Below, in pieces: positions 1-64,000 of a DNA stretch of 64,000 nt. This DNA comes from Brachypterus glaber (Eukaryota; Arthropoda; Insecta; Coleoptera; Kateretidae), in NCBI GenBank assembly GCA_958510825.1, contig OY294048.1, positions 36,421,026-36,485,025 of the forward strand, read 5' to 3'. Both the position numbers and the translations under genes were made by a program. The notes under the pieces were generated by a model that was not told the DNA's origin, ran no database searches, and worked only from the letters and a program-made list of their open reading frames with translations. Positions within the stretch are counted from its first letter, which is position 1; every line of letters begins with the position of its first letter.

Positions 1-165
1 ATTTTTTATATTGCACAATTAGACTGGCAAATATTTTTAATTACACTTTGAAGTTTTAGGCTATGCAGTCTTCAACTGACACGCAGAATACTTGTTAAAA
101 ACGTTAATAAAAGTTCGCTCAATTAACTCTAGATGGCCGGATTTTTTTTAGATGTCTGTAACAGG

Positions 166-400
166 CAACGAACTAATAACTCTTCTCTCTAGAATAGGTA
201 TTTCATTTTTAAAAACTGACAAAAATGTAGCCAACATATACATTTGTCTGTCTTACTCGCACAGCTTTGCTCTAACAGAGACAACAATAACAGTTGCTGG
301 TAACTGTTATTGTTCAGGCCTTTACAAACAAATCGAGATGTTGGCGATACTTTGTATTAACGGTATGCGTATTCTAGAGAGAAGAGTTATTAGTTCGTTG
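166..400. mobile_element. hAT-like MITE, copy 1 (235 bp)
   Basis: The ends are inverted repeats of about 30 bp beginning CAACGAACTAATAACTC. The first five bases, CAACG, fit the hAT terminal consensus YARNG. The flanking 8-mers GTAACAGG (158-165) and ATAAGAGG (401-408) match at 6 of 8 positions, as expected for an aged 8-bp target duplication. The element is non-autonomous. The reading frame crossing it on the plus strand (152-436) is not a gene. Confidence 0.82.
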
Positions 401-408
401 ATAAGAGG

Positions 409-1860
409 TTCTTTATTCATAACAAAAAGTTATTGATCCCTTGTTTAATAGTAAGCACCACAAATAATGAGACGGTATGCGGGAAGGGCATAGACAAAGA
501 ACATAGATGAGCTGTCATCTCAAGGTTATATACAAATTTACGAGTCCTCCATTTTGATCAGAAGTTACGTCAGAAATCAGCCGGGAAATTTAAATTAGTG
601 GGTAAAATGTGAATAAATAAACGACATAACCTTACTTTTTATTGTTTTCGTATGTTATATTAAAAAAAATCAAACTTACCTAAAAGATATGATACTGCTG
701 TCTGCAGGTAGCAGTCGTTTTATGTTTCTACAACTTTTTATAAAACACATCATTGCAAAGACTTTACTTGTTCTTTGAAAAAGTACTATAAAATATACAA
801 AAAACACAGAAAGACTTTAAAAGTTCAAAAACGCTATTATATAGTCTATAATAAAATAAAATGTTCACCCTTCTAGCACAAAACACCAAACGCGTAGAAA
901 AAATAACAGAAAAACCTCGAAAACAAACTCAAAACATACATAAATTAGGTTATGTTAACCTGTTGCACGAATATGTTAGAGGTGTGTGCGAAGAATTATA
1001 TTTTTATATTTAAATTACTGGGAAAAGTAAATAAATATCTGTGTAGTATAACATATTAATTTAGTTTTTACATATATAACAAACTGTTGCAACAAAACAA
1101 CGACAAAAAGAAACTTTTACTAACTACTGAAGTGAAATGAAAAGACACATCTCTAACAAAGAAAATATTCCCATCTAACGCAACACAGTGTTACCAACAT
1201 AAAGTATATATTTTTTTACTTTATGTTGGACAATTGGAATCAAAATGGAGGACGCATTTAGTCGGGACGCAGAAGTATGCGCAGACGGTCAAAAATCAAT
1301 CTATTTGTTTATTTTGTCTATGGGGAAGGGGTAAAGTTTACAAAATGAAAAATGTTTGTTACAAATCTTGATCAAAATTTTTAAAAATGGTAATCTAAGA
1401 GCTTGTTGCATTATTCCATTCAACTGTTTGCAGAACTAGTTGTCGAAATAACGACAACGAAATAGCGGGAATATTATGGAATACTACGCCATTACCATAA
1501 CCAAACAGTTTTCAAACATGAAATTGCTGAGAGACTGAACTAATCCAATTTGGGTTGCGTTTAGTTAGTTGTTTGAATATTTGGCCATTCGCAAAGGCAA
1601 TGTGTTTTGTGCTGTATACATGCTAATCTCTTAATGTAAACATAGACAAAATGGTAAATGGTAAGCGTGGAAATCAATAATCTGTCCAGACAATAGGTCC
1701 TATTTGATTCTATTTTTTTTGGGAAGTTTTTGGTAATAACAATAATACCAATAAAACACAACTTACTAATAGATAGATAAAGTAAAATAGTAATTTTATT
1801 TATTTGTGTCTTTACAACAACAAAATTACAGATGTCAATATAAAACACGTCATTATCTTA
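409..1860. other. No gene seen; possible old inverted-repeat element at 544-1253
   Basis: The words GTCCTCCATTTTGAT (544) and its inverse (ending 1253) could be the termini of a ~710-bp element. Two AT-rich blocks inside (about 590 and 1008) are similar to each other. There is a small hairpin at 1195-1233. The rest of the stretch, including a 95-codon minus-strand frame at 1561-1848, looks like random AT-rich DNA. Confidence 0.3.
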
Positions 1861-2598
1861 TACAGGGTGATCCATAACTGGCATGCCAAAATTTAAGAGG
1901 TGATCCTAGATCCAAAAATATAAAAAAAGTTCCTATAAAGGTTGGTCCGGAAATGAGCCCTAAGGAATCTAGGGCCCTTTAAAATTGTAATAAAAATAAG
2001 GTTTTTAATTAATAACTCGGGTACCGTTTAAGCTAGAGCGGCGAGCTTTTGCATGTATACTAGTATTAATAAGGGCAATAAGTTTATGTTAACTTATTTT
2101 TTTAATTTATCCAGAGGCGTGCCCAGACGGACAAAATATATGAAGCTTTTAAAACATTTTTGCCCCAAACTTTTCTATGTGTATGTTTTTTGGATTTGTT
2201 GTAAAAAATATAGATTTCTAGAGTAAAAATACATATAAAATATCATATAGTGTAACACTGTAGGAGCAACCGTTATCAAAAAAAAATGCAATTAAGAGGA
2301 AGTAACATTTTGTGCCACCAAAAACGTTACTTTTTAAAAGGCTATTACTCCTTTAATATTAAATTTAGGTGTTTTGGTGTATAATACTTTTTTCCTCAGT
2401 TTTAAATGAAGAATCACCCTGCAGCATTAAAATTTTATTGGTGCTTTTTTTTGTTCCCCATTCAATACGTCATCTTCGAAGGGCCGTAGCTCCCTTAGGG
2501 CTCATTTCCGGACCAACCTTTATAGGAACTTTTTTTCATATTTTTGGATGTAGAATCACCTCTTAAATTTCGGTACGCGAGTTCTGGAACAGGCTGTA
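1861..2598. mobile_element. Foldback MITE, 'CAGGGTGATC' family, copy 1
   Basis: The left end reads TACAGGGTGATCC and is followed by GGCATGCCAAAATTTAAGAG; the right end is the degenerate inverse of this, finishing at GGCTGTA. The subterminal blocks TTGGTCCGGAAATGAGCCC and GGGCTCATTTCCGGACCAA are inverted copies. A TA is present at both outer borders, consistent with a Tc1/mariner-type target. Related copies lie at 6160, 23294 and 38136, with an isolated end near 14140. The 65-codon frame at 2369-2566 is part of this element. Confidence 0.8.
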
Positions 2599-2600
2599 TA

Positions 2601-3482
2601 CACAGCCGCACATTAAATTCTGGACACCTTAAACATAGACATTTTTTAAATTCAAATATTACGAAAACTAATTAATGGATTTGACTAATTCTTTTTTAGT
2701 TTTAAAGCTTAAACATTCTTTACTTTTGTTTGTTTAAAGAATGATTATTTTTTTTTCGTATTAACAGCAACAAATAATGTACAACAATGTTTCTTACGCC
2801 ATCTTCTAGGACTTGCATGGTACGCCACTGCAACTGTTTATCAAATTATTAAAGTCTTTCTTATTGCCGCAGTTTTAATGAATATTTTCTTTTTTATTTT
2901 TTTACTTTTTTACTTCTGGTTTAGGAGATATCAGGATTTTCCTGAAAGTTGTCATTTTTTCAAAGATCGCTTTTGTTTTTTTTTATAAATTCTAATAACC
3001 GAGTTATGTTAAAAAAAATAAATATTATTAAAATACAAAAAAATGCAGCTTTTATGAATGCTTTGTTTTTGTAAAAAAAGTATTAACAATTGGAACAAAA
3101 ACAATAATTGACTAAAAAAGTTGTGTTATTGTTGATTTTTCTTTCAGGAAAATCCGGATATCTCCTAAACCGGAAGTAAAAAAGTAAAAAAAAATAAAAA
3201 AGAAAATATTCATTAAAACTGCAATAAGAAAGACTTTAATAATTTGATAAACAGTTGCAGTGGCGTACCATGCAAGTCCTAGAAGATGGGCTAAGAAACA
3301 TAGTTGTACAGTATTTGTTGCTGTTAACACGAAAAAAATTAAATTATTCTTAAAACAAACAAAAGTATGTTTAAGCTTTAAAACTAAAAAAGAATCAGTC
3401 AAATCCATTAATTAGTTTTCAAAATATTTGAATTTAAAAAATGCCAATTTTTTAGCTGTCCGGATTTTAATGTGCGGCAGTG
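2601..3482. mobile_element. 880-bp palindromic foldback element
   Basis: Nearly the whole element is two inverted arms of roughly 370 bp around a ~150-bp centre. The termini are CACAGCCGCACATTAAA on the left and the inverse of CACTGCCGCACATTAAA on the right. TA flanks both sides (2599-2600 and 3483-3484). It directly abuts the preceding foldback, sharing that element's border TA. The 98-codon minus frame at 3112-3408 lies within one arm and is not a gene. Confidence 0.8.
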
Positions 3483-3984
3483 TAATTAAAAAAAATATAT
3501 TTTTTTTGCAGTCCCTATTATTTTTATTATTTCGAACATACGGCGTATTTTTTACACCACCAAATTTTAAATGAACACGTGACAAATCAATGTGCAGCAT
3601 ACCTACTTCTCCGCTCAGATTTAGGGCTTAAACTGAATGTCCGAAAGGTACTGTCGGAAAGCCGTAGTTGGTCGTAGTTGGAAGAAATCACAAATTGCAC
3701 ACTATCCAGGCGTAAAATCTACGCTGTGTTTGTGGCAGAGGGTTAATTAAAATTAAAAAAAAAACGCCTTACTCAATAAAAAATAAATTGGGTCGTGTCA
3801 AATAAATATTTTGAATTTTAAAAGCTCGCTTAAAATGAACTGTGAATGAAATTTAATTCAGTTATTTAGGTTTATAGTTGTATTAAACATAATTTAATTT
3901 CAATGCATAAAATGAAATATTTACTTAAGGCATTACTTTCTTTTATGACTCGTAAAGATATTTGGATTACAAAAAAAAAAAACA
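3483..3984. other. No feature seen
   Basis: AT-rich sequence without recognisable repeat ends or coding signal. The 62-codon frame at 3412-3600 has no protein-like composition. Confidence 0.4.
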
Positions 3985-5061
3985 AAGAATCTGGCACACA
4001 TATAGGGGGGTTCCTGGGCCTCAGTCAAACTGCCTTAAATTTTGGGGGTAAACATTAAATTAGGAAAATTGCAGCCAAATTAAATGACCAGTTTCGAAGA
4101 AAAACGCTTTTAAAAATCTAATTTTATGACAGATTTTTTGACGTATATTAAGGTTATTTTTTACTTACGTAAATTATTTATTATTATTTAAAGAACAGGC
4201 AAGATAAATATTACATAAAAGGCTTTATTATCATTTACTTACATGTGGTTCTATAAAAATTTTAAAACTTTGTGAAACTTCCACATGTTGGCATTTTCCA
4301 CGTGTTTGCTAATTATCTGCATATTTTCTGTTAGATTATATATTTTAGATTTTCTTGATATATTTTTCCAAAAATACGTCTGAGGCTAGACAAATCTGTT
4401 ATCATATTTTCAAAGGTAAAATAATATATTATATTATTGAGATTGCCTAGCAACAACTTTTAATAAATATTACTATAAAGGGTTTACTAATGAATTAAGT
4501 TGTTGTTAGGTAATCTCAATAACATGTTTTGCATATGAAAATATCATGAGAGATTTGTCAACCATCACATATTGCTTTTGAAAAAATATATCAAGAAAAT
4601 CTAAAATATATAATTATAAAATATTTGTCGATGTACCAAACCATGTTTCAACATAATCAAGCAAAAATCTAACGGAAAATATGCAGATAATTAGCACACG
4701 TGGAAAATGCCAGCATGTGGAAGTTTCACAAAGTTTTAAAAGTTTTATAGAACCACATGTAAGTAAATGATAATAAAGCCTTGTATGTAATATTTATCTT
4801 GCCTGTTCTTTAATTAATAAAGTATAATAAACTTAAAACAGCTAATTAAGTTAATATTTACGTAAGTAAAAAATAACCTTAATATACGTCAAAAAATCTG
4901 TCATAAAATTAGATTTTTAAAAACGTTTTTCTCCGAAACTGGTCATTTAATTTGGCTGCAATTTCCCTAATTTAATGTTTACCCCCGAAATTACAAAATA
5001 TCAAATTTTGAGGCAGTTTGACTGAGGCCCAGGAACTCCCCTATATGTGTGCCAGGTTCTT
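3985..5061. mobile_element. 1.08-kb palindromic foldback element
   Basis: The outer words CTGGCACACATATAGGG and CCCTATATGTGTGCCAG are inverted. The inversion continues inward through the TTCCTGGGCCTCAGTCAAAC block, the ACCAGTTTCG block, a TTGACGTATATTAAGG block and a CCACATGTTGGCATTTTCC block, so the arms are about 500 bp each. No coding frame is present. This is the longest continuous palindrome in the left third of the window. Confidence 0.85.
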
Positions 5062-5365
5062 TAAATGGAAATTTTTGACAAAATTAATTAATTAACATTT
5101 TTTATGGCATCATTAAACTCTGGCGGTTTAACCAATTGTTTGGTTAATTCTCTCACTGGAATTCTTTTGTTCGATAAATTGGTTCATTATTCAGTGCGTT
5201 TTATAAAAACAGAATGACATTACCAACATTATAAAAATGGCTTTTACTGTTTTATGCGAAAGAGAACATTTCTAACAATACGGTTAAACACCCTTCAATC
5301 ATCAATAAGCTTATTTCAGTTTTTTTCTAAATAACATATTTGCATTCTAGAACACATAATGACTA
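5062..5365. other. No feature seen
   Basis: Unremarkable AT-rich spacer between two foldback elements. Confidence 0.4.
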
Positions 5366-6072
5366 TACAGTGCGGTCCAAAAGTCACCCCCCCCTTTTAA
5401 CTTTTGAACGAGTTGAGATATCGACTTCAAATTTAGAACTCTTAAATAAGACAACTTAAACTATCTTTTAGCATATATTTGATATTTTCAGCTCTTAAAA
5501 TGTGGACAGGGGGGCATGGGGGGACATTTTTTAAATGGAAAGTGGGGTCGTGTGATACATAATTTTAAAGCTTATAAAATTCTCTATTTAAACTAACATT
5601 TTAATTTTTTTAAAAATGTTTTTTAAGGTTTTGATTTTTCAATTGTTTGTGCTAAAACATTCGATTTTTTAAGTTTTTGTTTTATAAATTTTTATTTATG
5701 TCAACTAAAATTAGTTTAAAAGTATAATTAACATTTTTTTAAAAAATTATTTGTTTTTTTAGAGGAATTTTGACATTAATACCCATTTTCAACCCCATTT
5801 TAAACCCAATTTTTTTTTTAATTTAAAAATATGGAGTTAAATGGAGAATTTTATAAGCTTTAAAATGATGTATTACACGACCCCCCTTTCCATTTAAAAA
5901 AATGTGCCCCCATGCCCCCATGCCCCCCTGCCCACATTTTAAGAGCTGAAAGTATTAAATATATGCTAAAAGATATATTAAGTTGTCTTATTTAAAAGTT
6001 CCAAACTTGAAGTCGATATCTCAACTGGTTCAGAAGTTAAGAGGGGGGGGGTGACTTTTGGACCGCTCTGTA
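5366..6072. mobile_element. Foldback MITE, 'GCGGTCCAAAAGTCA' family, copy 1
   Basis: The ends are TACAGTGCGGTCCAAAAGTC and the inverse GACTTTTGGACCGCTCTGTA, with TA at each border. This resembles Tc1/mariner-type termini. Inside, the palindrome continues with CTTTTGAACGAGTTGAGAT and a purine-rich GGGGGGCATGGGGG block. Copies lie at 10493, 17477 and (deleted) 55462. Confidence 0.85.
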
Positions 6073-6159
6073 TTATGTAATTAAACTTTAAAAAATAGTA
6101 GTTTATGATACAAGGACAAAAAATGCTGTTTTATAGCCATTATTTGACTCTAATACCTA

Positions 6160-6655
6160 TACAGGGTGATCAATAATTGGCATGCCAAAATTTAAGAGGT
6201 GATTCTGAACTTTTGCATGTATACTAGTATTAATAAGGGCAATAAGTTTATGTTAATTTATTTTTTTGAATTTATCCAGAGGCGTCCCTAGACGGAAGAA
6301 TGTATTAGGCTTAACACATTTTTGCCCCAAACTTTTTTATGTGTACTTTTTTTGGATTTTTTGTAAAAAATATGGAATCCTTAAGTATGTCTTATAGTGT
6401 AATAATGTAGGAGCAACCGTTTTCAAAAAAAATGCAATTTGTGCCACCAAAACCGTTACTTTTTAAAAGGCTATTACTCCTTTAATATTAAATTTAGATG
6501 TTTTGGTGAAGTTTTAAATGAAGAAACACCCTGCAGTATTAAAATTTTATTGATGATTTTTTTTTGTTCCCCATTCAATATGTCGTCTTAGAAGGAGCGT
6601 ATCTCCCTTAGGGCTCATTTCCGGACCAACCTTTATAGAAACTTTTTTTTTTTGG
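6160..6655. mobile_element. 'CAGGGTGATC' family MITE, copy 2, right end lost
   Basis: The left end, TACAGGGTGATCAATAATTG, and the internal sequence match copy 1, with an internal deletion. The match ends after CCGGACCAACCTTTATAG, so the right terminal repeat is missing. Confidence 0.75.
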
Positions 6656-7357
6656 GACATATAGCGTTAGCCAATATTATGACTAAAATCATATTTTTTT
6701 TGCATTAATGTATCTATAATCTTGACAATGTATTCCAAGAGTATACTTCGACTGGTATTCTTTCAATGTTTGTCTCCTGCAATTTTACGTTATTATTAAA
6801 GCAGATTATATTAAGCATAATAACTAATAATTTTAAAATATTTTTTAATGAATAATAGGCTTGCTGGTAAAATACAAAAAAAAAGCAAAATAGAACTGTC
6901 ATTATTTAAAAAACAGCCATCTTGATGCCTATAAAATTAGATTTGCTGAATTAACACCATTATGCGTCTGGTATTTAAACTATGTGTTTAATTTTAAGAC
7001 TTTTTTTGCTGCGTATAAAATATGATAATATATTAATATGATATGATATGATATGATTTATTATATTGATTGGTGGATGTTTGAATTTAAACTTGGTTTA
7101 CATTATATATCTAAGTTTAATCTCGTAACTGTAAGTAACACTTAATTTGCCTGGCCTATGATACGAATTATGCCTGCATTCAATGATATGATATAATTCT
7201 TGTAGATTCATTCTAGTAGAAAGACGGGTGATAGTAAATTGATTGATTCCCGTAATCTTTGGTAATCCCAACAGCATAATAGTACTAATACGGATTACAT
7301 TACTTTAAACTGTTGTTCTATCTGCAAATATACACAAACAATTAGGTATTAGCATAG
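6656..7357. other. No gene seen
   Basis: AT-rich sequence. A short GATAT/GATATGATATGAT run occurs near 7035-7057. The minus-strand frame at 6714-6902 lacks coding character. Confidence 0.4.
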
Positions 7358-7700
7358 GTGTTTATTGGTGCAATCTAAGTACTTAAATGGAAACAATATG
7401 GTTTAAGTTTTCGTACACAGAGAAATTATTACTTAAAACAAGTACCGTCAAGTGGGGTGACTTCGGACGGTGTGGGTGACTTCAGCCACTTTTTCGGAAA
7501 ACCCTCAATTAGGAATTCGTTAGCATATGTGTTTATTGGTGCAATCTGAGTACTTAAATGGAAACAATATAGCTTAAGTTTTCGTAAACACAGAGGAATT
7601 ATTACTTAAAACAAGTACCGTCAAGTGGGGTGACTTCGGACGGTGTGGGTGACTTCGGCCACTTTTTCGGAAAAACCTCTGAACCAATGCACGTGTGCAC
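7358..7700. repeat. 171-bp tandem duplication that includes half of a MITE
   Basis: The segment beginning GTGTTTATTGGTGCAATCT occurs at 7358 and again at 7529. Both units run through CTTAAAACAAGTACCGTCAAG into the left terminal repeat of the MITE at 7616. The first unit therefore carries a left MITE end (about 7445-7500) with no matching right end of its own. Confidence 0.85.
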
Positions 7701-7833
7701 AAGTTATGGGGTTAGGTGCACAAGTTTTAAAATTAAACCCCACAACTTTTGCACACGTGCTGTGGTTCAGAGAGTTTTTCGAAAAAGTGTCCGAAGTCAC
7801 CCACACCGTCCGAAGTCACCTCAGTTGACGGTA
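7616..7833. mobile_element. 218-bp palindromic MITE (TACCGTCAAGTGGGGTGAC ends)
   Basis: The left end is TACCGTCAAGTGGGGTGAC and the right end is the inverse of TACCGTCAACTGAGGTGAC. The inverted arms extend through CTTCGGACGGTGTGGGTGAC and the CACTTTTTCGGAAAA block to a small central loop. TA at both ends suggests a Tc1/mariner-type target. Three overlapping frames here (61, 107 and 61 codons) are by-products of the palindrome; their peptides mirror one another. Confidence 0.85.
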
Positions 7834-8144
7834 CGTAATATTCAGATCAAGTGGCTCAACAGTTTGTATATTTGCAAGCATGTTAAGTACTTTGGCTTAA
7901 TTGAAGTTAAATACGTACGTATCTTAGTTAAGGTTGATTTACTCAATTATTAACTTAAATAATTAAGAATTAAACCAGTGAAATGAAATAATATTATGTC
8001 AAATAGTTCTGATATTTTATTGGTCAAATCACACAAGACTAGCGTCGGCTAAGAGGTAAATTTACCTATCTCGACATTTTAAAAACTTTCAGGAAACGTA
8101 AACAACGATTTTAAAATTTATGTTGGTGATTTATACTTACTTAT

Positions 8145-8474
8145 GGTACTAGTGGGTAAAGTAAGATATTGCCCATGAGAAAATTAACCTGCGAGGCGTC
8201 AGCCAAGCAGGTTAATTTTCGAGAGGGAAATATCAGTTTACCCATGAGTGCCATACAAGGTTTTACCCAATAAATAGCTTAGAAATTCATATTTTTATTA
8301 AAAATTTTAATGACATTTACAAGAAAATAATTTGACAAGTGACAGTTGAGTGGGTAAAATAAATAATTATCCACTCAATAAAGTAAAAGCCACGCGGGGG
8401 TTATTATTGAGTTTATCTATTTAAAATAAAGCTGCTAATTGTCTCATTATCTGTATGTTTTGGATAAAAAAATT
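8145..8474 (+). repeat. 330-bp interspersed repeat, copy 1
   Basis: This block recurs in inverted orientation at 25966-26297 with few differences by eye; a piece recurs at 18263-18319. It contains a strong hairpin (about 8176-8222) with arms AAATTAACCTGC and GCAGGTTAATTTTC around GAGGCGTCAGCCAA. It has no recognisable terminal inverted repeats and no reading frame. Confidence 0.8.
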
Positions 8475-8662
8475 TTTTGTTACCTTAAAGAGCACTTAAT
8501 TCGTTAATGTATTTAAATCATTTCATTCTTAACTATTTTATTTTAAATTCAACAAAAATCGTTACAGGTACTTGACATTCTAAAAATGACACACATTTTA
8601 GAGGTAAATTTACCTAAACCTAAGGCCATACGTAAGGGGATATGGAATCTAGTTTAAAATTA

Positions 8663-8664
<2 letters not shown>

Positions 8665-8700
<36 letters not shown>
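8665..8700. repeat. (AT)n microsatellite
   Basis: About 18 uninterrupted AT dinucleotides. Confidence 0.95.
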
Positions 8701-8702
<2 letters not shown>

Positions 8703-9086
8703 TATTTTATTGTGTACTTATTTTTTTTTTATTTCCAGGCGCTTTTGTCGTATATCTATTATATTTATTAGATCAATGTGTGTATTTCTGTACTATCATG
8801 TTTTAATTAAAAAGTATCCTTATTATATTACTGCCTGATGTCAATTATGAGAAATGTCATCTAACAGTCTAGCTAAAACACTTGAGTATTTTACTTACAA
8901 TTTTATGATCGGTCTAGGTAATTTTACCTCCAAAAAGTTTAGTTTTTATTATTTTCATCGATAGGTATTGATTTAATACAGGTTGATTTTAAACAGATAC
9001 ATAGAATAAGAAATTTTGTATTTGATTTTGTTAAAAACAGATTTTGAAAAAAAATAGGTTTAGGTTAATTTACCTCTTAGCCGACG

Positions 9087-9787
9087 ATATGCACCGACTT
9101 TTCAAAATCCCATGAGGCACACAATTTGTTTCGAATTAAAAAGAATAAATAAAAGTTAATAGTTTTTAGTAATAAAAAAAAATAAAAATATATTTAAACA
9201 TTCTGTAGCTTTTATAATATTTAAAAATATTGTCAAGATCTAGATAATTCTCAAAAAAATAATAAATTAAATTATTATTTTTTAAATTATGCTTACAATA
9301 ATAATCTACTTATTTGTCCTAAATTAATTAATGCAAGTTATAAATTTAAGTAGATTATTAAACAAAATTATTTATAATAGTCTGACGAAAAGTCCTTAGA
9401 TTGTTTATAAGCATCACTTGAATTATTATTTATAAAAACAATCTTGTTTGAAACAATTGTAGTAACTGTAGTACACATGTAAATCGATTATAAACACGAT
9501 TGTTATTATAAACAAATGTTTTATAATAAACATTTAAACAGCATAAAACTCTTCTCCGAATGTATGGGGATAATCATTAAGTTACGAGTAATCTTACCGA
9601 ACGTTTCGTGAGGCTAACGATGATCACCTCAGCAATCCTGCTTGTTTTGTGGCAAGCCCTTTTAAGTAATGTCCTGAAATTGTATTTCTGAGCTTTATTT
9701 CACTTAGACCTAGGTTCGCCTAGGTTATCCTCTTCCCTCTCCCACACGAAATAACCCCCAATTCGTGACATGGTGGAGGTGTACCAT
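9087..9787. other. No gene seen
   Basis: AT-rich sequence. A small inverted repeat (AATAATCTACTT, 9299-9362) is present. The slightly GC-richer part at 9600-9770 was read in both directions and shows no convincing exon. Confidence 0.4.
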
Positions 9788-10046
9788 TAAAAATGAAGAA
9801 TAACTAATGCGTAAACATTCTTCAAGTATCTAAATGGATTTCAGTTCCTATGATCTTAAAGTTTAAGGTAAGTTGTAATTATTTTTTATTAATAAAGCAA
9901 AATGTACAAAATTGGTAACATAACGCTCCTGCATTTGTGCAGAAAATGATTTGTTTTGGGACGAACAAATAACTTTCTCGATAAAACAAATTTTGGATTT
10001 TTTAAGAATCTTTCTAAAAATATCTTTATAAATCCTTGGTAAAACT
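9788..10046 (-). repeat. ~260-bp interspersed repeat, copy 1
   Basis: This repeat is closely matched by 57709-57969 in the same orientation. On the minus strand both copies contain an open frame ending ...SAQMQERYVTNF and on to NNYNLP. Most differences between the copies within the frame change the residue, which does not suggest selection on a protein. Confidence 0.75.
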
Positions 10047-10419
10047 TTTTTAGTCATTAACTTTTTTGTTGAAGAAAAAAATTGCATATTAAAATACAAA
10101 AGTTGCATATTCCATGGATTCAAATACAAAAGTTGCAGATTCCACGAAAGGGTGAGGACTTTTTTTAGTCATTATAATAGTTATTTCTTTTTAACAAATT
10201 TGTAACTTTCTTCATGTATGTGGGTGATATAAACCAAAGATTAATTTTATTATAAATGAGTTAAAAGTAAACACTAAACCAATGAGTCTGTGTTCTTAAT
10301 TATAAGCAAAAGTTTTCGGATAACAACCCTTATGTAACTTCTAACAAACTTTTTGTTACATGGTATTAATTAAGCTACAATAGTGGCATGATAAAACCGC
10401 TTGTCAACTTCCTACCACA

Positions 10420-11276
10420 TTGCATACGCTTTGAAAACTTTCGTATGCACACCGCACATAAAAATTTTAAACTCATTATATGGAATTATACATACAGAGC
10501 GGTCCAAAAGTCACCCCCCCCCCCTCTTAACTTTTGAACCAGTTGAGATATCGACTTCAAATTTGGAAATTTTAAATAAGGCAACTTAAACTATTTTTTA
10601 GCATATATTTAATACTTTCAGCTCTTAAAATGTGGACAGGGGGGCATGGGGGCATATTTTCTTAAATGAAAAGGGGGGTCGTGTAATACATCATTTTAAA
10701 GCTTATAAAATTCTCCATTTAACTCCATATTTTTAAATATAAAAAAAATTGGGTTTAAAATGGGGTTGAAAATGGGTATTAATGTCGAAATTCCTCTAAA
10801 AAAAAAAACAAATAATTTTTTAAAAATGCCTAATTTCATCATAAAAAAATGTTAATTATACTTTTAAACTAATTTTAGTTGACATAAATAAAAATTTATA
10901 AAAAAAAACTTAAAAAATCGAATGTTTTAGCACAAAAAATTGAAAAATCAAAACCTTAAAACATTTTTAAAAAATTTAAAAAGAGAGTTTTATAAGCTTT
11001 AAAATGATGTATCACACAACCCCCCTTTCCATTTAAAAAAATTTTCCCCCATGTCCCCCTGCTCACATTTTAAGAGATAAAAGTATCAAATATATTCTTA
11101 AAGATAGTTTAAGTTATCTTATTTAAGAGTTCTAAATTTGAAATCGATATCTCAACTCGTTCAAAAGTTAAGAGGGGGGGGGTGACTTTTGGACCGCTCT
11201 GTATGTATAATGCCATATAATGAGTTTAAAATTTTTATGTGCGGTGTGCATACGAAAGTTTTCAAAGCGTATGCAA
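10420..11276. mobile_element. Composite foldback: 'GCGGTCC' MITE copy 2 inside a larger palindrome
   Basis: The MITE proper spans 10493-11203 (ends TACAGAGCGGTCC and inverse). Outside it, 73-bp arms at 10420-10492 and 11204-11276 are also inverted copies of each other (TTGCATACGCTTTGAAAAC and inverse). The palindrome therefore continues beyond the element ends. Confidence 0.8.
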
Positions 11277-11330
11277 GGTTAAAAGGGGGGGGGGGGGAGG
11301 GGGGGTGACTTTTGGACCGCACTTTATAAG
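11277..11330. mobile_element. Extra right end of the 'GCGGTCC' family
   Basis: A G-rich tract is followed by GGTGACTTTTGGACCGCACT, the right terminus of this MITE family. No partner end lies at the mirrored position left of 10420. Confidence 0.75.
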
Positions 11331-12129
11331 TTTAAAGGTCTTCTAAAGGTTACGTTTTATAAAATTATATAAGGTAAAGCAAAGTTATTTACTAATTTTA
11401 TAGAGCGATATCATAAATATAGCGGATTTTTTTCTATAAAACTCGCTGCCATTTTGTTTTTAACATTTATATTGGCAAGATCGAGCAAGATTATAATTTT
11501 TGTCCATTTTCCCCCTTGCCCTACGCTAATGTTAACCATATTTGACGTGACGCAAGTAGAAAGGGTTCTGAATCGTTTGGTAAAACAATTTTTCGAATCT
11601 GACATTCCGTTCAAAAGTTATAAGGTTTACGTTTTAATAATATCAAATTATAGGTAGGTATTCTTTACTAATTTAAAATGTAAAAAGTCAAGCGGCTTGA
11701 CTCAAGCCATTTATAAATTTAGCTAATTTTAATAAAAATTGTATTAGTATTATTTTTAATATATTAATATTATTAATATTATTTTTAATCTGACCTTAGA
11801 CATCAATGTCTTTTTTATTGTCAATTTAACCTAACTTTTATTTTTTATAATAACACAGCCACGCAAAAAACAAAAACGGTCAAGAACTCTTTTGGACCAG
11901 TCGCAGCGTGTTCTTTGTAAGAGACGGATGTGGCCGCTTAGGCTGATTTAATCTTGCATCAGTCTGCTATCGTAGATATGCATTTTAAAGATAATTTTTT
12001 ATAAGTTTCTGCGCAAACATCACTACAGAGTAAGACGGTTTTGCGTAGGCCGAAAATTATATTAGATTGAGCTGGCTAACTGTCCTATAGAAAATGCCAT
12101 TATTGGAATTGGAATTGGAAACTCTTTTG
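11331..12129. other. No gene seen; weak internal duplication
   Basis: About 55 bp near 11347 (GGTTACGTTTTATAAA...) is loosely repeated near 11622. Two antiparallel 67-codon frames at 11411-11657 overlap each other and show no family resemblance. Confidence 0.4.
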
Positions 12130-13205
12130 GAGACCATTGTAATCCTATATATTTTAAGGCGCTTAATCCGAATTTAAGGTCAAAATAGCACCTCATCCGA
12201 TTATTTTTCTAGATAACCTTAAAAAACTTAATTCTTAAGTAAGAAAATAAGGTTTTTTGAGGTTATCTCCAAAACTAATCGGATGAGGTGCCATGTTGAA
12301 CTCAAATTTGGATTCAGAGCCTCAAAATAAATAGACAATGGTCTCCGAAAAAAGATCTTGACTTTTTTTTCTATGGCCCTACAGGTAACCAGAAAAAAAA
12401 GGACAAGAATTTTTTCGGAGACCATTGTATTCCTATGTATTTTGAGGCGCTTAATCCGAATTTAAGGTCAAAATAGCACCTCATCCGATTATTTTTCTAG
12501 ATAACCTTAAAAAACTTAATTCTTAAGTAAGAAAATAAGGTTTTTTGAGGTTATCTCCAAAACTAATCGGATGAGGTGCCATGTTGAACTCAAATTTGGA
12601 TTCAGAGCCTCAAAATAAATAGACAATGGTCTCCGAAAAAAGATCTTGACTTTTTTTTCTATGGCCCTACAGGTAACCAGAAAAAAAAGGACAAGATTTT
12701 TTTCGGAGACCATTGTATTCCTATGTATTTTGAGGCGCTTAATCCGAATTTAAGGTCAAAATAGCACCTCATCCGATTATTTTTCTAGATAACCTTAAAA
12801 AACTTAATTCTTAAGTAAGAAAATAAGGTTTTTTGAGGTTATCTCCAAAACTAATCGGATGAGGTGCCATGTTGAACTCAAATTTGGATTCAGAGCCTCA
12901 AAATAAATAGACAATGTCTCCGAAAAAAGATCTTGACTTTTTTTTCTATGGCCCTACAGGTAACCAGAAAAAAAAGGACAAGATTTTTTTCGGAGACCAT
13001 TGTATTCCTATGTATTTTGAGGCACTGAATTCGAATTTAAGGTTAAAATAGCACCTCATCATATTAGTTTTGGAGATAACCTCAAAAGACGTTATTTTCG
13101 AGTATAACGAGTATAAAGTTTTTTGAGGTTATCTACTACTATTAACTAATCGGATGAGGTGTTATTTTGACCTCAAATTCGGATTCAGCGCCTCAAAATA
13201 CATTG
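12130..13205. repeat. Tandem array of a ~288-bp palindromic unit (about 3.7 units)
   Basis: The word GAGACCATTGTA starts units at 12130, 12418, 12706 and 12993, giving periods of 288, 288 and 287. The first three units are almost identical; the last is diverged. Each unit is internally palindromic: AGCACCTCATCCGATTA is answered by TAATCGGATGAGGTGCC. Two identical 65-codon minus-strand frames at 12228 and 12516 simply repeat with the unit. Confidence 0.92.
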
Positions 13206-13226
13206 GAATATAATAATTGGAATATA

Positions 13227-13650
13227 CACGGAAAGAAATTAGTGGGCTCTGCGCTATACATTATAAGATATTTGGTAACAGTGGCAAATTATAGTGATTT
13301 AAGCTATAGATTATAAGGGACACAATAACTAATAATGTTAAAAATAAATTGGAAACGATTATATATATTACAGACACGATTATATTTATTACAGGCACTA
13401 TTATAAATTTACAGAAATTTTATTATATTATAAAAATTATTAGCACGGACAATAATTAAATCTATTTAAGCTATAAATGCCATACTATTTGTTATATTTT
13501 ATTATTCACTAAACAATTAAAGTATTTCATATAAATTTTTACACTGACTGCCATAATTGTAAGAGAAAGCCTTGTATTTATATAATAAGCGATTATAATT
13601 TGCTTGGTATGTGTGTTATAGCGCTCCTAGCTATAATTTTTTTTTCCGTG
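13227..13650 (+). mobile_element. 424-bp 'CACGG...CCGTG' MITE, copy 1
   Basis: The ends are CACGGAAAGAAATTAGTGG and TATAATTTTTTTTTCCGTG, with TA on each side. The body is AT-rich and has no frame. Four further copies with very few differences lie at 33928, 38768, 52817 and 61780, which implies recent amplification. Confidence 0.9.
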
Positions 13651-14139
13651 TAATGGCCGTTTTTTGTGTGACTGTGTAATTCAAACTAAATAACGAGAAG
13701 CTTAGCACACTTCAATCATCTCATCGATTTTTTGGATTACAACTGTTACTGCCGTTAACCATTTTTTTTTTAATTTAAAACAAAACGTTTTATGTACATG
13801 TATTACCTATCCTACAGGTATAGATTTTAAAACTAAATTAAACATGTATACGAGATATGTATCCATTTTACATAAAACCTTTTAACATTGAATCAAATTT
13901 ACAGTTTTTATTTTCAATGGATCTGATTAAATTCTTTTATTACTACAAAACTATTAAACGCGTATGTTAAAAAAGCAATTGGTTATTTTTTATAGAGTTA
14001 ACACCGAGAAAAATCACAAATTAAGTACATGAAAATAACATACAAAGATGGGCCTTATTAAAATTAGTTTACAAGTAAAACCTCGTTGCTATATCTCAAA
14101 GGGTTCCTAAGTTATTAAATAAAAATCGAATGTATTAGC
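13651..14139. other. No feature seen
   Basis: AT-rich spacer without repeat ends or coding signal. Confidence 0.4.
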
Positions 14140-14242
14140 CACTTTCAAAGGGGCATAGCTCACTTACGATGCATTTTTAGACATGTTTTATGTTGTAGAA
14201 TCACCCCCTTTAAATTTTTGACGCTATTTCAAATACACCGTG
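14140..14242 (+). mobile_element. Isolated right end related to the 'CAGGGTGATC' family
   Basis: The order GGGGCATAGCTCACTTA, TGTTGTAGAATCACCCCC and CACCGTGTATA parallels the right end of the relative at 23294-23935. No left end was found. Confidence 0.5.
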
Positions 14243-14295
14243 TATACTGGAGAGCTGTACTTTGTTCTCTATTTTACTTTCCCAAGCAAAGTCGT

Positions 14296-14560
14296 GCGTT
14301 AGTAAAAAAAAAATTATTGTTTTTTTTTTTACGTTTTATATCCAAAAAATATGATTTCCGTCAAAAAAATGTTTCTGTCAGTCGGTTGTACTGTCGGTCT
14401 GTGTGTCCGGGAAATTTGTGACCACGATAACTCAATGCTAAATACTTCAAATTCGGTTTGGATGTTGATTCTCCAAAGTTATAGGCTGGGATTGTTTTTG
14501 GTAAAAAATAGAATTGGGGTAAGGGGGTAAAATGGGCTAAAAACAATTTTTTTCAACAAA
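14296..14560 (-). repeat. Single diverged copy of the ~435-bp tandem unit found at 34.5-36 kb
   Basis: The blocks TTTTTTACGTTTTATATC, GGGAAATTTGTGACCACG with ATAACTCAA, and GGGATTGTTTTTGGTAAAA occur here in the inverse order and orientation of the unit at 34554-36000. Confidence 0.6.
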
Positions 14561-14756
14561 ATTTTTTAATTTATTTTTCGTTTTACGAAAAAAGAAACTT
14601 TTTTTAGAAAAAAAAAAATTTTAATTTTTTTTATTTTTTTTTGTTTTTGATTTTAATGAACCTAGGCCTATAGGATAAAGAATTATTTTGTTGGCAGCTG
14701 TATTTTCTCAGTGAATCAGCTCTGCCTTTAACCTTAAGAAATTCTTTTTAACTTAC

Positions 14757-14891
14757 ATAGTTTTGTGCGAGATCCGGATGGTTAGTTTGGATGCCGTCGT
14801 CGAGAATCGACACAACAACTCCTTTCCCAGTGTAGCCTTTTTGCCATGCCGGCGCCATGTTCATGTCCAAACCATCTTTGGCACCGCCGTT
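14757..14891 (-). CDS. Internal exon of a furin-type proprotein convertase (peptidase S8, kexin subfamily)
   Basis: The exon encodes 45 residues in phase 0 at both ends. It starts with [16 protein letters not shown], continues through [11 protein letters not shown], and contains [18 protein letters not shown]. The LDDG block with the following NHPDL is the catalytic-aspartate motif of furin/kexin subtilases, so this is the start of the catalytic domain. Splice signals agree: on the minus strand a pyrimidine-rich ...TTTGATTTCAG acceptor precedes base 14891 and GTAAGT follows base 14757. Its GC content is clearly above that of the surroundings. Furin-type enzymes are calcium-dependent, trans-Golgi or secretory-pathway serine proteases that cleave precursors after basic residues; the family's His and Ser catalytic residues lie in later exons, outside what is seen here. 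The wording resembles insect Fur1/Fur2 more than PC2, but the paralogue cannot be settled from 45 residues. No adjoining exon was recognised. A pseudogene is unlikely given intact splice sites and an open frame. Confidence 0.93.
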
Positions 14892-15122
14892 CTGAAATCA
14901 AAGAAAAAACTTAGTTACTGTGGTATATCGTGAGTTAAGAACCATAGCGTTACAAGCGACTTTGTTTCCCGAAATGTAAATTACAACCTAAAAGAATCTG
15001 ATATTTTCCCATAGATTTCATTATTTTGTTTAAAAAGGAACCGGATCCGAAGTCTAGCAATTTGAAAATAGCTTAGTTTAAATGTACTTTAAGACATATA
15101 CATAGACATATACATGTATAAA

Positions 15123-15123
<1 letters not shown>

Positions 15124-15190
<67 letters not shown>
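15124..15190. repeat. (TAA)n microsatellite at the tail of a retrotransposon fragment
   Basis: About 22 ATA/TAA trinucleotides. The position at the 3' side of the minus-strand reverse-transcriptase fragment suggests that it grew from the element's A-rich tail. Confidence 0.85.
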
Positions 15191-15192
<2 letters not shown>

Positions 15193-15639
15193 GTTTATTG
15201 CCCAACAGTACAAACTAACAGGACATTCAAATAATACATTAAATTATTATATAAAGTTAATAATAGATCTTAAACTAGAAAAGTTAATATCACAATTTAA
15301 TGAAATTTCATTAAAATTATTACACATTAAGTAAATTGGTGATTTGTACAATAAATTGGTGTTTGCTCTAGGCATAAAAAAAGTTTTAGATTGACGTCTT
15401 GTACTAGGTACCAAAAAATTAATCCTAGACAATAAGTCACTACAATCAATTATATTATGTAATAAATTATATAAAAATGTTACTGAAAATATCTTTCTGC
15501 GTATATTTAAAAACTTAATATTAAATCTTAACATTAAACCTGATAAATCAGCACCTCTTAAAGGATATACTCCATCTGTTTTAAAATATAGCCGGGAGCA
15601 TATAATGAAATAAAAATGGTCACCAGCTTTCCGACTATA
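15191..15639 (-). pseudogene. 3' fragment of a Jockey/CR1-like non-LTR retrotransposon
   Basis: The minus-strand frame, 95 codons from its first Met, continues upstream without a stop. It encodes the tail of a reverse-transcriptase polyprotein. LNIRRKIFSVTFLYNLLHN and DCSDLLSRINFLVP align with SRRNIANACFVFKLINGL and DCPDLLSIINFLVP of the larger element at 48714-49766. The catalytic domain is absent. The upstream side is broken by the foldback at 15640; the open frame resumes beyond it at about 16775-16890. It is a dead fragment lying about 300 bp from the furin exon. Confidence 0.8.
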
Positions 15640-16770
15640 CCGGGTATTTCAGGAAGGTGATTCACCCACCTTAACTTTTTTATACTTAGAGCTATCCAAA
15701 TGAAATTTAGAGATCATGTATAAGACAAAATTTGCTATTTTTTGACATATCAAACAACTTTTTTTCACTTCCGGTTTCACCGGAAATGTCCTAAACTTTC
15801 GATTTTTAAATGGCACACCCTATATATTTTTACATATTTTGTCTTAGAAATCAAGTCTGAATACAACCATATGTCACTTGTCAATTTTTGACAGGTCATG
15901 TCATTTTTTATTTAAATTTTCATTTTAAACCTAGAGTGCCTTGAATTGGCTTATTTGCTTAATTTTTGGTCTAGTTTCTTAAGAAAAATACTATTTTGAT
16001 TTTTTTCCGAAAACTCTATTTTTGATGCGTTCTTAAAAGTTTAAAAGTTACACTTTGATACTACACATGCATCGTTTATTTTAAAGAACTTGGCCTTAAA
16101 ATACCAATTTTTACTATTCACTTTTTGTAATTGCATTTGAATTCAGATTTAATATGACAAAACAAAAACTGAGATGGCTTTGAAAAACAATTTTTAGAAA
16201 TTTCATCCTTCAAGTTTTAGTTTGGATGTTTTATAGTTCATAGTCTGAGAGCGTTAAGATAAAAGTTTCAAAATGTTTTTCAAAGCCATCTCAGTGTTTG
16301 TTTTGTCATCATTTAAAAGTAATGAGCCACCCTCTTCCCATTTAAAAAAAATGACTTATGGGCAAAAGTGTAACTTTTAACTTTTAAGAGCGCACCAAAA
16401 ATAGAGTTTTCGGAAAAAAATCAAAATAGTATTTTTCTTAAGAAACTAGACCAAATATTAAGCAAATAAGCCAATTCAAGGCACTCTAGGTTTAAAATGA
16501 AAATTTAAATAAAAAATGACATCACCTGTCAAAAATTGACAAGTGACATATGGTTGTATTCAGAATTGATTTCTAAGACAAAATATGTAAAAATATATAG
16601 GGTGTCCCATTTAAAAATCGAAAGTTAAGGTGAAACCGGAAGTGAAAAAAAGTTGTTTGATATGTCAAAAAATCGCAAATTTTGTCTTATGCATGGTCTC
16701 CAAATTTCATTTGGATAGCTCAAAGTATAAAAAAGTTAAGGGGGATGAACCATCTTCCTGAAACACCCGG
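15640..16770. mobile_element. 1.13-kb 'ACCGGGT' palindromic foldback
   Basis: The ends are CCGGGTATTTCAGGAAG and the inverse, finishing CTTCCTGAAACACCCGG. TATA stands at both borders (15636-15639 and 16771-16774). The arms stay inverted for about 500 bp each and include CACTTCCGGTTTCACCGG and CTTTCGATTTTTAAATGG. It lies inside the retrotransposon fragment. Isolated ends of the same type occur near 60131 and possibly 38026. Confidence 0.87.
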
Positions 16771-16774
16771 TATA

Positions 16775-16890
16775 GTGACTTGGAACCCTACGATTCGGAA
16801 CTCGCGATAAAAACGGTTTTCTCCTTGTGAGTCGTCCATTCCGATTCGTTGGGCACAAACAACCCTGAACGACGTACACACTTTCAAAAG
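16775..16890 (-). pseudogene. Probable continuation of the interrupted retrotransposon fragment
   Basis: This GC-richer block keeps a minus-strand frame open across the foldback if the foldback and one TATA are ignored. Its peptide was not recognised, so it may be a different fragment that the 3' piece was joined to. Confidence 0.35.
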
Positions 16891-17476
16891 GTTTTTGGTT
16901 GGTTTAAGGAAATTGCTAATAAAAAATGTTTTTTTAAGAAAATATTATTTAAAGAAATTTTAAAACTTCTTAGATGTAACATATTACGTAGTCCTTGATT
17001 TTTAAGTATTTACTTTAAAGCATTTAGGCATTATATCTACGATCCATTTGGTTAAAATTCGAGTGACCAAAACTGCCCTGCTAAGACAAGTTGTCCTATT
17101 TGCAAATTAGATGTTGTGAGATATGGCCAGTTTTATTGTTTTTGTTTGCACTTTTTGAAAACATGTTTAAATAAATATATAAATAAATATTGTGGTGACG
17201 TAATTGTTGAACAGCCCCTATATCTTTTAAAATAAGTAATAGTTTAATGTATAATCCATTTACCATTATATAAATGTTAAAACAATATTAATGCTAAATC
17301 TTTATTATTCTATTTAAATGAAAAAAATTAGGTTATAAACTTGATATTAGAAAGCTTTAAACTAAAAGCTGAATTAAAATTTATTTGGCTTTTAAGGATT
17401 TTGATGAGCAGTTTTTTTCGCATAATTTAATTTAATGGGCAGCCGTAATTTTATTTAAAAATGAGGAATATATATA
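16891..17476. other. No feature seen
   Basis: AT-rich spacer. Confidence 0.4.
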
Positions 17477-18171
17477 TACAGTGCGGTCCAAAAGTCACCC
17501 TCCCCCTTTTAACTTTTGAACGAGTTGGGATATCGACTTTAAATTTAGAACTCTTAAATAAGTCAACTTAAACTATCTTTCAGCTCTTAAAATGTGGGCA
17601 GGGGGGCATGGAGGGACATTTTTTTAAATGGAAAGGGGGGTCATGTGATACATCATTTTAAAGTTATAAAATTCTCTATTTAAACTAACATTTTTAAATT
17701 TTTTAAAAATGTTTTTTAAGGTTTTGATTTTTCAATTTTTTGTGCTAAAACATTTGATTTTTTAAGTTTTTTTTTATAAATTTTTATTTATGTCAACTAA
17801 AATTAGCTTAAAAGTATAATTAACATTTTTTATGATGAAATTTTTAAAAAAATATTTGTTTTTTTTAGAGGAATTTTGACATTAATACGCATTTTCAACC
17901 CCATTTTAAACCCAATTTTTTTTTTAATTTAAAAATATGGAGTTAAATGGATAATTTTATAAGCTTTAAAATGATGTATTACATGACCCCACTTTCCATT
18001 TAAAAAAATGTGCCCCCATGCCCCCCTGCCCACATTTTAAGAGCTGAAAGTATTAAATATATGCTAAAAGATAGTTTAAGTTGTCTTATTTAAAATTTCC
18101 AAATTTGAAGTCGATATCTCAACTGGTTCAAAACTTAAGAGGAGGGGGGGTGACTTTTGGACCGCTCTGTA
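17477..18171. mobile_element. 'GCGGTCCAAAAGTCA' family MITE, copy 3
   Basis: The ends are TACAGTGCGGTCCAAAAGTC and the inverse, finishing GGACCGCTCTGTA. It is inserted in a TATATATA run. The internal order is the same as in copy 1. Confidence 0.87.
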
Positions 18172-18262
18172 TATATATATATACTATTAAAATATTTAGA
18201 ATTGGACTTGGAAATTGAAATTCGAAATACAATACAAGTCTCATAAAAAGATTAGGTTAATT

Positions 18263-18319
18263 TTCTCATGGGCAATATATTACTTTACCCACTAGTACCA
18301 AAAATAACTATTATCTATA
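18263..18319 (-). repeat. Fragment of the 330-bp interspersed repeat
   Basis: AGGTTAATTTTCTCATGGGC to CCCACTAGTACC matches one end of the repeat at 25966-26297. It breaks off exactly at the hairpin arm. Confidence 0.7.
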
Positions 18320-18729
18320 TATCTATCTATCTATCTATTTGTTATTTTTAAGTTAGCCCTTCTTAAGTATCCTTTTTACTATTGCGGATTACATTATTTG
18401 ACCATTGCTTCAAAATCGAATTTATTGCCATTTGCATTCGTCCCCGCTTGTATTGTTTAAATTTAAGCCTGACAGAATATGAATTTATATTATCAATTAT
18501 GATAAAATATTGCTACATTTAAACTATAAAAATGTACATATTGGTTGTAAATCTTGCAGTATTTTATTTCTTAAAATATTGTTTTAAAGAAAAATATTTA
18601 ATTTAATCTCAAAACCTAACAAAACTGGAATCGAATAAAACATTCTAATAAAAGATTTATCGAATTTTCAGGGCCCCAATATTCTACAAAAAGTTTTTCT
18701 TAAATTTTAAGTTTTACATTTTACAGGTG
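18320..18729. other. No gene seen; short CTAT run
   Basis: An imperfect (CTAT)n stretch at about 18315-18340, then AT-rich DNA. Confidence 0.4.
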
Positions 18730-20250
18730 GGCGTAGTTTTCCACGGCCGGAGGCCCAGCCGTAGTTTCCGTAGCCCGGGCCTGGTTACAGATTCTCTCTA
18801 ATCACTACTATTTTTTATCCTCTCTCCTTAATATTTAAATATAATTTAATTAAATATTTTATGTTTAAAAAATTAAAAGATTTACTTCAAATTAAAAAAA
18901 AACTTAAATAACAACTTTCCTTTTAAATATATTTGCTATATATTTTAAAGCTAATAAATGTATCTACTTGACCATATACTGGGTGTTACAAGACCAAGGT
19001 ACACCCTCTTTTTTTCTTTATTTTAAATGTTAGAGATTCCAAATTTAGAACAACTCTTATTGCCATAAAACGTCAACTTTTAACATAAAAAGTACATTTC
19101 AGTCACTCCCGGTTTAACCGGAAATGACACCAACTTTCGATTTTTAAATGGGACTTTTTTTTATTTTTTACATATTTCAATTCTAAGTTTCATTCTGATT
19201 AAAACAATAACAAAAAGTGACATTTTAAATTTAAAAGTTGTTTTTATTTAATTTTTAGTTTTTATCATAGGTACTTAGGCCATAATTACTTAAAATTACT
19301 CGAAATTATCGAAGTAACCCTAGAAAAATACAGTTACGCTTAAAATTCCATTTATAACTTAGTTACACCATTTTAAAGATTGCGAAAATGATTTTTGCTC
19401 AAAAACTCATTTTTTCTAAGTGCATCATATCGATTCACCAGTACCATTAAAAAGTACCATCATTAAGGAATCTAACAATATATTTTATGTTTATTTATGA
19501 CAAATACAACCGTTTTTATAAATAAAAATAAACGCTAAAAATCATATTTTTGTGATTTTAGTAACAAAGAACTTTGGCTTTGAAAACTACAGAAGGGTGG
19601 ATTTTTATCTGTCAAATTTAAGTTAAAAAAAAAAGAAGTTTTTAGCGTAAATTTATTTTTCTATAGTTACTTAGATCATTTCGAGTAATTTTAAATAATC
19701 ATGGCCTATGATAAAAACTAAAAATTAAATAAACAAAAAATTGACATTTAAAATGTCACTTTTTTGGTATAATTGTTCTCAGAATAAAGCGTAGAATGAA
19801 ATATGTAAAAATATATGTGTCCTATTTAAAAATCGAAAGTTGGTGTCATTTCCGGTTAAACCGGAAGCGACATAAATGTACTTTTTATGTTTAAAGTTGA
19901 CGTTTTATGGCAATAAGAGATGTTCCAAATTTGGAATCTCTTACTTTTAAAATAAAGAAAAAAAGGGGGTGTACCTTGGTCTTGTAACACACGGTATATG
20001 GTCAAGTAGAGACATTTATTAGCTTTAAAATATATATCAAATATATTTAAAAGAAAAGTTGTCTTATTTATATCTTTTTTTTTTAATTTGAAGTAAATCT
20101 TTTAATTTGTTAAACGTAAAATATTTAATTAAATTATATTAAAATATTAAGGAAAGAGAATATAAAATAGCAGTATTTATAGAAAATCCGTACCCAGGCC
20201 CAGGCTAGAGATACTACGGCTGGGCCTTGGTCTTGTAACACCCGGTATAC
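18730..20250. mobile_element. Palindrome within a palindrome (~1.5 kb)
   Basis: The outer arms begin with GGCCCAGCCGTAGTTTCC and CCCGGGCCTGG, and end with the inverse CCCAGGCCCAGG and ACGGCTGGGCC. The inner element, about 18976-19995, has ends ACTGGGTGTTACAAGACC and the inverse GGTCTTGTAACACACGGTA, with ~500-bp arms. It sits near the outer centre, at CTTGACCATATA / TATGGTCAAG. A further copy of the inner right end, GGTCTTGTAACACCCGGTAT, lies at 20228-20250. Confidence 0.8.
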
Positions 20251-20840
20251 TTTAATATTTAGATTATCTTTTCTTCCTTATTCTCTCTCTCTCTCTCCCT
20301 CTCTCTTTTTTTTTTCTTGTTGTTTTATTCTAAAAAAAATATGTTTTTTTTTTTAATTTTTAAATTAACTTTTATATAAACATATTTTAAATAAAAATAT
20401 TTTTTTCATCCACCATAAGTGACTGACGTGATTATATGATCATGGGTCCCGCTTGTCTCACCGTTAATAAAAAAATTATACATTAAAAACTGAACAAATT
20501 CGGCCATGGAAAAACTACTTCGTCCTTAAAGGGTTACAACTGCTCATATAATCAACTAAAAATACATATACCTATTGTTTTATTTTTGTTTACATGAATA
20601 ATTAAATGTAATTTATACTGCGTTTTTGTTTCATTTTGGTTCAATACTCGAAAATTCCCATGGGAGTTTTTCATACAAGGGAAAATAGATTATAAAGTTT
20701 GTTATATTCGAGCTCATTAATTTTAATGAAAGAGTCACAAAAAAAAAAAAATCAAAAAAAATTGGGCAAGTGGTGATGAACCAATCAAAAGTTTTGCTGT
20801 ATTAATTAAATAAATAATGATCTTTTTGTAGTGTAATAAA
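20251..20840. other. No gene seen; (CT)n tract
   Basis: A CT-rich run at about 20280-20308, then AT-rich sequence. Confidence 0.45.
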
Positions 20841-21052
20841 CAGTTTTCGGCGTAAACTCAGTTATGACTCATCAACGTTGAAAATAAACACAAAAACATA
20901 GGCTTACGGAATAATTTTTCCGAATTATGAGGGAAATTTTTATAAATCGAAACATTTGACGACTAATTTCTTACCCACAACAATATTAACTATACATATT
21001 AACTATACATACGCATATATATCGGTGTTTTTCAAAGAAAAAAACGACATTC
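20841..21052 (+). repeat. ~210-bp interspersed repeat, copy without SINE
   Basis: This block is the inverse of the sequence flanking the SINE at 44247-44511. It runs from TTTCGGCGTAAACTCAG to CGGTGTTTTTCAAAGAAA. In this copy CGAAACATTT runs straight on into GACGACTAATTTCTTAC, which is the position the SINE occupies in the other copy. Confidence 0.82.
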
Positions 21053-21462
21053 GAATTTTATCTTTTAAGAATACGAAAGTTTTAAATTTTTATTTGTCGA
21101 TAACTTTTTTTCCCACCTTACTCGTTTTAATGGAATCATTAAAAAAATCAAGATAAAAAGAAATAAAAATGTAAATATTTAAAACCTTGCCTCAACGCTA
21201 GAGTCGACGCGGCGCCTATGCGATTACTGGAAATTCGCCGACTACTGGTAATAAATCATGTAAAATTAGTCCAAACCAAAATTGTACCGTAAAATCAAAG
21301 AGGCAAAGCATTATATAACGTTAACGATCGCCACGTTTAAACACAAACGAACGAAATCAGATTTTATTAAAATACAAAAGTATAAGTATATACGTAACTA
21401 AACAGAAAATATATTTGGGGGGTTAGAAGTAAAAGGGTATAAGTGCACCTTTTAAGATTTCG

Positions 21463-21620
21463 AGATATAAAGATATAAAGATATAAAAATATAAAGATAT
21501 AAAGATATAAAGATATAAAGATATAAAGATATAAAGATATAAAGATATAAAGTTATAAAGTTATAAAGATATAAAGATATAAAGATATAAAGATATAAAG
21601 ATATAAAGATATAAAAATAT
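21463..21620. repeat. 9-bp minisatellite (GATATAAAG)n
   Basis: About 17 tandem copies of GATATAAAG, with single variants (GTTATAAAG, AATATAAAG). Confidence 0.95.
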
Positions 21621-23293
21621 GATCGATAGGTTTTTCGTTTTAAACAGTAAATTTCTAATTAAAAAGATTGATCATTTTAGGGTAATTTTGGTATGAATTT
21701 CTTACCTACGCCTAAAACGCAACTAAAATATTTAATTTCAAGACATAAATGACAATCGTTTACACTACCATATTCGAAAGACACGCGCGCCGGCTGGAAG
21801 GTCCGTGAAACTCTACCAGCTTAATATGTTAAACGTGAGGATAATAAATTTTAAGCATTATAATGCATTAACATAATAATGATGTCTTTGTTATAATGAA
21901 CATCGTTCATTCGCTTAAAATTTACGTAATAATATTAGGTTTAGTATATATTGTCTTCTAAGGATTGGTATACCCGATTATTAAGATTAAACTAAGAATT
22001 TAAGCAAAGAAATGAAATGAGACAAATAAATCCAATATGTCGTTAAATATTCTTTAAAAAAGTATATTTATTTGGTTGATTATAATAAAAAACTAGATGA
22101 AACGTTGCAAGCACCCTGTCAAAACATCGGCACTATTGTACACTAGAGCCATCTAGTTTGCAAATTTCAAACAAGGTGTTTTGTTTGATTTTAAATTCTG
22201 TAACTTTAAAACATTATATTCTGTATATAACATTTTTTATAGAGCTTAAAAAGAGCTTTTATTTAAAATATAATTTGTTATCGGGTTATAAATATGTGAG
22301 ATATGCTAAAAAAACCTTTTACTGCTTTAAACGCCAATATCTCGAAAACAATGCGTTTTAGGAAAACGTTGTTTATAAATTTTTTTGACCTATTTAAAAT
22401 TATCTTTCATATAAGTGCTAAATTAACCAAATACAATAATAATTGCCTTAATTATAAACAAAAAACGCTAAAAATAGGAGTTTTACCCTATTTTTACACC
22501 CTTACTCCCAATCGTTTACCCCCAAAATCTAATCAGCTCTTCGGAATCCGATAAGAAACAATATGCAAAAAACCGCAAGTCGATATCTCATGTAGAAATG
22601 GAGTTAGAGAGTTTACACCTTAACAGACAGACAGAAAGACAGACAGTAAGACGGACGCAAAAATTTTTTTTACTGATTTCGACTCAGAATGATCTAAAAC
22701 GTCGAGAAATGTGAAAAAAACGTGGTCAAAGATTTTGACTTTTCGGCGAAGATTTCAATAGATCGGCACTCTTAGTGCAGATGTAAAAAATAAATGATTT
22801 TTTTTTAACATAACAGAGAAATTATGTAGGTTAATCAGAAATCTTAGTTTTTATCAGTGCAGACGCGCCTTCGCCAAATTTTGAAAAATCGTCGGTCAGT
22901 CCTACATTTTTCTGATTTTAGAATAAACAAATTTTTGACCATAGCTTACAAAAATTCCTAAGGATGGTGTAGGTATGTTTGTATGTTAAAACGTATTTAA
23001 CTGGGAAACTAATGGACCGATTTCAAAAAATTCTGCACTAATGTGTTTCTTGAAATGTCAGGAGTGCTATGGGGTACATAAGATCCTGATATGCCTCGAT
23101 CAAATTAAGCACCAGAGCTGGGGAACTAGGTTCTTTGGCGATGGTTGCCTAAGAGCTACTTTAAAAAAATAAAATCAAAACTTGGGAAGAATTGGCTTCA
23201 CGGCTAGTATAATGCGGTGCTTGTAGTATTTTGGCGGAAAATAAAGGGGATAATTCAACATCACAAAACATGATAAACCAGCATAGGAACATA
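21621..23293. other. No gene seen; CAGACAGA-type and interspersed-repeat-like stretches
   Basis: A CAGACAGACAGAAAG run lies at about 22625-22650. The block GGGAAACTAATGGACCGAT with TCAGGAGTGCTATGGGGTAC (about 22995-23075) reads like a common interspersed repeat, possibly Helitron-derived, but no termini were found. Frames of 67 and 83 codons at 22158-22554 have no family resemblance. Confidence 0.35.
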
Positions 23294-23935
23294 GGTCCGG
23301 AAACGAACCCTTAGAGAGTAACGACCCATTAAAATTGTACTAAAAATAAGCTTATTAATTACTCTGGTACCCTTTGAGCTAGCGCGATGAGGTTTTGGAA
23401 TTGTATACATGTACTAGCACATGTACTAGTATTAATAAGGGCAATTAATTTATGTTAATTTATTTTTTGGAATCTATTCAGAGGCGTGCCTAGACGGACA
23501 AAATGTGTGAGGCTTAACACATTTTTTCCCCAAACTTTTTTATGTGTATTTTTTTTGAAAAATATGGATTCCTTAAGTAAAAATACATATCTAAAAAACT
23601 CCATATAGTGTAATACTGCAGGAGCAACCGTTTTTAAAAAGCATTTGGTGCCATCAAAAATGTGACTTTTTAAAAGTCTATTACTCCTTTAATATTAAAT
23701 TTAGGTGTTTCGTTGAAGAATACTTTTTTGCTTAGGTTTAAATAAAGATTCGCCCTGCAGCATTAAAATTTTTTCGGTGATTTTTTGGTTCCCCGTTTAA
23801 TATGTCCATCTTTGAAGGGTCGTAGCTCTGAGGGCTTATATCCGGACATATTTTCCTTTCTTGGTTTGTCACATTTTATGCTGTAGAATCATAACCTTTA
23901 TTTTCCGTTAAAAGACTGCAAACACCGTGTATATG
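23294..23935. mobile_element. Diverged relative of the 'CAGGGTGATC' family
   Basis: The internal order matches the family: GGTCCGGAAACGAACCC, ATTAATAAGGGCAATTAA, GGAGCAACCGTTTTTAAA and ATATCCGGACATATTTTCC. The terminal CAGGGTGATC is missing on the left, and the right end reads ACACCGTGTATA. Confidence 0.65.
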
Positions 23936-24743
23936 GGATTAAAAAGCTAACTTACATGTACATGTGTGCAGCAATAAAAAATACTTACTTATTTAAAGAT
24001 CAAAAGGTGCACTTGAATATAACAAAATGGCACAGTCTAGACATTTCAAATAAAACTTAAGCGTCTTTAACTATAAATTTTGTTCATAGAAGTACTGAGT
24101 ATACTTTGCATATATTTATTTTTTTACTTATATTACGAATTTCTAGATAAAAGTAATAAGGTCCTTTTTGTATGAATGTTCTTCTACAGATAATATCCTT
24201 TGTGCTTTATCTTTATAAGTGAAATGGTAAGGTTATTTAAAATAAATTTCTTGTTGAGAAATTCTTCTGGTGGAGTAATTTTAAATCAGTATACGAACAA
24301 AGGAAGTTCATTTTAAGAAATTCTAAGGAAAATTGTATTGTTCAGGATATTTCAGGACAAGGTATTAATAAATCAACTAAATGCCATAGTAATAATACAT
24401 ATAGAAATAAATGAAGTTCAAAGTATTATTTACGATTAAAAAAAATATAATATTTTGTATAATAAAGGAAATAGAAATAAACGTCTGCTTATTAACTTTT
24501 TCGATGTGGTTTGGGGTCTTGCCTCACGGCTCAGCAGAGATCTGGGTCATAGCTTAAGGCTACGAATATGGTCCATTATTTAAACCTTGCCAATTTTAAC
24601 ATTGAAGGATTACCAACTCTCTTTAATTAAAATTACAATTTTTTTTCCAGAAAAACAAGTGATAACAAAAAAAAAACGTTATGATGAAGAATAAATATTT
24701 AATTTTTTCTTCAATTTACCAACTTTTTGGATGTGGTCCATTA
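23936..24743. other. No feature seen
   Basis: AT-rich spacer. Confidence 0.4.
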
Positions 24744-25267
24744 CACTGGTCTACAAAAACAATTTATTCGCCAAGATTTTGAGTAAATCCCGGTATCAAA
24801 ATACATAGAAAACCATATTTAGTTTCTTGACCCTTTTTTGAGGTTAGGTCCAAACCTACACTCGTTGGGCCAATTCTGGTGACGGATTCGGATTCAGCGC
24901 GTCAAAATACATAGAAATATATATCTCTCGTCTCAGATCAAGTTACTTTTTTTTGTTCAGCTGTTACGCGCTGTTATGCTGCTACAGTTTTGAAAATTTA
25001 AAAATTTCGTAAAAAAAAGAACCAAATATGGTTTTCGATGTATTTTGATCAGTAAAATTCAAATTTAAAGTCAGATTAGTTTTATCATTTTACGTTTTTT
25101 TTTTATTCCAAAAAACCATACAAAAACCATAAAAAATCATGTTTTTGCGTTTTTCTCGAAAAATCAGGGAAACCCCTTAATCTGACATCGGATTTAGAAG
25201 AAGAATACATAAGAATAGACTTGTCTCGTCAAAATTTTAGGGTACTTTTTTGCTTTGTGGGCCTGTG
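24744..25267. mobile_element. 'CACAGGCCCAC' palindromic family, short copy (524 bp)
   Basis: The ends are CACTGGTCTACAAAAA on the left and TTTGTGGGCCTGTG on the right. The flanks are TTA and TAA. The internal block GGATTCGGATTCAGCGC with TCAAAATACATAG is shared with the larger members at 42736 and 45297 and with the tandem array at 12130. Confidence 0.72.
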
Positions 25268-25965
25268 TAATTATAATACTATTTACAACGCGTAAGCGCT
25301 AGAATAGTATAATACGATAGTTTCGAATTTCCCAAAATCGCCAAAACACGTCACAGATAAAAAATTCTTGAATACAAATGTATTTCATAAAAAAATAAGA
25401 CTTTAAAAATGTCGGTTCGTTTGTTATCAGTTTGCAGAGAGCGCGAATGATTCCTCCCCCTTGCGTTCGAGACTTTCTTTCATGCGGAGAACTATACTGT
25501 GAATAGTATAATGAAATGCGCAGTACTACATAACTTCAAGACTTGTATTATATTATTAATAAGAAATAAAACGTTTGACTACATGGTATTCTTCTGAAGC
25601 ACGCTTCTAAAATAAAAAGGCAAATTGTCTACAATGGCATGCCAGCAGGGTTTTTGATTTCCATATAACAATAAAATACAAAAAAATACCTGGAAATTGA
25701 GCTTAAATATAACGTATTTTAAAAGTTTAGTCACGTGAGAATTTTACATGTTTACATTTTCTTCTTTGTTTATTTTGAAGGGTAAAACGTAACTTGAATT
25801 TGAATAAAAATCTATTTAATTATGTAGAAATATATTTTTTATCTTTCAGATACAAACATCCCTGCGCACACTTGCGGCAATTTTTCGTTGCGTACTTTTT
25901 TAGACAATCTTTTAAATATGTTTTACCAAACTGGTTAACTAAGATCGTATTTTTATAAATATATA
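25268..25965. other. No feature seen
   Basis: AT-rich spacer without a repeat match in the window. Confidence 0.4.
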
Positions 25966-26297
25966 TTTTTTTATCCAATACATACAGATAATGAGACAAT
26001 TACCAGCTTTATTTTAAATAGATAAACTCAATAATAACCCCCGCGTGGCTTTTACTTTATTGAATGGATAATTATTTATTTTACCCACTCAACTGTCACT
26101 TGTCAAATTATTTTCTTGTAAATGTCATTAAAATTTTTAGTTAAAATATGAATTTCTAAGCTATTTATTGGATAAAACCTTGTATGGCACTCATGGGTAA
26201 ACCGATATTGCCCTCTCGAAAATTAACCTGCTTGGCTGACGCCTCGCAGGTTAATTTTCTCATGGGCAATATCTTACTTTACCCACTAGTACCATAA
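25966..26297 (-). repeat. 330-bp interspersed repeat, copy 2 (inverted)
   Basis: Inverted, near-identical copy of 8145-8474, including the AAATTAACCTGC / GCAGGTTAATTTTC hairpin. Confidence 0.85.
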
Positions 26298-26668
26298 ATA
26301 ACTATTATCATACACGGAAAAAACAATCTAGTTGCCTCAAACAGAAAAATAGTAAAATGTGACACAACTGTTTTTCTGGTTAGTACAATCAGAATTCTAC
26401 ATATGCGCACAGAGAGAAATAATTACCAAAAACACGCATCTAGCATTTTTGGTTGCCGCTACGTGATCATTACCTCTATTAAAACAAATTAAGTAGCGGC
26501 GACTAGTTACAGGAACGCAATAGTTGAGTAGTAATTACGTAGATATGGGGAAAAATATAAGGGTAACAATTACGATCTTGCTACATGTTTATAACTGGTA
26601 ACTGCTACATGTGCATAGGCATTTTTCGAAATAGTTTAGATTTTTTGTCGAAGGCCCGATATAAACGA

Positions 26669-26806
26669 GGAGGGGAATTTCAAAACGCAGTTTTTGACTT
26701 TGTGACGTAGCAGCTTGTCAATTAGTAAACAATACAATTTGATTGTCAAGTAATTAACAAGCTGCTATGTCACAAAGTCAAAAACTGCGTTTTGAAATTC
26801 ACCTCC
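26669..26806. repeat. 138-bp near-perfect inverted repeat
   Basis: GGGGAATTTCAAAACGCAG is followed by TTTTTGACTTTGTGACG and TAGCAGCTTGT, and the same blocks return inverted. The arms are about 50 bp. It is probably a small MITE. Confidence 0.8.
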
Positions 26807-27687
26807 ACAAATATTAACTTATATTATTAGAATAAGTTAATGTGATGTGATGTGCATCATCCATTTCGGTTTGGAAGTAAAACAATCTTCTGGTATGAAA
26901 ATAGTAACGACGGAAATTTTTTAGTGAATATTAATATTAATAATTCCAAAAAACTAATGGGCCAAAAAACTTATGTAGTTTTATTGTTTAAATAAAGGAT
27001 ATAATTGAAAATTATAAATGAAACATGGTAAGAGTATTTAAAATACTAAACAAATATATTAACAGTATTTATAATAATTTCTTGGAAAAAAGTACATAGG
27101 TACTAATTGAACTTGAAACAAATTATTGATTCTTTTTTAATAAAATTAGTTAAATTTGTTTATATCAAGAATATTTATATCTATTATACAATTATCTAAT
27201 TTTCTTTCTTTTCTTTTCTCTAAATAATTTTTACCTGTTAAGTTTTAAGTTAAAACTACATATTTGTTATTTGTGATAGATATATTCAAAACTAAATGAT
27301 GTTCTGTTTATAATTGCAATTGGGTCGTTGATAAAAATTCAAACGACCCATCAAATCGCTTGTTATTTTTGACATTTAAATATGCACTCACGTCAAAAAG
27401 AGCCTTATTTCTTAAACCAGAATGACGTGATGTAAATTACCAACGTTACTAACTATTTTAAAATTAATAATGTCATCATTTAAGAGCCTAATTTGTATAT
27501 TTTATTGAAATCAGTATAAATAGAATAATTCACTTATTAAAAATATATTTTTTAATTGTTTTATTAGACTTTTCCTTCTATTTGTTATAATTTTTGAAAA
27601 GTTGCGCCCCTACATTTTTTTACTTGATTTTTGTCAACAAAAAACTATAGGGCTGTTTCCATCACATGACTAACTATTCTGTCCATA
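26807..27687. other. No gene seen
   Basis: AT-rich; a small hairpin TGGGTCGTT / AACGACCCA at about 27319-27351. Confidence 0.4.
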
Positions 27688-27690
27688 TTA

Positions 27691-28799
27691 GGGGCTGTCC
27701 ATATCGACACTCCCATGCAACAAGGATGTAACTCAAGTTAGACCTATTTTGAGTTATATTCATAGGTAAACGCCTTGAAAAAAGACACACATGGTGGTAC
27801 TACTCAGATTTCTCCATAGGCCATTTTAACCCAAAATTTACACAAAAACACTAAAGTAAAAATTCTAATTTTGAATATTATCAGAAACAAACAATAAATA
27901 AACAATAAATACTTATACAGTTAAATAGAAAATGTTATAAGCTTTCAAATAATGTATCACATGGCTTCCTTTTCCACTTCAATCATTTCCCCACCGTTAA
28001 ATAAGAAAAAAAATATTTTAGAAATTTAGCTGTCGTGAAAAATGACAATATATGAGTTACGGCTTTGTTGCTTTGGGGTATCGATATATTACGTAAAGCA
28101 ATTTTTCAAAAAAATTGACCCCCCTCCCCCCTGTGTAACAAACTGTCACATTTACCAACACCCCCCCCCCCCTATGTAACGCGTAACAATATAAAAATTT
28201 TGTTTCGCAATAAATTTAACTGTATTCTCACTATTGATTCGTTTTTCTCAACAAAACAAACATGAACCTAAAATATAGTATAAAAATTAAAAAAATTACA
28301 CGAAAAAATCACTCAAACTTTTTCATATTCATATTCATAATCAATATCACACAGGGAAAAAATACTAGGTACCTCTGAGTGTCACATATAACACGTATAT
28401 TGTTTATGCACAGGTACACAAAATAGTACACACATTGGTGTTCTGTGAGTACACATTCCGCGCGAAAATGTATCATCGCCGATGATTCATCGGAAAGCTC
28501 ACGAAAGAACAAGGCCGTAAGATTTTTTTTAATATCAATGTCAACAGTTTTTTTACTGATTACAATATTATTTAAATATGCATAGTTTCGTCAATTTTTG
28601 TGTGAAAAAGATAATTATGGGCCACTAAATAGTAATTTATGTTGAAATAAAAATACATCTGCCAAGCTTAGGAAATAAACATTAAATTTATTAAATTCCG
28701 TTACGTAACGTTTACCTAGACCCCCCATTCCCCATGTCACAAACTGTAACAATTTCTCTGACCCCCCCTAGCCGCGTTACGTAATATATAGACAGCCCC
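27691..28799. mobile_element. PIF/Harbinger-like non-autonomous element (1.1 kb)
   Basis: The terminal repeats GGGGCTGTCCATAT and ATATAGACAGCCCC match at 13 of 14 positions. An exact TTA target duplication flanks the element (27688-27690 and 28800-28802). TTA/TAA duplication is the hallmark of PIF/Harbinger. Two internal stretches repeat ATTACGTAA with C-rich tracts. No transposase frame is present; the frames at 28309-28512 and 28712-28936 are unremarkable. Confidence 0.75.
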
Positions 28800-29010
28800 T
28801 TAATCAGAATTTTTATACTTGAGTTATCGTAGGCAGAAAAAAGTGACACGGAGAGACGAGCAGAAAATGGACAGAGACATAGGCATTTTATAAAAAATAC
28901 GTATACAGCACATGTAAATGAGATCTCCCGATACACGTTAAAAAATAATGTAAAATAATGTAAAAAATGTAAAAATAATGCATTATTACATTAATGTAAA
29001 AGACTGGTAA

Positions 29011-29152
29011 AGGAACGTTCAAGTATTACGTAACGCTCCTAGGGGTCATTCTGGAGTATTACGCCTAATGGTATAGGAAAATAGCGTTAAAGGGGGGGGG
29101 ATGGGAGTCCAAAATGATCAAAACTTGCGTTAAGTAATACTTGAACGTTCCC
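29011..29152. mobile_element. 142-bp palindromic MITE with TAA target duplication
   Basis: The ends are AGGAACGTTCAAGTATTACG and the inverse, finishing AATACTTGAACGTTCCC. TAA flanks it on both sides. A single end of the same type (GGGAACGTTTAAGTATTACG) lies at about 44785. Confidence 0.82.
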
Positions 29153-30849
29153 TAAGATGGCGTAAAGCGCTGTAGATTGACTTAAAATTACACTAGCTCT
29201 AGTATACATTACATTGGAAAGATCTCATGTACTTGTACTGTATATAAACTGGGGTAAATTTGTCGTTTTTGGAAATTTTAAAAGCAATATTGCATGGTTT
29301 AAACTATATTTCCATTTATTAATAACGCAAAAGAAAAAACGACTGATTTGACTTAGTTTGCAGCACCTGGTGCAAAATTCCATACGAATAAACAATGCTC
29401 TTTAATGGCGGAAATACAAATGTTTACAAAACCGTTGCTGACTTTCAATCATTTCTGTATGAATTCTGACTAGGGAGTGCCTTTTAAAAAACTAATGGCT
29501 TTTCGCGAATATTGATTGATGTGTTGAAAAGATTTAAAGCAAACCTAGATTAAAGGACTTTAAAGAAAATAATTGGTACATACACGCATAATTAAAAAGA
29601 TGCAACAGAGTAAAAAAACATTTTTGTGATTAAAAGAAATACTTTTACACTTTTTGTATAAAATAAAAAATTATTTTCTTTATTAAGATTACTCCAAAAA
29701 CATTCAACATTTAAAACCTTGTTGCTATAATTAAGGCAAAACGAATTCTTGTTTTTTTCTGAAATATTAACATAATATGTTTCAGAGCTCTTACGTGTGA
29801 AAATTTCAGATTTTTAAAATTGACTATTGCTGAGAAATAGAGGCTCAAAATAGGGTATTTTCGAAAAAGTAATATATTTAAATTTAAAATTATGGTGAAA
29901 AGTTGGAATTTCAAACATAGAATGTTTTAGTTTAGAAGTATTTAATGGAAAACTAATATATAATGGAAATTAGAATTTAAGGGATTTGCATAGAAGTAGG
30001 ACTTAGAAGAAAGAATTGATCTTTCATGTTCTTGAAGAATTTATTTACATTTATTTAATATATTATTCTTAAGTTAAGAAGAAATCGTTTAATCTGTTCC
30101 CTAAGCACCATCTTACTAGAACTCATTAAGCTCCCGAATAAAGTGATAAGTGGTTAAGTATATTCTTCGCTCGGGGATACTTTAAATACGATAGAAGATT
30201 GTATGACCAACCTAACTGAGTAAGTTTTAATAAAAGTTATAATTAACTGCTCGGCTATAACCGAATTATATACCACTTCACTATATTAGTGATCGAATTT
30301 TCAATATCACATCAAGCATTTCTGATTTTTTTTTTCACAAAAATCAAAGTAATAAAAATTAAAGTAAAGCTTAACATTCGTTTATTGCTAAAAAATACTT
30401 TAATAATAAAATTTTTGCGCTTCGTTTGCTGGACTAATATTTAAATTTATTCTAATGAGCTACTTATTTCTAAAACACAATTTTATTTTAAGTTTAATTT
30501 TTAGATTATATTTAATAAAGCTTCAATAATATGGAAATCAAAAAGCTCTATTTATTTTTATTATAATATTAAAAGTTTAGCTTAACAAATATTAAACGAA
30601 GTTAATTGAGTGTATAAATGCAAAATTTTAAGATATTCATCCTAAACTAAAACGAAATTAAAATAGATTTAAATTTAATCTACTTTTACAGTTTTCCTTC
30701 CGTTTAACATGTGCTCTAGGGTGGAGTAAAGTAAGCTTTTTTTTTTCGAAAACGTATAATGGGTAAAGCCAAAAAGTTATATTTTGAGTTGAGTTAAATT
30801 TTGAGTCTGCAAAATTTGTGTTCCATGTAAGGCGATCTTAAGTTGCCAC
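29153..30849. other. No gene seen in 1.7 kb
   Basis: AT-rich DNA without repeats matched elsewhere in the window. The frame at 29711-29914 is not protein-like. Confidence 0.45.
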
Positions 30850-31640
30850 TTTTGCCTCCAACAGCCCCCCCCACCCCTAAAATATCAAAAACCTTTGTTT
30901 ATCCACGTGAGTTAATTTAAAATTAAAATTGGGTTGGTACGTTGTAAAAAAAACAACCGTTAACCCCCCCCCCATCACCCCCCATGCGGCTAAGTTAACT
31001 CTGAAGGGCCCTCTCTGTTAAACCCACTTAGAATAAACTTAGAGAGCTGAAATTTGGTACACATGCTTTTCTACCCTAAGAAAATAATTAAATATAAAAT
31101 TTACCCCCCAACCCCCCAACCCCCCCACCCCTAAAATATCAAAAACCTTCTTTTTATCCACGTGAGTTAATTTAAAATTAAAATTGGGTTACGTACTCAT
31201 CCAATAATAATAAAATTTTACTATAAAAAAAAACAACCGTCAACCCCCCCTATCACCCCCCATGCGGCTGAAGGGCCCTCTCTGTTATACCTACTTAGAA
31301 TAAACTTAGAGAGCTGAAATTTAGTACACATGATTTTCTACCCTAACAAAATAATTAAATATAAAATTTACCCCCCAACCCCCCCCCCCCACTCATACAA
31401 TATCAAAAACCCTTTTTTATCCACATGAGTTAATTTAAAACAAAAATTGGGTTACGTACTGATCCCATCATAATAAAATTTTACTATAAAACATAACTAA
31501 AAAACTTGAAAATAAAATTATATAAAAACAAGTTTTTAAAGTTAAAACCCTTCTATTAATTATATACAATTTCAAAAACTTTTCTTATAAATTAACCCCC
31601 CCCCCCCAACATAGCACATGCGGCTAAATTAAACTCCTTT
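30850..31640. repeat. C-rich tandem array, ~254-264-bp units, about three copies
   Basis: Units begin near 30872, 31126 and 31390 with C-tract + CACCCCTAAAATATCAAAAA. They share CCACGTGAGTTAATTTAAA, CCCCCCATGCGGCT and GAGAGCTGAAATTTGGTAC. The polyC lengths vary between units. Confidence 0.85.
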
Positions 31641-32180
31641 TACCCACTTAGACAGCTAAAATTCGGTACATATGCTTATATCCGGTGACAATATAATTTT
31701 ACATTTAGTGTAAGTGTATGAAGAATAAACCAAAAAAGTACCTTTTTCAATACCATACAAAATAACATTAAGTATAAGTATTTTTTATGTAACTTTCTCT
31801 TCTTTTATTAGCTTTAACGACCGTCAACCATTGTCATAGACAAAAAATATTTTATCAACTACTAAAAAAAATTGTGTGGTCAAAACCTAAACTTAACAGA
31901 GTCGCACTGTGTATAGTTTAAGTAAGCTTTTTAGTTCACCTGCAAAAGTCTAAATGTTTTTATGGCAATAAATCAGTTGTAATACCTGTTTGTATTTCCT
32001 TATTTTCTGCTATATGCTTTAAAAATAACTAGGTATTTTTAGTAACAAAAGGAGCAAAACGTTTCGATTTTCCATTTTCCATGATACATACTTCAGATTA
32101 AAAATCCCGAACGCTAAAGCAACCAAACCGTAAAGTTACTTAAAGGTGCACTGGGTTTTATGATAAACTTTTTATTATAT
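31641..32180. other. No feature seen
   Basis: AT-rich spacer. Confidence 0.4.
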
Positions 32181-32581
32181 GAAGTATATTTTCACGCTAA
32201 AATAATAGAGCACTGGATAGGAAGGTTTGTTATGGTAGGTTTTTGTTATTACATTACATTTTGTTTAACCTCGTACTATTCTACTTAATTAAACATCCCC
32301 TAAGTCCAGGACTTGTGTGGGCTAGTAGTAGAGAGTACCACCGGCTTTAATTGACTTTCGAACCTATTTATAGGGAGTGTCCGCTTTACTTCGCTAAATT
32401 TCAATTATTAATTAACTGAAAAAGGCAAATCGGCGCCAGTGAGAATCGAACTCACGCTATTTTGGGTAGTAAACTCGTCAAGTACGACGCGGTAGTCCAC
32501 TACACCAATCCTCCCATGAAGGAAGTATATTTTCACGCGAAAATAATAGATCATTAGATAGGCAGGTTTGTTAGGGTAGGT
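32181..32581. repeat. 60-bp direct repeats flanking a SINE
   Basis: GAAGTATATTTTCACGC and what follows occur at 32181-32240 and 32522-32581 with about seven differences. A third, partial and inverted copy lies near 33880-33920. These are too long and too diverged to be an ordinary target duplication. Confidence 0.75.
32247..32515 (-). mobile_element. tRNA-derived SINE, copy 1
   Basis: Read on the minus strand, the element starts GGGAGGATTGGTGTAGTGG, a polymerase III A box in a tRNA-like head. It has a B box, GAGTTCGATTCTCAC, forming a T arm. The conserved body follows: CTGGCGCCGATTTGCC, GAAAGT, CCGGTGGT, CTACTACTAGCCCACACAAG, TCCTGGACTTAGGGGATG. It ends in a short (GTAAT)n tail. Copies lie at 44247 and 62454. 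Confidence 0.9.
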
Positions 32582-33042
32582 AGGTAGGTAGTTTACACAC
32601 TACACAAAAAGAATACCGACATACACAAAATCTCAGACCAAAAATGGCGGACAGAAGTGGGTCATCAAGAGAAAAATTTAAACAAAATAATTTTTCATTA
32701 TAATTGTTATTCTATTTATCATGAAAGTTTGACAATAATAAAAAATTATTTATGACAGTTTGCATTAATTTTCTCAATATTTTCGAATAAATGTTATTTA
32801 AGAAGATGCATTAACTTAAAATGGTGTAATTTTTTAGTTCCGGTGTACAGAGCTAATCAATGGTGACTTTTAGTTTAGAAAGAAAATTTCGTGAAAAACT
32901 ATGCTTGTTATGCGAGCCTGTAGATATGGCTTAACTAATTAAACTTATGTATTGGTTTTAGGTAAAAAAAGCATTTCTTTATATTCAACTAAAAGAGATA
33001 TTTCGTGAAATCAGACCGTCGCGAGGCCTCGCTAATAATAAG
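32582..33042. other. No feature seen
   Basis: AT-rich DNA after a short (GGTA)n run at 32574-32590. Confidence 0.4.
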
Positions 33043-33050
33043 GTATGAGT

Positions 33051-33293
33051 CAAAGAACTAATAACTCTTCTCTCTAGAATGGGCATTTCATTTGTAAAAC
33101 GTAGCCAACATATACATTTGTCTGTCTTACTCGCACAGCTTTGTTCTAACAGAGAAAACAATAACAGTTACTGGTAATTGTTATTGTTCAGGCCTGAATA
33201 TACCTACTATTTGTTTACAAACAAACCGAGATGTTGGCGATACTTTATATTAACGGTATGCGTATTCTAGAGAGAAGAGTTGTGAGTTCGTTG
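33051..33293. mobile_element. hAT-like MITE, copy 2 (243 bp), exact 8-bp TSD
   Basis: Same termini and body as the element at 166-400. The 8-mer GTATGAGT flanks it exactly on both sides (33043-33050 and 33294-33301). This fixes the element borders and supports hAT membership. Confidence 0.92.
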
Positions 33294-33301
33294 GTATGAG
33301 T

Positions 33302-33927
33302 TAAATTATTATAAATGATCTACCAAATTACCTAAAACTGCATCAAGAGATTTTAAATGATTTAAAACAAGGTTTTAAATCAGTAATTGTTAGCCCTAAT
33401 GGATATTCAACATTGGTAATACATTAGTTAATAATAATTGTATGAGTTTAATAAAATACAGATTCCATTTATTAAAGAAATACAAAAAAATACTACGTAC
33501 AGAATAAGATATAAACGTTTTAGAACAGAATCATTTGTAAACAGAATGTACTGTATCTTCCTATGCAACAAAACACCCTTAATAAACTATTTTATTAGAA
33601 AATTTGGATAAAAATATTGAAACTGTCATAGTTAATGTCAAACAATTAAAATGTCGATAGTTAGCGCAAATGTTTGGTGTATAACAGACTTGATTTCAAC
33701 GAATGTTTTTGCTGTAGCAACGACATATTCTGTTTCTAGGAAAATATCTTGCGGACTGAAATTGTGGCTATGTCGGTATAAGGCTCTATAGAGATATAAG
33801 GACCTTTGTGTCGGTACTCTCCTGCGGAACCACTCAAATTAAACAGTATAGGTGTGTAGTACATACCTACCCTAATATTGTTAGGCTAACAAACCTACCT
33901 ATCTAGTGCTCTAGAAAATAAGAAGTT
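33302..33927. other. No gene seen
   Basis: AT-rich; contains the inverted partial copy of the 60-bp repeat flanking the SINE, at about 33880-33920. Confidence 0.4.
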
Positions 33928-34351
33928 CACGGAAAAAAAAATTATAGCTAGGAGCGCTATAACACACATACCAAGCAAATTATAATCGCTTATTATATAA
34001 ATACAAGGCTTTCTCTTACAATTATGGCAGTCAGTGTAAAAATTTATATGAAATACTTTAATTGTTTAGTGAATAATAAAATATAACAAATAGTATGGCA
34101 TTTATAGCTTAAATAGATTTAATTATTGTCCGTGCTAATAATTTTTATAATATAATAAAATTTCTGTAAATTTATAATAGTGCCTGTAATAAATATAATC
34201 GTGTCTGTAATATATATAATCGTTTCCAATTTATTTTTAACATTATTAGTTATTGTGTCCCTTATAATCTATAGCTTAAATCACTATAATTTGCCACTGT
34301 TACCAAATATCTTATAATGTATAGCGCAGAGCCCACTAATTTCTTTCCGTG
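33928..34351 (-). mobile_element. 'CACGG...CCGTG' MITE, copy 2
   Basis: Inverted, near-identical copy of 13227-13650. It is flanked by TT on each side instead of TA. Confidence 0.9.
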
Positions 34352-34553
34352 TTGTTTTTTAAATTTTAATCAAATGTGTATTGTGCATAATACATTCTTT
34401 TTTGGTAAAATTTATAAATGTTACAATATTTTCGAGAAAATTGAGGTCTCTAAAACTAAACATGATAGTATTTTCTAACGAAATGCAATAAGTTTTAATT
34501 CGTGAAAATTTGTATGTACGGGGTGCTAACTTTAAGTTGTAAGGGTTTTTGGT

Positions 34554-36000
34554 GCCGCTGAAACTGAATCGGTTAAAAAAAATCTAAACCTACTTTCGTC
34601 GGAAGTTCCGAGGGCTGAAGGAAAAATAAATTTTAAATTTTTTAGTATTTTAACTGTTATACTGTGATACTATTTTTTAATATTTTAACTGTCATACTGC
34701 TGTAAACAAAACAATATATTTATCTGTAGGTCTAGATTTATTAAAACAAAAAACTTTTTCGTTTCAACATTTTTTTTGAAAAACGAAAAAAAATTGAAAA
34801 AAAAGAAGAATTTTACCAAAAAAAAATCCCAGGTTTGGATAAGGAACCTATGGTCTAAATTTATTCTTTAGCTCAAGGTGCTCTTGAGTTATCGTGGTCA
34901 CAGACAGATATAAAACGTAAAAAAAACAATATTTTTTTTTTCAAAATTTTTTTACCAAGTAAGACCCTCGGGGAAATAAAATTGGCATTTTAAGATTTTT
35001 ATTGTTGCTAAAACGAAATCTGATAATAGAAGTGCACCCACAGCATAAAAAATAGCAACAAGGTTTTTGGGCCGCTGAAATTGAATCTGACAATATATTT
35101 TTTATATATTTATATTTTAACTGTTATCCTGCTGTAAACAAACGAATATATTTCTATGTAGGTCTGGGTTTATTAAAACAAAAAACTTAATTCAATTTTT
35201 TTTTTTGAAAAACGAAAAAAAAAAAAAAATAGAAAAAAAAGAAGAATTTTAACAAAAAATAATCCCAGCTTTGGATCAGAAACCTATGGTCTAAATTTAT
35301 TCTTTAGCTCTTGAGTTATCGTGGACACAAATTTCCCGTACAGACAGATGTAAAACGTAAAAAAAATAATATTTTTTTTCCTTTTTTTTTACTAAGTAAA
35401 GACCCTCGGGGAAATAAAATTGGCATTTTAAGATTTTTATTGTTGCTAAAATGAAATCTGATAATAAAAGTGAAACCCACAGCATAAAAAATAGCAACAA
35501 GGTTTTTGGGCCGCTGAAACTGAATCTGACAATATATTTTTTATATATTTATATTTTAACTGTTATACTACTGTAAACAAAAGAATATATTTCTCTGTAG
35601 GTCTAGGTTTATTAAAACAAAAAACTTAATTATTTTTTTTTGCAAAAAGAAAAAAAAATGAAAAAAAAAAAATGAAAAATTTTACCAAAAAAAATCCCAG
35701 CTTTGGATAAGGAACCTATGGTCTAAATTTATTCTTTAGCTCTTAAGTTATCGTGGACACAAATTTCCCGTCTGTACGGGTATAAAACGTAAAAAAAAAA
35801 CAATATTTATTTTCAAGATTTTTTTAACTAAGTAAAGACCCTCGGGAAAATAAAATTGGCAGTTTAAGACTTTTATTGTTGCTAAAACGAAATCTGATAA
35901 TAAAAGTGCACCAACAGCATAAAAAATAGCAACAAGATTTTTGGGCCGCTGAAACTGAATATGACAATATATTTTTTAAATATTTACATTTTTTGATAAA
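34554..36000. repeat. Tandem array of a ~435-520-bp unit (about three units)
   Basis: The word GCCGCTGAAA starts units near 34554, 35071, 35510 and 35945 (periods about 517, 439 and 435). Units share ATCCCAGCTTTGGAT, CTATGGTCTAAATTTATTC, GAGTTATCGTGGACAC and AAGACCCTCGGGGAAATAA. PolyA/T tracts vary. The 67-codon frame at 35297-35500 is internal to a unit. Confidence 0.88.
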
Positions 36001-36014
36001 TATAACGTTATAGT

Positions 36015-36043
36015 CAACGAACTAATAAGTTATAAGTTCGTTG
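36015..36043. mobile_element. 29-bp hAT-like remnant with perfect 8-bp target duplication
   Basis: The sequence is only the two MITE termini: left CAACGAACTAATAA, right GTTATAAGTTCGTTG. GTTATAGT flanks it exactly at 36007-36014 and 36044-36051. It belongs to the family at 166-400 and 33051-33293, but with the whole interior missing. Confidence 0.88.
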
Positions 36044-36099
36044 GTTATAGTGGATAAATAAAAGAATTGGCGCAAGTTAGGATGGGCCGAATAGCAACT

Positions 36100-36514
36100 A
36101 AAGTTTATTTTTTTAAGGTATAGTTATTTTAAATTTTCCACTACTTCACAAAGTCCGATTTACACTGAAGCATGTGGCTTGTTTTGATTGTCAACATAAC
36201 CAAAATTTATAATTTTTGTTTACTTACTTTGTTTTTATGATGTAAAAAAAATAATTGATAAAGCTGATGCTAAAAACACTTTTGTATTCCTGTAGAAAGA
36301 AAATTTGCTTATAAAATCGCTTTTATTCCAATAATATAGAGGAATAAACCATTGTTTTGTTCTCGTTAATGACACGTCAACGTTTTACGGTTGTGTAAAT
36401 TGGGTCTAGTCATTTCGCTTACGACGCATGCGTATCTTACGTTGCTATGGTAATTTCGAGATTGTTTACAAGCGGGAAGGTTTAAAATAACTATACCTTA
36501 AAACAATAAACTTT
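36100..36514. mobile_element. ~415-bp MITE with ~40-bp terminal inverted repeats
   Basis: The ends AAAGTTTATTTTTTTAAGG and TATAGTTATTTTAAA return inverted at 36480-36514. There is no coding frame. A further piece, GGTATAGTTATTTTA, lies at about 36641. Confidence 0.75.
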
Positions 36515-37122
36515 AATATCCACTGTTGATGATGATAAATGCCAAACTGTGAAATGCGCATATGGAACTATTCCATTTGGCCTCTTATATAAAGATTTTA
36601 CACCGCAGGCAATGAAATTTTATAGTTTTTCGATTTTATAGGTATAGTTATTTTATGGGTGTAATTCCACATCAATATCTCTTTATTGGCTGGATAAATG
36701 TTCGAACACGACCTCGCTGAGCCCCTGTACAACTAAATCTGATTTTTATGACTTCAATTCTGAAACCATGATCGATTTTAATATTATATTTTTACAGTTT
36801 TATCCAAGGTGAAAGATATAACAAGCCGTGATGATGTGTAATGCTACGCATCCATTATATACTATTCACAGTAAATGGTATATTGCATTTTCCCAAATAC
36901 TTAAAAAAAAATAAATAAAAAAAATATACATTTAAAAAAAATCTTTTTTTGAAAAACAAAAAATTTTAGAAAAAATAAATAAAAAAATAAATTTTTACAA
37001 ATAAGTAAAAAAGATTTTTACTTTTTTTTTTGAAGATCTTTTTTTGGAAAACGAAAAAATTAAGTTTCTTTTTCAAAAAAAAAAACATTTAAAATATTAA
37101 TAATTTTTTTTATTTTATTTTT
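36515..37122. other. No gene seen
   Basis: AT-rich; polyA/T-rich between 36900 and 37100. Confidence 0.4.
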
Positions 37123-37319
37123 GGGTAATTCCATGGTAACTGTTGTTACAGCCGCAGAAAAAATTACTTTCTTTGAGATATTTTATTATATTATTATTAA
37201 AGATTGTTTTTTATTTATTATTTTTAAAAACTGTTTGTGAAAAAATGATAATATAATAATATTTAAAAAAAAATGTAATTTTTTATGCAGCTGTACCGAC
37301 TGTTTCCATGGAATTACCC
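37123..37319. mobile_element. 197-bp palindromic MITE
   Basis: The ends are GGGTAATTCCATGGTAAC and the inverse, finishing TTTCCATGGAATTACCC. The AT-rich interior is also partly inverted. Confidence 0.75.
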
Positions 37320-38133
37320 TTTTGCGAAAAACGAAAAAAAAAATAAAAAAAAATTCAAAAAAAAAATTACAAAAATTTTTCTTCTTGCGAAAAACGAAAA
37401 AAAAATTAAAAATTATATTTTTTTATTTTTTTTTTTAGGTTAACCCCACAATTTTTTGTTCTTGAGGAATTACTTTTAAAATTTGTGGAATTTATCCTTA
37501 TAATAAAAGTAATTTTTACTAAAAACAATAACTTAAAAACGCTAAACGCATTTTTTTCCTGGCGAAAGATTTTAATTTAGCAGTTAAAAATAGTAAGAAA
37601 ATTAAACTTGGGCACAAACTGCAACTACAGTAATTTAAATTAAAAAAAAAAAGAAAAGAGATTATAACTATACTTATTTATATTCTTGTTAAATTACTAA
37701 AAATGTTAGCAAACATTTCCAAATGATACAGTTTCATTTTTCTGCGTATAAAAAACTAATATAAGTTTCTAGAAGTGCTTCTTAAGACGATGAAGCTTTC
37801 ACGACTACTTTAGATGTTCATTCTCATTAAAAAAAGGGAAAAATTTCTGCCAATTAAAGTTCGTAAGGGCTTTTGTACAACAAATAATAAAGTTTAGAGT
37901 TATAGCTATGCTTATAATAATTAGAAGTTTTAATTACTATAACTATTATTATATTTTCCCAGTATATTTAGTAACTTTTAGTTTCTGTAGGAAAACTAAA
38001 TTTAATAAAACCAATATTGCACATACCGGGTGTCAAGGAAATTAGGGTACAGCGCGCCATGTTTTTAATTTAATGTATTTTTTTTTTCAGTATTATTAAC
38101 AGTTAGTATATCTTGCTCTGTTTACATGTACCC
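37320..38133. other. No gene seen
   Basis: AT-rich. A possible isolated TACCGGGTGTCA end (foldback type of 15640) lies at about 38026. Confidence 0.35.
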
Positions 38134-38135
38134 TA

Positions 38136-39293
38136 TACAGGGTGATCAATAACTGGCATGCCAAAATTTAAGAGGTGATTCTGCATCCAAAAACATCAAA
38201 AAAAGTTCCTATAAAGGTTGAACCGCAAATGAGTCCTAAGGGAGCTACGGCCCCTTAAAATTTTAATAAAAATAAGGTTTTTAATTAATAAATCTGGTAC
38301 CCTTTAAGCTAGAGCAACGAGCTTGTGTATTAGTATTAATAAGGGCAATAAGTTTATGTTAAATTATTTTTTTAAATTTATCCAGAGGCGTCCCTAGACG
38401 GAAAATGTATTAGGCTTAACACATTTTTGCCCCAAACTTTTTTATGTGTACTTTTTTTGGATTTGTTGTAAAAAATATAGATTCCTTGAGTAAAAATACA
38501 TAAAAAATGTCATAGTGTAATACTGTAGAAGCAACCGTTTTCAAAAAAAAAATGCAATTAAGAGGAAGTAACATTTTGTTCCACCAAAAACGTTACTTTT
38601 TAAAAGGCTATTACTCCTTTAATATTAAATTTAGGTGTTTTGGTGAAGAATTCTTTTTTGCTCAGTTTTAAATGGAAAATCGCCCTGCAACATTAAAATT
38701 TTATTGAAGCTTTTTTTTGTTCCCCATTCAATATGCCATCTTCGAAGGGCCATGTCATCTTCCCTTACACGGAAAGAAATTATTGGGCTCTGCGCTATAC
38801 ATTATAAGATATTTGGTAACAGTGGCAAATTATAGTGATTTAAGCTATAGATTATAAGGGACACAATAAGTAATAATGTTAAAAATAAATTGGAAACGAT
38901 TATATATATTACAGACACGATTATATTTATTACAGGCACTATTATTTTACAGAAATTTTATTATATTATAAAAATTATTAGCACGGACAATAATTAAATC
39001 TATTTAAGCTATAAATGCCATACTATTTGTTATATTTTATTATTCACTAAACAATTAAAGTATTTCATATAAATTTTTACACTGACTGCCATAATTGTAA
39101 GAGAAAGCCTTGTATTTATATAATAAGCGATTATAATTTGCTTGGTATGTGTGTTATAGCGCTCCTAGCTATAATTTTTTTTTTTCGTGTAGGGCTCATT
39201 TCCGGACCCAGCTTTATAAAAACTTTTTTTCATATTTTTGGATGTAGAATCACCTCCTAAATTTTGGCATGGCAGTTACTGATCACCCTGTAT
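38136..39293. mobile_element. 'CAGGGTGATC' family MITE, copy 4, both ends intact, hosting a second MITE
   Basis: The left end is TACAGGGTGATCAATAACTG and the right end the inverse, finishing ACTGATCACCCTGTA, with TA at both borders. It is interrupted at 38766-39191 by a 'CACGG...CCGTG' element. Without that insert it is about the length of copy 1. Confidence 0.88.
38768..39189 (+). mobile_element. 'CACGG...CCGTG' MITE, copy 3, nested
   Basis: It is inserted into the block that reads CTCCCTTAGGGCTC in the sister element at 1861-2598. Here the flanks read CCCTTA and TAGGGCTC, so exactly TA was duplicated. Confidence 0.92.
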
Positions 39294-40893
39294 ACCTAGT
39301 AATGTTTTTTATTCTTACTTTGGTGGTAGTGGAAACAATAATTTTGATTTAAACGTCAAGATTATCACCGGCGCGGCGTCACATTTTGATTTAAATATTT
39401 GATACAAGAAATAAATTGGTTATAAGGTGGGTGAGCCAATTATTGCCATGTTCCTAATAAACTTTTTAGTTCGTCCTGTGTCATAAATAGTACTGCCAGT
39501 ATATCTGATATATAGATAAAGAAGCAAAAAGGTAATTTTTTGAGATTGTTGTTGTTTATATAGCTGTAGCTGTATTCCCAATATTGCCTATATGTCTAAT
39601 TAGAACTTATAATATAGTATATAATAGGATGCTTTAATTATATACCACTAATAAAATAAAATAAACATGTCTTATAGAAAATAAAATTACCTATGTTTTT
39701 CGTTTAAAGCCTTTTTTTCGAACGCTAACCAAACTCGACTTTTTTTTTTAATTTCCGGTTTTCCGGTCTTATAGAAAATAAAATTACCTATATTTTTCGT
39801 TTAAAGCCTTTTTTTTCGAACGCCAACCAAAGTCGACTTATGTTGAAAAGACTTCGGAAAAAGCTGGTTTTCTGCCAAACTTGAACTTTTTTTTTTAATT
39901 TCCGGTTTGATAAAGAGGTCGCGAAATTGATTTGTTATTAAAGAGCCCTTGCCCTGCTATACCTATTAATAAAAAAAATGCGTACCTGAATTATTTCCGG
40001 GAAAGCCAACCTACCGACTGGGCTATGGTGGTATTTTAAAAAAAGAAAAAGTTCAAAATTTATTTTTAAACGTAACATGAAATAAAAACATTCGTTCGTT
40101 TTTCAATTAGAATTCTATTAACTAACGTTTGGTTAGAAGCGAAGCAATATGTGCTTCTCCATTTCAAGCTCGTATAATCCATTTTCTGAAATTGGCAATA
40201 CGGACGTATTTTTGCTTAAACTTCCGCTTTATTGTCGTAGTCGGAGAGCTACTAAACATTTTCAACAAGTGAATTTTACCCGACTGCATTTAACATATCG
40301 TCTATGATACTGCAATACCGCTTATCGTCATTTGACAGAAATGAAAAAAGACGTCAACTTTGTTGAATTACGATATGTATAAAAGTGTCATGCATATTTT
40401 TTATGGTGTTAATATTTTTAAAATAATATTTCTTTAATAATAGCGCAAATATAGTCTGGCTTCACGAGACCGGTAAAGTCCGGTTTGTTCTACATTAGAT
40501 CGGACCCCTTTTCGGGATTCTTGTCGGTATAACTTAAAAGTTGTCTCATAATCTTAATTGTTTAAACAAATCTAATTTATGAGAGAAATGATCGTTTCAG
40601 ATATCAGAAATAGTAATTAGCTTGCAAATTGATGAGACTGGAACTCTTTTGTCGGGGTAATTTAACTATTGACCTTCTTATTATGTATATAAACTCATGA
40701 AAAAATTCATTTTGATTCAGTTTTACTTAGAGTGTGTCCATGTCAATTTCAAAAGTGAAAATGTAGTTTCTGTGAGAAATAATTTTTGAGAATTATTCTT
40801 GAATTAAAAATTGTTTTTAAACTTTTTTTTTAAACATAAAAATAATTTTGGACACTTATAAATATTGTTAGTATGAAGACTGATAGAAATTTT
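39294..40893. other. No gene seen; ~110-bp direct repeat at 39668-39910
   Basis: CTTATAGAAAATAAAATTACC to TTTAATTTCCGGTTT occurs twice in tandem (39668 and 39770), with part of it a third time near 39880. The rest is AT-rich with no coding signal. Confidence 0.5.
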
Positions 40894-40974
40894 GAACTTT
40901 TTTTTTTGTTTTCTAGCAGAACCTGGTTATTTCAAAATAGCCAGGTTCTGCTGGAAAACCAAAAAAAAAAGTTC
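40894..40974. repeat. Near-perfect 81-bp hairpin
   Basis: Stems of about 33 bp (GAAC + T-tract + AGCAGAACCTGG and inverse) enclose a loop of about 12 bases. No other copy was seen. Confidence 0.85.
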
Positions 40975-41159
40975 TAAAATTACACTTATTACTTTTAGAT
41001 TAAGCTACACACAATAAGTTTGAGACAATGTCAGATCTAAATTTTTGATTAAATAGGAACGTATAAAATAACATTAAAAAAAAATGAGATTTTTTTTAAA
41101 CATTTAGACAGGTTAGGTTACAACATGTGGAAAGCGGTTGAAACAATTTGCGGTGAACA

Positions 41160-41770
41160 ATGAAAGGAAAAGCGAAATACCACTTACGTTTGTTGTGGAC
41201 ATTTCTTCCTTGTTTAGCTGGAGAAAGACCACTAATCGCGGTATATTACGAAAGCGGTGTATCTATATGCGGTAAACTAGCATGGCTGGTAACAAACGTG
41301 TTGAATCGAACTATGTCATTGCTTGTGACAAAAGGAAAAGCGAAATACCACTTACGTTTGTTGTGTGACATTTCTTCCTTGTTTAGCTACACCTCTTGAT
41401 CCTTCGTGCCTGTCGCTGCACGAATGAGGGTAGGAAGATGGAGAAAGATCACTAATCGCGGTATATTACGAAAGCGGTGTATCTATATGCGGTAAACTAG
41501 CATGGCTGGTAACAAACGTGTTGAATCGAACTATGTTATTGCTTGTGACAAAAGGAAAAGCGATATACCACTTACGTTTGTTGTGTGACATTTCTTTCTT
41601 GTTTAGCTACACCTCTGGATCCTTCGTGCCTGTCGCTGCATGAATGAGGGTAGGAAGATGGAGAAAGATCACTAATCGCGGTATATTACGAAAGCGGTGT
41701 ATCTATATGCCGTAAACCAGCATGATAACCAACGTGTTGAATCGAACTATGTCATTGCTTGTGACAGAAT
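41160..41770. repeat. 220-bp tandem array, about three units
   Basis: AAAGCGAAATACCACTTACG recurs at about 41168, 41336 and 41556. The first unit lacks ~50 bp. Units share CACTAATCGCGGTATATTAC and GTTGAATCGAACTATG. It is GC-richer than its surroundings. The 79-codon frame at 41160-41399 spans two units and is a by-product. Confidence 0.88.
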
Positions 41771-42661
41771 GTTAACTAATTAGTTCTGTAGTGTTCCACC
41801 TAGTATAGGTGGGAGCACCTTAAATCGCCGTTCGGACGGAAAGATTTTCATTAGGGTATGAGTCCATTCAGTATCTTTTTTTGTCCAGAATCCGAAAATT
41901 CGAAAATAGCTTTTAATTATATTTTAATTAAAATTAAAATGTAGTTTTTATAAATGAGTAAAATTTAGCCGGGAGAAAATAACTTGTTGTAAATGTTAAC
42001 CAGCTCTGAGACTATTATAAAAAGCATTCAAATGAGACTAGGCTGCATTGTATTTATGCAAAATTAAAACGATATTTTCTGTTTCCTTTTATTTTGCATT
42101 TATAAATACAAATAACGTAATATAAAAAACCGATTGCTTAAAAAAATTACAGAAAAAAAATAATAAATAACCAAAATAAAATTATAGGGGAAACAGTTGT
42201 ACCTTGGACGTATTTGTACCTAGAACCTACAATTAAATTTCAAACTTCTTGGTATAATTTCTCCAAATTGACAGTGGTAATTTATTAGTCATCCGATAGA
42301 TGATATTCGAAAACATTGTCGGCAAGCGTGTGTGTGTTATTCCGGTTGGACTTTTAATATTTTACATTAAAAAGTATCATGGCTGCGACTTTTTTATGGT
42401 AGTTGTCTTTGCATGCTCTGTATCCAGTATATTTAATTTTCGGTTGAAATGCATGTTATTAAAGTACAAAATGCATGTGCTATGGAAAGTTTAACTCTAA
42501 CCTAAAAAAATATACGGATTGTTTTTGGTATCGCCACCTATAGTTGTATCTTGTATTGGGCCTATTGTGTAAAGGGTACCTTGAACGGGTCTGAAGTACA
42601 ACACGTTGTACTATGAACCGGTTCGAGGTAAAGCTAAAATATTTTTTTTTGTTGTCTAAAG
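41771..42661. other. No firm gene; repeated TGTACCTTGGACG-like words at 42190-42630
   Basis: Variants of GTACCTTGAAC occur at about 42199, 42217 and 42578, and again beyond the palindrome near 43803. This suggests subterminal repeats of an older transposon. Two ~63-codon frames at 42300-42668 show no family resemblance. Confidence 0.3.
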
Positions 42662-42735
42662 ATGCCATCCAGTAAAAAAAAGGCTTCCCCTAAAAAAGAA
42701 AAACTAAGGAGCGCAGTAGAGCTAATGTTAAATAA
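42662..42735 (+). other. Lys-rich short reading frame cut by a transposon
   Basis: ATG at 42662 opens MPSSKKKASPKKEKLRS and then AVELMLNN, and is broken at 42736 by the palindrome. Beyond the palindrome the frame stops within about eight codons. It could be the start of a transposase of the older element around it. The product is not recognised. Confidence 0.2.
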
Positions 42736-43723
42736 CACAGGCCCACAAAAAATTCTGAGTCTTGGTTTCCAATATGATATTCCTATATATTTTTTTCCGC
42801 TGAAACTGAATCCGCAACCCGTTTAACCCCTACACGTCAGGATTTTGACATAACCTCAAAAAACACTCGAAAAACTACTAAAACCTCTAAAATCATCTAT
42901 GCCATACCACTGTCACCCCCCTTTCCCCAAATTGCTAGTTCTAAAACCCCAGAAACCCATAATCCCCTAACCTCATAATACCATAGCCGCATAACCTCCA
43001 AACCCCGTAACCTCATTAAGTAGAAAAATCTAGTTTGGGAAAACAGAACAAATTCTTCAGTGTTTTTTGTGGAACATAGTCATAGGTAAGTTACTCTATA
43101 ATCCCAAAATCCCCTAAAACCCTAACCTCGAAATCCCTTCACTTCGTAATCCCATATACTATATCCCCTTAATACCGTTATCCTATCCTGTGGAGAAGTC
43201 TGGTTAAAAAATAATGAAGTAGACCTTGATTCATGACTTCACTAACAAAACTCATGATTTTGACAACCGGATTTCTCCACAGAATAGGATGATGAGGTTA
43301 AAAGGTTATAATATATGGGGTTACGGAGTGAAGGGGTTAGGAGGTGTGATGGGATTTTAGTGTTATACAGTTACTTATTCATAACTATATTCTACAAGAA
43401 AATTTCACGTAATTGTTCTGTTTTCCCGAACCAGATTTTTCTACTTAATGATGTTACGGGGTTTTGAGGTTATGGAGTAAAGGTATTCCGAAGTGAGGGG
43501 ATTATGGGGTTACGAAATTACGAATTTGGAGAAAGGGGGTGAAAGTTGGAGGAGATGATTTTAGCGGTTTTAGTGGTTTTTCGGGTGTTTTTTGAGGTTA
43601 TGTCAAAATTCTGACGTGTAGGGGTTAAACGGGTTACGGATTCGGTTTCAGCGGGAAAAGATACATAGGAATATCATATTGGAATCAAAGACTCACAAAA
43701 TATTTTTTTTTTGTGGGCTTGTG
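42736..43723. mobile_element. 'CACAGGCCCAC' palindromic element, copy 1 (988 bp), TAA duplication
   Basis: The ends are CACAGGCCCACAAAAAA and the inverse, finishing TTTTTGTGGGCTTGTG. TAA flanks it on both sides (42733-42735 and 43724-43726). Arms are inverted almost to the centre. They contain a quasi-repetitive stretch built of CCCCATAACCTC-like words. TTA/TAA duplication points to PIF/Harbinger. Confidence 0.87.
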
Positions 43724-44171
43724 TAATCAACTTTTATATTTTAACTAAAATATCTATGCGCAAGGTAAAACCTCTGCCAATCCTAGGTACAAAGCCCCTG
43801 TTGTACCTTGATTCTAAATACAATTTTTTTTTCAAGTGTGTTAAAAAATATAAAAAAAGTAATTTAGGAGAATTTTAAAATATAACTATCAAGCCTAAAA
43901 CACAGGAAAACATAATTTAAACAGTCAAAAATGACCATGATATTATACTACACTGTGAGTTGAGCGATATAAGAAACTATAAAAAAAAATCCATTTCTCA
44001 AAATATGTGTTATAATGCTTCGTTAGCATATCGTGAAATAAATACACGTTCCACTCCAGTCTTAGTACTTTCAAAGAATGTACTTACATCTTTAAAAAAG
44101 TTCAGGGCATTTTTTAAGAAAATATGCTAGGAGTGCCAAAAACTATATAACTTTTAAATTATTAAATTTTT
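43724..44171. other. No gene seen
   Basis: AT-rich; contains the GTTGTACCTTGATTC word near 43797 that may belong to the disrupted older element. Confidence 0.4.
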
Positions 44172-44630
44172 TCTTTGAAAAACACCGATATATGTATAGT
44201 TAATATGTATAGTCAGTATTGTTGTGTGTAACAAATTAATCGTTAAATTACATTACATTACATGTTTGTTTAACCTCGTACTATTCTACTTAATTAAGCA
44301 TCCCCTAAGTCCAGGACTTGTGTGGGCTAGTAGTAGAGGGAACCACCGGCTTATACTGACTTTCGAACCAGTTTCTAGGGAGTGTCCGTTTCACTTATCG
44401 CCTTCGCCAAATTATTAATTAACTGAAAAAGGCAAATCGGCGCCAGTGAGAATCGAACTCACGATAGTAGACTTGCTATGCATACGCGCTAGCCACTACG
44501 CTATGCCTCCCAAATGTTTCGATTTAGTGACTCTTTCCCTTATAATTCGGCAAAATTATTCCGTAAGCCTATGTTTCTGTGTTTATTTTTAACGTTGAGT
44601 CATAACTGAGTTTACGCCGAATACTGCTGA
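44172..44630 (-). repeat. ~210-bp interspersed repeat interrupted by a SINE
   Basis: The flanking parts 44172-44246 and 44512-44630 together are the inverse of 20841-21052. The SINE at 44247-44511 splits them. Confidence 0.82.
44247..44511 (-). mobile_element. tRNA-derived SINE, copy 2
   Basis: On the minus strand the head is GGGAGGCATAGCGTAGTGG (A box), with GTGAGTTCGATTCTCAC as B box and T arm. The body is the same as in copy 1 and the (GTAAT)n tail ends at 44247. The anticodon-arm region differs from copy 1. ATTT-type bases at both borders are a possible short target duplication. Confidence 0.92.
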
Positions 44631-45293
44631 TAAGATTATCAAAATAATAAAAATAAAATTGTCCGATAAGTTTTGATTTTACATTAGTCTTTGTTGGTGT
44701 TATGGCGCGCCGGATCAAACCAGTTTACTAGTTAAATTTACTATTTATTTTTTCAGTATATAAGCGGTTAAATTTTACTATTTGGGAACGTTTAAGTATT
44801 ACGTAACTCAAATTTTGATTATTTTGGTTTGGACTTAACACTGAAAATGTTCAAACTTTTAAAATACAGCGGTGTTGCCCTCTTCATTTTTATTTTTTAT
44901 TTTGATACTTAGATAACGATTGTTTATAAAATTTTGCAATAAATATGTATATTTGTGTATTGGTGTTTGTTTAACCATTTACAAGAAAGGTTCTTGTTTG
45001 TAATTTTTTTCTAGATATAAGTAAAAATATCCTCAGAAATTCTTCTTTTTCTCTGGTGTATTTTAAGATTCATTATTTTATGCTACATTTTATCTTTTAT
45101 CTTAATTGTTGTAGAACAAGGAAAATTTATTAGAAGTTGAGGTTATGTTTTTTAGTTTTCTTAATATCAGTTAATTATAATTTAGTTTAGTGTAGGTAGT
45201 GATAATTATGACTGAATCGGCCTTTAGTTAGTTTAGTGTTAATGACTGGTAAACCATCATAAATATCTGCTTAATTTTAATAATTACACAGGC
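44631..45293. other. No gene seen; isolated 'GGGAACGTTTAAG' end
   Basis: About 44784-44840 matches one end of the MITE at 29011. No second end was found. Confidence 0.45.
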
Positions 45294-45296
45294 CCA

Positions 45297-46277
45297 CAAA
45301 AAAAAGTCTGAGTGTTGGATTCCAATATGATATTCCTATGTATTTTTTCCCGCTGAATCTGAATTCGCAACCCGTTTAACCCCTACACGTCAGGATTTTG
45401 ATATAACCTGAAAAAACACCCGAAAAACTACTGAAACCTCTAAAATCATCTCTGCCATACCACTGTCACCCCCCTGTCCCCAAATTTCTAATTATATAAC
45501 CCTAGAACCCCATAATCCCCTAACCTCATAATACCATAGCCTTATAAGCTCAAAACCCTGTAACCTCATTAAGTAGAAAAATCTAGTTTGGCAAAAAAAG
45601 AACAAATTCTTCAGTTTTTTTTGTGGAACATTGTCATATGTAAGTAACTCTATAACCCCAAAATCCCCTAACACCATAATCTCAAAATCCCTTCACTTCG
45701 TAACCCCATATACTATATCCCCTTAATCCCGTTATCCTATTCTGTATAGAAGTCCGGTTAAAAAATAATGAAGTAGACCTTGATTCATGACTTCACTCAC
45801 AAAACTCTTATGATTTCGAGAACCGGACTTTTTCACAGAATAGGATGATGGGGTTAAGAGGTTATAATATATGAGGTTACGGAGTGTAGGGGTTATGAGG
45901 TATGATGGGATTTTGGGGTTATACAGTTACTTGTTTATAACTATGTTCTACAAGAAAATTTCACGTAATTGTTCTATTTTCCCGAACCAGATTTTTCTTC
46001 TTAATGAGGTTACGCGGTTTTGAGGTTATGAAGTAATGGTATTTCGAGGTTAGGGGATTATGGGGTTACGAAATTACGAATTTGTAGGAAGGGGGTGAAA
46101 GTGGTATGGTGTAGATAATTTTAGCGGTTTTAGTAGTTTTTCGAGTGCTTTTTGAGGTTATGTCAAAATCCTGACGTGTAAGGGTTAAACGGGTTACGGA
46201 TTCGGTTTCAGCGGGAAAAAATACATAGGAATATCATATTGGAATCCAAGACTCAATTTTTTTTTTGTGGGCCTGTG
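45297..46277. mobile_element. 'CACAGGCCCAC' palindromic element, copy 2 (981 bp), TTA duplication
   Basis: It is a close sister of 42736-43723 in the same orientation. The flanks are TTA (45294-45296) and TTA (46278-46280), both exact. The minus-strand frame at 45492-45677 is a by-product of the CCCC-rich arm. Confidence 0.9.
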
Positions 46278-46624
46278 TTATAATTAGTATGGGTTTTCAT
46301 TACTTTATTTAAATGTTAAACAATTTTTTATTTAAAAATTTCATTATAGTAGAAAGTAATATAAAAAGGAATTTCCTAGTTTAACTAAAAGAGCTTGCTT
46401 ATATATTTTATTATATTTAGTCGTTGCGAGTCGTTTGCTTTTGGTTTGATTTGAATTCTTGGAAGATAAATGAAAAACTATTGTTATATTGGAGTTAATT
46501 TCAAAAGACTTTATTGGGAAAAGCACCCATCTGTAACTTAGTTCAAATGATCAAAGTGGCTTACAATTTCCAAATAATTGAAATTGTAATAGCAGTACGT
46601 CCTGACTAAGGTAATATGTCGTAT
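46278..46624. other. No feature seen
   Basis: AT-rich spacer. Confidence 0.4.
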
Positions 46625-46628
46625 TTAA

Positions 46629-47578
46629 CCCTCCGTTGATCAGGTGGAAAAAATTACATTATTAAACACGTGGGGTTTATCAAACCCCAATATAATAGGT
46701 TCACTCGATCGGTTTTTGCTTTGTCTACTTTGTGTGTTAGTGTGTTATGGTGGTTGGTTGGTTGGTTTGGGGTTTTTATTTTCAGGCGAAAACTACCAGA
46801 AACCCAAAGGGGTAACCACCAAAACACTAGACAAAGCAACAACTGAGCGAGAAAAATTCCAAAAAAAATTTCATTGCGAAAAAAAATGGTTAGGTTAGTA
46901 TTATATTCATTCAAACATAAGCAGCTTTGAAATAAAGATCTAAAGTAATCCATACAAACGTCTTAGTCAGCAAAATTACTCCCAGGGAGGTTCCACGGAG
47001 TTTTCAGGGAGCTCCCCAATAAGTTTCCATGAGATGTCCCATATTCAGTCCCTGGGAGCTTTTAGCGAGTGCTAAATGTCTTGCATTATCATTAAAGAGT
47101 TTTAGGGTCGTTAGTCCCATAAGACTCCCATAATGTGCATATAAGACTTTCATACTATGACTATAAAACTCTCATAATATGTCTATAAGCCTCCCTTTGC
47201 TGGGTTTACCCCCAAATAAATAAACAAACAACAAAAACAAGAAAATATTTAGTAGGGAAATAAATAATGTTAGTCAGCCAGCAACAAATATTTTTCTGGC
47301 TGAAATAACTTTCAGTTAAATAGTAACTTGGTTACAATTATAAGCAATATGTATCTAGCATATTTCAACTTGTGGGATCCCACAAACTTTTTCAGCACTT
47401 TCAGTCACTTTTATTTCCCAACGGTTTTTCCTACAACTGAGCTCAATATACGGAACGGGCCTTTGAAGTTTTTACGAAGATAGGCGAGCGGACGTGCATA
47501 TAGATTTAAACTAAATATGTTTTTTGTTGAAAATAAATTCATTGGGGTTTGTCATTCCCCTGCCTGGTTAACGGAGGG
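46629..47578. mobile_element. piggyBac-like non-autonomous element (950 bp)
   Basis: The termini CCCTCCGTT and AACGGAGGG are inverted. TTAA precedes the left end (46625-46628) and TTGA follows the right end (47579-47582), which would be a TTAA duplication with one change. A subterminal GGGGTTT/AAACCCC motif occurs at both ends. The two overlapping frames at 46644-46953 are antiparallel and not transposase-like. Confidence 0.6.
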
Positions 47579-47582
47579 TTGA

Positions 47583-47989
47583 AGTTGCAAGAATACAGGT
47601 CCGGACTAGGCCACAGCGGCAATTCCATAATCTGGTAGTTACTGACTTTTTTTTCACAATATACAAGCATCTCAAATGCAACCTACTGCAAATGAGAGTG
47701 AAAATTAGAGTGAAAATTTTCACATGTGCTGAATTTCACCGGAAATTTTATGTACCTTTGGTGGAAAGACCTCGGCTCGTTACCCTTTTTGTTCTCCAAT
47801 AAAGATATTTACTATTATTATGATTTTAATGCTTTGTAGAATAGAGTAGTGAAATAATATTTGTGTTATTCGAAAGTCGAACTAAATCTTTACTCCAAGA
47901 CACCGTGCGGTGTGCTAACATGTTAAATTTGATTTCTCACACACCATTAAATTTCACGATACTTCGCCTTTCTCTTCCAAATTCATGTT
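47583..47989. other. No feature seen
   Basis: AT-rich spacer between the piggyBac-like element and the satellite. Confidence 0.4.
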
Positions 47990-48713
47990 CACAGCTACTG
48001 TAGCAAACAGTTTTGGAATGCTAACTAACCGGATTAACTATTAATCTGGATAAAAGTCCATAGAATAGTTATTATTTTTCCACGACTTAGAATATTTAGT
48101 CGATTAACAAAAAATGGAAAAGTACGGTTAACTAAAAATAAATGTTTTCCACACAATTTAGTTGTGTTAATGTGGATTATTAAATAAAGTTATGTTTGTT
48201 TGACATTTATACAATCATTAATTACATTTTAACTTAAATTTAATGACATTTATGACAGATAAACAAATATTTGTCAAAGGAAAAAACAAAATTTATGGTG
48301 TAACAATTTGACTTCTAAAGAGTGACCGCAAAAAAAGAGGTTTTTTAGCCTGTTCACAGTCACTGTAGCAAACAGTTTTGGTATGCTAACTAACCGGATT
48401 AACTATTAATCGGGATTAAAGTCCATAGAATAGTTATTATTTTTCCACGACTTAGAATATACAGTCGATTAACAAAAAATGGAAAAGTAGGGTTAACTAA
48501 AATTTAATGTTTTCCACAAAATTTAGTTGTGTTAATGGGATTATTTAAATAAAGTTATGTCTGTTTGACATTTTTTATTTATTTTTTTTTTATTTATTTA
48601 TTTACGGGAAAGCCCCATTACAGTAAAGTATAACAAAAAATATATAAGCTAATAATTAAGAATACTAACTAAAAGTAAAATATAAATATAAAAACAAATG
48701 GTGAAATGAATTA

Positions 48714-49766
48714 TTAATGATCTTGAATAGAGCGAATAGAGGATTTAAATTTTTTTAAATTTCCTAAAAATGGATCAACTTTCGATTGATTTATAAACTT
48801 TAAAGTTAAGTTTAGTGGTGTTAGTGCCGCATAATTTGTACTGTGATGCGCAATAAAAAATGTATTTTGTACACCCCTTGTATTTCTAACAGGTACTAAA
48901 AAATTAATTATGCTTAGCAAATCAGGACAATCAACTAATCCGTTTATCAATTTAAAAACAAAACAGGCATTAGCTATATTCCTCCTAGAATCGAGTGACT
49001 CCAGACCAGTGATCCTTTGAATTAAACAGTAGTCATGACCAATAGTTCTAAAATTCATTTTATATGCAATTATACGCAAAAACTTATGTTGAATTTTAAC
49101 CAACAGTTTTTTATCTTGAGCTGTGTAAGGAGACCAAATGAGGGTACAATATTCTAGATTCGATCTGACCAGAGATTTGTATAACGTAATTATAGTATTT
49201 GTAGAAAATTGTAAACAGTTTCGTGTTACAAAGCCAAAGTCCAAACAAACTACTTTGTTTGCTTTCAGAGAAATATTTTTAATATGTTCTGAGAAATTTA
49301 AATTTTCACTGAAAGTGATACCCAAGTCTTTAACGGATTTGACATATTTTAATGGCTTACCATTGATGGTATAGAAGCAATTAAACTTTTTAAGACCTCT
49401 GAAAAAACTTATGAACCAGCACTTTTCTATATTTAACCTAAGATTGTTAGCTGTGGACCAATTAAAAATATTAGCAACATCTCTCTGCAAGCTTAACCAA
49501 TCTTCATAAGTTTTTATAATTTTGAAAAATTTAAAATCGTCAGCAAATATTAAACCCTCGCTAGACTCCAGACACTGAACCATGTTGTTAATAAATATAT
49601 TAAACAACAGTGGGGCGCAATGTGAACCCTGAGGTACACCTGATAGTACTTCTATGACAAATGATAAAACCCCAAGTATGTGAACGTACTGTTTTCGATC
49701 CATTAGAAAACTGCAAAACCATTTTATTAACTTTCCATCAAAACCAAACATAGCAAGCCTAGGCAT
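48714..49766 (-). pseudogene. Second half of the reverse transcriptase domain and C-terminal region
   Basis: The 350-codon frame overlaps the preceding one by eight bases and picks up at LAMFGFDGKLIKW. It carries GVPQGSHCAPLLFN and the catalytic box IFADDFK, with FADD in place of the commoner YADD, then NIEKCW, VKDLGITF and SNLEYCTLIWSP. The C-terminal LINFLVP-type segment is the part shared with the fragment at 15191-15639. The catalytic residues are present, so the element was probably inactivated by truncation and frameshifts rather than by loss of active-site residues. Confidence 0.93.
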
Positions 49767-50650
49767 CTACTGTGTCAAATGCCTTAGAGAAATCCGTGTA
49801 AATCGAGTCTAGCTGCCAACCCTTCTCTAAGGCATATAGAATTTTTTCTCTGTAAATGGCAAGATTCGTTACAGTGGAGCGTCCAGAAAAAAATCCATGT
49901 TGACGAGTAGATAGCCTAGGCTTGCATTGCCAAGTTAGTTGGTCACACACCAAACTGTCCAGTAGTTTAGGTATGGAAGATTGGATGGAAACACCTCTAT
50001 AGTTTTTAATATTACACCTCTCGCCACTTTTAAAAATAGGTACAATAAAGCTTGTTTTCCAGATATCTGGAAAAATACCGGAATCAAGTGATAAATTAAA
50101 AAGAATACTTAAGGGTGGCGAAACAGTGCAGTTACATTCTTTAAGAAGTACATTAGGTAGCCCGTCAGGGCCAGCTGAATATTTTGCAGGAATTTTTTGA
50201 ATTTTGTTAAATATATCCAATATAGTGATTTTTCTAAGGGAAATACTTGAAGCCGAATAATTTTCTACAACATTGTTTGCGGTAATATTATGAGCCTGAT
50301 AGACAGAGGAAAAATATTCTGCAAAGAGATTTGCGATGTCATGAGCATTATTAGCACTTCTATCTTCAAGCTTCATAACATTAGGTATGCCATTGTTCTG
50401 TTTTTTATTATTAACAAAAGACCAAAAGTTAGTAGGATTAAATTTTAAATCGTTATCCACCCTATTCAAGTATGTACTGTAAGAATCTTCTGCCAGTTTC
50501 CTACATCTTGCCCTTAGTTGCGAAAAGACTTCATAATCTGCCACTAAACCTGTTTCCTTATATCTTTTGTGTGCACCCTTTTTTTGAATTATTAAACTTT
50601 GAAGCCCTTTATTAAACCATTTTGGAAAATTGGTTTTAATAAACTTTTTC
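49763..50650 (-). pseudogene. Linker and first half of the reverse transcriptase domain
   Basis: This frame continues from the endonuclease after the slip. It has the linker (RARCRKLAEDSYSTYLNRV, NPTNFWSFVNNKK), then reverse-transcriptase blocks: KYSAGPDGLPNVLLK, FIVPIFKSG, NYRGVSI, RQHGFFSGRST and TDFSKAFDTVD. The D of AFD is the first catalytic aspartate and is intact. The frame stops right after TVDA through a second frameshift near 49763. The enzyme would copy element RNA at the nicked target. Confidence 0.92.
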
Positions 50651-51193
50651 TGGGAAAAAAAAGAGATATACCAATATTTAAAATTTCACAAAATTCCTTA
50701 GTTGCAACGTTGCAGTCTAAATTATTAAATAATTTTTCCCAATCAATAGAAGAAATAAAGTTATTAAGAGCAATATAGTCTGCGTTTTTAAAGTCATAAA
50801 ATAATTCGGAGTAGGTAAGAGTATTAATAATATTTTCGCAACCAACAGAAAGATTAAAGTTATAAGCAATGTGATGAAATGAATTAGGTAATAAAAGATC
50901 ATAAGCAAAAGATGTATAAATTTCAGAGTCATTTGTAAATAACAGATCTAAAAATACCCCTCGATTGTTTGGAATAGTATTAAGTTGCTCCATATTTAAA
51001 AACGTAGATGACTCCACTATAGTTTCCTCACAATCGACAGTAGCCGCTGTTGGAAGATTAAAATCACCAAAAGCAGAGATAGATGCATCCGGGTATAGTA
51101 GTGCAATGTATTCGACTGCAGAACAATTCTCTTCATACTTTTCTACAGAAGAAGATGGTGGAATATAGACACCTCCAACAACACAAATTTTAT
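50640..51193 (-). pseudogene. C-terminal part of the apurinic-type endonuclease domain
   Basis: The frame is open from the truncation point. Early residues read GVYIPPSSS, then AFGDFNLPTA and FLDLLFTNDSEIY. GDFN and LDLxFT are conserved features of the APE-like endonuclease of non-LTR retrotransposons, which nicks target DNA for reverse transcription. The N-terminal catalytic part is gone. The frame breaks near 50650-50660 in an eight-base A/T run; the next frame carries on in register with FIKTNFPKWFNKGLQ, so a single-base slip is likely. Confidence 0.85.
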
Positions 51194-52015
51194 TTTATAC
51201 AATCAATAATGACACTTTAACTTAAATTTAATGACATTTATGACAAGTAAACAAATATATGTCAAAGGAAAAAAACAAAATTTACAGTGTAACAATTTGA
51301 CTTGTAAAGAGTGACCGCAAAAAAAGAGGTTTTTTAGCCTGTTCACAGTTACTGTAGCAAACAGTTTTGGAATGCTAACTAACCGGATTAACTATTAATC
51401 TGGATTAAAGTCCATAGAATAGTTATTATTTTTCCACGACTTAGAATATACAGTCGATTAACAAAAAATGAAAAAGTAGGGTTAACTAAAAATAAATGTT
51501 TTCCACAAAATATAGTTGTGTTAATGTGGATTATTTAAATAAAGTAATATCTGTTTGACATTTATACAAACAATAATGACACTTTAACTTAAATTTAATG
51601 ACATTTATGACAAGCAAACAAATATTTGTCAAAGGAAAAAACAAAATTTACAGTGTAACAATTTGACTTGTAAAGAGTGACCGCAAAAAAAGAGGTTTTT
51701 TAGCCTGTTCACAGTTACTGTAGCAAACAGTTTTGGAATGCTAACTAACCGGATTAACTAATAATCTAGATAAAAGTCCATAGAATAGTTATTATTTTTC
51801 CACGACTTAGAATATACAGTCGATTAACAAAAAATGAAAAAGTAGGGTTAACTAAAATTTAATGTTTTCCACAAAATTTAGTTGTGTTAATGTGGATTAT
51901 TTAAATAAAGTAATGTCTGTTTGACATTTATACAAACAATAATGACACTTTAACTTAAATTTAATGACATTTATGACAAGCAAACAAATATTTGTCAAAG
52001 GAAAAAACAAAATTT

Positions 52016-52814
52016 GTATAAGTAAGTAATTAATGAACTAAATTCATATTTGACAGTGACTTAGCATGACAAATATTTTTTTGAGTTAAGACAAGTGGCT
52101 AATCGAGTGCCTATAGTGCGGAGTAGAGTTGTTACGGAGTAGAGATGTTACGGAGTAGAGTTGTTGTGGAGTAGGGATGTTAGGGAGTAGAGAAATTTAG
52201 AGTAGAAATGTTAGTCTGCCATTAAGTCCGCTATGGTCATTTCTAAGGAAAGAGTCCATTATCTTCCGAAACCGAGCACCTCAGATACTACTGTTAATGG
52301 TTTTATAATATGTAGACCGCCTACTAGCAGAATTAACTATTGGTTTGCGTTGGCAAGTCACTAAAACTTAATGTGTATTCAAGATTAGCCTGCTTAATAG
52401 CCACCAAAAGCAGAAATTGACTGGATTGAGCGGATGCGTCCGGCCCATAGACAAGGAAAGACCTTCAAAGCCGTTGCGGAAAAGTGTGATAAATGTGCCT
52501 TGCGCATCTGCGATAAACTTGCACATGCGCACTATTATTGTTGTTTTTGACGAGTATTTTTTAACCTTAGTTATATGTGTCAAATAAAAATAGTAAAAAA
52601 TGCAACAAAAAACAATAAATATCTACGAAGAAACGTCGAAATAGGTTTTTTAAATCATTTTATAAGAATTTTTCGAGGTGTGTTTGAATTTCGGGATTTT
52701 GTACACCTACTTTGAGTACACCAGGGATTGACCCTATGCTCTTCATAAGGCATCAATACAGGTCATGTTTAAGTTATAAACAATGCAGCAAATAATACAA
52801 CAATTAAAACACAC
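52016..52814. other. Short tandem 'GTTACGGAGTAGAGAT' repeat at 52098-52210; otherwise no gene
   Basis: Four to five imperfect units of 16-19 bp (GTTACGGAGTAGAGATG) lie at about 52115-52210. An inverted relative with the same outer sequence lies at 62955-63090. The GC-richer stretch around 52420-52530 was inspected; its 71-codon minus frame is not recognised. Confidence 0.55.
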
Positions 52815-52816
52815 TA

Positions 52817-53240
52817 CACGGAAAAAACAATTATAGCTAGGAGCGCTATAACACACATACCAAGGAAATTATAATCGCTTATTATATAAATACAAGGCTT
52901 TCTCTTACAATTATGGCAGTCAGTGTAAAAATTTATATGAAATACTTTAATTGTTTAGTGAATAATAAAATATAACAAATAGTATGGCATTTATAGCTTA
53001 AATAGATTTAATTATTGTCCGTGCTAATAATTTTTATAATATAATAAAATTTCTGTAAATTTATAATAGTGCCTGTAATAAATATAATCATGTCTGTAAT
53101 ATATATAATCGTTTCCAATTTATTTTTAACATTATTAGTTATTGTGTCCCTTATAATCTATAGCTTAAATCACTATAATTTGCCACTGTTACCAAATATC
53201 TTATAATGTATAGCGCAGAGCCCACTAATTTCTTTCCGTG
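52817..53240 (-). mobile_element. 'CACGG...CCGTG' MITE, copy 4
   Basis: Inverted near-identical copy of 13227-13650, with TA on both flanks. Confidence 0.9.
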
Positions 53241-54123
53241 TAGAAGTCGAAAAATAAACAGAAACAAACGACGATCTGACAGTACTGACAGTATAAACAA
53301 AATACTAATAATTCGTCACCACAGTATTGGTTTGCCATTTTTTTATTTTCGGACATTTTGAGATTTTTACGGGGGGATTTTTGGAGATACGACAAATGAA
53401 TACTAGGGTGCTAAGTTTATATTTTAACCGGATGCTATCACTCAGAAATTTGGTAAAAACTGCTAAAAGTTCAGCCTAAACTTAAGGGCTTGTGGTTTAT
53501 TGCGACGTTTAATTGACCCACGTGCCATTGTTTGATTAAAGTTTACCCTATAGAAGCCGGAGAACGCCCAGTAAATTACAAACAATAGCCCTAATTGAGT
53601 GGAGAATAGCTATTAAAATAACAGTAAACATTTTATCATTATATTTTATTATTCCCCATCTAAAATTAAACAAATTACTTGAAAATTGATCAAAAGGGTT
53701 AAGTATAACACAGCTGGAACTAGTACATAGTCGAAGACCTGGTAAGCATTTTCAATAATTTTACATATCGGTTTGTAAAGTTTGAAACCTCTCAAAAAAA
53801 CAATTTTTTGTTCCTTGTACTAATCAAAATACATTTTTTTAAATGACTGCAGAATTTGCTTTTATGAATATTGTTTTAATCAAATTCGGGTCACTTGGGG
53901 TGAGACCTCCAAATTTTTCATTTTAAAATTTTGGTGGGTCATATTGGTGTTAACGTTTTTGCCGATTGATATTTAAAAAAATCTTTTAACATCTTAAAGG
54001 CAAATCCTTTTTTTTATAAGTCACCCAAATTTAATTAAAAAATATTTATAAATGCATTTAAAAAAAATGTGTTTTTTTTTCTTAAACGCCTTGTAATAAA
54101 AACTGTGCGGTCGTAGCCCAAAT
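53241..54123. other. No feature seen
   Basis: AT-rich DNA without matched repeats. Confidence 0.4.
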
Positions 54124-54330
54124 TTGAAAAAAGATTTGGAATCAGGTTATGTCAGAAATAGTAGGTATATTACACCTAGTGTGGAAAGTGACATATTTCA
54201 CGCGAGTGGGAAGGTTTACGAACGAGCCGCCAGGCGAGTGAGGAAACCCCACGAATGTAAGAAATACACTTTCCAACGAGTTATGTACACTATTTTTCCT
54301 ACGATCCCGCAAAAATATAAAGTTTAGAAT
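54124..54330 (+). other. 67-codon open frame in a GC-richer block, unrecognised
   Basis: The peptide includes DIFHASGKVYERAARRV, RKPHECKKYTF and QRVMYTIFPTIP. Composition looks more protein-like than other frames here. The word CACTATTTTTCCTACGA at its end recurs as TACTATTTTTCCTACGA near 61601. In inverse form, TCGTAGGAAAAA appears near 55091 and 58919. This suggests a dispersed repeat rather than a host gene. No function is assigned. Confidence 0.3.
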
Positions 54331-54943
54331 TAGAAGATTTAAGAATTCTTCATTTAAAATTTTCTAATTTTTATTACTTATTCCGAGAATTTTTGAGAAA
54401 AGCAAAACATGAAATAGCATACAAATTTATATACATATGTATGTATGTCAACAGGAAATATGTTTTTTATTTACATTTAGTTTTCTTGGTTTTATATTTA
54501 ATACAACATATTATGGAAGGTCGACACTGTTTAATGGGTTGCCTAACCGCAAGCATCTTTTAAATCAAGGAAAATTTGACAGTTTACTAATTAAATTCGA
54601 TTTCTGTGGATATGCTACCATATACTAAAATTCTACAATGTTTTACATTTCTTGAGGAAATATTGATGTTTTTTATAAAATTTAAGGTAACTAAATAACA
54701 AATTAAGTAATATTTATAAAATCTAGACATTAATAAAACATATCAAGTTATATTAACCTGGGTCAGTAAGGTTATAACTATAGTTTTTATTTTTGACATG
54801 AAAACAGAAATATTTGGATTGAAAAACATAAAAGAGATCAAAATAGTCTGTATTGAAAGGTGAAAAATGGCATATAAAACGAGGTGAGTAAAATTCGTAA
54901 AATTTACAACGTAAATATCTAAACAGAATTAGGCAAACCTACA

Positions 54944-54946
<3 letters not shown>
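54331..54946. other. No feature seen
   Basis: AT-rich DNA; the 63-codon frame at 54437-54628 lacks family resemblance. Confidence 0.4.

Positions 54947-55016
<70 letters not shown>
54947..55016. repeat. (AT)n microsatellite, ~70 bp
   Basis: Uninterrupted AT dinucleotides, about 35 copies. Confidence 0.97.
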
Positions 55017-55018
<2 letters not shown>

Positions 55019-55461
55019 AACAAGGGTGATATGAAAATCTCAAATAAGGCGTTTTCTAAAGAACAAGAGGGAGAGTGGTAAATTTGATTTTCATAGGGGA
55101 TCGTAGGAAAAAAGGTAGATACATTTTTGTTGTGCGACAGTGACGTTGTACATATAACTTTAAATAGATAAGTTTAAAAAAATATCTTATTTTAATAAGT
55201 TTAAAAATACTTGATTGTAAAACAGTAATAGTATCCAAACAATGAACTGTAGATAAAGCTAATTTAATTAGCATGGTTTTATAGCTGCAGGGTCCAAAAC
55301 TACATTTTAAACAGCGATGGTGTGAAGTTATATACCTAATAACATAAGTGCAAACAAACTAATTTAAACTATTAATTAATAAAACACCTGCCGGTTTTCC
55401 CCATCAAAAGATAATAGGAAATGTCACGTTGCATTTTTTATGCTTCTTTACATTTTATTTA

Positions 55462-55622
55462 TACAGTGCAGGTGTATAAGGGGGGTTTTAAATAGCAAGG
55501 GGGTCGCGTAAAACATCATTTTAATCATTTTAATAAAAATTTCCGTTTAACTCTATATTTTAATTTTTTTTAGACTTATTTTGTGGGTTAAAAAAGGAGA
55601 GTGACTTTTGGACCGCACTGTA
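55462..55622. mobile_element. 'GCGGTCC' family MITE, copy 4, internally deleted (161 bp)
   Basis: The right end, GACTTTTGGACCGCACTGTA, is intact. The left end reads TACAGTGCAGGTGTATAAGG, so a deletion or rearrangement begins within the left terminus. Confidence 0.75.
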
Positions 55623-56998
55623 TATAAAAAAGCTGATTTCCGGAAAAAGACAGTCTATTAATTATTTTTTTAAATTATATCGTAGAGATTGCGTTTTAAC
55701 TTTTTTCTTGTTGATTTTTAATTAAAGAAAATTTGTTTATGGTAATAATTCTAATTATTACCAGTGGTAATTAGAATGTTTTACGAAGTTTTAAGCCTAA
55801 AAGAAAAGTTTGTAATTTAATTCCTGTCAGTTCAAAACAGCCATAATGCTATCCTAGGTAAGAAGGCCGTACCTGACAATTTGAGTTTTTCATTTCTTTC
55901 GTTTAACACCTATACTACGAAAAAAAGTTTGGGAGATAAATTTACTTGGAAAATTTTTAATATCTGCAAAATTTTTGTTCATTATAAAAAAGTCGATTTT
56001 CTGGAAACAAGAAAAATGCAGATACGATCTTCTTGCTTAGAAGGACAGTATACACTCTAAAAACATATCCAGCAAATAAAATAAGTTAGTTTTGATGGTT
56101 AAAGGCTCTAAGTTAGGGCGATATTTAATAATGTATTTACAGAGGCTTTTCTATATTATTATTATTATTATTATTTTTTAATTTAATATGTGAATAGGTT
56201 ATAACGGCAGGCTTGATTAAAAGAAGAAGATTTTCCTACTTTACTTTAAATTATTTTGAAAACAAATTAAAATAAAATATAATTAATGAATAAGTTAGCT
56301 TAGAAAAATACTTTCTTTCAATATCCCCAATAAAAAGTCCATACACTGTACACTGAAAAAATATAAAAACAATTGATAATCGATTTTCTCAAAAAGTGCT
56401 CTAAGGGTTATTTTCATTTTGGCCATGTTTTACTCAGTTAGCTCTAGACTACAAAATCCATCATTAAAAAAGGTTTTACCAGATTTCTAATTTAAAAATG
56501 TTAAGGCCCACCATGGGTTATCAATTGCTTAGACATCATTTTACCAACATCAACTGGTTGTTGGTATTGACCATTCTTTGAAACTTAAATTGACTTTAGG
56601 ACTACCGTGATTGAACGCAGCTATTGCTTCTTTTCATTTTCTCTGTTTATTCTCTTCTTAAAAATTATCCAATCTGTCTAGATTTTTTTTAAAGAGCTTT
56701 CAAAAGCTTTAGTATTTTATCGTAATCAACAACTAATTAACGTCCACCGTCGGGACGCGCCATCCTTTAATCAATTGATTTACGGGATAATTGTCTGTGC
56801 TTTTGTTTCCCGTATTCAAATTGGCTGTTAGTTTTTTAGGTGAAACCGTTAATTTTAAAATTAGATCGAAATTCAAATTAGTTTCAAATTGGATATATGT
56901 TATTTGTAATCCCATAGTTGTTTTGCTTAACCCGGGATTAGCAGTGTCATTGATAATAAGTTTTTCTAGCAAACCTATTTAGGGTGAAGAATAAAAGG
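55623..56998. other. No gene seen
   Basis: AT-rich; a small hairpin (GGTAATAATTCTAATTATTACC) at about 55741-55762 and an (ATT)n run near 56155-56178. Antiparallel frames at 56733-56982 are not supported. Confidence 0.4.
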
Positions 56999-57144
56999 AT
57001 TGCTTGAACAAAGGACACGTCTTTCGATATAACCAAAGCCATATTCTCTTGCTTCAAGGCTAGCATTTATTTTAACCAAAGTCAATAATAACAAGATATG
57101 GCTTAGAACATATCGAAAGACACGTCTCCTTGGTTCAAGTGAAC
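56999..57144. mobile_element. 146-bp palindromic MITE related to the element at 58425
   Basis: The arms TTGCTTGAAC, GGACACGTCTTTCGATAT and the inverse are separated by a ~80-bp centre. The words CTTGAACCAAGG and CTTTCGATATGTTC are shared with 58440-58505. Confidence 0.7.
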
Positions 57145-57254
57145 CATTATTTTGTGTTTGAAGCAACAGTGCGAATTTAAAATAATCAAACCTTATAAGC
57201 ACTGTAAAAAGTAAACTGAATATTCAGTTACAAACGGATAGGAAATCGGAAGTT

Positions 57255-58229
57255 ATAATATATGAGGCGTATAGTGCAAGAGTGATCCATCTCACTTTAT
57301 GGAAATATCGACATAATGGGTATTTAAATTTTTTAATCTTTGATCTAGGACGCATTATTTTATTTAAAATTTTTCTGTTAAGGTTTTTAGACTCAACCAA
57401 CATTAAGGTAATGTATGACAAACAAATTTATTTTACTTTCTTTACTTTCTTAGAGAAAAAAATTGGTGGGTCACTATTGCACTATACATTGTGTTCATTT
57501 TGGGCCACTATTGCATTACGAACGAGATTTGACTTTCAATAACACGTTTTTTTTTAGTAGATCTAACCTCACATTTTACTTTGAATTTTAAATATTTTTA
57601 CATGTGAAAGAAATATTCGTTATTTAATAACAGAATAGTCAAAATACCAATAATTATTCTCTGGAATAGTTAAATAAACGTTTTTTACTGTTCTTGAAGT
57701 AATTACCTTTAAAAATGAAGAATAACTAATGCGTAAACATTGTTTAAGTACCTAAATGGATTTCAGTTCCTATGATCTCAAAGTTTAAGGTAAGTTGTAA
57801 TTATTTTTTATTAATAAAGAAAAATGTACAAAATTGGTAACATAACGCTCCTGCATTTGTGCAGAAAATGATTTGTTTTGGGGGGAACAAATAACTTTCT
57901 CGATAAAACAAATTTTGGCTTTTTTAAGAATCTTTCTAAAAATATCTTTATAAATCCTTGGTAAAACTTGCCTTGTTAGTTTTTTTAAGAATAAAATTGA
58001 CATTTTTAATGATGCAGTTGGCTTTTTCAACATCCCCAATATGTTTGACTGGTAGCCGATAATTTTAATAATGCAATAGTGCTTTAAATGCTTGTATCGT
58101 GCCAAAAAGAAAACCCTCTGTTATGAGGGTGGTATGTAATGAAATAGATGTCCTTATTACATTTATAAGCAAAAATGCATATCAAAAAAACACATATGGG
58201 CCACTCTTGCACTATACGCCTCATATTAT
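57255..58229. mobile_element. ~975-bp TIR element hosting another repeat
   Basis: ATATGAGGCGTATAGTGCAA is answered by TTGCACTATACGCCTCATAT; the terminal repeats are about 33 bp. Two additional internal copies of CACTATTGCACTATACAT-like sequence occur near 57470-57520. The repeat at 57709-57969 lies inside. Frames at 57224-57542 and 57785-58353 are not transposase-like. Confidence 0.7.
57709..57969 (-). repeat. ~260-bp interspersed repeat, copy 2
   Basis: Direct, close match to 9788-10046. The homology ends at different flanks on both sides. Confidence 0.78.
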
Positions 58230-58424
58230 CCTATACAATTCTACTTTAATTTTTGTTAAAAACACGCAACATTTCATGTCCGTCCGTCCGTATTTGCAAA
58301 AGTTGAAAATTTGTAAAATTCTTTCGGTTTTTCAAAAACAGCTGGAAAACTAATATTTTTTTAATATCATGCCTATTTCATCTATCTTAACGTTCTGTAA
58401 CTTTTTTTCCTTAAACAAAGAAAG

Positions 58425-59426
58425 TGTACATAGAAAAAAAGGATATCTTGAACCAAAGCAAAACGATCTTGAACCAAGGCCGCCATGGCTTTCGATATGT
58501 TCAACGCCATGACTGTCTTGCATCAAGTCCGCCGTGATCTTGGCATTTGAGGTCCTAGATTTAAGGACATTTCCTTAAATCAAAGCCACTTAAACATTTA
58601 TTTAAGATCATATTATCTTAAACCAAGTATGTAATTATCTTGATTTAAGATCATATTATCTTTCTCCAAGATCATATTATCTTGCACCAAGTCTTGGTTT
58701 AAGATAATATAATCTTGAATGAAGAGAATTATAATCTTGATTTAAGATTATGATTCTCTTGATTCAAGATCATATTGACCCCACAGTCAGGTTCCAGGGT
58801 AAATAAAATGGTAAATATTTTGAAAAAAATTCCCACACATGTATAATATTATTTCGCACGCCTATGAAATATGACTTTCTTATTCTGTTAATCGTGTGAA
58901 ATTTGGTTTCATAGGTGGTCGTAGGAAAAAGCACTTGTTTTTGAAGAAAAACTTGTTGCAACGCCAATGGCGCTTATAGGTATAAACTATTTAATGCTAC
59001 TTACCCGTGAATTTTTTAAGTAAATTTGAAAATCCCCATCATTTGAGGGCAACAGATACAATTTCGTCCTTTTTAAAGCAGATGAAAACAATGATACACC
59101 TTTAAAGACAACTGAGGGCAAAAAAAAACAAACCTAACTTCTCTCCCGCGCATATCTTGAACACTTTACCGTAAGACAACAGGGGCTTTGAGTCAAGATA
59201 ATAACTCTTGATTCTCTGTTACTATTTTAAATGTCATGCATTTAAGGAAAAATCCTTGGCACAAGGATTTTTCTACCAAGAGAATAATTTAAGGAAACCA
59301 AAGTCGCAGATAATCTTAAACCGAGGATACATGATCTTAAAAGAAGATTATTACCTCGATTTAAGATAATATAAATCCAAGATAATTTATTATCTTCTGT
59401 CAAGATAACCTTTTTTTCTGTGTACA
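58425..59426. mobile_element. 1.0-kb element built of AAGATCATATTATCTT palindromes
   Basis: The outer ends TGTACATAGAAAAAAAGGA with TATCTTGA and the inverse, finishing CTTTTTTTCTGTGTACA, are inverted. Inside, AAGATCATATTATCTT or close variants occur near 58609, 58647, 58669, 58699 and 58735. CTTGAACCAAG-type words fill the rest. The pattern returns at 59200-59400. Confidence 0.75.
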
Positions 59427-59686
59427 GGTAAAAGGAGTTAAATTATTGTAATTATGTTTATTTTACTGAATATTCCCAAAACCTGTACACAATTTGCTTT
59501 TATTCCGAGGAATAACATTTTAATATACTTTCTTCACAATAACGTTTCTTCCCAAAACTTCTAGGGTGATATACTGCAATGCAATCACTGTTTTCTTTTA
59601 TTTCATGCAATCTAGTATACTTTGGCAATTATATACACCTGCTTCAGAGAGTTTTTTTTCAATTTTTTTTTAGTCGACAAAATTAT
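59427..59686. other. No feature seen
   Basis: AT-rich spacer. Confidence 0.4.
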
Positions 59687-59870
59687 GAGGGGGGGAGGAC
59701 TAAATCTTTTTGCCGATGTGAGGACCTTTTTTTTAGGTGTTAAAATTATCAAGGCGTTATTTTTTTTAATCGTCAAAAATCTTTTTTAATGTTATTTTGT
59801 AGCGGCTCCTTTTGCTGTAGAGGCGCCAAGTCAAGCGCTTGCTTGCGCCGAAATGCTAAGGCCGGCCCTG
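59687..59870 (-). repeat. 'GGGCCGGCCTTAG' interspersed repeat, copy 1
   Basis: Read on the minus strand: AGGGCCGGCCTTAGCATTTC, GGCGCC, then AAAAAAAGGTCCTC. The same order occurs on the plus strand at 62710-62900. Confidence 0.7.
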
Positions 59871-61265
59871 TCCATGACAAAATAAGACAAGCGCCTAAAT
59901 GCAGCTCTCTGTACAGGAGTTTGTTTTGGTTTTTTCTTGGTTTAGACTTTTTTTTTTAATGAGGGGGCCTTGGTTTACGTTAACGTTGGTTTTGTGTTTT
60001 TTTTGTAAAAAAATGTTTTTTATTTAAAATAACATATTGAAAAACGGTCAGCGCATGCGCGTGCGCAGGCGCAGTTTATCAAAACGCTGCATAAAGAGCT
60101 GCACATAGACGCTCCTAAAATAAGTTTGTATACCGGGTGGCACTTCCGGTTTCAAACCAAACTAAATGAATCGAACTTTCGATTTTTTTAACTAACTACC
60201 ACCCGCCTCGAGGGTGAAGAATTTTTTTATTATCAGATTTAGTGTGAGCGACGGCAAAAAACCCTATATGCCAATTTTTATGAAAATATTATAAAAAAAG
60301 GATTTCTCCTTCCTTAGGGATGGAGTTAAAATTTTTTAATATAAGATTTAGATTTAGCGACCTCAAAAACCCCTATACACCAACTTTTAAGGAAACATTG
60401 AAAACATTTTAAAATTATTGCAGTACCTTAAAATCTGTGTGTTTTTTCCTGGTGATTTTCTTTAACAAGTTTTTATAGCGTCTAATCTCTCTTCTTTTTT
60501 GCGTGATTATTTTTAATTTTTCGCCATACTTACCTAAATACATTTTTGTTTGACTATAACCAAAATCCGTCTTGCATAACAGTTAAATGCCCTTCCGTCT
60601 TCTTAGAATTAAAATGAATTCGTTTTTAAAGAAATTGTTTTTTTTTTCTTTTTTGTTTAATTTAATCTTATAAAATTGCTCACTAATTATTATATAAATT
60701 AATGAAATATTTTTTGCACACAAACCTAGGTTTAGGCAAAAAAAAAATATATATGTAAACTTATGTAATGCTATAAATAAATGAATTTGAATTTGAATTT
60801 GAAATCTACAAAATTTCTACGCCACTGTTATTTTTTTAATATTCATCTAGGAAAAATATATGTTTGATAAAGTTCTAAAACATCACGAAAAAAAAAATAC
60901 TTTTTTTGCCATACCTGGGACTGAAGTGGTTAAAGATAGGGGGTAAGTTTCAGGGGTACCAAGCATTGCGTGAGGGAGGGAAGTCAAAATTGTACATGCA
61001 TACATACTAAAATAAAAAAAATGTAACCTGACTGTGAGACTTTTGCGCTGAACTACACCTTATTGATTTTTTAGTAAAGAACCTTATTTTGCAATTCACT
61101 TATTTTTTACTGCTTATTTAATCGTCGAATATGATGATACTTAAATTTCGAAGATGGGCCCATTCAAAAGCGATTAAGCCAAAATTGGAGGCTTTTTAAA
61201 TAAAGACTAAGAATAAGGGAATGGTTAATTGCGATAAAACTACCACATTTAGAAAGCTGGCAGTT
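59871..61265. other. No gene seen; isolated foldback end and a retrotransposon-type tail
   Basis: TACCGGGTGGCACTTCCGG with ACTTTCGATTTTTTTAAC (60131-60192) is an isolated end of the 'ACCGGGT' foldback group. CTATAAATAAATGAATTTG followed by (AATTTG)n at about 60770-60802 looks like the 3' tail of a Jockey/R1-type element, with no coding part found upstream. Confidence 0.4.
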
Positions 61266-61352
61266 TTATACTGCAGTGCTAAGCTGAAAGGTTCTATCTA
61301 CATAGGTTTAACATACACAGATAGGACCTTTCAGCTTAGGAAGGCAGTATAT
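61266..61352. repeat. 87-bp hairpin, probable mini-MITE
   Basis: AAGCTGAAAGGTTCTATCT is answered by AGATAGGACCTTTCAGCTT, flanked by partly paired ACTGCAGTGCT and AAGGCAGTATA. Confidence 0.75.
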
Positions 61353-61779
61353 ATAACGGCGAGCTTGGTCCAACTTTAAATCAGAAATGTTATCACCCTT
61401 AGTTTTTTTTTCAGAAATTAATTCGGGGACATCCCCTGATTATTTTAGGAGGAAAACGAAAAAATTCTCGGGCCCTCGATTTTGATTTGTTTTTATATTT
61501 TTTTTCAGTGTATGTTTAATTTTTATTACTGATATCGAAAGAGTTTATTTTTTTAAGCAATTTTGTACAATTTCTTTTTTTTATTTGTTTCTGAGAGGTG
61601 CGTATACTATTTTTCCTACGACTTTAACATACAAAATAAATAAAAATTCTTTGACAGCAGATATCACTTTTCAACTGCTGTCGGGTGGAAAATAAACATC
61701 AACTACTAAGTTAGTCTTATCCATTATTTTACCTATCCATTATTTTACTTAAAAAAAGGTAAAATATATCCCAATATTT
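61353..61779. other. No feature seen
   Basis: AT-rich spacer; contains the TACTATTTTTCCTACGA word at about 61601. Confidence 0.4.
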
Positions 61780-62203
61780 CACGGAAAGAAATTAGTGGGC
61801 TCTGCGCTATACATTATAAGATATTTGGTAACAGTGGCAAATTATAGTGATTTAAGCTATAGATTATAAGGGACACAATAACTAATAATGTTAAAAATAA
61901 ATTGGAAACGATTATATATATTACAGACACGATTATATTTATTACAGGCACTATTATAAATTTACAGAAATTTTATTATATTATAAAAATTATTAGCACG
62001 GACAATAATTAAATCTATTTAAGCTATAAATGCCATACTATTTGTTATATTTTATTATTCACTAAACAATTAAAGTATTTCATATAAATTTTTACACTGA
62101 CTGCCATAATTGTAAGAGAAAGCCTTGTATTTATATAATAAGCGATTATAATTTGCTTGGTATGTGTGTTATAGCGCTCCTAGCTATAATTTTTTTTTCC
62201 GTG
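61780..62203 (+). mobile_element. 'CACGG...CCGTG' MITE, copy 5
   Basis: Near-identical to 13227-13650 and of the same 424-bp length. It is flanked by TT on both sides instead of TA. Confidence 0.9.
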
Positions 62204-62453
62204 TTCCATTATAAATTGTATTGATTTTTCACTCCACTTGTTTGTACAGTTTTAGTTGTTAATAAAAACTCAATTGGGGCAAAAAAAGGAAGAAAAATGG
62301 TCTAATTCGATTTTATACCGCCAATAGATTGGGACAGCTCCTCATTAAATACTGATCACCAATGACCCGTAACTTATATCTATTCGAATAAAACTAAAAG
62401 CTTTTCGATAACACTGCTCAACCAAAAAATAAATTCGGTAACCAAGAGGATGT
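62204..62453. other. No feature seen
   Basis: Spacer between the MITE and the SINE. Confidence 0.4.
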
Positions 62454-62700
62454 GGGAGGCCATGGTTAGTGGGCTGGCGCGCCAGAATGACAAGCCGGCT
62501 AGCGTCAGTCCGATTTGCCTTTTTAGTTAATTATATTTGAAATTTGGCGAAGGCGATAAGTGAAGCAGACACTCCCTATAAAAACTGGTTCGAAAGTGAG
62601 TATAAGCCGGTGGTTCCCTCTACTACTAGCCCACACAAGTCCTGGACTTAGGGGATGATTAATTAAGTAGAATAGTACGAGGTTAAAATGTAATGTAATG
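62454..62700 (+). mobile_element. tRNA-derived SINE, copy 3, altered head
   Basis: The body (GATTTGCC to GGGGATGATTAATTAAG) and the (GTAAT)n tail match copies 1 and 2. The head starts GGGAGGCCATGGTTAGTGG, so an A-box-like part remains, but the GTTCGATTC B box and T arm are replaced by unrelated sequence. It was probably unable to be transcribed as such. Confidence 0.85.
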
Positions 62701-62709
62701 ATTCCGATC

Positions 62710-62900
62710 GGGGCCGGCCTTAGTATTTCGGCGCCCTAAAGCAAGCATTTGCATTGGCGCCCCTATTAAGAGGTGATGCGAGAATATCCCAACTTTTTAC
62801 CCTGCAAAATTTTGATGACGGAAAATTTTGATGACTAAAAAAAGGTCCTCTCCTGTGAAAGAAAAATCTGACGGATACATTTTATGAGTAAAAAAAGAAC
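62710..62900 (+). repeat. 'GGGCCGGCCTTAG' interspersed repeat, copy 2
   Basis: It starts GGGGCCGGCCTTAGTATTTC right after the SINE tail. The AAAAAAAGGTCCTC block at about 62836 matches the copy at 59687-59870 in inverse orientation. Confidence 0.7.
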
Positions 62901-62954
62901 TTTTAAGTTAAAACCCTAACGGATTTTTTTTTTAATTTTGATGGAAGACTTACA

Positions 62955-63090
62955 TCTCTACTCTCAATTTCTCTAATCCCTAACATCCCTACTGCATAAC
63001 ATACATACGTCACAACAACCCTACTCCGTAACATCTTTAATCCATAACATTTCTACTCCCCAATAACTCTACTCCACACTATATGCACTT
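62955..63090 (-). repeat. Short tandem repeat, inverted relative of 52098-52210
   Basis: CTACTCCGTAACATC-type units and the outer sequence TCCACACTATATGCACTT match the inverse of the copy near 52.1 kb. Confidence 0.7.
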
Positions 63091-63730
63091 TATTAACCAC
63101 TTAATAATAAATGAGCTGTTCGCGGAACAAAGAACCTTCTTCTTCTAGATTATTTTATTTTTTTCCTAGTAAATGTTCGTCTTTAAATTCAAATCTAGAA
63201 AATCACAAATGTATTATTCTAAAAGCCACATTATCCAGAATTTGCTCTTAACTGAGACTTTATCTTTTAGATAAAGTTTTAACTGTGCACTGTTAAACTG
63301 CGCCAGATATTTCCGATACAAGTTTATTGAAAAATAAATAAAATAAAAAATCTATAGAGCCGTTTGTGTTTTATTCGAAAAAAAAGGGTCACTTGACCGG
63401 CACTTATGCTTTATAACTTTTAAATACGCCAATTCACAGTTTTTAATATTTTACTTTAAATGCAAAATCAAAAGAGAATTTAATTTCAATATATTTTTTC
63501 AATTTAATGAAACATGTTTTTTTTTTATTAAAAAGACAATAGATCTTAACAAAAATATATATATTTTTTTAATTTTTTTGAATTAGACCGTGTTTTCGTA
63601 TTTTCGTAAAATTATTTCCTGATTTTAACAGTTTCTTTCAAAAACTAGACCTAATAGCTCTTTCTAATTTGACCTGACTTCCCTCATAATACTTGAATAA
63701 TATAAAAAAAACTTCTCAAAAAAAAAATTA
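63091..63730. other. No feature seen
   Basis: AT-rich spacer. Confidence 0.4.
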
Positions 63731-63889
63731 ACCGACTTCTTTATCTAAAAAGTAAAAAATAAAAAATAAGCCGGTGTCAATTTCACCCTAAATTAAATAC
63801 TAACAATTATTTTTGTTATTAAATTGTTTGCTCTGAAACTGGCACCGACTTATTTTTTATTTTTGAATTTTTAGATACAGAAGTCGGTT
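63731..63889. mobile_element. 159-bp palindromic mini-MITE
   Basis: ACCGACTTCTTTATCTAAAA is answered by TTTTTAGATACAGAAGTCGGT. A second inverted pair, AAATAAGCCGGTGTCA / TGGCACCGACTTATTT, lies just inside. Confidence 0.75.
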
Positions 63890-64000
63890 CATTTTTTTTT
63901 GCGAAAAGTTTTTATTTTTTAATTTTTAGGGACACTGAACTTGTAGATTTGTAACGTCATCTAAGCTAAATTATAGTTGTCCTTCGATCTCGGCAAGCTG

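What the first reader, a model, noticed from the sequence alone, without database searches (positions are those of the whole stretch)
36007..36051. A 29-bp hAT-like element that is only its two ends, with a perfect 8-bp target duplication
The element at 36015-36043 consists of CAACGAACTAATAA followed by GTTATAAGTTCGTTG, i.e. little more than both terminal repeats. It is bracketed by two exact copies of GTTATAGT. Family members of 235 and 243 bp lie at 166-400 and 33051-33293. Either the interior (about 206 bp) was deleted after insertion, or a minimal end-to-end palindrome transposed by itself. The exact duplication means that it was young when the interior went, or that it moved in this form.
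Basis: partly seen in the sequence, partly recalled or inferred. Interest (0 to 1): 0.78.

Follow-up and report, generated by a model that had tools for sequence, protein, structure and literature searches.

The report
Scar of a departed P-like transposon
A 29-letter palindrome in an animal genome is best read as the scar left when a small jumping element was cut out with long overhanging ends, as happens with fruit-fly P elements, rather than as a tiny element that can jump by itself.

Summary
Positions 36015-36043 hold CAACGAACTAATAA+GTTATAAGTTCGTTG between two exact GTTATAGT copies; relatives of 235 and 243 bp lie at 166-400 and 33051-33293. Chance is excluded.

A third fits better: an end-joined excision footprint of a MITE whose transposase cuts far inside its ends. 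P-element transposase leaves 17-nt 3' tails of the terminal repeat on the donor DNA; joining them keeps both 8-bp duplications and up to 17 bp of each end. The locus keeps 14 and 15. Of 114 tabulated P-excision junctions from Rad51-deficient flies, 111 keep both duplications and 43 have 25-34 bp between them without insertion. Uniform random deletion of a 235-bp parent would leave 17 or fewer on both sides about 1% of the time.

The family's 31-bp terminal repeat fits P (27-31) better than hAT (5-27), and hAT cutting puts hairpins on the flanks. P membership is unproven: no transposase was found, the terminal letters are not P-like beyond chance, and the target duplication does not discriminate. 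The host-genome search did not complete.

The parts
36007..36014 (.). left copy of the 8-bp target duplication GTTATAGT
   Evidence: sequence
36015..36028 (+). left stub: 14 nt identical to the left end of E1 (CAACGAACTAATAA); its last A (36028) can come from either end (1-nt microhomology)
36029..36043 (+). right stub: 15 nt, 14 identical to the right end of E1 (GTTATaAGTTCGTTG; E1 has T at the lower-case position, E2 has G)
36044..36051 (.). right copy of the 8-bp target duplication GTTATAGT
   Evidence: sequence
166..400 (+). E1, 235-bp MITE of the same family; perfect 31-bp terminal repeats 166-196 and 370-400; duplication 158-165/401-408 matches at 6 of 8
33051..33293 (+). E2, 243-bp MITE of the same family; terminal repeat about 30 bp with 3 mismatches; exact duplication GTATGAGT at 33043-33050/33294-33301
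230..237 (+). subterminal inverted repeat GCCAACAT of E1, partner 338-345 (same repeat in E2: 33104-33111 and 33231-33238); weak, reached by about 4% of simulated sequences

Best explanation
The locus is an excision footprint. A MITE of the E1/E2 family inserted at 36007-36014 and duplicated 8 bp (shown by the exact duplication and the matching ends). A transposase supplied from elsewhere later cut it out, cutting one strand at the element's edge and the other about 15-17 nt inside, so that single-stranded tails of the terminal repeat stayed on the chromosome (inferred, by analogy with P-element transposase). The cell joined the two tails at a 1-nt overlap, keeping 14 nt of one end and 15 of the other between intact duplications (the junction is seen; the joining step is inferred). 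The family is therefore more likely P-like than hAT-like (inferred). The 29-mer is a dead scar, not a mobile unit.
For: (a) Both stubs are short, nearly equal and under 17 nt, with both duplications intact. (b) P transposase cuts 17 bp inside the 31-bp repeat (passages of PMC7776569); donor ends keep 17-nt 3' tails (PMC2895639). (c) PMC2895639 Tables 1-3 (counted): 111 of 114 tabulated junctions keep both 8-bp copies (63 of 66, 23 of 23, 25 of 25); 71 of the 111 have no insertion, and 43 of those have 25-34 bp between the copies, most often 30 bp (14, 6 and 7 isolates), mostly joined at a 2-nt overlap. The locus has 29 bp and a 1-nt overlap; no fly junction is exactly 29, but 27, 28 and 30 occur. 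(d) Uniform random internal deletion leaves both stubs at 17 nt or less with probability 0.0106 (235-bp parent) or 0.0099 (243-bp parent). (e) E1's terminal repeat is exactly 31 bp; Anopheles P elements have 27-31 bp and 8-bp duplications, and P-MITEs are known there. (f) hAT cutting puts hairpins on the flanking DNA.
Against: No transposase, autonomous relative or second footprint was found; the host-genome search did not complete 17 times. The 17-nt terminal sequence is no closer to the Drosophila P end than 4956 of 20000 shuffles (25%). The duplications start with GT in 3 of 3 left copies (E1's right copy starts AT) but end with AC in none, and both P (GTCCGGAC) and the hAT element hobo (GTNCGNAC) prefer GT...AC, so they do not choose. 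The fly junctions come from Rad51-deficient flies, some also lacking normal pol theta; in wild-type flies most recovered products are gap-repair hybrids. In Table 1 a 7-bp product is as common as the 30-bp one (14 isolates each), and 40 of the 111 junctions that keep both copies carry insertions. One base of the right stub differs from E1. Argument (d) assumes uniform breakpoints. Using the footprint to classify the family is partly circular. One locus only.
Confidence: 0.6

Rival explanations
1. Interior lost in place: ordinary deletion, or interrupted gap repair after excision that copied only 14-15 nt back from each side before end joining. The family may be hAT or P.
For: Incomplete copying followed by end joining gives most products recovered from wild-type flies after excision of the P construct studied, and gap repair has been proposed as the origin of internally deleted P-MITEs. 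A 1-nt overlap junction is compatible.
Against: Needs both breakpoints within 17 nt of the ends, about 1% under a uniform model, and leaves the near-equal stubs unexplained. No family copy of intermediate length turned up in the window's BLAST with E1 and E2.
Confidence: 0.25
2. The 29-bp palindrome itself transposed as a minimal element.
For: Exact 8-bp duplication and both ends present.
Against: One copy in 64 kb. [quoted passage not shown] Herves transposase (hAT) binds subterminal motifs, plus the right terminal repeat; stubs of 14-15 nt stop short of the inner regions.
Confidence: 0.04
3. A footprint of a transposase that is not P-related but also makes a long staggered cut.
For: Terminal letters show no significant likeness to P.
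Against: I recall no such animal superfamily with 8-bp duplications; this was not searched.
Confidence: 0.08

Closest known systems
End-joined P-element excision products in Drosophila (PMC2895639, Tables 1-3)
   Same: Both 8-bp duplications kept (111 of 114), up to 17 nt of each terminal repeat, often joined at 1-3 nt overlaps; 43 of 114 have 25-34 bp between copies without insertion, here 29 bp.
   Different: Induced in repair-deficient flies from a known element; here natural, in an unnamed animal, with different end sequences and no known transposase.
P-MITEs of Anopheles gambiae (PMC1562414)
   Same: Short non-coding elements (names carry numbers from 205 to 675 in the part of the legend shown, which I take as lengths) with P-like terminal repeats (masters 27-31 bp) and 8-bp duplications.
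   Different: There autonomous P elements are known; here none was found, and no sequences were compared because the passages seen hold none.
hAT MITEs such as Mar (PMC3517528)
   Same: 8-bp duplication, ends start with CA.
   Different: Mar has 11-bp repeats CAG(G/A)GGTAGGC and nnnTAnnn duplications; here 31 bp and no such motif; 3 of 11 terminal letters agree.

Membership tests
P superfamily (the parent MITE) | 8-bp target duplication | tested here: met
   exact at E2 and at the footprint, 6 of 8 at E1
P superfamily (the parent MITE) | terminal repeat of about 27-31 bp (insect P elements) | tested here: met
   31 bp perfect in E1, about 30 bp in E2; range; zebrafish P has 13 bp, so length alone does not define P
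P superfamily (the parent MITE) | terminal sequence like P | tested here: inconclusive
   alignment score to the Drosophila 17-mer matched or beaten by 4956 of 20000 shuffles; 4 of 13 letters agree with zebrafish Pdre2; P ends vary between families
P superfamily (the parent MITE) | GT...AC target preference | tested here: inconclusive
   GT start in 3 of 3 left copies, AC end in 0 of 3; hobo shares the preference
P superfamily (the parent MITE) | mobilised by a THAP-type P transposase | not testable with these tools
   host genome search unanswered; in the window, 4 of the 7 frames of 110 aa or more were scanned with Pfam and only reverse transcriptase matched
P-type excision footprint (the 29-bp locus) | both duplications intact, stubs of 17 nt or less from both ends, end-joining junction | tested here: met
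hAT superfamily (the parent MITE) | 8-bp target duplication | tested here: met
hAT superfamily (the parent MITE) | short terminal repeat (5-27 bp) | tested here: not met
   31 bp in E1, about 30 bp in E2 (range)
hAT superfamily (the parent MITE) | NTNNNNAN (Ac) or nnnTAnnn (Buster) duplications | tested here: not met
   0 of 3 left copies, nor E1's differing right copy; a preference only, n = 3
hAT superfamily (the parent MITE) | hAT transposase | not testable with these tools
   host genome search unanswered

The most novel reading that the evidence does not exclude
The 29-bp end-to-end palindrome is itself mobile: a transposon reduced to its two ends that a trans-acting transposase can still cut and insert.
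Probability: 0.04. Interest if true: 0.75.

Novelty: new member of a known kind. Interest (0 to 1): 0.36.

Why it matters
If right, a natural footprint tells what a MITE copy does not: that a transposase with a long staggered cut has acted on the family, and at least how long the stagger is (15 nt or more here). Counting such loci genome-wide could classify orphan MITEs as P-like or hAT-like from scars alone, and would show how germline breaks are joined in a non-model animal. It also warns against reading ends-only loci as minimal transposons.

Tried and rejected
Chance palindrome: rejected. Empty site inside the neighbouring 436-bp tandem array (34680-35992): the array's repeats end at 35992, before the locus, and no window sequence spans the joined flanks of any of the three insertions except the loci themselves. 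Relatives elsewhere: the 18-mer right end gave 0 hits in viral contigs and in genome contigs (both say that records of the window's own genome may be left out). An interior 19-mer gave 6 viral contigs and a 17-mer 47 prokaryote contigs; in all 53 the best match to E1/E2 is 17-32 bases at that one stretch, and four (L016, L044, L047, L052) also show scattered 14-24-base matches; I read these as chance. The degenerate 29-mer gave 0 in viral contigs. The phage, plasmid, E. coli and metagenome collections were not searched. A literature search for the end sequences found four papers holding only an 11-letter piece, which I did not open. Listings for very short MITEs (25 of 94 shown, mostly TIR-domain immunity), for MITE/hAT/internal deletion (25 of 41 shown) and for excision footprints with MITE and P element (7 shown) had no title or abstract that described an ends-only locus; I judged these from the listings. 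Terminal-sequence likeness to P was tested and is not significant. Another reading of the junction, left 14 + inserted GTTATA (equal to the first six letters of the duplication) + right 9, removes the single substitution and resembles templated insertions; possible but not needed. My first count of the fly junctions wrongly put 19 isolates of Table 1 among those with a damaged duplication; one search recounts all three tables and replaces it. Table 1's rows sum to 66 although the paper states 68 junctions.

Full report
What is there. The window is AT-rich (27-34% GC in 4-kb steps) and looks like animal, probably arthropod, DNA. Of seven frames of 110 aa or more, two neighbours at 48714-50685 match reverse transcriptase in Pfam, one of them below the curated cut-off. 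The named relatives of the first, among the 120 best of 277 hits, include Uroleucon, Callosobruchus, Plutella and Araneus proteins. The finding's sequence and coordinates are exact. Two longer copies, E1 (166-400) and E2 (33051-33293), share its ends. They differ from each other at 13 of 224 aligned sites plus two gaps.

Is it chance? No. The 29-mer occurs at one place, with none in 100 shuffles. Exact 8-bp duplications around short inverted-repeat inserts with at most one mismatch did not occur in 100 simulated sequences, though the window itself has one more, in a tandem repeat at 58608-58658. A scan for this family's ends between exact 8-mers found only this locus, against one hit in 100 simulated sequences at the stricter threshold and nine at the looser.

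What it keeps. Against E1 it keeps nucleotides 1-14 and 221-235, with a 1-nt overlap and one substitution. The stubs are nearly equal and both duplications are intact. If two breakpoints fell at random in a 235-bp element, both stubs would be 17 nt or shorter about 1% of the time (0.0106; 0.0099 for 243 bp). That figure assumes uniform breakpoints.

A mechanism that predicts this. P-element transposase cuts at the 3' end of the element and, on the other strand, 17 bp inside the 31-bp terminal repeat (passages of PMC7776569). The chromosome is left with 17-nt 3' tails (passages of PMC2895639). When these are joined, 8-bp duplications flank whatever is left of the two tails. Tables 1-3 of that paper, from Rad51-deficient flies with normal or mutant pol theta, list 66, 23 and 25 isolates. 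By my recount 63, 23 and 25 of them keep both full duplications. Of these 111, 71 have no insertion; 43 of the 71 have 25-34 bp between the copies, most often 30 bp (14, 6 and 7 isolates). Table 1 also has 14 isolates with 7 bp and 5 with 4 bp, joined at longer overlaps, and 40 of the 111 carry insertions. The finding, 29 bp with a 1-nt overlap, lies inside the main class. A review says in general terms that end joining leaves the overhang sequence flanked by the target duplications (passage of PMC3878927).

hAT or P? P elements make 8-bp duplications as hAT elements do, so the duplication does not settle the superfamily. hAT terminal repeats are given as 5-27 bp or 10-25 bp; Anopheles P repeats as 27-31 bp; E1 has exactly 31. 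hAT cutting makes hairpins on the flanking DNA, which would not be expected to leave 14-15 nt of each end. Against this, the terminal letters are not significantly P-like. The duplications begin with GT in 3 of 3 left copies and end with AC in none, and the published motifs of hobo and P both run GT...AC. An 8-bp subterminal inverted repeat, GCCAACAT, is present in both copies but is weak (40 and 42 of 1000 simulated sequences reach 8). So 'works like a P-type excision footprint' is well supported, while 'is a P-superfamily MITE' remains a lean.

Age. With half the E1-E2 difference per copy (2.9%), two 8-bp copies stay identical about 62% of the time, so exactness says little.

Mobility of the 29-mer. 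There is no second copy in the window, and the inner regions that P and Herves transposases contact are missing. The two collections that I could scan hold viral and prokaryote contigs, where nothing beyond chance matches appeared.

Verdict. A real feature, most likely an ordinary thing: a natural excision scar of a P-like MITE. Its value is as a diagnostic for classifying orphan MITEs. Papers were seen as listings or passages, and two sections of PMC2895639 in full; none was read whole.

Noticed in passing
13226-13650, 33928-34352, 38766-39191, 52816-53241, 61780-62204: Five copies of a roughly 425-bp element with ends ACACGGAAA...TTTCCGTGT (one ends TTTCGTGTA), 97.7-100% identical (three of them 100%), each overlapping a 21-bp tandem array; looks like a very recent MITE-type burst.
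   Followed up: partly
36099-36515: Another inverted-repeat element starting 48 bp beyond the footprint's right duplication: 41-bp arms, 93% complementary, beginning TAAAGTTTA.
   Followed up: partly
34680-35992: A three-copy 436-bp tandem array ends 14 bases before the footprint's left duplication.
   Followed up: partly
42723-43727, 45272-46281, 15634-16776, 3984-5062, 2599-3484: Five long fold-back stretches that match themselves in inverted orientation (75-82%); the first two are 90% identical to each other.
   Followed up: no
48714-51194: A LINE-like stretch broken into three frames on the minus strand: two match reverse transcriptase, the third has no Pfam match; similar repeats of a 366-bp tandem unit lie on both sides (47986-48573 and 51194-52015).
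   Followed up: partly
29013-29150: A 122-bp insert with ends AAGTATTACGTAACGC (1 mismatch in 12) inside an exact 8-bp duplication GAACGTTC that is itself a palindrome.
   Followed up: no
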